Source: Mycobacteriales bacterium
Lineage (GTDB): Bacteria; Actinomycetota; Actinomycetes; Mycobacteriales; CADCTP01
Assembly (NCBI GenBank): GCA_035995165.1
Contig: DASYKU010000077.1
Span: forward strand, 1-60,356
Length of the DNA stretch: 60,356 nt
Direction of reading: 5' to 3'
In this document: positions 1-60,356 of the stretch, in pieces
How positions within the stretch are numbered: position 1 is the first letter of the stretch
How the letters are laid out: each line of letters opens with the position of its first letter
Position numbers and translations under genes: made by a program
Notes under the pieces: model-generated
Told to the model about the DNA's origin: nothing
The model's database searches: none
Seen by the model: only the letters and a program-made list of their open reading frames with translations

Positions 1-1269
1 GTCATCCGGTTCACCTACGACCCCAGCGCGGACAGCGGCGCCGGGCTCCTGGTGGACGGCTCGGCCGTCATCATGGCCCCGAACGCGGGCCTGGACGGCG
101 ACAAGGCCAACGGGCTCGCCCTGGGTCCCTGCAAGCCGGGCGCGCCGGCGACCTGCAAGCACTCGCTCTACATAGGCGGGCTGCTCGACGGGTTCATCCG
201 GCGGATCAACAACCCCGAGGACGACCCCCGCAACCAGACCGTCGACGTGGTCGCCATGACCACCGAACAGCGGACCGGCACCCTCGGCCGCGGCATCAAC
301 GGCTCCATGGGCATGATCGGCGACGACCTCTACCTGCCCGAGAACCAGGGCTTCACCGTCGTCAAGGCCATCAGCGCCTGCCCGACGTCCGGACAGGTCT
401 GCCCGACCACGCCACTCAACATCGCCCAGTTCGGGTTCATCTTCGGCTCCGCCATCGGCGTCGACCCCGACCCGCAGCACCTGCGCAGCACCGCCGGCCT
501 GGTCTACGCCTCGGTGTCGCCGGGCGCGGCCAACGCCACCGTCTATCAGTACGACATCGCGACCAACACCTCCCGGATCTACGCCGCCCGCGGTCAGATG
601 CCGCCGGCGGGGTCGGCCGAGGCGACGGTCTACTGCACCACCACCTGCACCCGGCCGGTCGACCCGGCGAACCCGCCGGGCGGTCCCGCGGCGTTCCGGT
701 TCGCGCAGGGGCTCATGGTCGCCGACGACGGCTCGGTCTACCTGACCGAGGACGCCTTCGCCGGCGCCCGCGGCGGCCGCGGACACACCTTCGTGGCTCC
801 CGGTGACCCGTACCCGCCGGGGGCGACACCGGTGCCGCTGCCGCCCCCGCCCCCGGCCGGCAACACCACCTGCACGGTGAACGTCCAGGTGCCGGCGCTC
901 GCCGGCGGCCAGACGTGGTGGGTCCAGTTCACCGCCCACGCCACCGGCCAGCTCGCCGCGACCTGGACGCTGCAGGTCCCGCAGTCGGCGCAGCTGCTGC
1001 TCTACCCGGGCAACCCGTTCACCGGGTTGGCCGACCCGGTCGCGACCGGCGCCAAGGGCGGCTTCATCGCGAAGCAGGCCACCACGAACACGACCAGCTT
1101 CAGCGTCAGCACCGCGCCGACGAACGAGCCGGCCGGGACGTACACGGCGCAGTTCTTCAACGGTGGCTCCGCGATGGGGGCCACGGTCGGGTCCATCACC
1201 TACAAGAACGACCCGGCGTCGGCCTGCGGACCGGCCCAGCTGGTGCCGCCGAACCACATCGTCAACTGA
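1..1269 (+). CDS. Secreted/extracellular propeller-like protein, 5' partial
   Basis: The frame is open from base 1, so the gene begins left of the window; 422 residues are visible. The first 260 or so residues look like a beta-propeller or SMP-30/NHL-type repeat region, with blades such as LYIGGLLDGFIRRI, DDLYLPENQGF and GLMVADDGSVYLTEDAF and a paired-Cys loop (VYCTTTCTRP). A proline-rich linker follows near bases 820-860. A C-terminal beta-rich domain of about 130 residues, rich in Thr, Gly and Asn and carrying two more Cys, ends the protein. Composition and cysteines suggest export, but the signal peptide would lie outside the window. I do not recognise the exact family. A strong hairpin follows the stop codon. 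Confidence 0.75.
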   Translation, partial: VIRFTYDPSADSGAGLLVDGSAVIMAPNAGLDGDKANGLALGPCKPGAPATCKHSLYIGGLLDGFIRRINNPEDDPRNQTVDVVAMTTEQRTGTLGRGINGSMGMIGDDLYLPENQGFTVVKAISACPTSGQVCPTTPLNIAQFGFIFGSAIGVDPDPQHLRSTAGLVYASVSPGAANATVYQYDIATNTSRIYAARGQMPPAGSAEATVYCTTTCTRPVDPANPPGGPAAFRFAQGLMVADDGSVYLTEDAFAGARGGRGHTFVAPGDPYPPGATPVPLPPPPPAGNTTCTVNVQVPALAGGQTWWVQFTAHATGQLAATWTLQVPQSAQLLLYPGNPFTGLADPVATGAKGGFIAKQATTNTTSFSVSTAPTNEPAGTYTAQFFNGGSAMGATVGSITYKNDPASACGPAQLVPPNHIVN

Positions 1270-1285
1270 CCCCTCCCCGAAAGGC

Positions 1286-1321
1286 CGTGGCCGCTGCCCC
1301 TCCCCCGGGGCGGCGGCCACG
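1286..1321 (+). terminator. Strong GC hairpin terminator after the first gene
   Basis: A 15-base left arm (1286-1300) and a 15-base right arm (1307-1321) pair fully if one T-G wobble is allowed, around a 6-base loop. A short T-containing tail (TGCTTTG) follows. It lies 17 bases past the stop of the upstream gene, as expected of an intrinsic terminator in a high-GC genome. Confidence 0.75.
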
Positions 1322-1415
1322 TGCTTTGCCGATCCCTAACCCGGGCGGTCCTAGCGTCCGCGGCGGCCGAACGGGCAACCGAGCTGTCCGGCGGCCGGGC
1401 GGGAGGGCGGCGAGG

Positions 1416-1733
1416 ATGCGGATGGTGCTGCGGGCCGGCCCGCTGGAGCTGGACCCGGCCGAGCGACGGGTCCGGCTGCACGGGGCGCCGCTGGTCCTCC
1501 GGCCGCGGGAGTACGCGCTGCTGCACTACCTCCTGCGCCGCCGCGGCGAGGCGGTGAGCAAGGCCGACATCCTGACCGAGCTGCAGGACGAGTTCGCCGG
1601 CGGGGACGCCTACGTCGTCGAGGTCACCATAAGCTACCTGCGGCGCAGGCTGGCCGCGCCGCCGAACCGGCCGATCGTCGAGACCGTACCCGGCGTCGGC
1701 TACCGGCTCTCCCCCGACGGCGGCTGCCACTGA
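1416..1733 (+). CDS. Stand-alone OmpR/PhoB-type winged-helix DNA-binding protein
   Basis: The 105-residue product is essentially only the C-terminal effector domain of OmpR/PhoB response regulators. Visible landmarks are LELDPAERRVRLHGAPLVL (beta hairpins), LRPREYALLHYLLRRRGEAVSK (helix alpha-1 and turn), VVEVTISYLRRRL (recognition helix) and IVETVPGVGYRL (C-terminal wing). There is no receiver domain and no phospho-acceptor Asp. I chose the ATG at 1416 because the GGGAGG/CGAGG tract just upstream is a good ribosome site and the longer in-frame extension from 915 overlaps the previous gene in another frame. It may be an orphan transcription factor or a trimmed response regulator. Targets are unknown. 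Confidence 0.8.
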   Translation: MRMVLRAGPLELDPAERRVRLHGAPLVLRPREYALLHYLLRRRGEAVSKADILTELQDEFAGGDAYVVEVTISYLRRRLAAPPNRPIVETVPGVGYRLSPDGGCH

Positions 1734-1844
1734 CCCACCCGACCCCGCGGCCTGTGCGGACACTCCGCGTCAGCCGGCGGCCCTGACCGGCGTCCGATGG
1801 GGCAGCCTCTCGGGCGACGGAACAAACTGAGCTTGGAGGCGTCC

Positions 1845-2612
1845 ATGTCGGTGTTGGAGACGTTCGCCCTGCCGGGGCGGGTCGTGGTGGTGACCGGCGG
1901 GAACCGGGGTCTCGGCGAGGCCTTCGCGCACGCCCTCGGCGAGGCCGGCGCGCGGGTCGCGATCCTGGCCCGGGACGCGGAGCGCAGCGCGCAGGTGGTC
2001 GCCGAGCTGGCCGGCAAGGGCATCACCGCCGCCGCGTTCCAGGCCGACGTGACCGACCGGGCCGCGGTGGAACGGGCCGCGGCCGAGATCACCGCCGCGT
2101 ACGGGCCGGTCGACGTGCTGGTCAACAACGCCGGTGCCTGCATCCACCGCCCCGCGCTGGAGGTCACCGAGCAGGAATGGCGCAGCGTCCTGGACGTCAA
2201 CCTCACCGGCGTCTGGAACGGTTGCCAGGTCTTCGGCCGCCGCATGGTCGACTCCGGCGGCGGTGTGATCGTCAACGTCGGATCCATGTCGGGCCAGATC
2301 GTGAACCGGCCGCAGTGGCAGCCCGCGTACAACGCCTCCAAAGCCGCGGTGCACCACCTGACCAGGTCACTGGCCGCCGAATGGGCGCCGTACGGGATCC
2401 GGGTCAACGCGGTCGCCCCCGGCTACGTGCGGACCGACATGACGCCGATCGACAGACCCGAGTTCGCCCGGCACTGGATCGAGGACGCACCACAGCAGCG
2501 CGCCGCGGCGCCGGCCGAGATCGCCCCCGCCGTGCTGTTCCTGGCCAGCCCCGCCTCGGCCTTCATGACCGGCTCCGTCCTGGTCATCGACGGCGGCTAC
2601 ACCGTCTTCTGA
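1845..2612 (+). CDS. SDR family NAD(P)-dependent oxidoreductase
   Basis: The 255-residue product is a classical short-chain dehydrogenase/reductase. The cofactor motif TGGNRGLG is at residues 17-24, NNAG at 94-97, the catalytic Ser at 147 (GSMSG) and Tyr162-Asn-Ala-Ser-Lys166 completes the active site. The C-terminus (GSVLVIDGGYTVF) is typical of SDRs that end with a substrate loop and a conserved DGG. An in-frame ATG at 1797 exists, but the ATG at 1845 is preceded by TTGGAGG at good spacing and aligns with normal SDR N-termini. The substrate cannot be predicted; family members oxidise or reduce alcohols and ketones, including gluconate-like sugars. It stands alone on this strand. Confidence 0.93.
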   Translation: MSVLETFALPGRVVVVTGGNRGLGEAFAHALGEAGARVAILARDAERSAQVVAELAGKGITAAAFQADVTDRAAVERAAAEITAAYGPVDVLVNNAGACIHRPALEVTEQEWRSVLDVNLTGVWNGCQVFGRRMVDSGGGVIVNVGSMSGQIVNRPQWQPAYNASKAAVHHLTRSLAAEWAPYGIRVNAVAPGYVRTDMTPIDRPEFARHWIEDAPQQRAAAPAEIAPAVLFLASPASAFMTGSVLVIDGGYTVF

Positions 2613-2629
2613 CCGGGCCGGGCGTCAGG

Positions 2630-2750
2630 CAGCGGGTGGTGATCTCCTCACCGTCGACGATCAGCAGGTCCCGGCCGGCGTACGCGCCCCCCAGACGCCG
2701 CTGGCGCTGGACGTGTCGTGGTCGGTGGAGGCGACGAGGTCCAGTCCCCC
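2630..2750 (-). pseudogene. Relic of a CehA/McbA-type PHP metallohydrolase
   Basis: On the minus strand bases 2747 to 2632 translate to GLDLVASTDHDTSSASGVWG followed by AYAGRDLLIVDGEEITTR. This matches the family's GLDF..TTEHN...WG..AG.DLLI..GEE.TTR block, which contains metal-binding residues. The preceding and following parts of the roughly 300-450 residue enzyme are missing: the frame runs into unrelated sequence on both sides and no start or stop fits. It is a 40-codon relic between the SDR and the LLM gene. The family assignment is by memory of the motif and is inference. Confidence 0.65.
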
Positions 2751-2846
2751 GGCGGGCGGCACTGCCCTGAAGCTGGAGATCTCCGGCGCCGCTGGCCGCC
2801 CTCGGCGCGCACGGTCCTCTTCTTCGACCGGTGAGCCCGCGCCCGA

Positions 2847-3875
2847 TCAGGACGCGCGGGCGGTGGCGGAGCGGATCACCGGGGCGATCTCGTCGGCGAG
2901 GCGGGAGATGGACTCCTCGACCAGTCCGCGGGGCAGCCCGCCCCAGTCGACCTGACCGAAGAGGCGGTCGATGCCGAGCAGGTCGTACGCGGTCATGATC
3001 TTGGTGATGATCTCGTCGGAGGAGCCGATCAGCAGCGCGTTGCCGGGCGCGGCGCCGGCCAGGAACTGGTCCTGGTCGACGAGGAACCCCCGCCCGCCAG
3101 GCCGCTTCGGCCGCAGGTACTCGTGGTAGTGCGGGTAGACCTCGCGGGCGGCGGCCGCCGTGGCGCCGGCGTGGAAGTGGGTGGAGATGCCGACGCTGAG
3201 CCGGTCGGCGTGCCCGGCCCGCTCCCCCGCCTCGCGGTACTCCGCGACCACCCGCCGCGCCCCGGCGATGCTCCCGCCGATGAGGCCGAGCACCATCGGC
3301 AGCCCGAGCCGGCCGGCCCGGGCGGCGCTGCCCGGGGAGCCGCCGACGCCGACCCACACCGGCAGCCGTACGGCCCGAGGCATCACGTCCACGCCCGGGA
3401 TCGGCGGCCGGAACCGGCCGGACCAGGTCAGCCGCGGCTCGTCCTTCAGCCGCAGCAGCAGGTCGAGCTTCTCCTCGAAGACCGCGGCGTAGTCGTCGAG
3501 GTCGACTCCGAACAGGCCGAACGGCTCGATGAACGCGCTCCGCCCGGCGATCAGCTCGGCCCGGCCGCCGCTGAACAGGTCGAGGGTGGCGAAGTCCTCG
3601 TACACCCGGACCGGGTCCAGGACGCTGAGCACCGTCACCGCGCTGGTGAGCCGGATCGACGAGGTCGCCGCGGCCGCGGCGGCGAGCACGACGGCCGGGG
3701 AGGACACCGCGAACTCGGCGCTGTGGTGCTCGCCGAGACCGAACACGTCCAGGCCGAGGGTGTCGGCCAGCCGCGCGTACCCGACGATCTCGGCCAGCCG
3801 CCGCCCGCTGTCGACCAGCCGGCCGGTGCCGGGATCGGCCTGCAGGTCGGCCAGCGACACGATCCCGATGTCCAC
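2847..3875 (-). CDS. LLM class flavin-dependent oxidoreductase
   Basis: The 342-residue protein belongs to the luciferase-like monooxygenase superfamily (TIM barrel using FMNH2 or F420). Landmarks are the N-terminal DIGIVSLADL strand, LGEHHSAEFAVSSPAVVLAA near residue 50, the TSAVTVLSVLDPVRVYEDFATLDLFSGGR stretch, which is the most conserved luciferase segment, and VWVGVGGSPGSAARAGRLGLP in the second half. Length is normal for the family. The start at 3875 gives the expected N-terminal strand. It ends 23 bases downstream of the reductase gene at 3899-4831 on the same strand, so the two are probably co-transcribed, the reductase first. Physiological substrate unknown. Confidence 0.9.
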   Translation of the reverse strand: MDIGIVSLADLQADPGTGRLVDSGRRLAEIVGYARLADTLGLDVFGLGEHHSAEFAVSSPAVVLAAAAAATSSIRLTSAVTVLSVLDPVRVYEDFATLDLFSGGRAELIAGRSAFIEPFGLFGVDLDDYAAVFEEKLDLLLRLKDEPRLTWSGRFRPPIPGVDVMPRAVRLPVWVGVGGSPGSAARAGRLGLPMVLGLIGGSIAGARRVVAEYREAGERAGHADRLSVGISTHFHAGATAAAAREVYPHYHEYLRPKRPGGRGFLVDQDQFLAGAAPGNALLIGSSDEIITKIMTAYDLLGIDRLFGQVDWGGLPRGLVEESISRLADEIAPVIRSATARAS

Positions 3876-3898
3876 TGTGGACCCTCCCGGTACCCGGC

Positions 3899-4831
3899 TC
3901 AGTCGACGGTGACGACGAGCTTGCCCAGGGTGCCCTGACCGAAGTCGGCCAGCGCCTGCGGGGCGTCCTCCAGCCCGTACGTCCGCTGGATCGTGACCCG
4001 GGTCGCGCCGCCGGCCTGGTTCGCGGCCAGCCGGTCCAGCACCTCCCGGACGGGCTGCGCGTAGATCGCGGCGACCTTCACGTCTCCGGCGGGCAGCTGG
4101 TCGGCCGACATCAGCAGGGTCGAGACGAACCGGCCCTGCGGCTTCAGCACCGGCAGCAGCGGGGCCGGATCGCCGGCCAGGTGCACCACGGCATCGATCC
4201 CGTCCGGGTACGCCGCCCGCACCTGTCCGGACACGTCGCCGGTGTGGTCGATCACCTCGGTCGCACCGAGCCCGGTCACGTGCGCCCGCTCGGCGTCGGT
4301 CGCGGCCGTGGCCAGCACCCGCGCGCCGGCCGCGACGGCCAGCTGGACGACCTGGCTGCCGACCCCGCCGGTCGCGCCGGCCACCAGCACCGTGCTCCCG
4401 TCCGCGAGCTCGGCCGCGTCGACGGCGGCGGCCGCGGCGGTGCCGGCGAGGCCGAGTGCCGCACCCTCGGCGTACCCGATCTCCTCGGGCAGCGGGGCCA
4501 GCCCGATCGACTCCGCCACGGTGACGTACTCACCGAAGGAGCCGTCGCCGAGCTCCGGCTTCGTCACCACGCCGAAGACCCGGTCCCCCACCGCGAACCC
4601 GTCCACGCCGGGGCCGACGGCATCGACGGTGCCGGCGAAGTCCTTGCCCAGCACGACCGGGAAGCGGTGCTCCATCGCGCCCCTGAGGTACGACCCGGCA
4701 ACGGCCAGGTCGAAGCCGTTGACCGACGCGGCCCGGACCCGGACCCGCACCTCGCCCTCGGCGGGCTCCGGCACGTCGAGGTCCTGCACGACAGGGGTGG
4801 CACCGAAATCGGCGAGTACGAGCGCGCGCAT
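3899..4831 (-). CDS. NADP-dependent quinone oxidoreductase (zinc-free MDR family)
   Basis: The 310-residue product is a medium-chain dehydrogenase/reductase of the quinone oxidoreductase type. It has the GroES-like N-terminal half (VRVRAASVNGFDLAVAGSY, LGKDFAGTVDAVGPGVDGF) and the Rossmann motif GATGGVGS at residues 152-159. The catalytic and structural zinc cysteines of alcohol dehydrogenases are absent, so it should transfer hydride from NADPH to quinones or enones. It is transcribed divergently from a TetR regulator 87 bases away, and palindromes in the gap suggest that regulator controls it. The downstream LLM gene is likely in the same operon, giving an inducible redox/detoxification unit. 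Confidence 0.92.
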   Translation of the reverse strand: MRALVLADFGATPVVQDLDVPEPAEGEVRVRVRAASVNGFDLAVAGSYLRGAMEHRFPVVLGKDFAGTVDAVGPGVDGFAVGDRVFGVVTKPELGDGSFGEYVTVAESIGLAPLPEEIGYAEGAALGLAGTAAAAAVDAAELADGSTVLVAGATGGVGSQVVQLAVAAGARVLATAATDAERAHVTGLGATEVIDHTGDVSGQVRAAYPDGIDAVVHLAGDPAPLLPVLKPQGRFVSTLLMSADQLPAGDVKVAAIYAQPVREVLDRLAANQAGGATRVTIQRTYGLEDAPQALADFGQGTLGKLVVTVD

Positions 4832-4883
4832 CGACGTGTCTCCTAAGTGGTGGAGGTCTTCCGGATACCGACGCTATCTCATC

Positions 4884-4899
4884 TGGAAGGGGTCTTCCA
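4884..4899. promoter_or_regulatory. Palindromic TetR operator candidate
   Basis: TGGAAG-GGGT-CTTCCA is a perfect 6-base inverted repeat with a 4-base centre. A related sequence, TGGAGGTCTTCC, lies at 4851-4862. Both sit in the 87-base gap between the divergent reductase and tetR genes, the usual place for a TetR operator. Assignment is inference. Confidence 0.55.
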
Positions 4900-4918
4900 C
4901 ATCGACTACCGTGGCTCC

Positions 4919-5572
4919 ATGACCACGGAGGCGGAGCGCCCGCGACGGGCCGACGCCATCCGGAACCGGGAGGCGATCCTGACCTCGGCCCGGGAGATCT
5001 TCACCGCCGACGGGCTGCAGGTGCCGATGAGCGTCGTGGCCCGGCGCGCCGGCGTGGGCATCGCGACGCTGTCCCGCAACTTCGCCGACCGCGACGAGCT
5101 GGTCGCGGCCGTGTTCGCGGCGGAGATGACCGCCTACGCCGACGCCGCCGAGGCCGCGCTCACCGACCCCGACCCGTGGCACGGGTTCTGCACCTTCGTC
5201 GAGACCGCCTGCGCCCTGCAGAGCTCCGACCGCGGGTTCACCGCCGTGCTGGCCATGACGTTCCCCCGGGCCGGGGGACTCGAAGCCGAGCGCGCCCGCG
5301 CCTTCCGCAGCTTCGTCACGCTCGTGCGCGCGGCCAAGGCTGCCGGGAGACTCCGGCGCGACTTCTCTCCCGAGGACCTGCCGATCATCCTCATGGCCAA
5401 CGCCGGCGTCGTCACGGCCGCCGGCATCGCCGCCCCGGCCGCCGCCCGGCGCCTGCTGGGGTACGTCCTGCAGGCCTGTTCGGCCGAACACACCGAACCG
5501 CTGCCCAAGCCACCCACGCCCCGCCAGATGTACGAAGCCATGACCAGTATCCAGACACCCGGCCACCAGTAG
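4919..5572 (+). CDS. TetR family transcriptional regulator
   Basis: The 217-residue protein has the TetR N-terminal helix-turn-helix: RNREAILTSAREIFTADGLQ, then MSVVARRAGVGIATLSRNF and DRDELVAAVF at about residues 18-65. The all-helical remainder is the ligand-binding and dimer domain, close to the family that controls divergent oxidoreductases. The frame could start at 4847, but the ATG at 4919 gives the normal short N-terminus and leaves the 4851-4899 palindromes outside the coding region. It is divergent from the quinone oxidoreductase gene and precedes an MMPL exporter by 137 bases, so it may control either or both. Confidence 0.92.
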   Translation: MTTEAERPRRADAIRNREAILTSAREIFTADGLQVPMSVVARRAGVGIATLSRNFADRDELVAAVFAAEMTAYADAAEAALTDPDPWHGFCTFVETACALQSSDRGFTAVLAMTFPRAGGLEAERARAFRSFVTLVRAAKAAGRLRRDFSPEDLPIILMANAGVVTAAGIAAPAAARRLLGYVLQACSAEHTEPLPKPPTPRQMYEAMTSIQTPGHQ

Positions 5573-5709
5573 CCGCCGCCCGAGTCGGACTCCTTCGCGG
5601 AACGCCTGGCAGACTCTGACCGGGACAGTGACGCGCCCAGCGGGGCGGTGCCGGGTCCTCGGCGCCACCTTCACCCCAACCTCTTGCCACCGATAGCTAG
5701 GGAACACCG

Positions 5710-7917
5710 ATGCGCCGTCTCGCCCGATTCAGCTTCCGCCGCCGATGGGTCGTGCTCGCGACCTGGCTGGCGCTGCTGCTGGTGGTCGGTGGTGCACTCG
5801 GCGCCATCGGCGCCGGCTACGACGACAAGTTCACGCTGCCCGACACGGAAAGCACCCAGGCCCTGGCCCTGCTCCAGCGGGTCAGCCCGCAGGCTTCCGG
5901 CGACCAGCTCACCGCAGTCGTGCATGTGAACTCCGGACGCGTCACCGACGACGCCGCCCGGCAACGCTTCACCCGCGGGCTCGAGGCCGCCAAGGCCACC
6001 GGCAAGGTCGCGGCATACGCCTCCCCGTACGCCGCTGCCGGTGCCCAGCAGGTGTCGAAGGACGGCCGGACCGCCTTCGCCACGCTCACTCTGGCCGGCA
6101 CCGTCCCGAACGACGTGACCAGCGCCCAGGTCGTCGACATCATCGACGCCGTACGTGGCCCGGCCGGTGACGGCGTGCAGATCGAGGTGACCGGAGCCGC
6201 CGCGCAGGCCGCGCCCGCGCAGGGTGTGGCCGAGGTCGTCGGGCTGATCGCGGCCGCCATCGTGTTGTTCCTGGTGTTCGGATCGCTGCTGGCGATGACC
6301 CTGCCGCTGATCACCGCGATCCTGTCGATCGCGGTGTCCGTTGCCGGGATCGGGCTGCTCGCCAACCTGTTCACGATCGCCACCTTCGCCCCGACCCTGT
6401 CCGTGCTGCTCGGTCTCGGCGTGGGCGTGGACTACGCGCTGTTCATCGTCACCCGCTATCGGCAGGGCCTGCTGGAGGGCAAGAGCCCGGAGGAGGCGGC
6501 GGTCACCGCGGTGGACACCAGCGGCCGCGCGGTGCTGTTCGCCGGCATCACCGTCTGCATCGCGCTGCTCGGCCTCTTCGCCCTCGGGCTGTCCTTCCTG
6601 TACGGCGTCGCCATCGCGGCCTCGCTGGCGGTCGCGGTCACCGTCCTGGCGTCGCTGACCCTGCTGCCCGCGCTGCTCGGCTTCTTCGGGCGGCGGGTGC
6701 TGCCCCGGCGGCGCCGCGCCGCCCCGGTCGGACGCCCGGAGGACCTGCAGGAGGAGCCGGCCGGCTGGCGCCGGTGGACCGCGCTGCTCGACCGCCGGCC
6801 GGCGCTGTTCGCCGGTCTGGGGCTTCTGATCATGCTCGCCATCAGCGTGCCGTTCCTGCACCTGCGCCTCGGCCTCACCGACCAGGGCAGCGACCCGGCC
6901 GCGTCGACCACCCGCAAGGGCTACGACCTGCTGTCGGAGGGCTTCGGACCGGGGTTCAACGGCCCGCTGCTGATCGTCACCGACCTGGGCCGGTCGGCGG
7001 ACCCGGCCGCCACCGAGAAGCTCCGTACGGCGCTCACCTCGGACCCCGGCGTCGCCGACGTCCTGCCGACCGTCTACCTGGGCGGCACCCAGCCGGGCAA
7101 ACCCACTGTCGGTGGCATCGGACTGACCACCGTCTACCCCGCCAGCGCTCCGCAGGACGCGGCGACCAGCGATCTCGTGTCCCGCGTCCGGGACAACCTC
7201 GTGCCGGCCGCCGAGCAGGGCAGTGGACAGCGGATGCTCGTGGGTGGCACCACCGCCATCGGCGAGGACTTCAGCGACACGATCGCGAAGAAACTGCCGC
7301 TGTTCGTCGGTGTCGTCGTGCTGCTGTCGTTCCTGCTGCTCACCGCCGTATTCCGCAGCCTCGTCGTCTCCACGGTGGCGGCGGTCATGAACCTGCTCTC
7401 CGCCGCGGCCGCGTTCGGGGTGGTCGTCCTGGTGTTCCAGGACGGCTTCGGGCTCTCCCTCATCGGAGTCGACCGCACCGGGCCGATCCTGTCCTTCCTG
7501 CCGGTCATCCTCTTCGCCATCCTGTTCGGCCTGTCGATGGACTACGAGGTCTTCCTGCTCAGCCGCATCCACGAGGAATGGCTGCACCGCAAGGACAACC
7601 GCCAGGCCGTCCTGCACGGGCTCGCCGCGACCGGACGCACCATCACCGCCGCCGCCGCGATCATGGTGTTCCTGTTCCTCGCCTTCGTACTCGGCCCCAA
7701 CCTCACCATCAAGCTCTTCGGCTTCGGCCTCGCCGCCGCCGTCCTGCTCGACGCACTGGTGATCCGCAGCATGCTCGTCCCCGCGCTCATGCTCCTGCTC
7801 GGCCGCGGGAACTGGTACCTGCCCCGGTGGCTCGACCGTGTGCTGCCGCGGCTGTCGGTGGAGGGATCGGCCGCACAGGATGAGACCCGCGAGGAAGAAC
7901 CCGCAGGCACCCACTGA
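5710..7917 (+). CDS. MMPL family RND-type transporter
   Basis: The 735-residue protein has the MMPL/RND layout: an N-terminal helix (VVLATWLALLLVVGGALGAI), a first periplasmic domain, a six-helix bundle starting at about residue 175 (VVGLIAAAIVLFLVFGS), a second large extracytoplasmic loop and a second six-helix bundle. The conserved segments GVGVDYALFIVTRYR in the first half and GLSMDYEVFLLSRIHEEW in the second carry the acidic proton-relay residues typical of MmpL proteins. Length is normal for actinobacterial MMPL exporters, which move lipids, siderophores or drugs. Substrate is not predictable. It lies downstream of the tetR gene and may be under its control. Confidence 0.93.
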   Translation: MRRLARFSFRRRWVVLATWLALLLVVGGALGAIGAGYDDKFTLPDTESTQALALLQRVSPQASGDQLTAVVHVNSGRVTDDAARQRFTRGLEAAKATGKVAAYASPYAAAGAQQVSKDGRTAFATLTLAGTVPNDVTSAQVVDIIDAVRGPAGDGVQIEVTGAAAQAAPAQGVAEVVGLIAAAIVLFLVFGSLLAMTLPLITAILSIAVSVAGIGLLANLFTIATFAPTLSVLLGLGVGVDYALFIVTRYRQGLLEGKSPEEAAVTAVDTSGRAVLFAGITVCIALLGLFALGLSFLYGVAIAASLAVAVTVLASLTLLPALLGFFGRRVLPRRRRAAPVGRPEDLQEEPAGWRRWTALLDRRPALFAGLGLLIMLAISVPFLHLRLGLTDQGSDPAASTTRKGYDLLSEGFGPGFNGPLLIVTDLGRSADPAATEKLRTALTSDPGVADVLPTVYLGGTQPGKPTVGGIGLTTVYPASAPQDAATSDLVSRVRDNLVPAAEQGSGQRMLVGGTTAIGEDFSDTIAKKLPLFVGVVVLLSFLLLTAVFRSLVVSTVAAVMNLLSAAAAFGVVVLVFQDGFGLSLIGVDRTGPILSFLPVILFAILFGLSMDYEVFLLSRIHEEWLHRKDNRQAVLHGLAATGRTITAAAAIMVFLFLAFVLGPNLTIKLFGFGLAAAVLLDALVIRSMLVPALMLLLGRGNWYLPRWLDRVLPRLSVEGSAAQDETREEEPAGTH

Positions 7918-8057
7918 CCTCGCGCTGCCTCGGTCCCCGAACCATTCCGGGAGGTCGGGAGCGTGACGACTACCTTCTGGATCCTTCGGCATCATCGTGA
8001 CGACTTCCACGTCGGGTGTTGAAGAACTGGACACGATCGACCATCGTTTCCCTGTCG

Positions 8058-8272
8058 TCAGACGCGCAGCGGATCGACGACGTTCTTGTCGTCGGACGTG
8101 CGGAATTCGTTCACCTGCGTCGCGACCTCGCTCGGAAACTGGAAGATGTATCGGTGCGGTGCTCGAACTCCATCGCCACGTCGGCGAGATCCTGGACGAC
8201 CACGAGATGGACCAGTGACAGCTTTGAGCCCTTCCGGTACAGGTCCGCGAGACGCTCGAGCGACCGGACCGA
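8058..8272 (-). pseudogene. Frameshifted gene relic, function unknown
   Basis: On the minus strand RLADLYRKGSKLSLVHLVVV followed by QDLADVAMEFEHR reads in one frame down to about 8155. The next frame then continues as RYIFQFPSEVATQVNEF and RTSDDKNVVDPLRV to a stop at 8058. Amino-acid composition changes sharply from the Arg/Pro-rich shadows around it to ordinary protein in both halves, which is what a one-base frameshift in a real gene would give. I do not recognise the family. Bases 7918-8057 hold no gene I can support. Confidence 0.4.
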
Positions 8273-8282
8273 CACCGTGCCG

Positions 8283-8375
8283 CATGGCCTTGCTGCCCAC
8301 GCCGCGGAACGGCACCGTGAAGGTTGTCGAACGGGGGGCCGGCACGCCGGTGGTGTTCCTGCACAGCGGGGGTGG
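8283..8375 (+). pseudogene. N-terminal fragment of an alpha/beta hydrolase
   Basis: From the ATG at 8283 the frame reads MALLPTPRNGTVKVVERGAG then TPVVFLHSGGG, which is the first two strands and the oxyanion-hole HG-type segment of an alpha/beta hydrolase. The frame then turns into Arg/Gly-rich sequence and no lid, nucleophile or His follows. It looks like a hydrolase cut off after about 31 codons by a rearrangement next to the cupin gene. Confidence 0.5.
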
Positions 8376-8411
8376 GCAGCGCCGGGGAGGCGGACGGCTG
8401 TTGCCGGGCGC

Positions 8412-8828
8412 TCATGCATCGCCTCCGGTGGTGCCGTGATATTGGTCGTCGGTGATGTGCTCGAGCCAGGTCGTGCTGCCGGTGGGGTCATCAGCACCCT
8501 CGAGCATCGCGATGTGCTCCATGAAGGTGTCCTCGGACGCGGCGTGCCAGTGCTCCTCGCCCGGCGGGGTGTAGATCGTCTGGCCGGGGTGGGCCTCGAT
8601 GACCTTGCCGTCGCGGGTGCCGAACCGGCCGACGCCCTGCGTGACATGCAGGTACTGGCCGCGGGCGTGCGAGTGCCACGCGGTGCGGGCGCCGGGGGCG
8701 AAGCGGACGGTGGCGACGACCATGCGCTGGTCACCTTCGTGCGGGAGCGCGATCGGGTCGAGCCAGACGTCGCCGGCGAACTGCTCCGGGGGGTTCTTCG
8801 TCGTCGGGATGGTCGGTTCGATGTTCAT
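8412..8828 (-). CDS. Cupin domain protein
   Basis: The 138-residue protein is a single small cupin barrel. Metal-ligand candidates are His52 and His54 (WHSHARGQ) with the neighbouring Gln58 in motif 1, and His93/His95 (GEEHWHAA) in motif 2. PGQTIYTPPGEEHWH is the usual cupin second motif. Related proteins are annotated as cupin-type carboxymuconolactone-decarboxylase-associated or quercetin-dioxygenase-like proteins; no specific reaction can be assigned. The ATG overlaps the stop of the upstream shortened SDR (ATGA) and GAGGAG lies about 9 bases before it, so it is the last gene of the MFS-SDR-cupin operon. Confidence 0.9.
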   Translation of the reverse strand: MNIEPTIPTTKNPPEQFAGDVWLDPIALPHEGDQRMVVATVRFAPGARTAWHSHARGQYLHVTQGVGRFGTRDGKVIEAHPGQTIYTPPGEEHWHAASEDTFMEHIAMLEGADDPTGSTTWLEHITDDQYHGTTGGDA

Positions 8829-9238
8829 CTGCTGATGCTCCTCAGTAGCTGTCCGGCTCGCTGCCGGCGCATGACCGGCAGGACGGCGCGGGTGACGTTC
8901 AGCGGACCGAACAGGTTGACCTCGAGCTGGGCCCGCAACTGCTCGGGACTGACCTCCTCGAAGAAGCCGGCCTGGAAGGTCCCGGCGTTGTTCACCAGCA
9001 CGTCGATCCGGCCGAACCGTTGCACGGCGGCGTCGACGGCGGAGGTTGCGGCCTCGGGGTCGGTGATGTCCAGGGCCACGGCGAGCAGGTTCTCCTGCGC
9101 ACCGACCGAGGCGCTCACCCGCGCGGCGTCTCGGACGGTGGCGACGACGGCGTGCCCGGCGGCCAGAGCCGCCTGGGCGATCTGGACGCCCAGGCCGCGT
9201 CCTGCGCCGGTGATGACGTAGACCTTGACGTTGCTCAT
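8825..9238 (-). CDS. C-terminally truncated SDR family protein
   Basis: The 137-residue product begins as a normal SDR: VITGAGRGLG at residues 8-17, VALDITD near 54-60 and NNAG at about 83-86. It stops soon after VTRAVLPVMRRQRAGQ. A full SDR would continue with the Ser, the YxxxK active site and the C-terminal half, another 120-150 residues, all absent. The last seven codons read into the ribosome site of the cupin gene, as if a deletion fused the middle of the SDR to the cupin leader. The ATG overlaps the MFS stop (ATGA). The protein should bind nucleotide at best and is probably not an active enzyme. Confidence 0.8.
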   Translation of the reverse strand: MSNVKVYVITGAGRGLGVQIAQAALAAGHAVVATVRDAARVSASVGAQENLLAVALDITDPEAATSAVDAAVQRFGRIDVLVNNAGTFQAGFFEEVSPEQLRAQLEVNLFGPLNVTRAVLPVMRRQRAGQLLRSISR

Positions 9239-10629
9239 AGGGGATGCGTCTCCTCGCGAGAAGGATGGGGAAGTGTGGCCGCGGCGGCTGTCGCGACGAC
9301 GAGGACGGCGGCGGCGACCAGCAGGCTGAGACGGACGCCGGATCCGATGGTGGCGGGGTCGGCGAGCAGCCCGCCGAAGACGGCGACTCCGAGCGCACCG
9401 CCGACCTGGCGGCTGGTGTTGAACAGGCCGGACGCCATGCCGGAGCGGTCTCCCGGCACGCTGTCGAGCAGTGCGCCGATGGCCGGCGGTATGACCAGGG
9501 GTGCGGCGGCGCCGACGGGGATCATCAGCACCGCCAGCTGCCGCGGCGACGCCACCCCGGCCAGGAGGCCGAGCGCCACCAGGTCGAGCGCGATGGTCAG
9601 CAAGCCGGTGGTGATGACCGCCCGGCGGCCGAGGCGCTCGGCTATCCGCGCTGAGAACGGGGTGATGACAGCGCCGATCAGCATCATCGGCACGAAGACC
9701 GTGCCGGTGGCCAGTGCCGAGAGCCCGCGACCCTGCTGGAGGTAGAGGCTGAGGACGAAGGGCAGCCCGTAGTAGCCGACCATGAACGCGAAGCCGACCG
9801 CCAGCAGCACCGCGACCCCCCGCGCCCGGACCAGGTCCGGTGGCACCATCGGATGCGCCCCGCGGGTCTGCCCGGCGATGAACGCCGCGAGCGCGACCAC
9901 CGTCACCGCAGCCGCCGCCAGCACCAGCGGATCGGTGACGCCGGCCGCGCCGGCTCCGATGGCGGCGTACGTGAGGCCGCCCAGGGCGAGCACGGCGGTC
10001 ACCTGCCCGACCCGGTCCAACGGCACGTCCCGCCGCGGCGACGGGCGCAGGCCGGCGAGCAGGCCCAGCGCCACCGCGCCCACCGGGACGTTGATGAGGA
10101 AGATCAGCCGCCAGTCGATCAGTTCGAGCGCACCGCCCAGCGCGGGACCGGCGGAGGAGGCGACGGCGCCCCCCATCGCCCACACGCCCAGGGCGCGGCC
10201 CCGCGCGCCGGCGTCCGGATAGGCCTGGCGGATCAGCGCCATCGATGCCGGCATCATCACTGCCGCGGCCGAACCCTGCAGGAACCGGGCCGCCACGAGA
10301 ACTGTCAGACCGGGTGCGACGGCACAGGCGGCCGACGCGAGCACGAAGACGACGATCCCGCCGGCGTACGCACGGCGCGCGCCGATCCGGTCGGTCAGAG
10401 CGCCGGAGGACAGCAGCAGCGCGGCGAACATCAGCGTGTAGCCGTCGACCAACCACTGCAGACCGGTGATGCCACCGCCGAGATCGGCGCGGATGGCCGG
10501 CAGCGCCACGTTGACCACGACGGTGTCGAGCGTGACGACGAAGAACCCCAGGACCGCCGCCGCCAGCGCGGCTCGCGCCTGGCTGCCGACCGCCACGGAG
10601 GGGGCCGGGTGCGCGATCGCTGCGGACAT
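9235..10629 (-). CDS. MFS transporter (DHA2/EmrB-like drug exporter)
   Basis: The 464-residue protein has 14-helix DHA2 features: FFVVTLDTVVVNVALPAIRADLGGG (motif D1) near residue 30, LQWLVDGYTLMFAALLLSSGALTDRIGARRAYAGG (motif A) and GAVASSAGPALGGALELIDWRLIFLINVPVG (motif C). These are typical of proton-driven multidrug exporters. The ATG at 10629 is preceded by AGGAG; an upstream in-frame extension to 10749 would cross the palindrome and is rejected. It overlaps the SDR start by four bases and is divergent from the XRE regulator at 10779, which probably represses it. Confidence 0.92.
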   Translation of the reverse strand: MSAAIAHPAPSVAVGSQARAALAAAVLGFFVVTLDTVVVNVALPAIRADLGGGITGLQWLVDGYTLMFAALLLSSGALTDRIGARRAYAGGIVVFVLASAACAVAPGLTVLVAARFLQGSAAAVMMPASMALIRQAYPDAGARGRALGVWAMGGAVASSAGPALGGALELIDWRLIFLINVPVGAVALGLLAGLRPSPRRDVPLDRVGQVTAVLALGGLTYAAIGAGAAGVTDPLVLAAAAVTVVALAAFIAGQTRGAHPMVPPDLVRARGVAVLLAVGFAFMVGYYGLPFVLSLYLQQGRGLSALATGTVFVPMMLIGAVITPFSARIAERLGRRAVITTGLLTIALDLVALGLLAGVASPRQLAVLMIPVGAAAPLVIPPAIGALLDSVPGDRSGMASGLFNTSRQVGGALGVAVFGGLLADPATIGSGVRLSLLVAAAVLVVATAAAATLPHPSREETHPL

Positions 10630-10707
10630 GCCGGGGCTCCTGACGGACGGGATCGGGTGCCGGGCTGGTCGCCGACGCCACCGAGGCAACCGCGTCTCCC
10701 CGCGGCG

Positions 10708-10748
10708 TGGGAGGTCGTGTCTATGGGGGGTACAGACACGACCTCCCA
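10708..10748. promoter_or_regulatory. Large palindromic operator between MFS operon and XRE regulator
   Basis: Two perfect 15-base arms (10708-10722 TGGGAGGTCGTGTCT and 10734-10748) flank an 11-base centre. The element lies 30 bases before the regulator start and 79 bases before the MFS start, in the divergent gap. Size and place fit an operator for the neighbouring MmyB-type regulator rather than a terminator, since both genes point away from it. Confidence 0.7.
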
Positions 10749-10778
10749 CCGGCGGCCGGTGGACGTAGCGTCGTCACC

Positions 10779-11660
10779 GTGGACAACCGAGCCGAGATCC
10801 GCGAGTTCCTGGCCACGCGCCGGGCCCGGATCACCCCGGGACAGGCCGGGCTGCCCGCTGGCGGCGGCCGGCGGCGGGTGCCCGGGCTACGCCGGGAAGA
10901 GGTCGCGGTCCTGGCCGGCGTGAGCACCGAGTGGTACGCCCGACTGGAGAAGGGCCACATCGCCGGTGTCTCCGAGGACGTCCTGGACGCGGTGGCCCGC
11001 GCCCTGCAGCTCGACGAGGCCGAGCGGGACCACCTCTTCGACCTCGCCCGGGCCGCCCGCCCGGGCCGCGGCCCCGCCCGCAGGACGACGCCGAAGGTGC
11101 CGGCGAGCGTGCACTGGATCCTCGACTCGATGACCACCGCGGCCGCGTTCGTCCGCAACGGACGGCTGGACGTCCTGGCCATCAACCCGCTCGGCCGCGC
11201 CCTCTACGCGCCGGTCTTCGACGACCCCAGACGCCCGGCGAACCTCGCCCGGTTCAACTTCCTCGACCCGCGATCCGAGGACTTCTACCCCGACTGGCGC
11301 GGCGCGGCCGACACCAGCGTCGCGCTGCTACGCACCGAGGCCGGCCGCGACCCCCACGACCGCGACCTGACCGACCTCGTCGGCGAGCTCGCCACCCGCA
11401 GCGACGAGTTCCGCACCCGATGGGCCGCGCACGACGTCCGGCTGCACCGGTCCGGGGTCAAGCACTTCCAGCACCCCGTCGTCGGCCGGCTCGACCTGGC
11501 CTTCGACGCCCTGCAGCTCCCCGCCGAGCCGGGCCTCACGCTGACCGCCTACACCGCAGAACCCGGCTCACCCGCACAGGACGCACTCTCGCTGCTGGCC
11601 AGCTGGGCGGCCACCACCGCTGTGACCGATCGAGCGGCGACCGACCGGCCCGCGCGCTGA
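10779..11660 (+). CDS. XRE-family regulator with MmyB-like ligand domain
   Basis: The 293-residue protein starts with a helix-turn-helix (PGLRREEVAVLAGVSTEWYA and RLEKGHIAGVSEDVLDAVARAL, about residues 30-75). The rest matches the MmyB-like PAS-type domain seen in many actinobacterial regulators (VHWILDSMTTAAAFVRNGRL, DVLAINPLGRALYAPVF, then HPVVGRLDLAFDALQLPAEP), which is thought to bind fatty acids or other small ligands. GTG at 10779 is the likely start, since the longer frame from 10707 would read through the palindrome. It is divergent from an MFS/SDR/cupin operon, the usual partner of this regulator class. Confidence 0.9.
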   Translation: MDNRAEIREFLATRRARITPGQAGLPAGGGRRRVPGLRREEVAVLAGVSTEWYARLEKGHIAGVSEDVLDAVARALQLDEAERDHLFDLARAARPGRGPARRTTPKVPASVHWILDSMTTAAAFVRNGRLDVLAINPLGRALYAPVFDDPRRPANLARFNFLDPRSEDFYPDWRGAADTSVALLRTEAGRDPHDRDLTDLVGELATRSDEFRTRWAAHDVRLHRSGVKHFQHPVVGRLDLAFDALQLPAEPGLTLTAYTAEPGSPAQDALSLLASWAATTAVTDRAATDRPAR

Positions 11661-11783
11661 GCGCCGCACCTGCACTGCACCGACGGCAGCGGTTGCTCGG
11701 TCGGCCCAGCCCGCATCGGCGGCTCTTTCGCCCGCAGGCATGCGGTCAACTCGGGCACAGGGAGACGCCCGGCCCCCGCGGAC

Positions 11784-14456
11784 CTAGCTGAGCTCCAGCT
11801 GCGCGAGTTCACCGCGGGAGGTGACGCCCGTCTTGGCGAAGGAGTTGCGGAGGTGGAACGCGACCGTGCGGGGCGAGATCCAGCACTGGGCGGCAACGTC
11901 CTTATTGGACAGACCCTGACGGACCAGCTGGGCGACCCGGAGTTCCATGGGCGTGAGATCCAGCAGGGTCGAGGGATCGCGGGTGCGGGCGGTCTCCCCC
12001 GAGGCCCGCAGCTCCCGGGTGGTGTGCTCGACGAGCGGCTCGGCGCGCAGGTCCTGGAAGGTGTCCAGCGCGAGCCGTAGGTGGGTACGGGCGTCGACCC
12101 GGCGGTGCGCACGGCGCAGGAACTCCCCGTACGCGAGGTGGGTCCGGGCCCGGTCGTACGGCCGCCCGCCGTGCGCCAGCGCGCTCTCGAAGAGCCCCGG
12201 CGCCTCCGCCGGTCCGGCCAGCAGGGCCCGTCCGTGCCCGGCGGCGGCAAGCGCCCACGGCCACCGGGTCGCCTCGGCGAAGGCGGCCAGTTCCTCCGTC
12301 CAGACCGCGGCCCGCTCCCGGTCGCCGGCCCGGACCGCGGCGTCGACGCGGTCGACGGCCGCCATCCGCGCGATGACCGGCAACCGGATCCGGCCGAGGT
12401 GGTGGAGGGCGGCGTGGACGTCGCCGGCCCGGGCCGCCCGGGTTCCGACCGCCCACCGGGTCAGGTCGTGGACCGGGTCGGCCAGGATGCCGAGCGGATG
12501 GCTCCCGGTGACGGCCTCCAGCTCGGCGAGCAGGGCGTCGTAGTCGGGACGGCCCTGGAGGGCGGCCAGGAGGGTCAGCCAGGCAAGGGGGGCCGCGGTC
12601 ATCGGTCGCGGCGCGAGCGTCAGCGCTTCGGCGGCGGAGCTGCCGGCGGCGGTCCACCGCCCGGCGAGCAACTGGGCGAAGGCGAGCCGCGGCAGCGCGT
12701 AGAGGACGAGCATGCCGGCGCCGCTCTCCCGGGCGCCGGAGAGCATCGCGGTGAAGCTGCGCCGGTGGGCGTCGTCGTCGCCGAGGTGCAGCGCGGCGTT
12801 GCCGAGGTTGGCCAGCACATCCGGGTCGGTCACCTCGGCGCTCTCGGCCAGCGCGTCCCGCAGCGAGGCCACGGCCGTCCTCACGTCACCGCGGGCCGCC
12901 TCGGTCATGCTGGCCAGCAGCCGGCTGAGGCAGCGCCGGCGAGGGGTGTCGTGGGGGATGGCGACCGGGTCGGCGGAGGCGCCGCTGTCCGCGCCGTAGA
13001 CGACCAGGACCGAGGCGGCGGCCGCCATCTCCAACGCCCGGTCCGGGTCGTCGGCGGCGACGACCCGGGCGGCCCGGGTGAAGATCCGGTGCCCGTCGGA
13101 CGCCGAGCCGACGTTGATCTCGATCCGGCCGCGCAGCCGATCGATGTCGGCCCGCAGCAGCCCGTCGCCGGTGCCCTCCCGTGCGGCGGCGGCCAAGGTA
13201 CGGGCCCGGGTCGGCTGCCCGCAGGCCCAGGCGTTGCGGGCGGCGGCGAACGACCGGGCTGCGCGCACCTGATCGCCGGTGGTCAGCTCGGCGGCGCGCT
13301 CGTAGGCGGCGGCCGCCGCGACGTACCCGCCGCGCCGTTCGGCCCTGCCCGCGGCGAGATCCAGGGCCGCGGCGACCCCGTCGTCGGGCCCGTCGGCGGC
13401 GGCCGCGCGGTGCCACGCCTCCCGGTCGGGGTCGTCGGCCAGGGCGCCGGCGAGGGCCTGGTGGGCCGTCCGCCGCTGGGCGCTGGTCGCGCCCTGGTAG
13501 ATAGCGGACCGGACGAGCGGGTGCCGTACCCGCGCGCTGTCCCCGTCGATGGACAGCAGGCCGGACCGCTCGGCCTCGTCCAGCGCGTCCGCGACGACGC
13601 CGAGGACCGCGGCCGCGCGCCGCACCGTCGCGGTCCGGCCGGAGTCGTCTGCGGCCGCGACCAGCAGCAGCGTCTGGACAGGCTCCGGCAGCCGGCGGCA
13701 CCGGTCCAGGAAGACCCGTTCGACGCCGGCGGTCAGGGGCAGCCGCGCCGGCATCGGCGCGGTCCCGCTCAGCTGCGCCGCGGTCAGCGCGGTCGGCAGC
13801 TCCACCAGCGCCAGCGGGTTGCCGCCGCTCTCGGCCAGGAGCACCTCGGACACCTCGTCCGGGAGCGGGTGCCCGGCGCCGCGGTCGAGCAGCGCCCGCG
13901 CCGCGGTCCCGTCCAGCCCGGTGAGCACCAGCGATGGCACCCCGTCGGCCGCGAACGCCGCACCGTCCCGGGCCGCGAACAGCACCGCGACCCGGTCGGC
14001 CTGCAGCCGCCGGGCGGCGAACAGCAGCGCGTCGGCCGAGGCCGCGTCGAGCCAGTGCGCGTCGTCGACGACCGCCAGCACCGGGGTCTCCTCGGCCGCC
14101 TCGGTGAGCATCGACAGGGTCGCCACCGCGACCAGGAACGGCTCGACCGCCGGTCCGTCCGTCTGTCCGAACGCGACCCGCAACGCGCGCGCCTGGGGCG
14201 GTGGGATCCGGTCGAGCAGCCGCAGGACGGGACGCAGCAGCCGGTGCAGCGCGGCGAACGCCAGCGGTGACTCCGACTCCAGCCCCTGCGTCCGCAGCAC
14301 CAGGACGCCGGCCGCGGAGGCGATCAGATCCTCCAGCAGCGCCGACTTCCCGACCCCGGCCTCGCCGCGCACCACGAGCGCGTCGGCGCGGCCCTGCCGG
14401 GCCCCGTCGAGCAGGACGGCCAGCCGGGCCCGCTCGACGTCCCGGCCCTGCAGCAC
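11784..14456 (-). CDS. LAL-type LuxR regulator with AAA ATPase domain
   Basis: The 890-residue protein has the LAL layout: an N-terminal STAND/AAA ATPase with Walker A GEAGVGKS at residues 31-38 and Walker B-like VLAVVDDAHWLD near residue 150, a long helical TPR-like middle, and a C-terminal LuxR helix-turn-helix (LTPMELRVAQLVRQGLSNKD, then SPRTVAFHLRNSFAKTGV). Such proteins are ATP-dependent transcriptional activators. The GTG at 14456 matches the family start (LQGRD.E...L..LL). It is divergent from a hydrolase gene 97 bases away. A degraded copy of its first 55 codons lies at 50730-50975. The sharp start and end match its neighbours. Confidence 0.93.
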   Translation of the reverse strand: MLQGRDVERARLAVLLDGARQGRADALVVRGEAGVGKSALLEDLIASAAGVLVLRTQGLESESPLAFAALHRLLRPVLRLLDRIPPPQARALRVAFGQTDGPAVEPFLVAVATLSMLTEAAEETPVLAVVDDAHWLDAASADALLFAARRLQADRVAVLFAARDGAAFAADGVPSLVLTGLDGTAARALLDRGAGHPLPDEVSEVLLAESGGNPLALVELPTALTAAQLSGTAPMPARLPLTAGVERVFLDRCRRLPEPVQTLLLVAAADDSGRTATVRRAAAVLGVVADALDEAERSGLLSIDGDSARVRHPLVRSAIYQGATSAQRRTAHQALAGALADDPDREAWHRAAAADGPDDGVAAALDLAAGRAERRGGYVAAAAAYERAAELTTGDQVRAARSFAAARNAWACGQPTRARTLAAAAREGTGDGLLRADIDRLRGRIEINVGSASDGHRIFTRAARVVAADDPDRALEMAAAASVLVVYGADSGASADPVAIPHDTPRRRCLSRLLASMTEAARGDVRTAVASLRDALAESAEVTDPDVLANLGNAALHLGDDDAHRRSFTAMLSGARESGAGMLVLYALPRLAFAQLLAGRWTAAGSSAAEALTLAPRPMTAAPLAWLTLLAALQGRPDYDALLAELEAVTGSHPLGILADPVHDLTRWAVGTRAARAGDVHAALHHLGRIRLPVIARMAAVDRVDAAVRAGDRERAAVWTEELAAFAEATRWPWALAAAGHGRALLAGPAEAPGLFESALAHGGRPYDRARTHLAYGEFLRRAHRRVDARTHLRLALDTFQDLRAEPLVEHTTRELRASGETARTRDPSTLLDLTPMELRVAQLVRQGLSNKDVAAQCWISPRTVAFHLRNSFAKTGVTSRGELAQLELS

Positions 14457-14466
14457 GGCCCGACGC

Positions 14467-14502
14467 TACCGGCGATCCCGGCCATTTGACCGGGTCGAGC
14501 AG
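14467..14502. repeat. 36-base conserved block in LAL/hydrolase promoter, copy 1
   Basis: This 36-base stretch in the divergent gap is identical to 50970-51005. It contains CCCGG-CCATTTGA-CCGGG, a short inverted repeat. Because flanking coding regions have diverged while this block has not, it may be a regulator site or simply the least altered part of a duplication. Confidence 0.7.
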
Positions 14503-14553
14503 CCGCCGGCGCGCCCACTCTCGGCGTCACCACCTCGAGGAAGCGAGACCGCG

Positions 14554-15903
14554 ATGGCCACCACCACGCTCATCGACCGCCCGGCCACGATCGCCCCCGA
14601 GCCCGGGCCCGGTCCCCTCCGCCGCGTCGTCGCGGCCGGTCTGACGGCCGGGCTGCTGGGCGCGCTCCTGCTCACGCTGGTCGTCCTCGCCGGCGCCGGC
14701 GAGCACGCCATCACCGGCTCGGCCCTGCTCGCGTTCGGGTTCGGCTGGGCGCTGCTGGCCGTGCTGTCGATCCGCCGGACCCGCGCGCCGCAGCGGTGGG
14801 CGCTGGTGCCCGCCGTCCTGATGGCTGGCACCGGAGCGTGGCTTCTGACGTCGGCCCCGGGCGACGGCGTGCTGTCCGCCGCCGGCTGGGTCTGGCCGCC
14901 GGCAGTGCTGGCGCTGGCCGCGTGGATGGGCGTCCGGGCGCGGCAGGTCCGTCCCGGCCGCTGGCTGCTCTACCCGGTCGTGGCCGTCCTGGCCGCCGCG
15001 GCCGTCGGCGGCGGCTACGCCACCGTCACGGCACCGGACAACCCGATGCCCGGGGTCTCCTACGACGTCGGCGGCCACCGGCTCCACCTGAACTGCACCG
15101 GGTCCGGCGGTCCCACCGTCGTGCTGGAGAACGGGCTGGGCGAGACCTCCCCGCTGTGGAGCCGGATCACCGCGACGGTCGGCCGGGACACGAGGGTCTG
15201 CGCGTACGACCGGGCCGGCCAGGGCTGGTCCGGCGACGCCCCGCAGCCGCAGGACGGCGCGCAGATCGCGGCGGACCTGCACACGCTGCTCGCCCGCGCC
15301 CACGAGCCCGGGCCGTACGTGCTCGTCGGCCACTCCACCGGCGGCGTCTACGCCCTTGCGTACGCGGCCCGGTATCCCGCCGAGGTCGCCGGCATGGTGC
15401 TGCTCGACTCCGCCGGCCCGAACCAGTTCACGGCGCTGCCGGACTACCCCCGCCAGTACGCCGCGATGCGCCGCCTGACCGCCCTGGCCCCGAGCCTGGC
15501 CCGCCTCGGCGTCACCCGGCTGCTACCGGCCTCCGCCTCCTCGGGCCTCCCGGCCCGGGAAGCGGCGCAGGTACGGGACTTCGCCACCAGTCCCCGCGGC
15601 CTGCGCAACATCCGCGACGAGCTGTCGGTCTACCCGGTCGTCTTCGTCCAGGCCGGGGCGCTCACCGGCCTGGCCGGCCGGCCGCTGGTCGTCGTGACCG
15701 CGGCCGAAAACCAGCTGGGCACCGCAGGCTGGGCGGCCGCCCAGGACCGGCTGGCCGCGCTGTCGACCATCAGCAGCCACCGCCTCGCCGACACGACCCA
15801 CGTGGGTCTTCTCGACGACCCGCGCGGCGCCGCCGCCTCGGTGCGCGCCATCACCGACGTCGTCCGCTCCGTCCGCACCGGCACGCCGCTGCCCGCGCGC
15901 TGA
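14554..15903 (+). CDS. Membrane-anchored alpha/beta hydrolase
   Basis: The 449-residue protein has about four transmembrane helices in its first 165 residues (VVAAGLTAGLLGALLLTLVV, ALLAFGFGWALLAVLSI and two more). An alpha/beta-hydrolase domain follows with the sequence SYDVGGHRLHLNCTGSGGPT. The nucleophile elbow GHSTGG puts Ser261 at the active site and THVGLLDD supplies His416. An acid is likely in the VVVTAAEN region. The active domain probably faces outside the membrane. It is divergent from the LAL regulator, and a serine hydrolase gene follows 30 bases downstream. A shortened copy lies at 51143-51847. Confidence 0.9.
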   Translation: MATTTLIDRPATIAPEPGPGPLRRVVAAGLTAGLLGALLLTLVVLAGAGEHAITGSALLAFGFGWALLAVLSIRRTRAPQRWALVPAVLMAGTGAWLLTSAPGDGVLSAAGWVWPPAVLALAAWMGVRARQVRPGRWLLYPVVAVLAAAAVGGGYATVTAPDNPMPGVSYDVGGHRLHLNCTGSGGPTVVLENGLGETSPLWSRITATVGRDTRVCAYDRAGQGWSGDAPQPQDGAQIAADLHTLLARAHEPGPYVLVGHSTGGVYALAYAARYPAEVAGMVLLDSAGPNQFTALPDYPRQYAAMRRLTALAPSLARLGVTRLLPASASSGLPAREAAQVRDFATSPRGLRNIRDELSVYPVVFVQAGALTGLAGRPLVVVTAAENQLGTAGWAAAQDRLAALSTISSHRLADTTHVGLLDDPRGAAASVRAITDVVRSVRTGTPLPAR

Positions 15904-15933
15904 ACTCACCGCCGCCCCAACAGAGGAGCCGTC

Positions 15934-17409
15934 ATGCACACCGCCGAACCCGTCCGCCCCACACCACGCTCCGCGCCGCCGAACGACCGCGTGGCTCTGC
16001 ACTGCCGGCCCTCGGGACGACACGTGGCGGGCGTGGCACTTCTCGTGGCCTGGCTCGGACTGGGGCTGCTGTTCTCGCTCGGCGCCGTGGGCTTCCTCCT
16101 CGCCGGGCTGGGGCTGGCCGTGGTCGTCCAGCTCGGCCGGCGGAGATCCTTGGCCGAGTTGTGGACCCGCGACCGCGCCGGCATCGGCAGGAGCCGGGCC
16201 GGCAAGGCCGGTGTCATCGGGGTGTTGCTGCTGACGCCGGCGTACCTGGTGGTGCACTACCTGCCGACCTGGGTGGGCAACAGCTGGATAGCCCTACTTG
16301 CGGCGCTGGGCCTCGTCGTCGCCTATGTCGCGATTCGCAGGCTCTTCGTCGCCGTAGCCGTGACCGCGGTCCTCGTCGCCGCCGCGATGTGGACACAGGC
16401 CCCGAGTCTGTCCACTGCCACGACCGGCGACGCCGGGTTGCTGGCCCAACTCGACCGCGTGCAGGACAAGGGAATGCTGACCGGATACGAGGACCTTTCC
16501 CTGGCCACAGTGGACCTCGACGCGGCGCAACCTGTACGGCTGGCCGGGTTCGGTGCCGACGCCACGAGACCGATGGAGATCGGCTCGATCACCAAATCTC
16601 TCACCGGCCTGGTCGTCGCTGACTCGGTCGAACGTGGAGAGCTGAGCCTCGACGCCCGGGTCGAGACATACCTGCCTGCGCTGCACGGCTCGGCCGCCGG
16701 CACTGTCACCATCCGGGAACTGGTCACCCACCGCTCCGGCTACGCCGAGTTCGGAGCGGCCACGCTGCGACGCGCGGCCTGGTCGGCCCCGACCGGCCGG
16801 AACTGGATCACCGCCGATCTCGACCACCTCATGCGGGAAGTCAGGACCGGGAGCCTCGCCACCCGGGGGACGTTCGCCTACTCCACGCTCGGCGCCGCCA
16901 CCGCCGGACAGGCCGCGGCCGCCGCTGCCGGCATGAGCTATCCCGACCTGATGCGAACCCGGCTGTTCGAACCTCTCGGCATGACCCACAGCGCCATCCA
17001 GGTCGGCCACCCGCTGGTCGGCGGCGGCAGGACCGCATCCGGCCACCGGGTCCAGCCCTGGGTCTTCGGCGCGTACGCCCCGGGCGGGGCCGCGGTGTCG
17101 ACCGCTGCGGATCTCAGCCGCCTCGCCACGGCCCTGCTCGACGGCACCGCACCCGGTATGAACGCCATGACACCCATCGCGCCGACTGGCCAGGACAACA
17201 CCCGCATCGGCGAGTTCTGGCACATCTCACGATGGCCGACCGGCCAGACCATCACCTGGCACAACGGTCAGACCGCCGGCTACACCGCCTACCTCGGCCT
17301 TGACCGGCAGCACCACAGGGCCGTGATCGTGCTCTCCGACGTCGCCAACGCCGCCACCACCGAACTCGGCACCGAGCTCCTCTCCACACCGAGCTCGCCA
17401 ACGCCGTGA
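15934..17409 (+). CDS. Serine hydrolase, beta-lactamase/penicillin-binding family
   Basis: The 491-residue protein has several N-terminal transmembrane helices (VALLVAWLGLGLLFSLGAVG and two or three more, to about residue 150). A class C beta-lactamase-like domain follows. The SxxK motif is Ser218-Ile-Thr-Lys221 (GSITKSLTG), YST near residue 310 replaces the usual YxN, and HNG in TWHNGQTAGY is the third motif. Family members are esterases, peptidases or beta-lactamases. The GTC-ATG start follows the hydrolase by 30 bases with a GAGGAG ribosome site, so the two form an operon probably switched by the LAL regulator. Confidence 0.9.
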   Translation: MHTAEPVRPTPRSAPPNDRVALHCRPSGRHVAGVALLVAWLGLGLLFSLGAVGFLLAGLGLAVVVQLGRRRSLAELWTRDRAGIGRSRAGKAGVIGVLLLTPAYLVVHYLPTWVGNSWIALLAALGLVVAYVAIRRLFVAVAVTAVLVAAAMWTQAPSLSTATTGDAGLLAQLDRVQDKGMLTGYEDLSLATVDLDAAQPVRLAGFGADATRPMEIGSITKSLTGLVVADSVERGELSLDARVETYLPALHGSAAGTVTIRELVTHRSGYAEFGAATLRRAAWSAPTGRNWITADLDHLMREVRTGSLATRGTFAYSTLGAATAGQAAAAAAGMSYPDLMRTRLFEPLGMTHSAIQVGHPLVGGGRTASGHRVQPWVFGAYAPGGAAVSTAADLSRLATALLDGTAPGMNAMTPIAPTGQDNTRIGEFWHISRWPTGQTITWHNGQTAGYTAYLGLDRQHHRAVIVLSDVANAATTELGTELLSTPSSPTP

Positions 17410-17460
17410 CGGCTGACGAAGCGCTCGCACTCGTCTGGTCGGGGTCAGATCTCCCGTCCG

Positions 17461-18750
17461 CTACGGCGATCGCGGGATCTCTCCTGCGGGTGGGTCGGCC
17501 GCGGCGCCCCGACCCTTCCAGGCCTGACTGGCGAGCAGTTCCCGCAGCAGCAACCGGCGGCAGCGCGGCTGGTCGGCCAGCTCGACCGCCAGCACCGTCA
17601 GTAGCAGCCACATCACCGCGGCGACGGACACCGTTGTGAGCACAGGCAGCCACAGCCGGCCGAATTCGTGGACGGCGATCTGTGTCGCCCAGATCCGCCA
17701 GTACAGCACCGTGTTGACGAGGTATCCGACGGCGTAGGAGATGACGAAGGCTGTCAGGAACGGCAGCAGCGTCTTGTCCTGCCGCCGCTCCCTGATGGGT
17801 TCGTCGCGAACGGGCAGCACCACCGAGAGGATGTTCCCGGCGCCGAGCCAGAGCAGGATCATGGTGAACAGCAGGCCGAACGCGACGACGAGCGCGTCGA
17901 CGTCGCCGCTTCTCCACGCCAGCAGCAGGCTCAGCAGCAGGCCGGCCGTGCCGACCAGGATGAGCAGGACGAGGTTCTTGACCAGGAGCAGATGCCACAG
18001 CCGGACACCTCCGGACAGCGCGGCGCGGACTCTGGCCGCATCCATGCTCATGGCATTGGTACACACCACGCTCCCAACCACGCCGGACAGCGCGAAAAGC
18101 GCCAGGTAAGGAAGAAACTCCTCCTTCACGTCCCACCGGTACAGCCGCAGGAAGCCCAGGTAGGCCAGGCCCAGCGCCAGGCTGATCCCCAGCCGCACGG
18201 CCAGCGGCCGCGGCCGCTGCCGCACCACGTGCGCGAGCTCGGCCCTCAGGCCGGTACGCAGCGCGCGGCCATGGCGCGCGACGAGGGTCGCGCCCACGAG
18301 CGGCACGTAACCACGGACGGCCGCGGCGACCTGATCCGTGTCGCCGGTCTCCAGTACGGCCAGCCGCGCGCGCAGGACGGCCAGGCTTGCTTCACCCAGC
18401 GCGATCCGGGCGACCGCGACCGCAGCGGCCGCATCGGCCTCGGTCCGGATGGCGACCGCGGTCGCCTCGTCGGAGGTCGATCCGTCCTCGGACGGCCGCG
18501 GCTCGGGAGGCGAGGATTCGGTGCGGTCGCGAAGTCGCCGCTGCCAGTCCGCGGACGCGGCCACCGCGGACAGCTCCGATCCGCCCAGCGTCGCCCGCTC
18601 GATTTCCAGCGCTCGGGACGCGTCGGTGGCCAAGCGGTCGATCGCCCGACGGTCAAGCCACTTCGCCGACCGCGCCACGGCCTCGGCCCCGCTGGCCCGG
18701 GCCGCAACCTCGGCGAGATCGTCCGCCGCCGCCATCAGTCGTCCCATCAC
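17461..18750 (-). CDS. Multi-pass membrane protein, ABC-2-like permease fold
   Basis: The 429-residue protein has a soluble, Ala/Arg-rich N-terminal half of about 175 residues with no recognised domain. About six or seven hydrophobic segments follow (LGISLALGLAYLGFLRLY, LPYLALFALSGVVGSVVC, LLLVKNLVLLILVGTAGLLL, LVVAFGLLFTMILLWLGAG and others). The spacing, with a soluble loop and RDEPIRERRQDK between helices, resembles ABC-2 type permeases, but no ATPase gene lies next to it. Family unassigned. It converges on the serine hydrolase gene and ends 51 bases from it. Confidence 0.7.
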   Translation of the reverse strand: MMGRLMAAADDLAEVAARASGAEAVARSAKWLDRRAIDRLATDASRALEIERATLGGSELSAVAASADWQRRLRDRTESSPPEPRPSEDGSTSDEATAVAIRTEADAAAAVAVARIALGEASLAVLRARLAVLETGDTDQVAAAVRGYVPLVGATLVARHGRALRTGLRAELAHVVRQRPRPLAVRLGISLALGLAYLGFLRLYRWDVKEEFLPYLALFALSGVVGSVVCTNAMSMDAARVRAALSGGVRLWHLLLVKNLVLLILVGTAGLLLSLLLAWRSGDVDALVVAFGLLFTMILLWLGAGNILSVVLPVRDEPIRERRQDKTLLPFLTAFVISYAVGYLVNTVLYWRIWATQIAVHEFGRLWLPVLTTVSVAAVMWLLLTVLAVELADQPRCRRLLLRELLASQAWKGRGAAADPPAGEIPRSP

Positions 18751-18801
18751 TCAGACCGTCCGACGCCGTCGAGCTGCCGCGGCGCGCACAGTTCCGTCGT
18801 C

Positions 18802-19278
18802 TCAGTACGGCGACCGATCACGTGGCTGCACCCGCAGCGAGCGACGCCCCGCGGCCGCCAGCAACGCGCCGATCGCGATCCCGACCACGACGTTGATGAG
18901 GCACGTGGCGAGTCGGGAGGACAGCGTCGCGTCGGCGGCGAAGGGCACCAGTGCGGCGACGAGGGTGAGCAGGCCGACGATCCAGCCGAAGAACAGGAAC
19001 GGGTGCGGAGTCACCAGCAGCAGTAGGTGCAGCAGGCCGGTGGCGGCCAGAGCGACCAGCGCCACGGCGACGGTGTAGCCGGCCGTGCTCCGGTCGCCCC
19101 AGGTCCCGTCGGCCCTCGCCGCCAGCAGCGGCACGGACAAGATGCCGCGGGCGAACAGGATGCCGACGAGCGCGACGAGGGCCGCGATCACGGCGGTGAC
19201 GGCCCCGGACGTCCACAGCAGAGCCGGGTCGAGCCGGGACTCTGCCGCGGGTTCGTCGGCTCGGTAGCGCCGTGTCAT
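18802..19278 (-). CDS. DUF6069-type four-helix membrane protein
   Basis: The 158-residue protein has four transmembrane helices. It carries the family pattern LWTSGAVTAVIAALVALVGI, the RGILSVPLLA loop, ATGLLHLLLLVTPHPFLFFGW and LVPFAADATLSSRLATCLIN. Family length and order fit DUF6069 well. Function is unknown. The start at 19278 is followed immediately by the polar segment RRYRADEPA. It lies 51 bases upstream of the larger membrane protein on the same strand, so the two may be co-transcribed. Confidence 0.8.
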   Translation of the reverse strand: MTRRYRADEPAAESRLDPALLWTSGAVTAVIAALVALVGILFARGILSVPLLAARADGTWGDRSTAGYTVAVALVALAATGLLHLLLLVTPHPFLFFGWIVGLLTLVAALVPFAADATLSSRLATCLINVVVGIAIGALLAAAGRRSLRVQPRDRSPY

Positions 19279-19487
19279 GGATCGGTCTCCCCTGGCTCGA
19301 CAGCTCGCTGGCTCGACCGTAGGTCGACACTGCCGGCCGGGGCGTCACCCTGAGGGGATGGTCGGGGTCATCCGGGCCGGGTCCGGTGCAGCCCGGTCGG
19401 CCCGGACCGGACACCGACGACTGCCTCATTCGGACCGCATGAAAGGTCGGTCGGCGGGCCCCGCGGCCCTCCCCTACGCCTAGCATC

Positions 19488-21584
19488 ATGGTCGTGACCG
19501 GCTGGAGGCCGTCCTCAGCGATATGCGTGGTGGGGTCTCTCCTGCTGCTGCTGGGAATCCTGGCCGGGGCGGTCAACCGCAGCGTTGTGGACGGCGCGAG
19601 GTTCGCCGAGCACGTCGACGTCATCCGTACGGACCCGGTGGTGGCGCGCCAGGTCGGGACGGCGATCACCGTTCGGCTGCTGGTCGTCGACCCGGACCTG
19701 GTGGCGGTGCGGCCGCTGCTGGAGGCGGCCGCGACCTCGCTGGTGTCGAGTCCCTCCTTCGGCCCGGTGGTACGGGCGGCGGTCCGGCAGGCCCATCGGG
19801 CTGCGACGAGCGACGACCCGGGCCAGATCGTGCTCCGGCTCGCCGACCTGGGAGTGGTGCTGGCCGGCGTGCTGCGGGTCGTGGCGCCCTCGGAGGCGGC
19901 TCGGATACCGGCCGACCTGGACCTGACGCTGGCGCAGTTGGGTGGTCGGACCGTCGGTGCCCGAACGGTCCGGCTGACCCGGACGGTCGGCGTGCTGGCC
20001 TGGTTGCTGCCTTTCCTCGCGCTCTGCCTGTTCGCCGCTGCCGTGGCGTTGGCCGACGACCGACGGCGTGTGACGGTGACGGTGGGCCGGGGCCTGGTGG
20101 CGGTGGGCGCGGGGGTCGGCGCCGTGGCGTTGGCCGGTGCGCTGGCCGGGACGCTGGTGAACACCGACACTCTGCGCGGCGCGCTGGTGGCCGCGGCGGC
20201 GCGGGAGTTCGGCGGGACGCTGTGGTGGGTGGCGGCCGTGCCCGCCACGGCCGGCGCGCTCGTGGTGGCGGCCGGCTCGGACCGGCTGCCCCGGCTGGAC
20301 GCCGCCACCCTCCGGCGCGCCTGGGACCGGTTGACCCCGCCGGCGCCGGGGCGGTGGTGGCGGATCGGTCGGGGGGCCGCCCTCCTGCTGGTCGGGCTGG
20401 GCCTGCTGGTGCGTCCGGCATTGATCGCCCGGCTGGTTGCCGTCGTCGGCGGCATCCTGCTCGGGGTGGCCGGCATCGGCGAGCTGACCGCACCGCTCGG
20501 GACGCGGCAGCGCCCGGAACCGGCCCCGGCGTCCTGGCTGCGCCGCCGGCCGGCTGCTGTCGGCGGGGCCGCCGGACTGGCCGCGCTGCTCGTCGTCGTC
20601 CTGCTCGGCGCCGTTCCGGCCGACCGGCGATTGCCCGCGGCCACGACCGGGACGACCGGCTGCAACGGACACGAGGAGCTGTGCGGCCGCAGTTACGCCG
20701 ACGTCGCCTTCCCGGCCACCCACAACGCGATGGCCGCGGCCGACGAGCCGGGCTGGTTCCTCCCGGAGCAGCCGACCGGCCTCGTCGGCCAGCTCGACGC
20801 CGGCATTCGGGTGCTGCTCATCGACGCCTGGTACGGCCAGCGCACCTCCCGGCCCGGTCTGGTCGCGACCGCGCCGGCCAGTCACGCCGCCGCACTGGCC
20901 GCGGCCGAGCGCGACTTCGGGAAGCCGGCGGTGACGAGCGCGCTGCGGATCCGGGACGCGGTCACCACCCGTCCGACCGGCCCGGTCGAGCCCTACCTCT
21001 GCCACGGACTGTGCGAGATCGGCGCCACCGAGTGGGCGCCGGAGATGACCCGGGTCCGGGCCTGGCTGGATGCCCACCCGCGCGAGGTCGTGACCTTCGT
21101 CATCGAGGACTCGGTGTCGCCCGCCGACACCGCCGCGGTCTTCGCCCGGGCGGGCCTGAGCCCCCTGGTGCACACCCAGCGGTCCGGCCAGCCCTGGCCG
21201 ACGCTCGAGGAGATGATCGACTCCGGTCGCCGGGTCGTGGTGATGATGGAGCGGCAGGGCGGCGGTGCGGCGTACCCGTGGCTGATGCCCGCCTTCGAAT
21301 GGATCCAGGACACGCCGTACCGCAACCCGACCGCGGCCGACCTGAGTTGCCGGCGCGAGCGCGGCACGGACGCGAACCCGCTGCTGCTGGTCAACTACTG
21401 GCTCGGCAACGACTTCCGCTCGCTGGTGACCGACGCCCGGGCGATCAACGCGCTCGCCGTGCTGGCGCCGTACCTGGCCAGGTGCGAGGCGGAACGTGGA
21501 ACGCGGCCGAACTTCGTGGCCGTGAACTACTTCGACCAGGGCGACCTTTTCCGGGCTGTCGACGAACTCAATGGAGTCGGCTGA
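19488..21584 (+). CDS. Multi-pass membrane protein with C-terminal PI-PLC-like domain
   Basis: The 698-residue protein has about seven transmembrane helices in the first 380 residues with an extracytoplasmic domain between the first and second. A PLC-like phosphodiesterase TIM barrel of about 310 residues follows. The two catalytic histidines of the PI-PLC X box are recognisable as His412 (FPATHNAM) and His506 (LCHGLCEIG), with LIDAWYG and FVIEDSVS giving the metal and substrate regions. Paired Cys residues in this domain suggest that it is outside the cell. Possible roles are phospholipid or glycerol-phospholipid hydrolysis. Upstream bases 19279-19487 hold no gene. ATG at 19488 or GTG at 19494 could start it. 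Confidence 0.85.
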   Translation: MVVTGWRPSSAICVVGSLLLLLGILAGAVNRSVVDGARFAEHVDVIRTDPVVARQVGTAITVRLLVVDPDLVAVRPLLEAAATSLVSSPSFGPVVRAAVRQAHRAATSDDPGQIVLRLADLGVVLAGVLRVVAPSEAARIPADLDLTLAQLGGRTVGARTVRLTRTVGVLAWLLPFLALCLFAAAVALADDRRRVTVTVGRGLVAVGAGVGAVALAGALAGTLVNTDTLRGALVAAAAREFGGTLWWVAAVPATAGALVVAAGSDRLPRLDAATLRRAWDRLTPPAPGRWWRIGRGAALLLVGLGLLVRPALIARLVAVVGGILLGVAGIGELTAPLGTRQRPEPAPASWLRRRPAAVGGAAGLAALLVVVLLGAVPADRRLPAATTGTTGCNGHEELCGRSYADVAFPATHNAMAAADEPGWFLPEQPTGLVGQLDAGIRVLLIDAWYGQRTSRPGLVATAPASHAAALAAAERDFGKPAVTSALRIRDAVTTRPTGPVEPYLCHGLCEIGATEWAPEMTRVRAWLDAHPREVVTFVIEDSVSPADTAAVFARAGLSPLVHTQRSGQPWPTLEEMIDSGRRVVVMMERQGGGAAYPWLMPAFEWIQDTPYRNPTAADLSCRRERGTDANPLLLVNYWLGNDFRSLVTDARAINALAVLAPYLARCEAERGTRPNFVAVNYFDQGDLFRAVDELNGVG

Positions 21585-21602
21585 CGTCGCCCAGCTGGCG
21601 TC

Positions 21603-21617
21603 CTGGCCGCAGGCCAG
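21603..21617. terminator. Hairpin between convergent genes
   Basis: CTGGCC-GCA-GGCCAG is a perfect six-base stem with a three-base loop, 18 bases past the stop of the PI-PLC-like gene and in the gap before the convergent protease gene. It has no T-run, so terminator activity is inferred from place and stem only. Confidence 0.45.
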
Positions 21618-21683
21618 CGCATCGCCGCCCGTCCGAACGATCGAGCACCGAGCCGGTCGATCGGCCTCCGCCGCCGGCGACCG

Positions 21684-22787
21684 TCAGTCGGTCGAGGGCG
21701 GCCGGGCGGCCAGGGTGACGGTGGCGTCGGCGCTGGACCCGGACCGCCGGAAGGTCAGCCGCACCTGCTGTCCCGGGCCGGTGGTGAGCGACAGCGCCTC
21801 GAGCTGGTCGGGGTCGCTCAGTTCCACGCCGTCCAGGGCGGTGAGCAGGTCGCCGCGGCGCAGCCCGGCGGCCTGGGCCGGACCGCCGGTCGTGACCGCG
21901 GTGACGAAGAGGCCGCCGTGGTCGTCGTCCTGGGATGGGAACGGCGCGACCTGCAGCCCGAGGTAGGAGTGGCTGACCGTGCCCGTGCCGATGAGCTGGT
22001 CGGCGATCCGCATGGCAGAGTCGACGGGGATGGCGAAGCCGATCCCGATGCTGCCGCCGCCGGCGTTGCCCTGCTCGTCCGGGACGCTGGCACCGGCGGT
22101 GGGGACGCCGACCAGCCGGGCCGAGCAGTCCACCAGCGCGCCGCCGCTGTTGCCCGGGTTGATCGCGGCGTCGGTCTGCACGGCCGAGGCCAGCAGGGCG
22201 GAGCCGGCGTCGTCGGACGGGACCCGGACCGTACGGCCGAGCGCGCTGACCACGCCGGTCGTGACCGTGCTGGACAGCCCGAGCGGCGCGCCCAGCGCGA
22301 CCACCGGCTGGCCGACGGTCAGCCGCGCGGACGAGCCGATCACGATCGCCGGCAGCGGGCGACCGGTGTCGACCTTGAGCACCGCGAGGTCGGTCTGCGG
22401 GTCCCGGCCCACGATGCGGGCCGGGGTGACGCTTCCGTCGTCGAACACGACGCCGACCTGACCGGTGCTGCCGGCCGGGGAGATGACGTGGTCGTTGGTC
22501 AGCACGTACCCCTCGGCGCGGATCACCTCGCCGGACCCGGTACCGGCCCCGGCGGCGCCCTGGGCCCGGATCGTCACGACCGCCGGCAGCCCGCGGGCGG
22601 CGACGTCGGCGGCCGAGCACACCCGCGCGCCGTCGTCCCGGTCCAGGGCCGCGCCGCCCAGGCCGCCCACGAGCGCGGCCCCCAGCACCGCCACGCCGGC
22701 CAGCCCCCACCACCGGCCCGAGGGCCTGCGGGCGCTCCGGTCCGCTCCGGACGGCGCCTGTGGTCGACCGGCTGTGTCCTCGTCCAC
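21684..22787 (-). CDS. Trypsin-like serine protease with PDZ domain (HtrA/DegP-like)
   Basis: The 367-residue protein has a cytoplasmic N-terminus, one transmembrane anchor (WWGLAGVAVLGAALVGGL, residues 26-43), a trypsin-fold domain and a PDZ domain. The catalytic triad is visible as His100 (TNDHVIS), Asp133 (QTDLAVL) and Ser214 (NPGNSGGAL). The PDZ domain starts near LGLQVAPFPSQDDDHGGLFV and includes GGPAQAAGLRRGDLLTALDG. It is a membrane-bound envelope protease of the HtrA class, as used in actinobacterial cell-envelope quality control. The start at 22787 gives a normal cytoplasmic leader. It lies 63 bases downstream of the DUF1269 gene. Confidence 0.93.
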   Translation of the reverse strand: MDEDTAGRPQAPSGADRSARRPSGRWWGLAGVAVLGAALVGGLGGAALDRDDGARVCSAADVAARGLPAVVTIRAQGAAGAGTGSGEVIRAEGYVLTNDHVISPAGSTGQVGVVFDDGSVTPARIVGRDPQTDLAVLKVDTGRPLPAIVIGSSARLTVGQPVVALGAPLGLSSTVTTGVVSALGRTVRVPSDDAGSALLASAVQTDAAINPGNSGGALVDCSARLVGVPTAGASVPDEQGNAGGGSIGIGFAIPVDSAMRIADQLIGTGTVSHSYLGLQVAPFPSQDDDHGGLFVTAVTTGGPAQAAGLRRGDLLTALDGVELSDPDQLEALSLTTGPGQQVRLTFRRSGSSADATVTLAARPPSTD

Positions 22788-22850
22788 CGGATCCCTCTCG
22801 CGTGGTCGGGCCCGCGCGACGGCCCGGTCGCGCTGGCTACTGGCCGCGGG

Positions 22851-23336
22851 CTAGGCCGCGAACGCCTCCAGCAGCGCCTTCTCCTGCTCATCGGTCATGT
22901 TGGTGAACACCAGCTCCGACTGCCGGCCCTTGAACGCCGCGCTCACCTTGTCCAGCACGGTGTCGGACGTCAGCAGGAACAGCGCCGACGTACCCGGGGT
23001 CACCTGGTCCCGGGTCTGCTTGATGAACTCGTCATCGATCCCGACATCGAGCAGCGATCCCGACAACGCGCCCGCCGCCGCGCCGAGGGCCAGGCCGAGT
23101 AGCGGGACGAAGAAGATCAGCCCGAACAGCAGTCCCCAGAACGCGCCGCCCAGCGCGCCCCGGCCGGCCAGGTTGTGCAGCTGTCGCGTCTTCGGTCGCT
23201 TCGCCTTGGACTCCCACGACACGATCGCCGCGTCGTGCACGGTGACCAGTCCCTGCTTGGACAGCTCCTGCAAGGTGGTGGCGGCCTCGTCGGCGCCCTC
23301 GGGCGTGTCGAACCGCCACACCGTCAATCGCTCCAT
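22851..23336 (-). CDS. DUF1269 domain membrane-associated protein
   Basis: The 161-residue protein begins with a ferredoxin-like domain (LTVWRFDTPEGADEAATTLQ, LVTVHDAAIVSWE). A Gly/Ala hydrophobic hairpin (GGAFWGLLFGLIFFVPLLGL, GAAAGALSGSLLD) follows, then a C-terminal domain containing FIKQTRDQVTPGTSALFLL. This is the DUF1269 arrangement; family members are stress-linked and function is unknown. The ATG at 23336 is preceded by GAGGAG and is preferred to the longer start at 23402. It probably shares a transcript with the HtrA-like protease just downstream. Confidence 0.88.
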   Translation of the reverse strand: MERLTVWRFDTPEGADEAATTLQELSKQGLVTVHDAAIVSWESKAKRPKTRQLHNLAGRGALGGAFWGLLFGLIFFVPLLGLALGAAAGALSGSLLDVGIDDEFIKQTRDQVTPGTSALFLLTSDTVLDKVSAAFKGRQSELVFTNMTDEQEKALLEAFAA

Positions 23337-23608
23337 GTGGGAGTCTCCTCTCCTCGTCGTCCCACGGATGTGGTCCACCGGATCCCGCCCGGCGGGCCAC
23401 ATCGCACGTCACCGAGTTCCGCCGGACAGACGCCATCGTCGGGTCCGCCGGACGCAGGTGCCTCACTCGTCCCGGATGAGCGCCGTCCGAGAAGGCCGGT
23501 CAGCAGGGGTCCGCTCCGGCGCCGTCCCGTCGGCGGCGCCGGCCGGCCCGACCGGCCCCCGGAGGCGACTCACCCGGAAGGGACGAGCCCCACAGCCCGG
23601 GCGGCTCG

Positions 23609-23863
23609 TCACGCCGGCGTCTGCTTGTCGTCCGGCGGTGACCCGGAGACGTGGCTCCCGGGCTCGCGCAGCGCGAGCTTCACGTCCACGAGCTCGAGCC
23701 CCAGCGCCCGAACCTGGTGGAGGACGGCGTGCAGGCCCGCCTGGTCCAGCTCACCGGACAGGACCGTCGCCGTGGGTTCGACGTCGACCGCCAGGTCGGC
23801 GAACGCCTCCCGGCCGGCGGCACCCAGCGCACCGACGACCCGGACCTCATACGTGTCGCCCAC
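23609..23863 (-). CDS. Small conserved protein A (copy 1 of B-A module)
   Basis: The 84-residue soluble protein has the core YEVRVVGALGAAGREAFADL, GELDQAGLHAVLHQVRALG and LELVDV. GTG at 23863 is preceded by AGGAGG and fits the family core. It has a close paralog at 33872-34129 (most of the first 62 positions identical) and more distant relatives (protein B) at 23947-24165 and 34205-34411. All share a YE-[IV]-R start and a GE-x-DQ-x2-LH motif. The predicted fold is alternating strand and helix. Function unknown; I have the impression that similar small proteins occur in other actinobacteria. It is the last gene behind a LAL regulator. Confidence 0.8.
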   Translation of the reverse strand: MGDTYEVRVVGALGAAGREAFADLAVDVEPTATVLSGELDQAGLHAVLHQVRALGLELVDVKLALREPGSHVSGSPPDDKQTPA

Positions 23864-23946
23864 CCTGACCTCCTCGACCGACTCGGCGTCGCCGGGCTGG
23901 GCGGGTACACCGGCCGACCCGGTGATCCGCCCGGGCACCGGACCGC

Positions 23947-24165
23947 TCAGCCCGCGCGTCGGGGGGATCCTCGAGTTCGCCGGAGGTCCAGGAGCTCCCA
24001 CCGCATGATCCTGATCCGTTGCAGCACGCCGTGCAGCGCCGACTGGTCCGGCTCACCGCAGATCAGGACGACCGCGTCCGCCGCGATGACGTCGAGCCCG
24101 CCGACCGCGTCCTCGGTGCTCCGATCGGAAGCGCCGGACGACCTGATCTCGTATCGAGCGGACAC
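23947..24165 (-). CDS. Small conserved protein B (copy 1 of B-A module)
   Basis: The 72-residue protein starts VSARYEIRSSG at a GTG with GGAGG about ten bases before it. It carries the diagnostic CGEPDQSALHGVLQRIRIMR and WELLDLRR segments. It is related to protein A just downstream, which it precedes by 83 bases, and more closely to protein B' at 34205-34411. The LAL regulator at 24251-26863 ends 85 bases upstream, so the regulator, B and A may be one operon. The conserved Asp-Gln and Leu-His pairs are the best candidates for functional residues. Role unknown. Confidence 0.75.
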   Translation of the reverse strand: MSARYEIRSSGASDRSTEDAVGGLDVIAADAVVLICGEPDQSALHGVLQRIRIMRWELLDLRRTRGSPRRAG

Positions 24166-24250
24166 CGGCACCTCCGTGCGACGTCGCGTCCGGACGGCGC
24201 CAGCATGTCCGCCGATGGGCCGCAGCACGTCACCCGAACGGCATGACGCC

Positions 24251-26863
24251 TCAGAGCAGCTCGAGCTCCCGGGCGCGGAACACCGCATCGCGGCGCCGGC
24301 CCACCGACAGCTTGCGGTAGATGGCCGAGAGGTGGGTCTTCACGGTGTTCACCGAGAGGCAGAGCTCGTCGGCGATCTCCATGGTCGCCATGCTGGTCGC
24401 CATCAGCCTCAGCACGGCCTGCTCGCGATGGGTGAGCGGCTCGGGGAGGCTTGCCGCCGGCGCCGCCGTGGCACCGGTCGGGGCGAGGCTCGACATCCCC
24501 GCCGGCCAGCGCGCGGCCAGCATGGGATGCCGGCTGAGCACCGGGCCGAGCGCCTCGGTGGCCTGGACGAAGGGCAGCACGATGTCCTCGCCGCCGATGT
24601 CCAGGGCCCGGTCCAGCAGCTCCAGCGCCCGGCCGTCCTCGCCGCGGTGGTGCGCGATGTCGGCCTCGCACAGCACGGCGTCGATGAGCAGTTGCCGGGT
24701 CACGTACGGGCTGGGGGTCGTGGTGACGCTGCGTACGAGGGCAGCGGCGGTGTCGAGGTCGCCCAGCGCGAGGTGGGCCCGCGCGGTGGCGACCGCGGTG
24801 ACGATGGCCAGCGGGGTGCCGCGGTGCGGCTCCAGCCCCTGGAGCGCGGCTGTGGGGTGCCCCAGCGCGATCTCGATCGCGGCCAGCTCGCAGTCGCGGA
24901 GCGCGCCGTACAGGCCGGTCGCCGTGACCGCGAGCGCGGAGTTGTTCCGCAGCACGTCGCGGGCCCGGCGGAGTTCGCCGCAGGCAGCCAGGAAAGTCGC
25001 TTGCACGAAGGCGACCGTGGCCGCCTGCCCGGTGTCGGCGTAAACCGGACCGACCGCATGGACCCGCCGCATCGCCGCCGCCATGCCGGCCAGGTCGGCC
25101 TTGGCGTGCGCGCGGCGGGCGAGTGCGAGGTCGAGCACCACCGGCCGGGGAAGCTCGGGATGCCGGTCGAGCAGGGTGTCCGCGCGGTCGGCCGCGTCGT
25201 CGGCGCTGCGCGGCCGCCCGGCGGACACGCCGACGAAGACGAGCATGGACAGGACGTCGAGCTCCACCGCCGGCATCCCAAGCTCCACCACGTCCAGCGC
25301 ACGCTGGAGCAGCGGCTCCACGTCCTGCGGCCGGCCGGCGCTGAACCGGGCCCGGGCCTGCATCAGCAGGACGCTGGCCCGCAAGCCCGGCACGCCGTCC
25401 ACTGCGGCCCGCAGATCCTCGTCGGACAGCAGTCGCTCGGCCGCGGCGTCGACGACGGCGAAGGCCCCGGCCTTGCGGCCCAGCATCACTTCGACGAGGC
25501 AGTCGGTGACCCTGAGATCGGGATCGGTGTCGTTCAGGTCCGGCCGGTCGGCCTGGAGCTGGGCCAGCTCGACCGCCGCCGTCCCCGGATCCGCGGAGAT
25601 GGCGATGATCGCCCGGTCGGCCCCGTCGTACCCGAGCAGCTCGGCCGGCGTGGCGCCCGCCGGTGGTCGGCCGTTCGCCAGCTGCCGGAGACCGGCCTTG
25701 TCCATGTCCTGGTTGCTGACGAAGGCCTCGGCCAGGCCGCCGTGGACGAGCAGCGACCGGGTCGCCGACGCGTCCCCGGCTTGTACGGTCCACCGCAGCG
25801 CACCGGCCATGTCCCCGTGCCGGCGGTACCAGTCCGCGGCCTGCGCGTACTGCGCCCGCTCCTCGCCGGGAGGTTGCCGATGGGCGAGATGGCGCAGGAC
25901 CTCACGGAACAACTGGTGGTAGCGGAAGGTGGTCTGAGCCGGGTCGAGCGGGATCACGAAGGAGTTGGCCCGGGCCAGCGTGGCCAGCAGCGCGCCCGAA
26001 CCCTCGATACCGGTGACCGCTTCGGCCAGCGGCCCGGTGACGTCGTCGAGGAAGCTGGTCCGGATCAGCAGGCGCTGGACGCTCTCGGGCAGGAGGTTGA
26101 GCACCTCGGCGGTCAGGTACTCGCCGACGCTGCCCTGGTCCATGGCGAACACCGCGACGAACTCCGCCGGCCGCTCGATGTGCTCCATCCGCAGCGCCGC
26201 CAGCCGCATCCCGGCCGGCCAACCCTCCGTGCGCCGAGCCAGCAGCCCCAGATCCTCGTCCCCCAGCGAGACGCCGTGCTCACCGAGGAGCGCGCGCGCC
26301 TCCGGCTGCGTCATGGCCAACTCGGCCGCCCGTATCTCGTGCATCTGGCCGGCCAACCGGTATCGGTGCAGCGGTAGGAGGGGGTCGCTGCGGGCCGAGA
26401 TCAGCAGCCGCACCCGATGGGACCAGCGGTACACCACCCGGTCCAGCCCCTCCAGAATTTCCGGGTCGGTCAGCAGGTGCGCGTCGTCGAGCACCATCGT
26501 CAGCCGGTGGGCCGGTTCGGCGGCCCGGCCGAAGGCGAAGTCGAGCAGGTCGACGGTGCCGCCGCTGGTCCACGCGGTCGGCGGGAACTCCTGCCCGGCG
26601 GCCCGGCCCGCTTCCAGGAACTGACGCCAGAACCGGCGGGGATCGTCGTCGGCGGCCGTCAGCGCCAGCCAGGCCACCGGCCGCGTCTGGCGATGGGCCC
26701 ACTCGCTCAGCAGCACGGTCTTTCCGGTGCCGGCGCCGGCGGACAACACCGTCAGCGCGACCGGGCAGGCCTCGTCGAGGCGGTCGAGCAACCGAGTCCG
26801 CGAGAGGTGTCGGGGAGGCACGAACGGAGCCACGAACCGTTGATCGGACACCATCGCCGTCAT
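24251..26863 (-). CDS. LAL/MalT-type LuxR transcriptional regulator
   Basis: The 870-residue protein resembles MalT: an N-terminal NTPase with Walker A SAGAGTGKT near residues 40-48 and LTMVLDDAHLL as Walker B, a winged-helix and superhelical TPR region, and a C-terminal LuxR helix-turn-helix (LTHREQAVLRLMATSMATME, LSVNTVKTHLSAIYRKLSVG). Length is normal for the class. The ATG at 26863 is about 120 bases downstream of a consensus-like promoter and an intervening palindrome. The small B and A proteins follow, which suggests that it controls or works with them. Inducer unknown. Neighbouring HtrA and DUF1269 genes hint at envelope stress, but that is only inference. Confidence 0.9.
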   Translation of the reverse strand: MTAMVSDQRFVAPFVPPRHLSRTRLLDRLDEACPVALTVLSAGAGTGKTVLLSEWAHRQTRPVAWLALTAADDDPRRFWRQFLEAGRAAGQEFPPTAWTSGGTVDLLDFAFGRAAEPAHRLTMVLDDAHLLTDPEILEGLDRVVYRWSHRVRLLISARSDPLLPLHRYRLAGQMHEIRAAELAMTQPEARALLGEHGVSLGDEDLGLLARRTEGWPAGMRLAALRMEHIERPAEFVAVFAMDQGSVGEYLTAEVLNLLPESVQRLLIRTSFLDDVTGPLAEAVTGIEGSGALLATLARANSFVIPLDPAQTTFRYHQLFREVLRHLAHRQPPGEERAQYAQAADWYRRHGDMAGALRWTVQAGDASATRSLLVHGGLAEAFVSNQDMDKAGLRQLANGRPPAGATPAELLGYDGADRAIIAISADPGTAAVELAQLQADRPDLNDTDPDLRVTDCLVEVMLGRKAGAFAVVDAAAERLLSDEDLRAAVDGVPGLRASVLLMQARARFSAGRPQDVEPLLQRALDVVELGMPAVELDVLSMLVFVGVSAGRPRSADDAADRADTLLDRHPELPRPVVLDLALARRAHAKADLAGMAAAMRRVHAVGPVYADTGQAATVAFVQATFLAACGELRRARDVLRNNSALAVTATGLYGALRDCELAAIEIALGHPTAALQGLEPHRGTPLAIVTAVATARAHLALGDLDTAAALVRSVTTTPSPYVTRQLLIDAVLCEADIAHHRGEDGRALELLDRALDIGGEDIVLPFVQATEALGPVLSRHPMLAARWPAGMSSLAPTGATAAPAASLPEPLTHREQAVLRLMATSMATMEIADELCLSVNTVKTHLSAIYRKLSVGRRRDAVFRARELELL

Positions 26864-26944
26864 GCCCGCCTCCGCCCGGCTGACCGTGTTGTCTCACGGT
26901 CCCCGGACGCCGGATCGTCTGGATGAAGACCATCCCTCACTGAC

Positions 26945-26958
26945 GAACATGCATGTTC
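26945..26958. promoter_or_regulatory. 14-base perfect palindrome before LAL gene
   Basis: GAACATGCATGTTC is a perfect 14-base palindrome located between the predicted promoter at 26991-27018 and the LAL start at 26863, in the transcribed leader. It is a good candidate operator; its regulator is unknown. Confidence 0.55.
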
Positions 26959-26990
26959 CAAGACTGACCGGGGTATCAATCCGTGTTCGC

Positions 26991-27018
26991 CTCCTAGCAT
27001 TCTGTACCCGCCTGTCAA
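26991..27018 (-). promoter_or_regulatory. Sigma-70-like promoter for the LAL gene
   Basis: On the minus strand TTGACA (27018-27013) is followed after 16 bases by TAGGAG (26996-26991), close to the actinobacterial -35/-10 pattern. The local sequence is lower in GC than its surroundings. Transcription would start near 26984. Confidence 0.5.
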
Positions 27019-27621
27019 CCATGCGATCAACAACAGCCGCTCTCCAACGGGACGAGGGCGGCGTAGCGGGTCTCGACCGTCGGCACCGACGCGACCCTGA
27101 TCGGAATCGAGACCCATCTGGGGCTGACTCTTCGGGACCCCGCGGCGGCCCGGCGGCGGGAACGCGATCGTGGCCGAGTTCGACACGGCGAGAGCGCCAC
27201 CTGCGCGGTTCCTGACCGGCTCACCCCGCGCGAATGAGGCCGGGCGAGGTCGGCGCCCGTAGCGTCCCGACGGACGGGCCCTGCCGGGTTCGTCCGACAG
27301 GACAAGGGATCCGTCGGTCGGTCGGCCCGCCCGGCCGGGTGGGAGCAACGCCGTGCAGCGGACGGGAGACGGACCATGCCCCCGATCGGCGCAGTCTTCG
27401 ACGTCGCCCTGTCGACGCGAGTGCCGGTGACGACGTCGGCGGCCGACCTCGCACCGTCCTCTGTGGACCGGTCGCCGTCCCGGGTGACGGCGGGCTGCGG
27501 CACCGCCTGCTCGTGGACCTCGCGCTGCGCTTCGCCGCTCCGGAGCCGAAGGCCGGGGCACCGGCATGACGCCGCCGGGCCCTGGACGCCTACCGCCCCA
27601 CCTCCCATCGAAAGGACGGCC
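27019..27621. other. Gap without a supported gene
   Basis: About 600 bases lie between the LAL promoter and the HdeD-like gene. Open frames here are Arg/Pro-rich shadows. The only ordinary-looking stretch is a plus-strand frame ending at 27569 (VLCGPVAVPGDGGLRHRLLV and a further 18 residues), which could be a gene tail. I cannot assign it. Confidence 0.4.
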
Positions 27622-28281
27622 ATGTCCGGCACCGACCCGGTCGTTCCGCCCCCGCCGACGTTCGCGCCCGGCGCCTCCGCGGCCCAACCGGCCGGCCCCG
27701 ACGGCGGCGGCCCGGCGCCCGTCTCCCACCGGCCGACTCCCCTTCCGGCGACGCGTACGGGGTGGGACGTCGCCCTCGGGCTCGTGCTGATCGTCACCGG
27801 GGTGGTGGTCCTCGGTGACGTCGTCGTCGCCAGTGTCGTCTCGGTCCTCTTCATCGGCTGGACCCTGCTGATCGGCGGCGCCGTCGGCATCATCGTGGCG
27901 CTGTCCCGGATCGGCCGGGGCGGGTTCTGGATCGGGATGCTCGGCGGCGCGCTGGCGCTGATCGCCGGACTGATCTTCGTCACCAACACCGAGGTGGCCC
28001 TGCTCGCCCTCTCCCTCGCGATCGGCGCCAGCATGGTCACCAGCGGGGTCGTGCGGCTGGTCGCCGCCGTCCAGCATCCGGAGGCGCGCTCGGCCCTGGT
28101 CGTCTCGGGCGGACTGAGCCTCGTGCTCGGGCTGCTGATCCTCAACCAGTGGCCGAAATCCGCACTGTGGCTGCTGGGCACGCTGCTCGGCGTCCAGCTC
28201 GTCGTGGACGGGCTGACCCTGGTGCTGGCCGGCCGGCCCCGGCTCAGGGCCCCGGCCTCGACCGCCACGGCCGTACCGTGA
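27622..28281 (+). CDS. HdeD family (DUF308) membrane protein
   Basis: The 219-residue protein has a proline-rich cytoplasmic N-terminus of about 50 residues, then the RTGWDV motif, then six hydrophobic segments in three pairs. VALGLVLIVTGVVVLGDVVV and LFIGWTLLIGGAVGIIVAL start the repeat, and LWLLGTLLGVQLVVDGLTLV ends it. This is the HdeD/DUF308 layout; HdeD is an acid-resistance membrane protein in enterics, but the role in actinobacteria is unknown. ATG at 27622 has AAAGGA upstream and is preferred to 27376. Its stop overlaps the next gene (GTGA). A paralog lacking the middle helices lies at 38359-38712. Confidence 0.88.
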   Translation: MSGTDPVVPPPPTFAPGASAAQPAGPDGGGPAPVSHRPTPLPATRTGWDVALGLVLIVTGVVVLGDVVVASVVSVLFIGWTLLIGGAVGIIVALSRIGRGGFWIGMLGGALALIAGLIFVTNTEVALLALSLAIGASMVTSGVVRLVAAVQHPEARSALVVSGGLSLVLGLLILNQWPKSALWLLGTLLGVQLVVDGLTLVLAGRPRLRAPASTATAVP

Positions 28282-28487
28282 CGTCCAGGACCGAGCAGCT
28301 CGTGGGGGCCGTGATCGCTCTGGCCGGCGTGGCCGTACTCGGGGCCGCTCCTGCTCTGACCGACGGGACCCTGACGTGGCTGCTCGCGAGCAGCGCCGTC
28401 GTGCTCGTCCTGTGCGGCGCAGGTCTGGTATTGGACGCCCGGGCGCGGGCCGGCCGGGCCGGCCCCACCCCGCACCAGGATCGTTGA
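28278..28487 (+). CDS. Small two-helix membrane protein
   Basis: The 69-residue protein is mainly two hydrophobic segments (LVGAVIALAGVAVLGAAPAL and LTWLLASSAVVLVLCGAGLV) with a basic C-terminal tail. GTG at 28278 overlaps the stop of the HdeD-like gene in a GTGA junction, which indicates translational coupling. No family is recognised. It probably works with the HdeD-like protein in the membrane. Confidence 0.75.
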   Translation: MTSRTEQLVGAVIALAGVAVLGAAPALTDGTLTWLLASSAVVLVLCGAGLVLDARARAGRAGPTPHQDR

Positions 28488-28525
28488 CCAGTCGCACCGA
28501 CCGCAGATCCCAGGAGGACATCGCC

Positions 28526-28582
28526 ATGGTGGACGTCGCGGTCGTTCCGGCCGAGAACAAAGGCACTGTGCACGATGGCTGA
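28526..28582 (+). CDS. 18-residue leader ORF before lapA-like gene
   Basis: The reading frame MVDVAVVPAENKGTVHDG has an AGGAGG ribosome site 8 bases before its ATG. Its stop codon overlaps the start region of the next gene: the next ATG is at 28575 and the leader stop ends at 28582. The next gene has only a weak ribosome site of its own. This arrangement suggests translational coupling through a leader peptide. It may have no function as a peptide. Confidence 0.6.
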   Translation: MVDVAVVPAENKGTVHDG

Positions 28583-28823
28583 CGACGTCGCGGCAACACC
28601 GAAGCCGAACCCGATCGCGGGCTTCCTGCGCAGCCGTTGGATACCGATCGTGCTGGCGGTCGTCGCCGCCGTCTTCATCGGACAGAACCGCAACCGGGTC
28701 TCGATCGACCTGTTGTGGCTGCAGCTCTCCGCGCCGTTGTGGCTGATCCTGCTCGTCGCCGTCCTCGTCGGGATCATCATCGCGGCGTCGGGCTCGCGGC
28801 GGCGACGGCGGCAGTCGAGGTGA
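28575..28823 (+). CDS. LapA domain small membrane protein
   Basis: The 82-residue protein has two helices (WIPIVLAVVAAVFIGQNRN, LWLILLVAVLVGIIIAASG) separated by NRVSIDLLWLQLSAPLW. That linker is the signature of the LapA (lipopolysaccharide assembly protein A, DUF1049) family. A basic tail ends the protein. In actinobacteria the role is unknown. It starts inside the leader ORF and its stop overlaps the M20 peptidase start (GTGA). Confidence 0.85.
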   Translation: MADDVAATPKPNPIAGFLRSRWIPIVLAVVAAVFIGQNRNRVSIDLLWLQLSAPLWLILLVAVLVGIIIAASGSRRRRRQSR

Positions 28824-30085
28824 CCACGGCCGTCGCCGGCACCGGCGCGTCGACCTGGTCCGATCTCGCGGAGCTCTATCGCGACCTGCATCGCCACCCG
28901 GAGCTGTCCTTCGCCGAAACCCGCACAGCGCGGATCGTCGCGGACCGGTTGCGCGGCATGGGCTTCCGGACGACGGAGAACGTGGGGCGCACCGGGGTCG
29001 TCGGCGTCCTGCGCAACGGTGCTGGCCCGACCGCACTGCTGCGCGCGGACATGGATGCGTTGCCACTCCTGGAACGCACCGGCCTTCCGTACGCCAGCAC
29101 CGCCCATGGCCTCGACCGCGAGGGCCAGGACGTGCCGGTCATGCACGCGTGCGGCCACGACATGCACGTCGCCTGCCTGCTGGGAGCCGCGCACCTCCTC
29201 GCCGAGGAGCTGTCTTCCTGGCGGGGCACGGTGCTGGCGGTGTTCCAGCCGGCGGAGGAGGCCGGGCAGGGTGCCGCGACGATGGTGGCCGACGGGCTGT
29301 ACGAACGGTTCGGCCGGCCCGACGTGGTACTCGGCCAGCATGTGGCGCCGCTGCCGGCCGGAGCCCTGGCCGTCCGGGCCGGCACCGCGTTCGCCGCCGC
29401 CGATGCTCTGCGCGTCGTGATGTTCGGCCGTGGCGGCCACGGGTCGCGGCCGGAGACGACGGTCGATCCGGTGGTCATGGCCGCCGCCACCGTCATGCGG
29501 CTGCAGACGATCGTCTCTCGTGAGATCGCGGGGACCCAGACCGCGATCGTCACGGTGGGCGCGTTGCGAGCCGGCTCGAAGGAGAACATCATTCCCGATC
29601 GGGCGGAGCTCCTCATCAGCGTACGGAGCTTCGACGACACCGTCCGTCGCCGGACGCTCGACGCCATCGACCGCATGGTCCGAGCGGAGGCCGTCGCCTC
29701 GGGCGCGGACCGCGATCCGGAGATCACGGTTCTCGACGGCTTCCCGGCGGTGGTCAACGACGAGGCGGCCGTGGCCCGGACCGTTCCCGCGTTCGAAGCA
29801 CTCGTGGGCGCCGGTCGCGTGTTCGACCCCGGATTGGTCACCGGCAGCGAGGATGTGGGACTGCTGGCCTCGTCGGCCTCAGCACCCTGCGTGTACTGGA
29901 TCCTCGGCGGCGCGGACCCGGCCGAGTTCGCGGACGCGAACAATGCCGCGGACATCGTCGCCCGGGTGGCGGAGCTGCCGTCCAATCATTCGCCGCTGTA
30001 CGCACCGGTCGTCGAACCGACCCTCGTCACCGGGGCCCGGGCGCTGGCAACCGCGGCGCGCGTGTGGCTTCCGGCCACTCGGTGA
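28820..30085 (+). CDS. M20 family metallopeptidase / amidohydrolase
   Basis: The 421-residue enzyme has the M20 fold. Metal-site motifs are LLRADMDALPL (HxD-type region, with RADMDALP typical of the amidohydrolase branch), MHACGHDMHVACLLG (Cys-Gly-His-Asp) and FQPAEEAGQGA (two Glu). A dimerisation domain starts near VVMFGRGGHGSRPETTVDP. The branch includes N-acyl-amino-acid amidohydrolases and the AbgA/AbgB p-aminobenzoyl-glutamate hydrolases. GTG at 28820 overlaps the LapA stop. An AbgT transporter, an aminopeptidase and a glutaminase lie in the next 11 kb, so a role in acyl-glutamate or peptide salvage is plausible but not shown. Confidence 0.92.
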   Translation: MTTAVAGTGASTWSDLAELYRDLHRHPELSFAETRTARIVADRLRGMGFRTTENVGRTGVVGVLRNGAGPTALLRADMDALPLLERTGLPYASTAHGLDREGQDVPVMHACGHDMHVACLLGAAHLLAEELSSWRGTVLAVFQPAEEAGQGAATMVADGLYERFGRPDVVLGQHVAPLPAGALAVRAGTAFAAADALRVVMFGRGGHGSRPETTVDPVVMAAATVMRLQTIVSREIAGTQTAIVTVGALRAGSKENIIPDRAELLISVRSFDDTVRRRTLDAIDRMVRAEAVASGADRDPEITVLDGFPAVVNDEAAVARTVPAFEALVGAGRVFDPGLVTGSEDVGLLASSASAPCVYWILGGADPAEFADANNAADIVARVAELPSNHSPLYAPVVEPTLVTGARALATAARVWLPATR

Positions 30086-30191
30086 CCAAGCATGGCCGCA
30101 ACGACCTGCCGGCGAGCCGGGCGCGGGGCGACGGCGCGGTGCCATGCTGTTCGGCACCGGCGTTCGTCACGGGGAAGGGAGTGGCCCGATC

Positions 30192-32225
30192 GTGGCCGTC
30201 CACACTGCAGTGCTCCCCCCATCCGGGGAGCTGAGCCGCCGGCAGATGAATCTGGTCTTCGGCACGGTGCTGCTGGGGATCCTGCTGTCGGCGCTGGACC
30301 AGACGATCGTCTCGACCGCGCTGCCGACGATCGTCGGTGATCTCGGCGGCGGCGCGCACCTGTCCTGGGTGGTGTCCGCCTACCTCCTGACGGACACGAT
30401 CGCGACGGTGCTCGCGGGGAAGTTCGGCGACCTGTTCGGTCGCAAGCTGATGCTGCAGGTGTCGGCCGGGGTGTTCGTGATCGCCTCGGCCGCGTGCGGG
30501 TTCGCCGGCGGCATGACCTGGCTGATCGGCTGGCGCGCGGTGCAGGGGCTGGGTGCCGGCGGCTTGGCCGTGACCGCGACCGCGCTGATCGCCGACGTGA
30601 TCCCGCTGCGCGAGCGGGGCAAGTACCAGGGCGCGCTCGGTGCGGTGTTCGGGGTGACGACGGTGCTCGGGCCGCTGCTCGGCGGGCTGTTCACCGACCA
30701 CCTGTCCTGGCGCTGGGCGTTCTACGTGAACCTGCCGCTCGGCGTGGTGGTGGTGATCCTGGCCTCCTTCACCATCCCGCGGGCCAAGACGGTCTCACGA
30801 CCGATCATCGACTACCTGGGTATCGGGTTCGTGTCCGTGGGCGCCGCCGGTCTGGTGCTGGCGCTGAGCTGGGGTGGCACCGAGTACGCCTGGGGCTCGG
30901 CGACGATCCTCGGGCTGTTCGCGGCCTCGGTGGTCGCGGTCGGGCTGTTCGTGTACTCCGAGTCGAGGGCGGTCGACCCGATCCTGCCGCTGCGGCTGTT
31001 CCGCCGTCAGGTGTTCAGTCTCAGCGTCGTGCTCGCGTTCATCGTCGGTTTCGCGATGCTCGGCGCGATCACGTTCCTGCCGACGTACTTCCAGTACGTC
31101 CGGGGCGTCTCGGCGACCGCCTCGGGCGTGCAGACGCTGCCGCTGGTCGTCGGGCTGCTCGTCACGTCCATTCTGTCCGGCACGATCATCGGGCGTACCG
31201 GCCGGTACAAGGTCTTCCCGGTCGCCGGGTCGCTGCTGATGGGCCTGGGGCTGTGGCTGCTGTCGCTGATGGACGCGCGGACCAGCTTCTGGCTGATGGC
31301 GACGTACATGCTGGTGCTCGGCGCCGGCATCGGGTTGATCATGCAGGTGCTGACGATCATCGTGCAGAACACCGTCGACTACCGCGACCTGGGCGTGGCG
31401 ACCTCGGGGGTGACCTTCTTCCGGACCCTGGGCAGCGCCTTCGGGGCAGCGATCTTCGGCGCGATCTACTCCAACGTGCTGCGCTCCGTGCTGCCCGGCG
31501 CGGTGGCCCGTGCGCCCGGGGTGAACCCGGCCGCGATCGGCACCCCCAAGGCGCTGCACGCCTACCCGAAGAACCAGATCGCGCCGATCGTCGACGCGTA
31601 CGCCCACTCGCTGCACGTGGTGTTCCTGTTCGCGGTTCCGGTCGCCGGGCTGTCCTTCGTGCTCTCGCTGTTCCTGAAGGAGGTCCCGCTGCGGGACACC
31701 GCCAAGGCCGGAGCGGGCGACGTCGGTGGCGGGTTCGGCCTGCCGGAACGGGCCGAGAGCCTGCAGCAGCTGCAGACCGCCATCGCCCGGGTGATGGGCA
31801 GCCGCGGACGGGCGGCGCTGGCCGAGATCCGCGACGCGTCCGGCACCGAACTGGACGTCGCGAACGGCTGGTGCGTGGGCGCGGTGTACCTGCGCGCCCG
31901 GCTGGACCGCGACACCAGCGTGGCCGCGATCGCGCACAACCACCGGCTGCCGGCCCCGGTCCTGCAGCCGGCTTTCCAGCAGGCCCGCGCCGCCGGCTAC
32001 CTGACCGGCGACGACGACCACCTGCGACTCACCGAGGCCGGCCAGCACGAGATCGACGACCTGGTCGCCGCCATCCACGCGTGGCTGCGCACCGAGTTGC
32101 GCGACTGGGGCTCCGACGACGACCAGCTACTCCGCCAGGCGATGGCCGGCATCGCCCGCCAGATCGTCGACCAGGAGCCGCAGCCGGCGCCGGTGCCGCA
32201 GCTGGCCGCGTCAACCCGAGACTGA
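30192..32225 (+). CDS. DHA2 MFS multidrug exporter with C-terminal soluble domain
   Basis: The 677-residue protein has 14 helices of the EmrB/QacA type. Markers are LSALDQTIVSTALPTIVGDL near residue 35, motif A GKFGDLFGRKLMLQ and motif C GVTTVLGPLLGGLFTDHLSW. Beyond helix 14 an extra soluble part of about 170 residues starts at residue 505. It contains a winged-helix-like stretch (LPAPVLQPAFQQARAAGYLT, LRLTEAGQHEIDDLVAAI), as seen in MarR-type folds. GTG at 30192 has an AAGGGAG site upstream; ATG at 30144 is possible. Substrate unknown. It converges on the SLC13 gene. Confidence 0.9.
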   Translation: MAVHTAVLPPSGELSRRQMNLVFGTVLLGILLSALDQTIVSTALPTIVGDLGGGAHLSWVVSAYLLTDTIATVLAGKFGDLFGRKLMLQVSAGVFVIASAACGFAGGMTWLIGWRAVQGLGAGGLAVTATALIADVIPLRERGKYQGALGAVFGVTTVLGPLLGGLFTDHLSWRWAFYVNLPLGVVVVILASFTIPRAKTVSRPIIDYLGIGFVSVGAAGLVLALSWGGTEYAWGSATILGLFAASVVAVGLFVYSESRAVDPILPLRLFRRQVFSLSVVLAFIVGFAMLGAITFLPTYFQYVRGVSATASGVQTLPLVVGLLVTSILSGTIIGRTGRYKVFPVAGSLLMGLGLWLLSLMDARTSFWLMATYMLVLGAGIGLIMQVLTIIVQNTVDYRDLGVATSGVTFFRTLGSAFGAAIFGAIYSNVLRSVLPGAVARAPGVNPAAIGTPKALHAYPKNQIAPIVDAYAHSLHVVFLFAVPVAGLSFVLSLFLKEVPLRDTAKAGAGDVGGGFGLPERAESLQQLQTAIARVMGSRGRAALAEIRDASGTELDVANGWCVGAVYLRARLDRDTSVAAIAHNHRLPAPVLQPAFQQARAAGYLTGDDDHLRLTEAGQHEIDDLVAAIHAWLRTELRDWGSDDDQLLRQAMAGIARQIVDQEPQPAPVPQLAASTRD

Positions 32226-32247
32226 ATGGTCGAGTCCTCAGTGGACC

Positions 32248-32277
32248 CCGCGGACGGACTCGGCTGCCGGTCCGCGG
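32248..32277. terminator. Hairpin between convergent DHA2 and SLC13 genes
   Basis: CCGCGGAC (32248-32255) and GTCCGCGG (32270-32277) form a perfect 8-base stem around 14 bases, in the 55-base gap between convergent genes. No T-run follows. A bidirectional terminator role is inferred from place. Confidence 0.45.
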
Positions 32278-32280
32278 CGC

Positions 32281-33858
32281 TCAGAACGACCAGAACAGCG
32301 GCACGAGGAAGGTCCCGACGAGCACGAACATGACCAGCAGCGGCAGGCCGAGCTCCCAGTAGTCGCCGAACCGGTAGCCGCCGGGGCCCATCACCATGAG
32401 GTTCGCCGGGGTCGCCACCGGCGTGAGGAAGGACGCGGCGGCAGCCACGCTGACGGCCATCAGCAGCGGCCGGGCCGAGACGCCCGCGTCGGCGGCCGCC
32501 GACACCGCGATCGGGATGACGATCAGCGCGGTGGCCGTGTTGCTGATCAGCTGGCCCAGCGTCGCAGTAAGCACGCACAGGCCGAACAGCAGCAGGTACG
32601 GGCCGCCGTGGCCGACGACCGAGACGAGCAGCTCCGCCATCCGTTCGGCCGCGCCCGACTGCTGCATCGCGGTGGACAGCGGGATCATGCCGCCGACCAG
32701 CACCACCGTCGTCCACGACACCGCCTTGTACGCCTGCGGCACGGTAAGCACCCGCAGCAGGATCAGCGCCCCCGCGGCGAGCAGCCCGGAGACGACCGGG
32801 GTCACCCCGGCCAGCAGGAGCGCGACCATGCCGGCGAGCACCAGGCTGGCCAGCCGGCCGCGGCGCCCCATCGGTGCGGTCTGCCGGCGGACCAGCTCGG
32901 GCGGATCGACCACGAGCACGTCCGGGTCGTCGAGGTTGTCGGCGAAGGCGTCCCAGCTGCCCTCCAGCAGCAGCGTGTCCCCGGCCTCCAGCACGGTCTC
33001 GGCGGTGCCGAGGTCCTCGCCCCGACGCTGCACCGCGAGGACCACGAGCGTCCCGCTGTCGGTCACCATCCCGGGGAACACCGTGGCGCCGATCATGCCC
33101 GAGCGGGGCGGCACGACGACTTCGGCGACACCGGTGTCCCGGGTGAACAGCGCCCGGTCCGGATCGTCCAGCGTCCCGGGACCGGCGCCGTACTGGCGGA
33201 CCAGCGTCCGGGCATGGTCACTGAAGTCCGGCGGGACGCTGCGCGGCGTCCGGCCGGGTACCAGCCGGTCGCCGAAGAGCAGCACGATGGCCACGGTCCC
33301 GGCCAGCAGCGGCACGCCGACCAGCGCGAAGTCGAAGTAGCCGAACCGGCCGGCGCCGGCGTCCACGGCGGCATCCGAGACGATCACGTTGACCGGGGTC
33401 CCCGTCAGGGCGAGCAGCGACCCTGCGTGCGCGGCGAAGACCAGCGGGAGCAGCAGCCGCGACGGTGACTGGTCCAACCGGATCGCCGCCATCACCGCGA
33501 CCGGCACCAGGGCCGCCACCGCACCGTTGACGCTGATGAACGCCGTCGCCGCGGCCACCAGGAGCATCACCAGCACCAGCAGCCGGCCGCTGCTGCCGCC
33601 GGCTCCGCGGACGAGTCGCCGCCCGGCCCAGGCGGTCACCCCGCCGGCGTCGAGCCCCTCGCTGACCACGAACAGGGTGGCGATGAAGATCACCGTCGGG
33701 TCGCCGAAGCCGGCCAGCGCCGCGGGCAGGTCCAGCACGCCGGTGCCGTACAGGGTGAGGGCGGCACCGACCGCCACCAGCTCGACCGGAATCCGGTTCC
33801 ACACGAACAACACGACGGCGGCGCCGAGCACCGTGAAGCTGATGGCCATGTCGCTCAC
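32281..33858 (-). CDS. SLC13/DASS-type permease with RCK_C insert
   Basis: The 525-residue protein has the SLC13 (divalent anion symporter) layout. PVELVAVGAALTLYGTGVLD and FVVSEGLDAGGVTAWAGRRL start it. SVNGAVAALVPVAVMAAIRL and LISNTATALIVIPIAVSAAA are the two substrate-loop repeats with Asn-Thr/Asn-Gly motifs. Between helices lies a cytoplasmic RCK_C/TrkA-C-like domain (VVVPPRSGMIGATVFPGMVT, AGDTLLLEGSWDAFADNL). This two-part architecture is known from YfbS-like permeases for dicarboxylates, sulfate or citrate. It starts 14 bases after protein A', so B'-A'-permease is likely one operon. Confidence 0.92.
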   Translation of the reverse strand: MSDMAISFTVLGAAVVLFVWNRIPVELVAVGAALTLYGTGVLDLPAALAGFGDPTVIFIATLFVVSEGLDAGGVTAWAGRRLVRGAGGSSGRLLVLVMLLVAAATAFISVNGAVAALVPVAVMAAIRLDQSPSRLLLPLVFAAHAGSLLALTGTPVNVIVSDAAVDAGAGRFGYFDFALVGVPLLAGTVAIVLLFGDRLVPGRTPRSVPPDFSDHARTLVRQYGAGPGTLDDPDRALFTRDTGVAEVVVPPRSGMIGATVFPGMVTDSGTLVVLAVQRRGEDLGTAETVLEAGDTLLLEGSWDAFADNLDDPDVLVVDPPELVRRQTAPMGRRGRLASLVLAGMVALLLAGVTPVVSGLLAAGALILLRVLTVPQAYKAVSWTTVVLVGGMIPLSTAMQQSGAAERMAELLVSVVGHGGPYLLLFGLCVLTATLGQLISNTATALIVIPIAVSAAADAGVSARPLLMAVSVAAAASFLTPVATPANLMVMGPGGYRFGDYWELGLPLLVMFVLVGTFLVPLFWSF

Positions 33859-33871
33859 GCCGGACCCGCCC

Positions 33872-34129
33872 TCATTCGGGAAGGATGAGCGGGCACGGAT
33901 CGAGGTCGGCGGGCGGGTCGGGCAGCGGGCCCGGTGCCTGCGTCACGTCGACCAGCTCCAGGCCGAGCGCGCGGACTCGATCCAGCAGGGCGTGCAGGCT
34001 CGACTGGTCCAGCTCGCCGGACAGGACGGTGGCGGTCGGTTCGAGGTCGACGGCCAGGTCGGCGAACGCCTCCCGGGCGGCCGGGCCGAGCGCCCCGACC
34101 ACCCTGATCTCGTACGGCGAGCGCGTCAC
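33872..34129 (-). CDS. Small conserved protein A' (copy 2 of B-A module)
   Basis: The 85-residue protein is a close paralog of 23609-23863. It shares YE-[IV]-RVVGALG, REAFADLAVD, EPTATVLSGELDQ and RALGLELVDV. GTG at 34129 is preceded by GGAGG at good spacing. Only the C-terminal tail (about 20 residues, proline-rich) differs between the copies. It sits between B' (34205-34411) and the SLC13 permease, in the same orientation. Function unknown; soluble, no signal peptide or transmembrane helix. Confidence 0.8.
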   Translation of the reverse strand: MTRSPYEIRVVGALGPAAREAFADLAVDLEPTATVLSGELDQSSLHALLDRVRALGLELVDVTQAPGPLPDPPADLDPCPLILPE

Positions 34130-34204
34130 GCCGGCCTCCTCCAGATCCGCCGCTGCCGGGCTGGGCCCGACTTCCGGGCCAGAACTTCGCACCGCGGGCC
34201 GGTG

Positions 34205-34411
34205 TCACGGTCGGCTCCGGCTCCTGCGCACGTCCAGCAGGTCCAGCCGCAGGATGCGGACCCGTTCCAGCAGCCCATGCAGAGCCGCCTGGTCCAGCTC
34301 GCCGCGCAGGAGCAGCACCCTGCCGTCGGTCCGTACGTCGAGGTCCAGGAACCACTCGGTGCAGCGCGTGCCGGGACGGGCGCACAGCCGGATCTCGTAG
34401 CGCGGGGTCAC
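34205..34411 (-). CDS. Small conserved protein B' (copy 2 of B-A module)
   Basis: The 68-residue protein is related to 23947-24165: RYEIR near the start, then RGELDQAALHGLLERVRILR and LDLLDVRRSR. GTG at 34411 follows a GGAGG site. Like copy 1, B' comes first and A' follows, 75 bases later. Both B proteins end in a basic tail and both A proteins in a proline-rich tail. Role unknown. Bases 34412-34703 contain no gene I can support. Confidence 0.75.
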   Translation of the reverse strand: MTPRYEIRLCARPGTRCTEWFLDLDVRTDGRVLLLRGELDQAALHGLLERVRILRLDLLDVRRSRSRP

Positions 34412-34703
34412 GGCGTTCCTCCGGGATCGGGGTTCCTCGTGCGCCGAGGGTGCGCCAGGTCGCCGCCGGTCACGTCACCCGTCGGGCATGAAGGCCGACG
34501 GCCGTCTCGGCGGGCGCCACGCCGGTCCCGTCGACCGAGCACCGCAGCTGACCCCGTGCCGCCGAGCGCGGACACCATGCTGCCCCGGTTCTCCTACGCG
34601 ATCGTCGGCCCGTGGCCGTCGCCGCCGCCGGTCCACCCGAAACGGACGAGGACCCGGTCCGCCGCCGGCTCTAGCGTCCGATGGGACCGGAGGGTGGTGG
34701 GAC

Positions 34704-34874
34704 ATGGAGATGGGACCCGTGGAGCTCGTTCTGCTGACCTTTCCCGGGACGCGGGCGGACCCGGCGGTGGTGGCGGCGACCCTGGCCGGAGCGGTCCGGA
34801 CCGCCGGCGGCGAGGTGGCGCTGCACGTCCAGCTCCCGCGGGAGACCGCGCTCGACGCGGCGTCCGTGTCCTGA
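34704..34874 (+). CDS. Short DUF6325-like protein
   Basis: The 56-residue product starts MEMGPVELVLLTFPGTRADP. This matches the N-terminus of the DUF6325 family (GPVELV...FPG), whose members are about 130-150 residues, so this one looks truncated or a short form. A GGAGGG tract lies before the ATG. It is 60 bases before the leucyl aminopeptidase on the same strand. Function unknown. Confidence 0.55.
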   Translation: MEMGPVELVLLTFPGTRADPAVVAATLAGAVRTAGGEVALHVQLPRETALDAASVS

Positions 34875-34934
34875 GGAGGACCCATCCCCCTTCCCCACGA
34901 CCTCGAGTTCCACCTCCGAAGGGACGGAAGCCCC

Positions 34935-36437
34935 ATGGGCGCACCAGGGTCGACGATCGACGTGACGCCTTCGATCCGGCGGCTGGCCGATCTGCTGGTC
35001 TCGGTCGGCACGGAGGTGAAGCCCGGGACCGCGGAGGCGATCGCCTGGATCGTCGGCATCGACGGCGCCGTGCCCGCGGACCTCGGGGTCGACCGCGCCG
35101 GGCTCACGATGTGCGGCTTCGCCGGTGAGGTCGGGCAGTGCCTGGTGGTGCCGGGCCGGAACGGGGCCGCCCACATCGCCGTCGGTACGGGCACCTCCGC
35201 GTCCGCCGCCGACCTGCGGGACGCGGCCGCGACGCTGGCCCGCGCGCTTCCCCACCTCGGCAGGCTGGCCGTCCACCTGCCGGGTGCCGCCACCGTACCG
35301 ACCACCGACGCGGCGCAGGCCGTGGTGGAGGGCCTGATCCTCGGCCGCTACCACTTCCACGTCCGCAGGACGGACGACACCCGGGAACTATCGGAGCTGA
35401 CCCTGGTCGTCGACACCGACGCCGTCGCCGACGCCGAGGTGGGCGCACGGCGCGGCCGGTCGGTCGCCGAGGCAACCTCGCTCGGCCGGGACCTGGCGAA
35501 CTGCCCCGCCGGCTATCTCACCGCCACCCGGATCGGCGAGGTCGCCCGGGAGGTGGGCGGGCGGGCGGGTCTCCAGGTCGAGGTGTTCGACAAGGCCGCG
35601 CTCCTCGAGATGGGCTGCGGCGGCCTGCTCGGCATCAACGCCGGCAGCATCGAGCCGCCCACCATGGTGAAGATCTCGTACCGGCCGGAGGGCGGGGCGC
35701 GCGGTCACCTCGGCCTGGTCGGCAAGGGCATCATGTACGACTCCGGCGGCATCGCGCTGAAGCCCGCCGACGCCAGCCACTCCCAGATGAAGAACGACAT
35801 GACCGGGGCCGGTGTCATCCTGGCGGCGATGACCGCCCTGCCGGCGCTGTCCGGCCCGGTCGCCGTGACCGGCTGGCTGATGTGCACCGACAACATGCCG
35901 TCGGGTTCCGCCACCCGGCTCGGCGACGTCCTGACCATGCGGGGCGGCACGCGGGTGGAGGTCCTGAACACCGACGCCGAGGGCCGCGTGGTCATGGCCG
36001 ACGCGCTCGTCCTCGCGGTCGAGGACGGCGTCGACGCCATCGTGGACATCGCCACCCTCACCGGTCAGTGCCTGCGGACGTTCGGCACCGAGATCGCCGG
36101 GGTGATGGGCAACGACCAGGCGCTGGTCGATCAGGTCAAGGCGGCCGGGGAGGCCGTGGACGAGCCGGTCTGGCAGCTGCCGCTGGCCCATCGGTACCGC
36201 CGGCAACTGGACTCCCCCATCGCCGACCTGTCCAACATGGGCGGACCGAACGCCGGCTCCATCACCGCGGCGCTGTTCCTGGCCGAGTTCGTGGGCGACA
36301 CGCCCTGGGCGCACATCGACATCGCCGGCACCGCCCAGGCCGATGCCGAGCGCACCTGGCGCAACAAGGGCGCGACCGGATTCGGCACGCCGCTTCTCAT
36401 CGAGCTGGCGACCGCGTTCGCCGCACAGGAGCGCTGA
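34935..36437 (+). CDS. pepA: Leucyl aminopeptidase, M17 family
   Basis: The 500-residue enzyme has the M17 catalytic domain. Lys264 and Asp269 lie in GKGIMYDSGGIALKP, the Lys/Asp of MKNDMTGAG follow, and NTDAEGR places Asp347 and Glu349 with the catalytic Arg at 351. These match the two-zinc site of PepA. The N-terminal 170 residues are the variable hexamer domain. It removes N-terminal residues, preferentially Leu, from peptides in the cytoplasm. The AbgT-type transporter starts 5 bases after its stop, so the two genes are a tight operon that could take up and break down a peptide-like substrate. Confidence 0.92.
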   Translation: MGAPGSTIDVTPSIRRLADLLVSVGTEVKPGTAEAIAWIVGIDGAVPADLGVDRAGLTMCGFAGEVGQCLVVPGRNGAAHIAVGTGTSASAADLRDAAATLARALPHLGRLAVHLPGAATVPTTDAAQAVVEGLILGRYHFHVRRTDDTRELSELTLVVDTDAVADAEVGARRGRSVAEATSLGRDLANCPAGYLTATRIGEVAREVGGRAGLQVEVFDKAALLEMGCGGLLGINAGSIEPPTMVKISYRPEGGARGHLGLVGKGIMYDSGGIALKPADASHSQMKNDMTGAGVILAAMTALPALSGPVAVTGWLMCTDNMPSGSATRLGDVLTMRGGTRVEVLNTDAEGRVVMADALVLAVEDGVDAIVDIATLTGQCLRTFGTEIAGVMGNDQALVDQVKAAGEAVDEPVWQLPLAHRYRRQLDSPIADLSNMGGPNAGSITAALFLAEFVGDTPWAHIDIAGTAQADAERTWRNKGATGFGTPLLIELATAFAAQER

Positions 36438-36442
36438 TCCAG

Positions 36443-38269
36443 ATGGCCGGCCGCCACACCACTGCCCCCGGGACGCCGAGTCCGGAGCTCCCGGCTGCCG
36501 CCGAGGAGAAGCGCGGGTTCACCCAGAAGCTGCTGGACGGGATCGAGCGGGTCGGGAACAAGGTCCCGCACCCGGCGATCATCTTCGCCGGCCTCTGCGT
36601 GTTCGTCATCATCCTGTCCGCCGTGCTGAGCCTCTTCAACGTCAGCGTCACGCACGAGGTCGCCGAGGCCGCTCCGGCCGCCCCGATCTCCCAACCGCTG
36701 ACCGACGAGATCGAGGGCGGCACCCAGTCACCCGACGCCGTCAACCAGCTGCCGCACTCCACCGCCGACGACGTGGTCATCAGGACCGAGACCACCGAGA
36801 TCAAGAGCCTGCTCTCGCTCGACGGGATCCGCTTCCTGTTCACCTCGTTCGTCGACAACTTCGCGGGCTTCAGCGTCGTGGCGGTGATCCTCGTCGCGAT
36901 GCTGGGGGTGGGGGTCGCCGAGGAATCGGGCCTCATGGGGGCGCTGATCCGCAAACTGGTGAAGGTGGCGCCGCGCTCGGCCGTGACGTTCATCATCGTC
37001 TTCGTCGGGATGCTGTCCAGCATCGCATCCGACGCCGGCTACCTCATATTGATACCCCTTGCCGCCGCTGCGTTCCTCAGCGTCGGTAAACATCCGCTCG
37101 CCGGCCTCGCCGCCGCGTACGCCGGTGTCAGCGCCGGGTTCGCGGTGAACATCCTCATCACCCCCAGCGACGGCGTCCTGACCGAGGTCACCAACGAGGC
37201 CATCCACCTGGTCGACCCCGACACCTCCATCGGCATCACCTCGAACCTGTGGTTCAACATCGCCTCCACGATCTTCGTGACCTTCGTAATCGTCTTCGTG
37301 TCCTCCCGGCTCATCGAGCCGAGGCTGGGCCGGTACGAGCCGGAGCCGGCCGCGGTCCTGGCCGGATCGGGCTCCGGTGCCGCCGGCTCGGGCGGTGCCG
37401 GCGCCGTTGCCTCGGGTGGTGCCGGGTCAGGCGGTGCCGGGTCAGGCGGTGCCGGGTCAGGCGGAGACGCGGGGACGGAGACGGCGGCCGAGGACGCCGT
37501 CGACACGGCGGCCGAAGCCCGCGGCCTGCGCTACGCCAGCATCGCCGTCCTGGCGACCCTCGCCGTCGTCCTCCTGCTGGCCATCCCGTCGTGGGGACCT
37601 CTGCGAAACGCGGACACCGGCTCGCTGATCGACGACGCCCCGCTGATGACCAGTCTGATCGTCATCATCACCATCATCTTCCTGCTCGCCGGCATCGGCT
37701 ACGGCCGCGGCGCGGGGACCCTCACCACCAGCACCGCAGTCATCAACGCCATCACCAAGACCTGGGCCGGCCTCGCCGGGCTGCTGTTCATGCTCTTCCT
37801 GATCAGCCAGTTCATCGCGTACTTCAACTACTCCAACATGCCAGTCGTCGCGTCCGTGGGGATGGCCGACCTCCTCGAGCGGGCCGACATCGGCGCCGTC
37901 TGGCTGCTGATCGGCTTCATCCTGGTGATCGCCCTGCTCGACATCATCATCCCCGGCATGCTGCCCAAGTGGGCGATCTTCGCCCCGGTCTTCATCCCGC
38001 TGTTCATCCGGCTGAACGTCGCCCCGCAGACGCTGCTGGCCGCCTACCGGCTCGGCGACTCGCCGATGAACGTCGTCACCCCGCTCATGGTGTACCTGCC
38101 GTTCATCGTCATCGTGGCCCAGCGGTACCGGAAGAGCGCCGGCCTCGGCACCATCATCTCGCTGATGATCCCGTTTGCCCTCATCGTGCTCCTCACCTGG
38201 ACCATCTTCTTCGCCGCCTGGTTCCTGCTCGGCATCCCGATGGGGCCGGGCTACCCCTCCCACCTCTGA
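36443..38269 (+). CDS. AbgT family transporter
   Basis: The 608-residue membrane protein has the AbgT layout. GIERVGNKVPHPAIIFAGLC starts it, ISVTHEVAE-type loops follow, and FVDNFAGFSVVAVILVAMLG, IASDAGYLILIPLAAAAFLS and IPSW/IIIPGMLPKWAIFAPVFI are family hallmarks. AbgT of E. coli imports p-aminobenzoyl-glutamate; other members export sulfonamides. ATG at 36443 is the first good start after the PepA stop. An unusual Gly/Ser/Ala linker made of repeats sits near residues 315-345, between helices. No hydrolase of the AbgA/B type is in the same operon, but M20 and M17 enzymes are nearby. Confidence 0.9.
   Translation: MAGRHTTAPGTPSPELPAAAEEKRGFTQKLLDGIERVGNKVPHPAIIFAGLCVFVIILSAVLSLFNVSVTHEVAEAAPAAPISQPLTDEIEGGTQSPDAVNQLPHSTADDVVIRTETTEIKSLLSLDGIRFLFTSFVDNFAGFSVVAVILVAMLGVGVAEESGLMGALIRKLVKVAPRSAVTFIIVFVGMLSSIASDAGYLILIPLAAAAFLSVGKHPLAGLAAAYAGVSAGFAVNILITPSDGVLTEVTNEAIHLVDPDTSIGITSNLWFNIASTIFVTFVIVFVSSRLIEPRLGRYEPEPAAVLAGSGSGAAGSGGAGAVASGGAGSGGAGSGGAGSGGDAGTETAAEDAVDTAAEARGLRYASIAVLATLAVVLLLAIPSWGPLRNADTGSLIDDAPLMTSLIVIITIIFLLAGIGYGRGAGTLTTSTAVINAITKTWAGLAGLLFMLFLISQFIAYFNYSNMPVVASVGMADLLERADIGAVWLLIGFILVIALLDIIIPGMLPKWAIFAPVFIPLFIRLNVAPQTLLAAYRLGDSPMNVVTPLMVYLPFIVIVAQRYRKSAGLGTIISLMIPFALIVLLTWTIFFAAWFLLGIPMGPGYPSHL
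37418..37462 (+). repeat. Three exact 15-base repeats in the AbgT linker
   Basis: The unit GGTGCCGGGTCAGGC occurs three times in a row, encoding GAGSG repeats in an inter-helix loop of the AbgT protein. A degenerate unit precedes it. Such a short in-frame repeat can change copy number by slippage. Confidence 0.85.
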
Positions 38270-38358
38270 CCCGCCCGTGCACTGTTCCCGCTGATGGAGC
38301 GCCGGCGATGCCGCCCGGCCGCCGGATCGGCCCGTCCCGACGCGAAAGGTGGCCTCGC

Positions 38359-38712
38359 ATGTCCACCGCCCCCACCGCCCCGCCCGCTCCCGGGCGCGGC
38401 TCCGGCCCGGCCAGTGCCTCGGGCGCCCACCGCGACCCCGACGGCGTCGGCCGGCCAGCCGGTCAGGCGGACCCACCGGTGGTGGCGATGAGGCGCACCG
38501 GGTGGGATGTCCGGATGGCGCAGGCGGTCCAGGAGCGGGACCAGCGCTTCGTGCTGCTCTTCTCCGGCGTTGTGACCCTGGTGCTCGGGGTGATGATCCT
38601 TGACCGGTGGCCGGAGTCCGCGCTCCGGCTCCTGGGCACTCTGCTCGGCGTGCAGATCGTGGTCGACGGGCTCTTGCTCATGGTCTTCGGCCGGCCCCGG
38701 CTGACGACCTGA
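38359..38712 (+). CDS. Shortened HdeD-like membrane protein
   Basis: The 117-residue protein keeps both ends of the HdeD-like protein at 27622-28281 but not its middle. After a proline-rich leader it has RRTGWDV, then only one helix pair (FVLLFSGVVTLVLGVMILDR, LLGTLLGVQIVVDGLLLMVF). The C-terminal pair is strongly similar to the paralog (RWPESALRLLGTLLGVQ). About 110 residues that carry four helices are absent. ATG at 38359 has an AAAGG site 12 bases before it. It sits between the AbgT gene and the glutaminase gene on the same strand. Confidence 0.8.
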   Translation: MSTAPTAPPAPGRGSGPASASGAHRDPDGVGRPAGQADPPVVAMRRTGWDVRMAQAVQERDQRFVLLFSGVVTLVLGVMILDRWPESALRLLGTLLGVQIVVDGLLLMVFGRPRLTT

Positions 38713-38744
38713 CCGGCCGCCGCGACCGATCGGAGGGCGCCGGG

Positions 38745-39800
38745 ATGGAACGGGACAGCGCGGTGGACAGCCGGGCCCGGGACGGGGACGGGGACGGAGC
38801 CGCCCGGTACGTGTCCACCGGGGAGCTGCCCCGGGATCCGACGCTGGGTGAGGTCGTCGAGGAGGCGTACCAGCTCTTCCGACCCGACCGGTCCGGATCA
38901 GTGTCCACAGTGTACCCGGCTCTGTCCTATGTGGACCCGGACCGGTTCGGGGTGTGCGTGGCCGGGGTGGACGGAAGTCTGCGGGAGGCCGGGGACTCCC
39001 GGTGGCCGTTCCCGATCATGAGTGTGGCCAAGCCGTTCGTCTTCGCGCTGGTGTGCCAGGAGCTCGGGGTCGACCGGGTGCGGGGACTGGTGGGCGTCAA
39101 CGCGACCGGGCTGGCGTTCGACTCTGTCGTCGCGATCGAGCGGGACCCGGAGGGCCGGACCAACCCGATGGTCAACGCGGGGGCGATCGCCACCACGAGC
39201 CTGGTGCCGGGGGCGTCGGCGGAGACGCGGTGGCGGTTCGTCGCCGACGGGCTGTCCCGCTTCGCCGGCCGAGGCCTGCCGCTCACCGAGGACGTGCTGG
39301 CCTCTGCTCTGGCCACCAACCACCGCAATCGCGCGCTGGCGGCGCTGCTGCGATCGAGAGGAGCACTGGCCGGGGATGCGACCGCGGCGGTCGACCTCTA
39401 CACCCGGCAGAGCTGCCTGGCCACCACGGCCGTCGACCTCGCGGTCATGGCGGCGACGCTCGCCGACGGCGGGCTCAACCCGCTGACCGGGGACCGCGTC
39501 GTCACACCGGACGTCGCCCGGGTCACGCTGGCCGTCATGGCGGTGGCCGGGCTGTACGAGAGCTCCGGCGACTGGCTGGTCGACGTGGGCGTGCCCGGCA
39601 AGAGCGGCATCGGCGGCGGCATCGCCACCGTGTCGCCCGGCAAGGGCGGCCTGGGCACCTGGTCGCCGCGGCTGGACGCCGCGGGCAACAGCGTCCGGGG
39701 ACAGCGGGTGGCCGGGTTCCTGGCCCGCCGGCTCGGGTTGGATCTGCTCGCCTCCACGCCGGCCGCCCGGCCGGAAAGAGACCCCGGGGCGAGCCGATGA
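38745..39800 (+). CDS. glsA: Glutaminase (GlsA family)
   Basis: The 351-residue protein is a beta-lactamase-fold glutaminase. The catalytic Ser-x-x-Lys is Ser93-Val-Ala-Lys96 (MSVAKPF). Substrate residues are visible in NPMVNAGAIATTSLV and RSRGALAGDATAAVDLYTRQ, and YTRQSCLATTAVDLAVMAATLADGGLNP is the conserved core. GVPGKSGIGGGIATVSPGKG is the C-terminal signature. It turns glutamine into glutamate and ammonia. The first 45 residues are acidic and variable. ATG at 38745 has GGAGG upstream. Members support nitrogen metabolism or acid resistance. Confidence 0.94.
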   Translation: MERDSAVDSRARDGDGDGAARYVSTGELPRDPTLGEVVEEAYQLFRPDRSGSVSTVYPALSYVDPDRFGVCVAGVDGSLREAGDSRWPFPIMSVAKPFVFALVCQELGVDRVRGLVGVNATGLAFDSVVAIERDPEGRTNPMVNAGAIATTSLVPGASAETRWRFVADGLSRFAGRGLPLTEDVLASALATNHRNRALAALLRSRGALAGDATAAVDLYTRQSCLATTAVDLAVMAATLADGGLNPLTGDRVVTPDVARVTLAVMAVAGLYESSGDWLVDVGVPGKSGIGGGIATVSPGKGGLGTWSPRLDAAGNSVRGQRVAGFLARRLGLDLLASTPAARPERDPGASR

Positions 39801-39849
39801 GCGTAAGACCGACGGCCCCGAGGAATCTGCGGGCCGGGAAGGAGCCGAC

Positions 39850-40347
39850 GTGGACGAGCTGATCGGGTCGCTGGGCGAGTCGGAGCTCGCCGTGATGCGC
39901 GCGACCGAGCCGGCGGCGTTGACCGAGCTGGCCGAGGACGACCTGATCGACCTGCACACCCGGGTGCGGCGGGCCCGGAACAAGTACGCGGGGCAGTACC
40001 GCCGGCAGGCCGGCGCGCGGGTCGGTGAGGCCGGCGCGCGGGGTGCCGCCCGACCCCGGAACCGACGGGCCGCCGACCGGGCTGAGGTCTTCGAGGCGGC
40101 GCTGGCCCGGGTGAGTACCGCACTGGCCAAGGCGGCCCGCCGCAGCGCGGCGGAGCTGAAAGCCCAGCGCCTGTCCGCGGCCCGCGCGTCGGGAACCGGA
40201 CCGGGCCCCGATGCCGGACCGGAGCCCGGCAGCACCGAGACCGCGGCGAGGCCGCGACCGCCGGTCAGGTCGGCCGGCCGGCAGAAGCGGGATGCCTCCT
40301 CCCTGGCCGCTGGGGCCCGCCGGCAGGCGCGGCGGGACTCCCGATGA
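39850..40347 (+). CDS. Conserved basic hypothetical protein
   Basis: The 165-residue protein has an N-terminal helical part of about 60 residues (ELIGSLGESELAVMRATEPA, DDLIDLHTRVRRARNKYAGQ). An Ala/Arg-rich helical stretch and a disordered Pro/Arg-rich tail follow. The first half looks like an actinobacterial conserved hypothetical. The tail could bind nucleic acid, but there is no motif. GTG at 39850 lies 49 bases after the glutaminase stop. Function unknown. Confidence 0.7.
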   Translation: MDELIGSLGESELAVMRATEPAALTELAEDDLIDLHTRVRRARNKYAGQYRRQAGARVGEAGARGAARPRNRRAADRAEVFEAALARVSTALAKAARRSAAELKAQRLSAARASGTGPGPDAGPEPGSTETAARPRPPVRSAGRQKRDASSLAAGARRQARRDSR

Positions 40348-40514
40348 GGCCGGCGCACCGGACTCGCCGGGGCGGTTCAGTGCCCTCGCGAGACACCGTC
40401 GACGGCGCCCGAGCAAGCCGGGCGGCGATCGCCCGCGGGGCGGGCGGCTGGGACCGGACGGCCGGCGCGGCCCGGGCGAGGTCTCGGCCAGGAAGCGGAT
40501 CGGATCCCTACCGT

Positions 40515-41297
40515 TCACCGGCGACGTGCGGTGATGATCCAGGCGCGGGAGCTGAACCAGATGCCGTCGTCGCTCAGGTGGGCGGCGAGCGCGTCGCGTA
40601 GCCGCGCGAGGGCGCGAGCGGCGGCGGGCTGATCGAGCCGCTTCAGAAACTCGTTCGTGCACGCGAAGCCGCGAACCCAGTCGAGAGCGGCGGCCGGATC
40701 CGGCCCGTAGTAGACGGGTTCGGCGACGTCGGTCAGGCCGACCGCGGCGAATCCCGCGGCTCGGAGGATCCGCTCCACGGTCGGCGGATCGGCGAGCGAG
40801 AAAGGATCCGGTCCGGCGCCGGTGACCGCGGTCGGCCCGGCATGTCCGGCGAGCGCCCGGTGGAGGGCGACGTCCCACTCGTTGCGGCCGCCGGCCTGCC
40901 AGACCAGCATGACCAGACGTCCGTCCGGGCGCAGCGCCCGCCGGATGTTGCCGAACGCGACGACGGGGTCGTCGAAGAACATCGTGCCGAACCGGCTGAT
41001 CGCGAGGTCGAAGTGCCCTTCCGCGAAGCGGTGTTCCTGCGCGTCCACCGGCTCGAAGGTGACGTTGCGCAGACCCTCCGCCCGGGCGAGCTTGCGGGCA
41101 CGTGCGATGGCGTGGGTGGACAGGTCGACGCCGAGCGCACTTCCCGCCCGGGCCATGCGCGCGGCATCGCGAGTCGTCTGCCCGGCGCCGCAGCCGATGT
41201 CGAGGATGCGGTCGTGGGGCCGGACGGCCCAGGCCCGGCGCAGCACCGTGCTGTACCTGCTCAGTTCGGCGTCGTAGTCGACCGGGCCGGGGATCAC
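40515..41297 (-). CDS. Class I SAM-dependent methyltransferase
   Basis: The 260-residue protein has the SAM-binding motif I LDIGCGAGQTT near residue 34, an acidic loop near GVDLSTHAIARARKL, FEPVDAQEHRFAEGHFDLAI (motifs II/III) and LRPDGRLVMLVWQ (motif post-III). It acts on an unknown small molecule. GTG at 41297 overlaps the stop of the upstream LLM gene in a GTGA junction, so the two are translationally coupled. The earlier in-frame start at 41561 is rejected because it would lie inside the LLM gene. Confidence 0.9.
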   Translation of the reverse strand: MIPGPVDYDAELSRYSTVLRRAWAVRPHDRILDIGCGAGQTTRDAARMARAGSALGVDLSTHAIARARKLARAEGLRNVTFEPVDAQEHRFAEGHFDLAISRFGTMFFDDPVVAFGNIRRALRPDGRLVMLVWQAGGRNEWDVALHRALAGHAGPTAVTGAGPDPFSLADPPTVERILRAAGFAAVGLTDVAEPVYYGPDPAAALDWVRGFACTNEFLKRLDQPAAARALARLRDALAAHLSDDGIWFSSRAWIITARRR

Positions 41298-42067
41298 GGG
41301 CCTGCCTCGATGACCTCGCGTACCACCTGCTCCGGAGGCTGCGGTTCGATGCTCGTCAGCACCCAGGTGGCGCCGGCGGTCGCCCACTGCCGCACATCGG
41401 CCCCCGGGGGCACGTCCACGACGACATCGAAGTGATCGTCGCTCTCCCGTGCCTGGCTGACCTCCTCGACGAGGACAGCCAGTTGCTCGGGCCCGGGAAG
41501 ATCGATCGGAAAGAGCCCGTCCCAACGGATCGCTCGCCGCAGCGGACGGCGGCTGGGCCACTTCATCGCGACCCAGACCGGGATCCGCGGGCGCTGGACC
41601 GGGGCCGGACTGAACTCCCCGCGCCAGAACCTGTCGAGCCGTTCGAGGCTCTCATCCAGTACGCGCGCCCGCTCACGCAGGTCGACCACCTCTCCGAACG
41701 TTTCGAAATCGGTGGGATTGCCCAGCCCCACACCCATCGTCAGCCGCCCGTCGCTGAGCTGGTCCAGGGTCACCGTCTCCCGGGCGACCTTCTGCACCCG
41801 CCGGCGGGCCAGCGGAACGACCATCGGCCCGAGCCGGAGGGTCTCGGTCGCCATGGCGATGGCGCTCAGCGCCACCCACGGGTCCGCCACAGCACGACCC
41901 GGCGGCGGATAGGCGATCCGATCCCACAGGAACAGGCCGTCCCAGCCACGGGATTCGGCCCGACCGGCGAGTTCCGCCAGGAGCCGCGGATCGGCCAACC
42001 GGTCGAACGGCGCCAGATACAGTCCACGCTTGATCGCTCGGCGCTCCTCCCGATTCGGCCGCTCCAC
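41294..42067 (-). CDS. LLM class flavin-dependent oxidoreductase
   Basis: The 257-residue protein is a short luciferase-like monooxygenase. Markers are RGLYLAPFDRLADPRLLAEL, WDGLFLWDRIAYP, VALSAIAMATETLRLGPMVV, VTLDQLSDGRLTMGVGLGN and WDGLFPIDLPGPEQLAVLVE. The N-terminus is uncertain: GTG at 42067 is used, though no strong ribosome site precedes it. The longer frame up to 42787 is spurious. The stop overlaps the methyltransferase start, giving an operon of an oxidase and a methylase. Confidence 0.85.
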   Translation of the reverse strand: MERPNREERRAIKRGLYLAPFDRLADPRLLAELAGRAESRGWDGLFLWDRIAYPPPGRAVADPWVALSAIAMATETLRLGPMVVPLARRRVQKVARETVTLDQLSDGRLTMGVGLGNPTDFETFGEVVDLRERARVLDESLERLDRFWRGEFSPAPVQRPRIPVWVAMKWPSRRPLRRAIRWDGLFPIDLPGPEQLAVLVEEVSQARESDDHFDVVVDVPPGADVRQWATAGATWVLTSIEPQPPEQVVREVIEAGP

Positions 42068-42261
42068 CCGAACGCCGGCCCAGCGTACGAGCCACCAGTG
42101 GATGGACAACGATAGGCACGAGGATTTGAACAGCGAGGAAGTCGAGATGGCTGCGGCGGGGAGTCCGAGTCGTCCCTCGGACGCAATGGTCCGCTCGGCG
42201 CAGCCGGCGAGGGTGCCACCAACGCCGCGTCGCGCCCCGGCCCGCTGATGCGGGTGACGCC

Positions 42262-42391
42262 AAGGTGTGGGCCGGCATCTCGCGCAGCGGCTGGTCGCCG
42301 ACGGAGAGCCGGTGGTGGACGTGCCGGCGAAGGCGCCGCCCGCACCCGCACGGTCAACCGGCTGCATCGGCTGCTGGTCGAGCTGGCGATC
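42262..42391 (+). pseudogene. IS110-family transposase relic
   Basis: From 42267 the plus strand reads GRHLAQRLVADGEPVVDVPAK, typical of the RuvC-like N-terminal domain of IS110 transposases. In the next frame it continues as ARTRTVNRLHRLLVELA, which belongs about 80-100 residues later in the intact protein. An internal deletion therefore joined two parts with a frame change. No ends or inverted repeats are visible. The relic lies directly before the universal stress protein promoter region. Confidence 0.7.
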
Positions 42392-42426
42392 TGCTCGTAC
42401 ATCCGCCGCTCGGCACCTGGCGCCGG

Positions 42427-42440
42427 GGGCCCTCGGTCCC
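42427..42440. promoter_or_regulatory. DevR-type box upstream of universal stress protein
   Basis: GGGCCCTCGGTCCC fits the pattern GGGAC-N4-GTCCC with one mismatch in the left half. It lies 109 bases before the universal stress protein ATG. The geometry equals the DosR/DevR box. Assignment is inference from similarity to three other boxes in this window. Confidence 0.45.
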
Positions 42441-42549
42441 GTGTGCACGGGCCATCGGCGGGACCTCTGGCACTGCCCGCCGGCGTGCGTCCGCGGTCGG
42501 ATGGACCTGGAGGGCCGGGTCGCCGGTCCCGGTCCGGAGGAGACGGAAG

Positions 42550-43422
42550 ATGAACAGTGACGGGATCGGCGTGCTCGTCGGCATCGACGAGTCGGCCTGC
42601 GCCCAGGAGGCGCTGGTATGGGCGGCGGCCGACGCGGCCGCCCGCAAGACCCGGTTGACGGTGGCGACCGTGCTCGATCTGCCCCGCCTTGGGGACGTGC
42701 CACTGACGCGTCAGCTGCTCGCCACGGCCCAGCAGGTGGCCCAGCACACCGTCGACGGCGCGGTCGATCGGGCTCGCGGCGTGGCACCCGGGGTGGACGT
42801 GCAGGGCCGGGTGGCGAGCGGGAACCCGGCCGCGGAGCTGCTCCGGCTGGCCGAGGACGCCGAGGAGGTCGTCGTCGGCTCGCACGGCACGAGCGGGCTC
42901 ACCGCGCTGCTGATCGGCTCGGTCGGCACCCAGGTCGCCGAGCACGCCCGCGGCCCGGCCGTGGTCGTCCGCACCCGTTCGATCGCCGGGTCCGTCCTCG
43001 TCGCCATCGACAACTCCCCGCACAGTGACGCGGCGCTGGAGTACGGCTTCGCGTACGCGGACCGGCACGGCCTGCCGCTGGTGGCGTTGCACGCCTACAC
43101 GCTCGGCGCCTCCGTCTACCCGGTGATGGGCTACCCGGTCCCGCCGTACCCGATCGCGGAGGAGCTGGGTCGGATCCGGGCCGCCGCGGCCCGGACCGCC
43201 GAGCACAGCGTCGGCCGGTGGACCGAGAAGTATCCCGACGTCGCGGCACGGACGGACGTCACCGAGGGAGCTGCGGTGCACCAGCTCGTCGAGGCCAGCC
43301 GGACCGCGAGCCTGCTCGTGGTCGGCACCCGGGGACACGGCGGCCTGGCCGGCATGCTCCTCGGCTCCGTGAGCCACGGCGTGATGCGGCACGCGCACTG
43401 CCCCGTCGTCATCGCCCGCTGA
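42550..43422 (+). CDS. Universal stress protein with two UspA domains
   Basis: The 290-residue protein consists of two tandem UspA domains. Each has a GxxGxxG-like nucleotide motif: GSHGTSGLTALLIGS near residues 108-122 and GTRGHGGLAGMLLGS near 259-273. The first domain begins GVLVGIDESACAQEALVWAA, the second VLVAIDNSPHSDAALEYGFA. Double-domain USPs of this type are members of the DosR regulon in mycobacteria, for example Rv2623. ATG at 42550 has GGAGGAG upstream. A flavodoxin gene follows 32 bases later. Confidence 0.95.
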   Translation: MNSDGIGVLVGIDESACAQEALVWAAADAAARKTRLTVATVLDLPRLGDVPLTRQLLATAQQVAQHTVDGAVDRARGVAPGVDVQGRVASGNPAAELLRLAEDAEEVVVGSHGTSGLTALLIGSVGTQVAEHARGPAVVVRTRSIAGSVLVAIDNSPHSDAALEYGFAYADRHGLPLVALHAYTLGASVYPVMGYPVPPYPIAEELGRIRAAAARTAEHSVGRWTEKYPDVAARTDVTEGAAVHQLVEASRTASLLVVGTRGHGGLAGMLLGSVSHGVMRHAHCPVVIAR

Positions 43423-43454
43423 AACCGATCAGACCTGTCGAGAAGGTGTCCGAG

Positions 43455-43964
43455 ATGCGGATCCTGGTGAGCGCGGCGAGCCGGCACGGCTCGACCGCGG
43501 AGATCGCGACCGAGCTGGGGAAGGCCCTTCGCGGGGCCCTCCCCGGCGCCGGGGTCGACGTCGTCCCGCTGAGCCGGGTCAGCGGCGTCGAGCAGTACGA
43601 CGCGGTGGTGCTGGGCAGCGCCGTCTACTTCGGACGGTGGCTGGAGGAGGCCCGGTGGCAGGTCACCGCGCAGTCGAAGATCCTGAGGGAACGGCCGGTC
43701 TGGCTGTTCTCCAGCGGACCGGTGGGCGACCCGGCGGTCCCGGCGACCGAGGCGGTGGACGCGGCCGAGCTGGCCGCGACGATCGGCGCCCGGGAGCACG
43801 TCGTGTTCCCGGGTGCGCTGCACCGGGAACTGCTCGGGATGCGGGAGAGGCTCGCGGTCGGCCTCGTGCACGCCGCGGACGGCGACTACCGCGACTGGCC
43901 GGCCGTCCGCGCCTGGGCCGATCGGATCGCCGCCGATCTGCGCATTCGCAGCGGGATCCGTTGA
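43455..43964 (+). CDS. Flavodoxin-domain protein (HemG-like)
   Basis: The 169-residue protein starts with the flavodoxin phosphate-binding loop ILVSAASRHGSTAEIATELG. It has the second flavin loop VVLGSAVYFGRWLEEA and the third WLFSSGPVGD. It should bind FMN and act as an electron carrier or a quinone/protoporphyrinogen reductase like HemG. It follows the universal stress gene by 32 bases and ends before a strong hairpin, so it is co-transcribed and likely part of the same stress response. Confidence 0.88.
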   Translation: MRILVSAASRHGSTAEIATELGKALRGALPGAGVDVVPLSRVSGVEQYDAVVLGSAVYFGRWLEEARWQVTAQSKILRERPVWLFSSGPVGDPAVPATEAVDAAELAATIGAREHVVFPGALHRELLGMRERLAVGLVHAADGDYRDWPAVRAWADRIAADLRIRSGIR

Positions 43965-43974
43965 CCGCAGCGGA

Positions 43975-44001
43975 ACGCCGCCCACCAACGGTGGGCGGCG
44001 T
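43975..44001. terminator. Strong hairpin between flavodoxin and nitroreductase
   Basis: A perfect 12-base stem (43975-43986 and 43990-44001) with a 3-base loop follows the flavodoxin stop by 10 bases and precedes the convergent nitroreductase stop by 33. No T-run is present. A bidirectional terminator is likely. Confidence 0.7.
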
Positions 44002-44034
44002 CCCGTGTGGACCAACGGTCAGCGGGGGCTCCGG

Positions 44035-45033
44035 TCACGTGAGGAGCAGGTCCCGAACCGGGCGCCGAGGCGCCTGTGGCGGCAGCACTCCGGACGGCTG
44101 ACCGATGCGGAGGATCAGCTGCGGCCACCCCTCCAGGCGCAGCTCGTCCCGCAACTCCTGCCGCAGGCCGGGTAGCTCCAGCGGCTGGTTGAGATAGGAC
44201 GCCGCGTGTCCCTCGGCAGCGGCGGCAAGCAGCACGCGCATCAGTGCCTGCCCGCCGCGGAGCCAGTCGACGCGTTGGTCGCCGGGCGTGTGCAGCACCG
44301 TGACGAACGGGTGCTCCTCGGCCGGCCCGGCGTGCCGGGGTCGGTCCGTCCGGGTCCCGCCGGAGAAGTCGCGCAACGGGAACTCCGCGAGGTGACCCGC
44401 AGCCGCGGCGATCCCGAACGCGGACGGCGGGACGCCGGCGCCCTCCTCCGCCCGTTCGAGTGCGGTCCACCGCTCCAGCTCGGCCAGGTATGCCGGATCT
44501 CGCTGCTGGAGCCGCTCGGCCGCAGTCACGAGCGCGGAGACCCCGATCCGCTCCCCCTTCGCCACGACCCAGCGCAGGTCGGCCCCCTCGACCTCCGCGG
44601 CGCCGCGCCAGCCGATCTGAAGTGGCACGGGCACGAAGCCGGGCCGGAACGGCGTACGGACCGTCCGCCTCGCGGCCACGGCCGCGAACAGGCGGCGGTC
44701 GTCGTCGCCGGCGATCTGCCGGTCGCCGGCCGTCAACCGGGCGACGAGATCGGGCTCCGCGGGATCTGGCAGGAGCAGCACGTCCACCTGGCGGTCTTGC
44801 ACGGTCAGGGCCAGCCTGAGGAGCAGGACGGCCGCGCCGAGCCCGAGATGGGCCTGGCGGCCCTTCGGATCGGCCACCGGGAGCAACCGGTCCCGGTCGA
44901 GCACGACGTCGACGTGGTCGCGGTCCACCCGGAACCGCCACGGCTGCGCGTTGTGGAGCGACGGCGCCGCTCCCCCGGCTGCGGCGAGGGTCTCGGCCAC
45001 GGTGCGCAGGTCCATCGTGGCCTGGATGCCCAT
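44035..45033 (-). CDS. Acg-family nitroreductase-like protein (first)
   Basis: The 332-residue protein belongs to the Acg (Rv2032-like) branch of nitroreductases. Markers are AAGGAAPSLHNAQPWRFRVD near the start, LGLGAAVLLLRLALTVQDRQ and a C-terminal LRLEGWPQLILRIGQPSGVL. In mycobacteria Acg lacks much enzyme activity and is thought to sequester FMN during dormancy. ATG at 45033 follows the stop of the second Acg-type gene by 3 bases, so both are one operon. It converges on the flavodoxin gene. Confidence 0.9.
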   Translation of the reverse strand: MGIQATMDLRTVAETLAAAGGAAPSLHNAQPWRFRVDRDHVDVVLDRDRLLPVADPKGRQAHLGLGAAVLLLRLALTVQDRQVDVLLLPDPAEPDLVARLTAGDRQIAGDDDRRLFAAVAARRTVRTPFRPGFVPVPLQIGWRGAAEVEGADLRWVVAKGERIGVSALVTAAERLQQRDPAYLAELERWTALERAEEGAGVPPSAFGIAAAAGHLAEFPLRDFSGGTRTDRPRHAGPAEEHPFVTVLHTPGDQRVDWLRGGQALMRVLLAAAAEGHAASYLNQPLELPGLRQELRDELRLEGWPQLILRIGQPSGVLPPQAPRRPVRDLLLT

Positions 45034-45036
45034 GAC

Positions 45037-46044
45037 TCAGTCCTCGTAGGTCACGACGGCCGAAAGCGGCCGGCGGCCGGTCGGCGGAAGGGTCGGGCCC
45101 GGCTGCGCCCGACCGACCCGCAGCACCATCTGGGGGTGATCCGGCCAGTCCATCAGGGTCCGGAATCGCTCCCGGACCGAGGGCAGGTCGACGGCCTGGG
45201 TCATGGCGGAGCTGGCCAGGCCGAGTCGTTCGGCCTCGACGGAGATGCGGGCGTAGGCCTCGCCGGCACGCAGGCGTCCCATGCGGTCGTCGGTGAGTGT
45301 GAACACGACGAGGTAGAGCGGCTGCTCATCGATTACCTCGGTGAGCTCCTGGCCGCCGGTGATGCCGGCCTCGAAGTCGCGGACCGGGACATCGGTGTGC
45401 CGCAGCGCGCCGGGAGCGACGTGCGGCACCGCCGAGGCGGGAACGCCGTCGGGCGCGTTCGCGTCCGGGTAGCGCGTCCAGTACGCCAGCTCGGCCCGGT
45501 AGGCCGGGTCGGCCAGCTCGACGCCGTCGGCCCAGGAGAACACGACGGCGAGGTCGAGCTTCTGGTCCGCGCGCTGCACGGCGTAGGCGTAGACGTCGGC
45601 GTCGACCGCGACGCCGAGCAGTGCTGTCACCGCCGCCGCGGACACCGGCTCGGGCCGGAAAGGACGGCGGTCGGTGTGCCGGCGCTCTGCGGCCTCGGCA
45701 CGCTGCACCGTGGCGGGGTCGACGGCTGACCGGCCGACGGGCCGGATGCGCGCCAGCAGGTCGGGCCGGGTCGGGTCCGGCAGGCGGTCCACCTCGGTAC
45801 GCCAACCGGCTCCAGCGAACCCGAGCCGGGCCAGCTCCAGCGCAGCGCCGCAGGACAGCAGCACGGACCGGCCGTCGGGGTCAAGAGCCGGCAACTGACG
45901 CGTGCGGTCCGCATACAGCTCCAGAACGCCGTCGCGATGGAGCCACCGCCACGGCTGGGTGTTGTGGATGGAGGGCGCTCGTACGCCGAAGCAGATGGCC
46001 CGCTCGACGTCGGACCGCCCCGGTGCCTGGGTTGTCTCGGTCAT
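45037..46044 (-). CDS. Acg-family nitroreductase-like protein (second)
   Basis: The 335-residue protein has the same family features: GVRAPSIHNTQPWRWLHRDG, LLSCGAALELARLGFAGAGW, RHTDRRPFRPEPVS and WPDHPQMVLRVGRAQPGPTL. It is divergent from a small hypothetical gene. A weak DevR-type box lies 36 bases before its ATG. This is the first gene of the two-gene Acg operon. The two proteins are clearly related but not close, which argues against a recent duplication. Confidence 0.9.
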   Translation of the reverse strand: MTETTQAPGRSDVERAICFGVRAPSIHNTQPWRWLHRDGVLELYADRTRQLPALDPDGRSVLLSCGAALELARLGFAGAGWRTEVDRLPDPTRPDLLARIRPVGRSAVDPATVQRAEAAERRHTDRRPFRPEPVSAAAVTALLGVAVDADVYAYAVQRADQKLDLAVVFSWADGVELADPAYRAELAYWTRYPDANAPDGVPASAVPHVAPGALRHTDVPVRDFEAGITGGQELTEVIDEQPLYLVVFTLTDDRMGRLRAGEAYARISVEAERLGLASSAMTQAVDLPSVRERFRTLMDWPDHPQMVLRVGRAQPGPTLPPTGRRPLSAVVTYED

Positions 46045-46079
46045 GACCCGACGCTATGACCGCCGCCGCCTCGCGTCCG

Positions 46080-46093
46080 GTGCCGAAGGTCCC
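46080..46093 (-). promoter_or_regulatory. Weak DevR-type box upstream of the Acg operon
   Basis: On the minus strand GGGACCTTCGGCAC lies 36 bases before the Acg start. It shares 12 of 14 bases with the box at 49710-49723, but its right half has two mismatches to GTCCC. It may be a weak site or chance. Confidence 0.3.
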
Positions 46094-46171
46094 GACCCGG
46101 ACGGTCCTCCGACCCCGGTGAAGGACGTACGGCCCTGCCGGAGCGCAGTGCGGAGGAGCCAGCCTGGAGGC

Positions 46172-46521
46172 ATGACCACATCGACATCGTCCACGTCAGA
46201 CCTGCGGATCGCCGGCGCAGTGCCGTCGGTGGTTCCGGTGACCCGAAAAGACCGCACGATCGGCGTTGTTCTGATCGACGGGAGTGGGTATCGCTGGCAG
46301 CGTACGACCGATGTCGACCACGTCATCGCGGTCGCGACGGTCACGGCCGGGGCGGTCGCCGCGGCCGGCCTGATCGTCGGTGCCCTGGGGCGCCCGCGGG
46401 TGCAGCGCATCACGATGGGACCCGGCGGCTGGGTCAGCTTCCGCGGCTCCGGAGTGCCCCGGCTGCGAGGGGTCCGCCGTCCCTGGTGGGCACACCTCCT
46501 GCGCGCCCGCCCGGTCGACCA

Positions 46522-46525
<4 letters not shown>
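46172..46525 (+). CDS. Hypothetical protein with one membrane segment
   Basis: The 117-residue protein has a soluble N-terminal half (VPVTRKDRTIGVVLIDGSGY) and one hydrophobic helix (VIAVATVTAGAVAAAGLIVG, about residues 52-71). A basic C-terminal part (MGPGGWVSFRGSGVPRLRGV) follows. I do not recognise it. ATG at 46172 is preceded by TGGAGG. It is divergent from the Acg operon and lies in the DevS/DevR island. A hairpin begins inside its stop codon region. Confidence 0.6.
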
Positions 46526-48520
<1,995 letters not shown>

Positions 48521-48541
48521 TGCCGCAGCCGGTCCTGACGC

Positions 48542-49219
48542 TCAGCCGTCCAGATCGCCGGTGCGGCGCAGCTCGGTCGCGAGGATCGCGGCTTGCGTGC
48601 GGCGTTGCATGCCGAGCTTGGCCAGCAGGTGCGACACGTAGTTCTTCACGGTCTTCTCGGCCAGGAACATCCGCTCGCCGATCTGCCGGTTCGTCAACCC
48701 CTCGCCGATCAATGCGAGCACCGTCCGCTCCTGGTCCGACAGCGTCGCGATCGGCCCTCCCTTCTCCACCGCCGTGCGCATCCGCTCCAACACCCTGGCC
48801 GTCGTGCGGGGATCCAACAGCGACTGTCCACTCGCGACCATACGGACCGCGCCGACGAGGTCGGTGCCGCGGATCTGCTTGAGCACGTAACCGGACGCGC
48901 CGGCCATGATCGCGTCGAAGAGCGCGTCGTCGTCGGCGAACGAGGTCAGCATCAGGCAGCGCAGGTCCGGCAGCTGGGAACGCAGCTCCCGACAGACGGT
49001 CACGCCGTCGCCGTCCGGCAGCCGCACGTCCAGGACGGCCACGTCCGGCCGCACCGCCGGCACCCGGGCCAGTGCCTCCGCCGCGGTCCCGGCCTCGCCG
49101 ACCACTGTCAGGTCCGGCTCGGCCTCCAGCAACTCGGCGACGCCCCGCCGGACCACCTCATGGTCGTCGAGTAGAAATACCGTCACGGTCCGGGCGGCCG
49201 CCTCAGTCACGGTCGCCAT
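48542..49219 (-). CDS. devR: DevR/DosR-type response regulator
   Basis: The 225-residue protein has a receiver domain with Asp64 (VLDVRLPDG) as phospho-acceptor, FLLDDHE as the acidic pocket and Lys114 (GYVLKQI). The NarL-type helix-turn-helix starts at [20 protein letters not shown] and contains [20 protein letters not shown], nearly identical to the DosR recognition helix region. It overlaps the CBS gene by 17 bases and is downstream of it, so both share a transcript. With the opposing devS gene it forms a two-component pair. The alternative GTG starts further in cannot be excluded. Confidence 0.94.
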
Positions 49220-49652
49220 GCTCGCACGAGCCGGCGCCCGGGGCGACGCTCACGGCCTCGCGGGCGATCGCGGAGACGAGGTCGGTGGCGGTGACCAGCC
49301 CGAGAATCACGCCGCTGCGGGTGATGACCGGGACGGCGTCACAGTGGCTCTCGACCATGACGCGGGCGACCGCCGCGGCGGGCTCGTCGGGGCTGACGCT
49401 GCGGACCCCGTGCCGGACGACGTCCCCGACCTTGCGCCGGTGCGGTGCGTCCGGACCACCGGCAGGCCATTCGGCCAGCACGGTCCGGTCGTCAAGGATC
49501 GCCGAGAGGCCGTACTCGTCCAGCACGGCGAGGTGGCGGACGCGACTCTCGCGCATCGCCGCCCACGCCGCGGCGAGGCTGTGCTCCGAAGTGACCCCGA
49601 CCACGGGCGTGGACATCAGCTGTTCGGCGCTGACCGGATGCGTCGCGTTCAT
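49203..49652 (-). CDS. Two-CBS-domain protein (Hrp1-like)
   Basis: The 149-residue protein is two CBS domains. The first is [20 protein letters not shown] with [20 protein letters not shown]; the second is [20 protein letters not shown] with [20 protein letters not shown]. Hrp1 (Rv2626c) in the DosR regulon of M. tuberculosis has the same size and layout. CBS pairs bind adenine nucleotides or other ligands. A DevR-type box lies 57 bases before its ATG, which would make the CBS-devR operon self-regulated. Confidence 0.92.
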
Positions 49653-49709
49653 GCCACCACGCTAAGCGACGTCGGCGGTTCGGACCGGAGTCGTCGGTCA
49701 GGTCTCGAG

Positions 49710-49723
49710 GGGACCTTCGACCC
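49710..49723. promoter_or_regulatory. DevR-type box upstream of CBS-devR operon
   Basis: GGGACCTTCGACCC fits GGGAC-N4-GTCCC with one mismatch. It lies 57 bases before the CBS start at 49652. The spacing within the site equals the mycobacterial DosR box. Bases 49724-49921 have no gene I can support. Confidence 0.5.
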
Positions 49724-49921
49724 TGTTGCAAGCCCCACGAGCGTCACGAAGCCGCCGGCCGCTCGGTCCTGGACGGCCTCGTCGAGCGGGCTTCGGTATC
49801 CAGAGTTGCCCCAGTGGCGAGCAACCGGGGCCCACGTCCGTGTCCTCCTGGCTCGTCGTGATTCCGGTGGTCGGACGCCCGCGTCCTGCGGGCGGGGGGC
49901 CCTTGAGAGGGCCTGCCAGTG

Positions 49922-49971
49922 CCTTCCAGCAGGACCGGTCATGCCTGCGCATGACCGGTCCTGCTGGAAGG
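49922..49971 (-). terminator. 22-base-pair hairpin after the two-helix membrane gene
   Basis: Arms of 22 bases at 49922-49943 and 49950-49971 are perfectly complementary around a 6-base loop. It starts 14 bases past the stop of the minus-strand gene at 49985. It is among the strongest hairpins in the window, and no T-run follows. Each arm contains GGACCGGTC. Confidence 0.75.
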
Positions 49972-49984
49972 AGAGTGCGTCGCG

Positions 49985-50563
49985 TCAGACGGCAGCTGCG
50001 ACCCGCGGCGGGCTGAGGGCCGCCACCGGCTCGTGGCGGGCGTGGCGCAGGCCCAGCCCGGCGAGCAGGAGCAGCAGCACACCCGCAGCCGTCGAGATCC
50101 ACGCCGCGATCCAGGCGAGGCCCGCCATCGTGTCGAAGGCGTAGGCGTTCAGCAGCAGACCCCGCAGCGTCTCGCCCCGGAAGAGGGTCTGCACCTGGCC
50201 GGCGAGCTTCTGGTCGGACGGGTTCGCCAAGGACTTCGCGCTGACCTGCGCGTAGGTCTGGCCACCGGCGACCTCGGAGAGGTGGACCTTGATGTAGTGG
50301 TCGGCGAAGGCCTTGGCCTGGGCGCCGGTGGTCATCTTCTGGCCGGCGTACTGGGCGATCACGGCCTGTTCGGCGGCCGGCAGCGAGGTGATGCCTTCGG
50401 ATCCGGCGGCGGGGAAGGCGATCTGCTGCTGGGTCAGCTGGTCGGCAACCTGGTTGTGGACGTAGCCGTGGGCGTAGAACAGCAACGCGGCCGCGGCCAG
50501 CAGTGCCACCCCCATGACGGCCCCAGTGACCGAGACGAGCCTGTCGATAATTTTGCGAGTCAC
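49985..50563 (-). CDS. Two-helix membrane protein, LigA-misannotated family
   Basis: The 192-residue protein has an N-terminal helix (VSVTGAVMGVALLAAAALLF) and a C-terminal helix (IAAWISTAAGVLLLLLAGLG). The extracytoplasmic middle contains SLPAAEQAVIAQYAGQKMTT and ADHYIKVHL. Similar actinobacterial proteins are usually called hypothetical or, wrongly, aromatic ring-opening dioxygenase LigA. GTG at 50563 is preceded by GAGGAG. A perfect DevR-type box 66 bases upstream suggests control by DevR. Function unknown. Confidence 0.82.
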   Translation of the reverse strand: MTRKIIDRLVSVTGAVMGVALLAAAALLFYAHGYVHNQVADQLTQQQIAFPAAGSEGITSLPAAEQAVIAQYAGQKMTTGAQAKAFADHYIKVHLSEVAGGQTYAQVSAKSLANPSDQKLAGQVQTLFRGETLRGLLLNAYAFDTMAGLAWIAAWISTAAGVLLLLLAGLGLRHARHEPVAALSPPRVAAAV

Positions 50564-50629
50564 GGTGAGCTCCTCAGTCGGATCGGGTGCTACGCAGCTA
50601 TCGTCGCCGCGTCGAGTGGCCCACCCGAA

Positions 50630-50643
50630 GGGACCAAGGTCCC
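50630..50643. promoter_or_regulatory. Perfect DevR-type box
   Basis: GGGACCAAGGTCCC is a perfect 14-base palindrome with the GGGAC-N4-GTCCC geometry of the DosR box. It lies 66 bases before the GTG of the two-helix membrane protein. It is the best of four such boxes in the window. Confidence 0.65.
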
Positions 50644-50729
50644 TATAGACATGGGCCTTGGACCCGACCGTGGGACCGGCCGGCCGCGACCGGATGGCGT
50701 GGCCGACACCCAGCGGAGCCTTCAGCCAC

Positions 50730-50975
50730 GATCCCGAGCGGACGGCCGGGCGGCGAGGGTCGCCACTGCGACCAGGAACCGCTCGACCGCCGGTTCGGAG
50801 CACCCGGACGCCGACCGCACCGGCGATGACGTCCTCCTGCCGCGTCGACATCCCGACGCCGGCCTCACCGCGGGCGACGAGCGTCCCGGGCCGGCCCCAT
50901 CTGGCGTCCTCGAGGAGCTCGGCGAGCCGGCCCCGCTGGACATCCCGGCCGTACAGCGCGGCCCGTCGATACCGG
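50730..50975 (-). pseudogene. Relic of a LAL regulator (copy of the 11784-14456 gene start)
   Basis: The minus strand reads ALYGRDVQRGRLAELLEDAR, then LVARGEAGVGMSTRQEDVIA, then GVRVLRTGG. This matches the first 55 residues of the LAL protein at 14456, but the Walker A Lys has become Met. After that a deletion joins, in another frame, PAVERFLVAVATL, which corresponds to residues about 102-115 of the intact gene. The rest is missing. Together with the next two features it is a decayed duplicate of the LAL/hydrolase divergon. Confidence 0.8.
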
Positions 50976-51005
50976 CGATCCCGGCCATTTGACCGGGTCG
51001 AGCAG
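50970..51005. repeat. 36-base conserved block in LAL/hydrolase promoter, copy 2
   Basis: Identical over 36 bases to 14467-14502. It lies between the LAL relic and the hydrolase copy, exactly as in the intact pair. See copy 1 for the inverted repeat within it. Confidence 0.7.
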
Positions 51006-51056
51006 TCCGCGTCGCGCCCACCCTCTGCACCACCACCTCAGGAGAGCGAGGCCGCG

Positions 51057-51146
51057 ATGACCATCGCCACGCACACGCGACGCCGTCCGTCACCCGCCGA
51101 GACGTCGGCTGGGACCGGACGCGGACCTCTCGGCCGACGCGCGTGA
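51057..51146 (+). pseudogene. Detached N-terminus of the hydrolase copy
   Basis: ATG at 51057 starts a 29-codon frame (MTIATHTRRRPSPAETSAGT followed by GRGPLGRRA) that matches the N-terminus of the hydrolase at 14554 up to PLRR. It then meets a stop at 51144-51146. The stop overlaps the GTG start of the next frame (GTGA), so the deletion of the membrane region shifted the frame and left a coupled leader. Confidence 0.7.
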
Positions 51147-51847
51147 TCAGCGCAGCAAACGCCATGCCCGGGCTGTCCTACGACGTCGGCGGCCATCGGC
51201 TGCACCTGAACTGCAGCGGATCCGGCGGCCCCACCGTCGTGCTGGAGAACGGGCTCGGTGAGACCTCCCCGCTGTGGAGTCGGATCACGGAGACCGTCGG
51301 CAACGACACCAGGGTGTGCGCCCACGACCGTGCGGGCCAGGGCTGGTCCGGCGACGCCCCGCGGCCGCAGGACGCCCGGCAGATCGCGGCAGACCTGCAC
51401 ACGCTGCTCGGCCGCGCTCACGAGAGCGGCCCGTACGTCCTCGTCGGTCACTCCACCGGCGGCCCCTACGCCCTGACGTACGCAGCGCAGTACCCCACGG
51501 AGGTCGCCGGAATGGTGCTGCTCGACTCGGCCAGCCCCGACCAGTTCACCGTGCTGCCCGACTCCCCCGGCCAGTACGCCACCAGCCGCCGGCTGACAGC
51601 GCTCGCCCCGAGCCTGGCCCGCCTCGGCGTCGCGCACCTCCTTCCCTCCTCCTCAGGCCTTCCGGCGCGGGAAGCGGCGCAGGTACGGGCGTTCGCCACC
51701 ACCGCCCGCGGCCTGCGCAGCATCCGCGACGAATTCTTCGTCTACCCCGCTGTCTTCGAGCAGGCGCAGGCGCTCACCATCTCCGGACGCGCCATCGAGG
51801 ACGTCATCCGCTCCGTGCGCACCGGCGCTCCGCTCCCCGTGCGCTGA
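51143..51847 (+). CDS. Internally deleted alpha/beta hydrolase copy
   Basis: The 234-residue frame matches the catalytic domain of the hydrolase at 14554-15903 from MPG-SYDVGGHRLHLNC to the C-terminus. Ser104 of GHSTGG is kept. The four membrane helices are missing and so are about 55 residues near the C-terminus, including the segment with catalytic His416. The ends rejoin as QALTISGRAIEDVIRSVRTG. The product is probably soluble and inactive. It may still be translated, since a GTG overlaps the leader stop. The DHA2 gene follows 49 bases later. Confidence 0.8.
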   Translation: MISAANAMPGLSYDVGGHRLHLNCSGSGGPTVVLENGLGETSPLWSRITETVGNDTRVCAHDRAGQGWSGDAPRPQDARQIAADLHTLLGRAHESGPYVLVGHSTGGPYALTYAAQYPTEVAGMVLLDSASPDQFTVLPDSPGQYATSRRLTALAPSLARLGVAHLLPSSSGLPAREAAQVRAFATTARGLRSIRDEFFVYPAVFEQAQALTISGRAIEDVIRSVRTGAPLPVR

Positions 51848-51896
51848 GCAACGCCACCGCAACCACACGCCGCTGTCTACATCCCGAGGAGCCACC

Positions 51897-53363
51897 ATGC
51901 GCATCGCCGAACACGCCCACCACACCGCCGCCGAAAGGCCGCAACCGGCGCCGGACAACGGACCCCGCAGGTCGTGGGCGGTGCTCGCCGTCGCCCTCAC
52001 CGCGCAGATCCTCGTCGTCCTCGACATCTCCGTCGTCAACACCGCACTGCCCACCATCGGCCGTTCCCTGCGGCTGGACGGCGGTGACCTGCAGTGGCTG
52101 GTCACGGCGTACCTGCTGCTCTCCGGTGGTGGCCTGCTGCTCGGCGGGCGCATCGCCGACCTGCTCCCCCGGCGGCGGGTCTTCCTGGCGGGCCTGACCG
52201 TGTTCACCGGCGCCTCGCTGCTCAGCGGCTTCGCCGGCAGCGCCGCCGAACTCATCGCCGCCCGCGCGACCCAGGGGCTCGGCGCGGCCCTCATGACACC
52301 AGCCGCACTGTCCATCGTGATGACGACCTACTCCGGCGCCCAGCGCCGCAAGGGACTCGCGCTGTGGGGTGCGGTAGGCAGCCTCAGCGTCGCCGGCGGC
52401 GTCCTGCTCGGTGGTGCCCTCACCACCTGGGCCGGCTGGCAGCTCATCTTCTGGATCAACGTCCCGATCGGCGCCGTCGCCCTCGTCGTCGCGCTCAAGG
52501 TCCTGCCGAAGGACACGACCACCCGCGCGGACCTCACCCAGCTCGACCTGCCCGGCGCCCTGACCGCCATCGGCGGCCTCACCGCGCTGATGTACGGCCT
52601 CGGCGGCACCGCCGCCCACGGGTGGCTCTCGGCCCGGACCCTCGCCGCGCTCAGCCTGTCGGCCCTGTTGCTGGCGGCGTTCGTGCTCGTCGAGCGACGC
52701 GTCCCGCGGCCGCTCGTCCCGCCGCACACCTGGAAGATCCGCACGCTCGTGTCCGGCACGACCGTCATGCTCGGCGTCACCGGCCTCCTGGTCGGTACCG
52801 TCTTCCTGACCTCGATCTTCTTCCAGACGGTCCTGGGCTTCTCCGCGCTGCGCGCCGGCGTCGCCTTCCTTCCGCTGGCGCTGGCCATCACCGCGGGCGC
52901 GCACCTCGCGGGAAAGATGCTGGCGCACGCCGCTCCGCGCACCATCGCCGCGGCCGGCCTCGCCCTCTCCGCCACCGGAGCCGCTCTGTTGTCGACCGCG
53001 TCCGGATCCGCGCACTTCGCCCCCGACCTGCTGCCCGGTCTGCTGATCGTCGGCCTCGGCGTCGGACTGGTGTTCGTCCCGGTCTCCGTCACCGCGATGA
53101 CGGGCATCCCGCCGCAGCATGCCGGCCTGGCATCCGGATTCCTCATGACCGGCCACGAGGTCGGCGCCGCCCTCGGCGTCGCCGTACTCGCCGCCGTGGC
53201 CGCCACGGCCGGCGGCCTCACCAGCCCGGCCGGCGTCGCCGCCGGCTTCTCCCGCGGGTTCGTCGCCGCCGCCGTCATCGCGGCAGTCCTCGGCGTCGTG
53301 GCCTTCGTCCGGATGCCGTCGACCCTCGCCACCGACGGCGCCGCGTCCGGGCACATGCACTGA
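51897..53363 (+). CDS. MFS transporter, DHA2 family
   Basis: The 488-residue protein has about 14 helices and DHA2 motifs: ILVVLDISVVNTALPTIGRS near residue 40, LQWLVTAYLLLSGGGLLLGG with RIADLLPRRRVFL (motif A) and GGVLLGGALTTWAGWQLIFW (motif C). It should be a proton-driven drug exporter. ATG at 51897 has GAGGAG upstream. It follows the decayed hydrolase copy and may once have been under the LAL regulator. A hairpin follows its stop. Confidence 0.92.
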   Translation: MRIAEHAHHTAAERPQPAPDNGPRRSWAVLAVALTAQILVVLDISVVNTALPTIGRSLRLDGGDLQWLVTAYLLLSGGGLLLGGRIADLLPRRRVFLAGLTVFTGASLLSGFAGSAAELIAARATQGLGAALMTPAALSIVMTTYSGAQRRKGLALWGAVGSLSVAGGVLLGGALTTWAGWQLIFWINVPIGAVALVVALKVLPKDTTTRADLTQLDLPGALTAIGGLTALMYGLGGTAAHGWLSARTLAALSLSALLLAAFVLVERRVPRPLVPPHTWKIRTLVSGTTVMLGVTGLLVGTVFLTSIFFQTVLGFSALRAGVAFLPLALAITAGAHLAGKMLAHAAPRTIAAAGLALSATGAALLSTASGSAHFAPDLLPGLLIVGLGVGLVFVPVSVTAMTGIPPQHAGLASGFLMTGHEVGAALGVAVLAAVAATAGGLTSPAGVAAGFSRGFVAAAVIAAVLGVVAFVRMPSTLATDGAASGHMH

Positions 53364-53386
53364 GGACCGGCTGCGCCTCCGGCCGT

Positions 53387-53417
53387 CACCGGCTCCGGGA
53401 ACTGGTCCCAGCCGGTG
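53387..53417 (+). terminator. Hairpin after the DHA2 gene
   Basis: CACCGGCT (53387-53394) pairs perfectly with AGCCGGTG (53410-53417). An inner GGGA/TCCC pair extends the stem with a 2-base bulge. It is 23 bases past the stop. No T-run follows. Confidence 0.5.
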
Positions 53418-53419
53418 GC

Positions 53420-53720
53420 GGCGCGGTTCCAGGCGGCGCGGCTCAGGAGCCGCAGTCCGTTGAGTCGGTGTGCCCGTGCGGACAGGTCGACGATCTTCGG
53501 CAGGATCGCGAGCCCATCGCGGACGATGACCGCGTCCGAGGTTCGAGGGCGACGTCGGAGCCGCGCCGGCCCATCGCCACGCCTGGATTCGCGGCGGCCA
53601 TCGCCGGCGCGCCGTTGACGCCGTCACCGACCAGCAGCACCCGCTCCCCCCGCGGTCTGCAGGGCGGTCACGGGGGCGACCTTGTCGACCAGCACTACGA
53701 CGCCGTCCGCCCAGCCGACT
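53420..53720 (-). pseudogene. Relic of a P-type ATPase C-terminal region
   Basis: The minus strand reads [17 protein letters not shown], then [20 protein letters not shown], then [13 protein letters not shown]. After a frame change it continues as [20 protein letters not shown]. This order is that of the P-domain end of heavy-metal P-type ATPases (GDGVNDAP motif and following TM entry). The essential Asp of GDGVNDAP is Gly here, and the frame is broken at least twice. No N-terminal part is present. Upstream, 53720-53890, is a further ordinary-looking stretch (LSELVVPHRLPELTDDDYRR) that I cannot place. Confidence 0.7.
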
Positions 53721-53943
53721 CCAGCTCGACTGGGCCGCCCGTCGAGCAGGTCCTGCAGCGGGTGGTCGCGCCGGTAGTCATCGTCGGTCAGCTCCGGGAG
53801 ACGGTGCGGCACGACCAGCTCGGACAGGGTCTGGACAAGTGACCAGAACGCCGAGATCCGCCGTCTCAGTCCGGCGACCCGTCGTTCATGCGCCGACCGT
53901 GTGGTCTGACTCGGCTGAAGACACATGTTGTCTCGGTTCAAGG

Positions 53944-54816
53944 CTAGTGCGTGGCAGGGACCCACTGATCGGCGAGCGTGGAGACCCATGCCTCCACGAG
54001 CCGAGCGTCGCTGGGTGGGCTGTCGACGATCACCATCTCGTCGACGCCCAGGTCGGCCAGCGCCTGGAGGTCGCCGACCTGCGGTTCGCGGAGGGCGACG
54101 GCTCGGCGTATGCCGCGTATATCACGGTCCGACCGCCGACACTCGTCCTCCAGGTAGCCGAGGCGTTCAGCCACCGCCGCGACGCCGGCCAGGTTGAAGC
54201 CGTACCACCCGTCGCCCCACGTGGCCACCCGACGTAACGCAGCGTCTGTGTTGCCGCCGACCACGATCGGAATCTGACGCTCGCGGACGGGTCGGGGATT
54301 GACCCGCACGGAGCTGAAGCGGACGAACTCACCGTCGAACGACGCGACGTCGTCGCGCCACAGGGTCCGGATGGCGGCCACGTACTCCGTGGTGCGCGCG
54401 CCACGGCGCTCGAAGGGCACCCCCAGCGCGTCGAACTCGTCGCGTGACCAGCCGATGCCCACACCCAGGGTCAGCCGACCCCCCGAGAGCGCGTCCAGGG
54501 TCGCGGCCTGCTTGGCGATGACGACCGGGTTGTGCTCCGGCAGGAGGAGCACGCCGGTCGCGATGCCGATCGTCGAGGTGGCTGCGGCGGCGAAGCTCAG
54601 GCCAATCATCGGGTCGTTCCAGTCCGCAGTCGTCGGCACCGCGATCTGGCCGTCATCCGCGTACGGGTAGGGAGATGTCGACTGGTCCACCATGACGACG
54701 TGCTCGCCCGACCACAGCGTCGCGAAACCGGAGGCTTCAGCCGCCTTGGCCACGGCGTCGACTACGTCTCGCTGGGCACCGGTGCCGATCCCCAGCGCGT
54801 GGAGCCCGATCTGCAT
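53944..54816 (-). CDS. LLM class F420-dependent oxidoreductase
   Basis: The 290-residue protein has family marks GFATLWSGEHVVMVDQSTSP, IGIATGVLLLPEHNPVVIAK, LDALSGGRLTLGVGIGWSRD and IPIVVGGNTDAALRRVATWG. The SGGRLTLGVGIGW segment is typical of the F420-using branch of luciferase-like oxidoreductases. ATG at 54816 is chosen; TTG at 54822 is possible. The gene start abuts the IS3 relic at 54825, so its native promoter may be lost. Substrate unknown. Confidence 0.92.
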   Translation of the reverse strand: MQIGLHALGIGTGAQRDVVDAVAKAAEASGFATLWSGEHVVMVDQSTSPYPYADDGQIAVPTTADWNDPMIGLSFAAAATSTIGIATGVLLLPEHNPVVIAKQAATLDALSGGRLTLGVGIGWSRDEFDALGVPFERRGARTTEYVAAIRTLWRDDVASFDGEFVRFSSVRVNPRPVRERQIPIVVGGNTDAALRRVATWGDGWYGFNLAGVAAVAERLGYLEDECRRSDRDIRGIRRAVALREPQVGDLQALADLGVDEMVIVDSPPSDARLVEAWVSTLADQWVPATH

Positions 54817-54824
54817 GCTCAATT

Positions 54825-55130
54825 GGTAGGTCCTATCTGGTGGCGGTGACGTGCCGGGTACTGAAGATCGCTCGACAGCCCTACTACCGGTGGCTCGCCG
54901 CGCCGGTGACCGCCGCCGAATGGGCAGCGTCTCATCGGGCGAACGCGATCTTCGACGCCCACCGCGACGACCCCGAGTTCGGCTACCGGTTCCTGGCGGA
55001 TGAGGCCCGCGACGCCGGCCGGGTCATGGCCGAGCGGACGGCGTGGCGGGTCTGCTCGGACAACAACTGGTGGAGCACATTCGGCGAGCGCCGGCGCGGC
55101 AAGAACTCGCATCCGCGTTCTGAGCGGTAC
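54825..55130 (+). mobile_element. IS3-family transposase (OrfB) N-terminal relic
   Basis: The plus strand reads YLVAVTCRVLKIARQPYYRW, then FDAHRDDPEFGYRFLADEAR, then DNNWWSTFGERRRGKN. This is the N-terminal region of IS3-type OrfB (HTH_21 part), before the DDE domain. The DDE core is missing. The element is 5' and 3' truncated and no inverted repeats are visible. It abuts the LLM gene. Confidence 0.75.
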
Positions 55131-55228
55131 CCAGCGGGCCGTCCTTGCCTGGTTCGCCTGGACGCAACAGCGCCCCAGCCGTCACACACCACGCCAGCGG
55201 ACCTGACCCCGACCGGATGGGTGGTCCT

Positions 55229-56149
55229 TCAGGAGTGGTCGAGTTGGAAATGCCAGACGGTGGTGGACGCCTTGTCCCAGGCGGCGCGGGTCGCGGCCGG
55301 AATCAGCGGCAGCAGGCTCCAGGGCCAGTCCGCCCACTGGCCTACGGTGATCTCCTCCGGCGGTGCCGCCGGCTCGTCGGGCAGTGTGGGGCGAGGCTCC
55401 TCGCACCGCCGGACGCGCAGCCCCACCGGCAGTGCCGCGCGCAGGTAGTCACCGGTGCTGTGGCGGTAGGTCGGCGCCAGTCCAGGCTCGCCGGCCGGAC
55501 CGGGCGAGTGCACCACCGAACCGAGCATCACCAGGTCCCGGTGCACGTCCGAGACCACCAGGTGCCCGCCGGGCCGCAGCACCCGCGCGAACTCGGCCAT
55601 CACCGGTGCGAGCGTCGGCACGTGGACCAGCGCCAGCGCGCACACGACGACGTCCACCGCACCGTCGGCCACGGGCAGCCGGTCCAGGTCGCCGCGCAGG
55701 AACGTGCCTTCTGGCACCCGCACGCGGGCCCGATCGAGCATCTCCGGCGAGCTGTCCAGGCCGAGGACCCGGTGGCCCTGCGCGGCCAGGTAGGCGGCGT
55801 ATCGGCCGGTGCCGCACGCCGCGTCGAGAATCGTGCCGGTCGGCAGGGCCTCGAGGATCTCCTGCGTGACCGGCTCGTCGGAGTCGAAGAGGCTGTTGCG
55901 CGGCGCGTCGTAGGTCGCCGACCACCGCCGGTACGCCCCCGGCAGGTCCCCGTGCCGAACGGCGACCCCAGCGTGGTCGGCCAGCACCGGCTCGTCCAGC
56001 AGCCGGCGCACCTCGGCCAGGCGCGCCCGGACGAACGCCTCGTCGTAGTCGCCGGCCCACGCCCGCAGTAGGGCCAGACCCTCGACCCCCAGCAGGTAGG
56101 CCAGCGGATGCTGGTAGATCACCGGGCGACGGTAGCCGGGGGCCGTCAA
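55229..56149 (-). CDS. Class I SAM-dependent methyltransferase
   Basis: The 306-residue protein has an N-terminal extension typical of a methyltransferase subgroup (QHPLAYLLGVEGLALLRAWA). The SAM domain follows: motif I ILDAACGTGRYAAYLA near residue 105, LGLDSSPEML as acidic loop, DLDRLPVADGAVDVVVCALA and LRPGGHLVVSDVH. TTG at 56149 has GGAGAGG just before it; GTG at 56122 is an alternative. Substrate unknown. It converges on the IS3 relic. Confidence 0.9.
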   Translation of the reverse strand: MTAPGYRRPVIYQHPLAYLLGVEGLALLRAWAGDYDEAFVRARLAEVRRLLDEPVLADHAGVAVRHGDLPGAYRRWSATYDAPRNSLFDSDEPVTQEILEALPTGTILDAACGTGRYAAYLAAQGHRVLGLDSSPEMLDRARVRVPEGTFLRGDLDRLPVADGAVDVVVCALALVHVPTLAPVMAEFARVLRPGGHLVVSDVHRDLVMLGSVVHSPGPAGEPGLAPTYRHSTGDYLRAALPVGLRVRRCEEPRPTLPDEPAAPPEEITVGQWADWPWSLLPLIPAATRAAWDKASTTVWHFQLDHS

Positions 56150-56318
56150 CCCTCTCCACGCAATTAACTGTTCGCCCTGCCCGACGGATGAACCCGAAGA
56201 CCCCGCTACGCGTCCCGCGCGGCGGGGGAGGCTCGTACGTCCCGCGCGCAGTGCGGCACTAGCGGAAGAGCCGCTTCGCGACGGTGCGGATGTCGGCTTG
56301 CGCGAGCTGGTCCGCCGA

Positions 56319-56996
56319 CTACCTGTCGGGCGTGCCGGCGCCGGACGGGCCTGGCCTGACGGGCTCGTCCTTGCGGCGGAGGAGGGCGCCTCGGGCGATC
56401 GCGTGAGAGATCAGCAGCACACCTGGGATCTGCCCCAGGTGCTGCAGCGACCGCGCATCGAGGCCAACTGTGCTCGAGAGGCTCCCGGCAGGGAACGCAA
56501 AGAACACCGCAGACAGGGCACACACCGCAATCGCGGCGAGCATCTGCCCGGCTCCGGGATGCCGCGCCTGCAGCGCGTAGAGCCACACCCCGACAATGGC
56601 CGTCATGGTGACGCTCTCACTGAGCAGTAACGGCCCGGTCCTGCCAACGTCGGTCGTCGCGATCACCACCAGGTAGGTCAGCAGACCCCCGACGCGCAAC
56701 ACGATGACCAGCCGGGCCAGCCGCCGACCGAACAGCTCGGCCGCCGACGCCGCCAGCATGTAGGAGATCGCGACAGCGACAAGCACCCCGACCGCGACCC
56801 AGCTCAGATCCGAGGCACGCCGCGTGCCGTGGAAGAGCAGATGGTGAGCCGCGCCAGCCAGCGCGGCCGCGCCGGCTGACCACAGCATCAGCGCCCAGTA
56901 GCGGTGCACGCCCGGGGTCCGCTGCAGCCGCCCGGCACACCCGACGAGGACGGCGCCCAGCACTATGTCCGTGACACCGGCTGCGACCTCCTGCAC
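56319..56996 (-). CDS. Seven-helix membrane protein, DUF6962-like
   Basis: The 225-residue protein has about seven hydrophobic segments: VTDIVLGAVLVGCAGRL, RYWALMLWSAGAAALAGAA, WVAVGVLVAVAISYMLAASA, VIVLRVGGLLTYLVVIATT, LLLSESVTMTAIVGVWLY, MLAAIAVCALSAVFFAFPAG and IPGVLLISHAIARG. HHLLFHGT after helix two and the overall size resemble DUF6962. No enzyme motif. Assignment is tentative. Confidence 0.6.
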   Translation of the reverse strand: MQEVAAGVTDIVLGAVLVGCAGRLQRTPGVHRYWALMLWSAGAAALAGAAHHLLFHGTRRASDLSWVAVGVLVAVAISYMLAASAAELFGRRLARLVIVLRVGGLLTYLVVIATTDVGRTGPLLLSESVTMTAIVGVWLYALQARHPGAGQMLAAIAVCALSAVFFAFPAGSLSSTVGLDARSLQHLGQIPGVLLISHAIARGALLRRKDEPVRPGPSGAGTPDR

Positions 56997-57330
56997 ACCG
57001 GCAGCCTAGGCCGCAGCGTCCGATGTCCCAGCCACGTTGACGGCCCTGCGCCGCCCGACGATGGTCAGCGGCCGAGGCAGCGGAGCGTCCCGGCACTGAC
57101 AGCGGCAGCTGCTGCGTCGAGCCCAGCCGGCGACGCACCGCCGACCCGGCCCCCGGCTGGCTCGACGCCAGACGGCTGGTGCACGCCGACGCGGTGCCAC
57201 TGTGAGGCGTGCGACGGCGTGTCCGCCGGACGTGGCGGCCACCGACCACGAGACACCCTGCGGAACGCAGCCCCCCGTACCGCCGAGAATGCCGACGACT
57301 CTCGTCGGTGCCGCCGGTTAGGTTTCTCCG
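56997..57330. other. Gap without a supported gene
   Basis: These 334 bases separate the DUF6962-like gene and the nucleotidyltransferase gene, which point away from each other. Open frames are Arg/Pro-rich shadows. Promoters for both genes must lie here, but I see no clear -10/-35 pair or palindrome. Confidence 0.4.
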
Positions 57331-57972
57331 GTGGAGGAGCAGCTGCCTGCTGGCGGCCACGAGCTGTCGCCCGCCGAGATCGCGGCCCTCGACGCCCGCT
57401 GGGCCTCCTGCTGGACCCCGAGGGAGATCGCCGACCGCCTGACCGGAATCGACACGCCCTGGTACGTCGTCGCGGGTTGGGCGCTGGACCTGTTCCGCGG
57501 CGAGCAGACGCGCGAACACGGAGACCTCGAGATCGGGGTGCCCGCGGCGCGCTTCCCCGAGGTCCGCGACCGCTTTCCCGGATACGCCTTCGACGCCCCC
57601 GGCAACAGCCGGATCTGGGAGAACGCCACCCCGGACGTGCTCGCGGCCCTGCACCAGACCTGGCTGCGCGATCCGGCCACCGGCAACTACCTGGTCGACG
57701 TGTTCCGCGAACCCCACGACGGCGACACCTGGCTCTGCCGCCGCGACGAGACGATCCGACTCCCCTACAGCGACATCATCCTGCGCACCGATGACAGCAT
57801 CCCGTACCTGGCACCCGAGATCGTCCTGCTGTTCAAGGCCGCCGCCGCCCGTCCTAAGGACCAGGCCGACTTCGACGGCACCGTCCCGCTCCTGACCGCG
57901 GTCCAGCGCGAGACCCTGGCCGAACTCCTCGACCGCGTGCACCCGGGACACCGCTGGCTCGCCGACCTGTAG
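57331..57972 (+). CDS. Nucleotidyltransferase, aminoglycoside/lincosamide adenylyltransferase-like
   Basis: The 213-residue protein has the pattern WYVVAGWALDLFRGEQTREH followed by GDLEIGV. It corresponds to GGWALDL-x-TR-H-x-D-x-D in the family that includes AadA2''-like and LinA-like enzymes. The second acidic residue is Glu rather than Asp. DTWLCRRDETIRLPYSDIIL and PEIVLLFKAAAARPKDQADF with a conserved Lys-Asp pair follow. The family often modifies antibiotics, but many chromosomal members have unknown substrates. GTG at 57331 is the first start after an upstream stop. Confidence 0.82.
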   Translation: MEEQLPAGGHELSPAEIAALDARWASCWTPREIADRLTGIDTPWYVVAGWALDLFRGEQTREHGDLEIGVPAARFPEVRDRFPGYAFDAPGNSRIWENATPDVLAALHQTWLRDPATGNYLVDVFREPHDGDTWLCRRDETIRLPYSDIILRTDDSIPYLAPEIVLLFKAAAARPKDQADFDGTVPLLTAVQRETLAELLDRVHPGHRWLADL

Positions 57973-58044
57973 GCCCATCCAGCCGGCCGTCGGCAGCCAC
58001 GTCGAGCGCCGCGCGGACTCGCTCGTGCCACCCTCCCGTCTCGG

Positions 58045-58341
58045 TCAGGTCCATACCCGCGACTGCCCGGGACGCCGAGGACCTCGAGCTGTGCAAGAGC
58101 GTCGGCGGCGTTCCGCGTTCGAGAAGAAGTGCCGCCGGACGCACGAGACGTCCGGCGGAACGCCCACGCCCACACTGGTCACGCTGTCGTTGAAGATCGC
58201 GTTCGTCGGGGTGGCGGCCGCCGCGTTGATGGCCACGGATGAGATCGTCAGCGTCGCCGGCGCGGCTTGCGCTGGTGAGCTCAGGCCGAGGAGCAGCGCG
58301 CCGAGCGCTGCGACGGCCACGCCGAGTCTCCTGAGGTACAT
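58045..58341 (-). CDS. Small secreted protein, probably damaged at its 3' end
   Basis: The 98-residue frame starts with a clear signal peptide (MYLRRLGVAVAALGALLLGL and SSPAQA, cleavage after AQA). A low-complexity mature start (LTISSVAINAAAATPTNAIF) follows. ATG at 58341 is preceded by GGAGG. After PPDVSCVRRHFFSNAE the sequence turns Arg-rich (RRRRSCTARGPRRPGQSRVW), which looks like a frame change. A longer original secreted protein may have been truncated. No family recognised. Confidence 0.6.
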   Translation of the reverse strand: MYLRRLGVAVAALGALLLGLSSPAQAAPATLTISSVAINAAAATPTNAIFNDSVTSVGVGVPPDVSCVRRHFFSNAERRRRSCTARGPRRPGQSRVWT

Positions 58342-58659
58342 CACAACCTCCGATTCGTTGCCGATTCCAACTGGACGGCAACATCAGTTGGAGCCGGCGC
58401 GAGACCTGATTGCGGTTTCGCGCGCGCACCCGGCCGCCGGAGTGCGCCGGAGTGGACGCTGCACCCTCCAACGACTCGTTGGCGAAGTGATCGCCTCTGC
58501 CTTTCCCGAAGACACTCCCGGCCCTTGACGAACTGGCGACCTACCGTCTGAACCGACCCGACCCCGAGCGACCCGGGGTCGCGCCGGTTCGCGCCTACAC
58601 CCCGATGCTGCGGGAGATCACGGCGGCTGCGATCTCCACAGGGAGGGGGCTGGTCGAGT

Positions 58660-58795
58660 CGAACGGCAAGTGCTCGATCGCTGATCACATGCGCTCGGAG
58701 TCGGTCGTCGACGCCCGAGAGATGGCCGGCTGGCGCGACCGGCCGGGACCTGGAGCCATTGTTCACAGCGATCGCGGCGGCCAGGGCACGCAGAC
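58660..58795 (+). mobile_element. IS3-family transposase DDE-domain relic
   Basis: The plus strand reads GKCSIADHMRSESVVDAREM, then AGWRDRPGPGAIVHSDRGGQ. This fits the middle of IS3-type OrfB (W-S-x-ADHMR-x-x-VVDA...HSDRG-x-Q), including the second catalytic Asp in HSDRG. Nothing else of the element is left nearby. The rest of 58342-59007 holds no gene I can support. Confidence 0.7.
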
Positions 58796-59007
58796 ATGGG
58801 CGGATGTTCGCGGGGTTGGCGGGCGGTGCGACCGGTCATCGGTACAGTTGCGCGCATGTGTGCTGGCGCCCCCGTGACTTGTCCCGCCGCTTCCGCTGAC
58901 GGCGCTGGGACAGTCTGCAGGTAAGTCTCTCGGTTCCGCGCCGCCGGCTTCCTGTCGGGCGGCCAACCCGCGTTGCCCGGCCCCTGCCATTTCTCAGGAG
59001 CCGCCGC

Positions 59008-59610
59008 ATGTACGCACACCAGCACCCCGAGCCGACCGATCCGCGCGTCGGACCTGCAACCGTTTACCTGATCGTCGGCCTTCCCGGCGCGGGAAAGACA
59101 TCCCACGCGAAGGAACTGGAGATCAGCGCGCCGGCTCTGCGGCTCACGCCCGACGAGTGGCAGATCGCGTTGTTCGGCGAGCGGAACCCACCGGACAAAC
59201 GTGACCTCGTCGAGGGCAAGTTGGTTCAGCTCGGCATGCGGGCCGCAGAGCTGGGGATCAATGTCGTCCTCGACTTCGGGTTCTGGGGCGCGGACGAACG
59301 ATCAGCGCTCCGCTGGATCGCCGGCGCAGTCGGTGCCCGAAGCCAAGTCGTTTACCTGCCGATCGACCAGGAGGAGCAACGCAGGCGAATCACCAATCGG
59401 TTCGCAACCACGCCCGATCAAACGTTCCACATGAGCGACGTCGAACTCGAGCAGTGGCGGGCTCAGTTCCAGACGCCGGACGATGACGAACTGCGGGGTT
59501 CTCCTATTCCACCCGTCCCACCGGAGCACGCGACCTGGTCGCAGTGGGCCTCGCGGCGCTGGCCATCCCTGCCCGACCAATACACCTCGACCGCTGCCGA
59601 CTCGCGCTAG
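59008..59610 (+). CDS. P-loop kinase-like ATPase
   Basis: The 200-residue protein has Walker A GLPGAGKT at residues 24-31, an LTPDEWQIALFGE substrate region, and VVLDFGFWGADERSALRWIA as the Walker-B-like strand. QVVYLPIDQEEQRRRITNRF is a lid-like arginine helix. This is the pattern of AAA_33/zeta-toxin or chloramphenicol-phosphotransferase-like small-molecule kinases. ATG at 59008 has AGGAG upstream. Substrate unknown; it may act on a metabolite or antibiotic. Confidence 0.85.
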   Translation: MYAHQHPEPTDPRVGPATVYLIVGLPGAGKTSHAKELEISAPALRLTPDEWQIALFGERNPPDKRDLVEGKLVQLGMRAAELGINVVLDFGFWGADERSALRWIAGAVGARSQVVYLPIDQEEQRRRITNRFATTPDQTFHMSDVELEQWRAQFQTPDDDELRGSPIPPVPPEHATWSQWASRRWPSLPDQYTSTAADSR

Positions 59611-59825
59611 TCACTCAAACCATGACTCTCGCGTCACCATGCGCTCGTCGGCACAAACGAGCCTTTGCGGTCCATGAGCGTCGTCCAGCGCGCCGCGCGG
59701 CACGTGCGGACGTGAGGCCGCGCTGCCCGAGAGACGGGCCCGGTGGGGCGGCGTCGCGGGTCACGCTGCTCTGCTCGAGGATCATCATCGACCAGATGCT
59801 CTAGGTAGACGGGAGATGCAGGTCG

Positions 59826-60356
59826 ATGAATGGTTCGCAGGCACTGATCACCAGCCTGGTGGACGCCGGGGTGGAGGTTTGCTTCATGAACCCCGGCACG
59901 TCGGAGATGCATTTCGTGCACGCGCTGGACTCGGTGCCACGGATGCGGGGCGTGCTGGCGCTGTTCGAGGGCGTCGCCACCGGCGCGGCCGACGGTTACG
60001 CGCGGGTGGCCGGCCGCCCGGCCGCCGTGCTGCTGCACCTCGGCCCCGGCCTGGGCAACGGCCTGGCGAACCTGCACAACGCGCGCCGCGCCCACACGCC
60101 GCTGCTGTGCATCGTCGGCGCGCACGCGACCTACCACGCGCGGTACGACGCGCCGCTGGAGTCCGACATCGCGGCCGTGGCCAGCACGGTGTCAGGGTGG
60201 GTCCACACCTCGGGTACCACGCGCCGGGTCGCGGCCGACGCGATGCGCGCGCTGGCGGCCGCCCAGGCCGACGGCGGGCAGGTCGCGACGCTGATCCTGC
60301 CGGCCGACGTGTCGTGGACGGAGGGCGCGCAGACCGCCGCACCCTGGGCGCCGCCG
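59826..60356 (+). CDS. Thiamine-pyrophosphate enzyme, acetolactate synthase-like, 3' partial
   Basis: The frame opens at ATG 59826 and is open to the right edge, giving 177 residues. It is the N-terminal TPP-binding (PYR) domain of the acetolactate synthase/benzoylformate decarboxylase family. VCFMNPGTSEMHFVHALDSV starts it. LFEGVATGAADGYARVAGRP contains the catalytic Glu, and AAVLLHLGPGLGNGLANLHN and LLCIVGAHATYH follow. The FAD and C-terminal domains lie outside. The exact reaction cannot be told; it may be an acetolactate synthase or a 2-oxoacid decarboxylase. Confidence 0.88.
   Translation, partial: MNGSQALITSLVDAGVEVCFMNPGTSEMHFVHALDSVPRMRGVLALFEGVATGAADGYARVAGRPAAVLLHLGPGLGNGLANLHNARRAHTPLLCIVGAHATYHARYDAPLESDIAAVASTVSGWVHTSGTTRRVAADAMRALAAAQADGGQVATLILPADVSWTEGAQTAAPWAPP

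Follow-up and report, generated by a model that had tools for sequence, protein, structure and literature searches.

In mycobacteria, hundreds of unannotated proteins of 5–50 aa have been suggested, many of them encoded directly ahead of annotated genes (PMC4633059). Small open reading frames (ORFs) coupled to the next gene through an RTGA sequence are described as over-represented in these bacteria, and the linkage is sometimes kept while the peptide diverges (PMC4633059). An example from Salmonella is mgtQ, an 8-aa intergenic ORF with an AGGAGG of its own, located between mgtC and mgtB and described as promoting the downstream gene (PMC8092293). In E. coli, coupling between neighbouring genes is reported to be most efficient at spacings of −4 to +3 nt, with efficiency falling as the overlap grows (PMC12548453). 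Of 63 literature matches that combined DUF1049/LapA with either small ORFs or coupling, the 10 listed contained nothing pertinent.

A short ORF in a row of overlapping genes

The locus compared here lies in a window of 60,356 nt, the whole stretch of DNA that was analysed, from a Mycobacteriales bacterium. On its plus strand, the gene for a DUF308/HdeD-like membrane protein of 219 aa (27622..28281; PF03729, E 2.4e-16; 40.9 bits with the NCBIfam HdeD model, under its cut-off of 189) is followed by a GTG-initiated hydrophobic ORF of 69 aa (28278..28487), which matched no Pfam family at its cut-off. Next come an 18-codon short ORF (28526..28582; MVDVAVVPAENKGTVHDG, 18 codons and TGA), a gene for an 82-aa LapA_dom protein (28575..28823; PF06305, E 4.3e-08, 33.4 bits against a gathering cut-off of 28, with profile positions 1–36 of 64 matched) and the GTG-initiated gene for an M20 family amidohydrolase of 421 aa (28820..30085; PF01546, E 2.7e-28; TIGR01891, 264 bits, over the cut-off of 153.75). 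These frames are probably co-transcribed as one operon. A scan of 26900–30300 returned no sigma-70-type promoter and a single terminator-like site on the minus strand, both scans being uninformative at 74% GC.

The junctions within this row agree with those described in the initial annotation. The HdeD stop overlaps the GTG of the 69-aa ORF at 28278 by 4 nt (GTGA), the LapA stop overlaps the M20 GTG at 28820 in the same manner (4 nt, GTGA), and the short ORF ends within the LapA-like gene through an 8-nt overlap, ATGGCTGA (28575–28582). The ribosome site that had been called ideal is an AGGAGG at 28512..28517, 8 nt before the ATG, with a predicted anti-Shine-Dalgarno duplex of −10.3 kcal/mol, and it is the sole consensus Shine-Dalgarno (SD) sequence in the row. 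Duplex energies at the remaining starts are −5.3 kcal/mol for HdeD, −5.0 for M20 (with no recognisable SD), −3.2 for LapA and −1.7 for the 69-aa ORF, which is likewise without an SD; LapA has a weak AAAGG about 10 nt from its start, in keeping with the earlier statement that it lacks a strong site of its own. Among the matches listed, the LapA frame contains no other ATG, GTG or TTG from its preceding stop at 28485 up to 28575. The short ORF had also been termed a leader. The ORF itself stands, but it begins 38 nt past the 69-aa ORF, in the sole gap of the putative operon, and is intercistronic, probably not the 5′ leader of a transcript.

This anatomy shares features with each of the described systems and differs from each. 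Like the mycobacterial small ORFs, the short ORF falls within 5–50 aa and ends just inside the start of the next gene, and some of those peptides are also unconserved (PMC4633059). The small ORFs described in that report are leaderless and lie at the transcript 5′ end, whereas the present one is SD-led and probably mid-operon, and its upstream AGGAGG speaks against membership in the leaderless class (PMC4633059). Its overlap with the next same-strand start makes it a candidate translationally coupled small ORF; the RTGA "coupled" class is defined by a 4-nt overlap, and with 8 nt the short ORF fits by position the "overlapping" class (PMC4633059). In common with mgtQ, it is an intergenic ORF with an AGGAGG ahead of a membrane-protein gene, mgtQ lying 51 nt after the upstream stop and the short ORF 38 nt. 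The presence of the 8-aa mgtQ is described as conserved in other bacteria, while no conservation was found for the 18-codon ORF (PMC8092293). Operon coupling through GTGA/ATGA overlaps, as reviewed for coupled genes, is matched by the HdeD/69-aa ORF and LapA/M20 junctions, but the partner upstream of LapA is only 18 codons long and overlaps it by 8 nt (PMC12548453).

Several other genes were noted in the window. A second, shortened DUF308/HdeD-like ORF of 117 aa (38359–38712; PF03729, 21.8 bits, below the cut-off of 25) is similar in its C-terminal part to residues 144–216 of the first copy (58% identity) and is possibly an internally deleted paralogue of it. A DHA2/EmrB-type MFS efflux transporter (30192–32225, start assigned by eye) scored 232.4 bits with TIGR00711, just over the cut-off of 230.2; its C-terminal extension of about 180 aa had no Pfam assignment and, by eye, could be a winged-helix domain. 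Upstream of the operon and on the opposite strand is an 870-aa MalT-like LuxR-type regulator (24251–26863, minus strand), with a GerE domain (2.1e-14) and a MalT TPR region below cut-off.

Proposed ribosome entry at LapA

We are somewhat inclined to regard the short ORF as an intercistronic ribosome-entry cistron that feeds LapA, and then M20, by translational coupling. Ribosomes would load at the AGGAGG, translate the short ORF, terminate at the TGA at 28580–28582, move 5 nt backward and reinitiate at the LapA ATG at 28575. Their passage would open any local pairing at the LapA start, and LapA would pass ribosomes on to M20 through the GTGA. The peptide itself is probably without function. 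Translation of the short ORF is suggested by its strong SD, and coupling to LapA would follow from the anatomy: the overlap geometry, the SD contrast, the accessible start of the short ORF, a LapA N-terminus of a length like that of its relatives and the published precedents argue for it. Against it are a codon score that is not distinctive, no unusual sequestration of the LapA start, an arrangement not kept in 46 relatives, and an overlap that is not of the best spacing; at 8 nt it exceeds the spacing of −4 to +3 nt described as most efficient in E. coli, and would be workable but not ideal (PMC12548453). The chain of coupled starts proposed in the initial annotation was upheld in part, in that the overlaps and the SD contrast fit such a chain, while the absence of the arrangement from relatives and the off-optimum overlap do not.

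Codons 2–18 of the short ORF score 0.215, a value that 20 of 66 SD-led gene starts do not exceed, and this score is reached by 147 of 590 chance ATG-opened ORFs of 12–30 codons (25%). For codons 2–16, the part outside LapA, the frame scores 0.322 against −0.364 and −1.552 for the other two frames. Such values are compatible with translation and give no evidence for a selected peptide.

It is also possible, on a more tentative footing, that LapA is initiated directly at 28575, through the weak AAAGG or independently of an SD, or else with ribosomes arriving from the 69-aa ORF, the short ORF being incidental or even competing. In favour are the AAAGG about 10 nt upstream and the low cost of opening the LapA start region (11.0 kcal/mol; at least as much is needed for 91 of the 104 SD-led genes and for 400 of the 420 RTG codons drawn at random). 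Moreover, 60 of 288 called genes have an SD weaker than −5 kcal/mol at their best start; only 5 of these 60 have a called gene ending no more than 30 nt before them, so a weak SD alone is no pointer to coupling. Feeding from the 69-aa ORF would have to span 87 nt, which is long for coupling; at spacings above 30 nt little coupling was seen in one study, with another observing it at larger distances, as cited in PMC12548453.

How often such an ORF arises by chance was gauged on 374,981 bases of the source genome (the window and 20 further stretches, both strands); the gene caller was crude (a GC-by-position filter with SD-chosen starts) and the counts are rough. Sixteen ATGs had an AGGAGG 5–9 nt upstream, opening ORFs of at least 80 codons in 12 cases, 40–79 codons in 1 and 10–39 codons in 3. 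With the AGGAGG displaced to 20–24 nt upstream, the corresponding numbers among 10 ATGs were 5, 2 and 3, and for the looser GGAGG/AGGAG, ORFs below 40 codons made up 12 of 74, against 11 of 55 when displaced. Short ORFs are thus no commoner behind a proper AGGAGG than behind a displaced one (3/16 vs 3/10), and short ORFs led by a strong site are not in themselves rare, which favours the incidental reading. The full arrangement, a short ORF with an SD of −9 kcal/mol or better that ends between −10 and +20 nt relative to a start, occurred at 19 of the 6019 RTG codons drawn at random (0.3%). For the one available LapA start it is roughly a 0.3% event, and it falls in the operon's only gap, both of which speak against an incidental origin. 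At least one candidate start carried the arrangement in 11 of the 288 crudely called genes, and together with a best start of −5.0 kcal/mol or weaker for the gene itself it was seen in 3 of the 288 (LapA of the window, −3.2; L083, −2.4; L079, −5.0); of these three, only the window's has an ATG. Across the thousands of starts in a genome, chance should yield several such arrangements. Unusual at any single start, it does not exceed chance over a whole genome.

Relatives of LapA and of the short ORF

At the thresholds used, 32 of the 397 genomes searched in the order had a LapA match, as did 15 of the 394 searched in the class, the source genome included in both, so that most searched genomes had none; no match was found in plasmids. 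The comparison set of 46 relatives comprised all listed LapA matches except the gene itself, the weak L002 and L003 of the same genome and L004 of G001; its members are at most 53% identical to the window LapA and not all independent, L005 and L006 yielding the same row and L007 and L008 being very alike. L002 (G000:C5:76265-76462) is a second, weakly LapA-like frame in the source genome (29% identity) near a response-regulator-like frame, and L004, a weak hit in G001 (35%, E 8.7e-4), is also near such a frame; because of this shared setting, the window LapA may be an extra copy.

In 34 of the 46 relatives the start with the best SD lies 29–39 codons before an anchor residue, and 28575 lies 36 codons before it, the commonest value in the first comparison of the relatives' starts. 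Since a fused start at 28526 would place about 52 codons before the anchor, 28575 is, judged by these relatives, the natural LapA start. An SD of their own of −8 kcal/mol or better is present in 29 of the 46, and 4 (L017, L021, L044 and L117) have one weaker than −5. L017 and L021, among the closest relatives (53% and 48%), have LapA 11 nt after a long open frame, a layout that would parallel ribosome entry from upstream for LapA. In L044, whose start is uncertain, LapA follows a long frame by 7 nt, and in L117 there is no upstream frame.

These starts bear on a further, improbable reading, in which LapA truly begins at 28526 and its frame has been broken by a one-base indel (an assembly error or a mutation), making the short ORF a LapA N-terminal extension. 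The two starts are indeed 49 nt apart and one base out of frame, the short ORF resembles a gene in its start and, for the part outside LapA, in its codon score, and a strong SD directly at the start is what 29 of 46 relatives possess. Only 4 of the 46, by their strongest SD, have at least 50 codons before the anchor, three of these have an alternative ATG at 37, and the window's value is already the commonest one. As most relatives start at the position corresponding to 28575, a start at 28526 in a broken frame is the less likely one.

Recurrence of the short ORF among relatives, a check put forward with the initial annotation, was not borne out. An ATG- or GTG-initiated short ORF with an SD of −9 kcal/mol or better that ends at a candidate LapA start was found in 1 of the 46 (L088), a doubtful case: it opens with GTG, has 23 codons and overlaps LapA by 4 nt, but its end coincides with that of a 132-codon open frame, and LapA there is itself led by an SD of −10.3. 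Weaker lookalikes occur in L031 (5 codons, −8.1) and L040 (TTG, 17 codons, −8.0). With a comparable ORF in only this one of 46 distant relatives, the short ORF does not group with conserved regulatory upstream ORFs (uORFs). The 18-residue peptide had no detectable relative. When 28450–28660 was searched as DNA against 249 genomes of the order, 98 of them matched, the source among them, and all matches but its own were short; the 18 places inspected shared no gene or gene start and were set aside as chance. Six of them were antisense to one conserved motif (DLDVHHGDG), others lay within frames labelled by eye as reductase-like or methyltransferase-like, L113 matched near the beginning of a frame, and L111 had no coding-like frame by the filter used.

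The neighbourhood as a whole was likewise not encountered in the places read. Six LapA neighbourhoods read by eye over about 1.5 kb on each side (L017–L021, the five best matches, and L036) showed no DUF308 or M20 gene. DUF308 matches occurred in 11 of 249 genomes, the source included, and LapA was not noticed in three of their neighbourhoods (L047, L049 and L050). The 69-aa ORF was sought in 2 genomes of the family; in one of these, G001, an M20 homologue (52%) is in a different setting. Because identity to the relatives does not exceed 53% and the six neighbourhoods read were non-syntenic, the conservation test is weak, and the missing conservation appears to decide neither for nor against coupling. 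In the one genome of the genus besides the source (L060, 1120–1335 and 2762–4195), the M20 homologue adjoins a Cys/Ser-rich precursor-like peptide (...SCSCSSCSTCSSCCSCTSCCA). A frame beside that homologue looks YcaO-like, and the set may be a thiopeptide/azole RiPP cluster.

RNA structure and the place of the short ORF

In the predicted centroid fold, 28532–28545 pairs with 28575–28581 and 28583–28589, a 14-pair stem (28532..28589; pair probability 0.51–0.59) that covers the LapA ATG. The unpaired probability of the LapA start codon is 0.13; the starts of 16 of the 104 SD-led genes, and 139 of the 420 random RTG codons, are at least as closed. Opening the LapA start region costs less than opening most gene starts, so sequestration of the LapA start is possible in this model but not supported as special. 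The start region of the short ORF would be opened at 9.3 kcal/mol, with the same or more needed in 101 of 104 SD-led genes. As for the fold as a whole, 188 of 200 shuffles folded at least as well (z +1.52), and for a shorter stretch 154 of 200 did (z +0.72). An attenuator or riboswitch was considered and rejected, with no Rfam match and with both folds weaker than those of most shuffles. mgtQ is described as freeing a ribosome-binding site held in a stem-loop, and no unusual stem was found at the short ORF and LapA (PMC8092293). For the short ORF a role as regulatory uORF, with stalling or abortion controlling LapA, is very improbable: the mgtQ study sets a precedent for intergenic short ORFs (PMC8092293) and the stem does cover the LapA start, but the 18-residue peptide has no run of one codon, and neither an Rfam match, an unusual fold nor conservation accompanies it.

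A stronger form of the ribosome-entry proposal holds that the short ORF is a dedicated SD-led loading ORF whose peptide has no role, a second entry for LapA and M20 that replaces the SD found at the start of most LapA relatives, with a lineage-specific stem tying the opening of the LapA start to its translation; this we consider doubtful. The anatomy is real, and ordinary coupling is plausible, with no sign of anything beyond a known kind. If translated, the short ORF would be an SD-led, mid-operon addition to the actinobacterial coupled small ORFs, of a size that annotation usually misses, and its effect would probably extend only to how strongly one small membrane protein and an M20 hydrolase are expressed.
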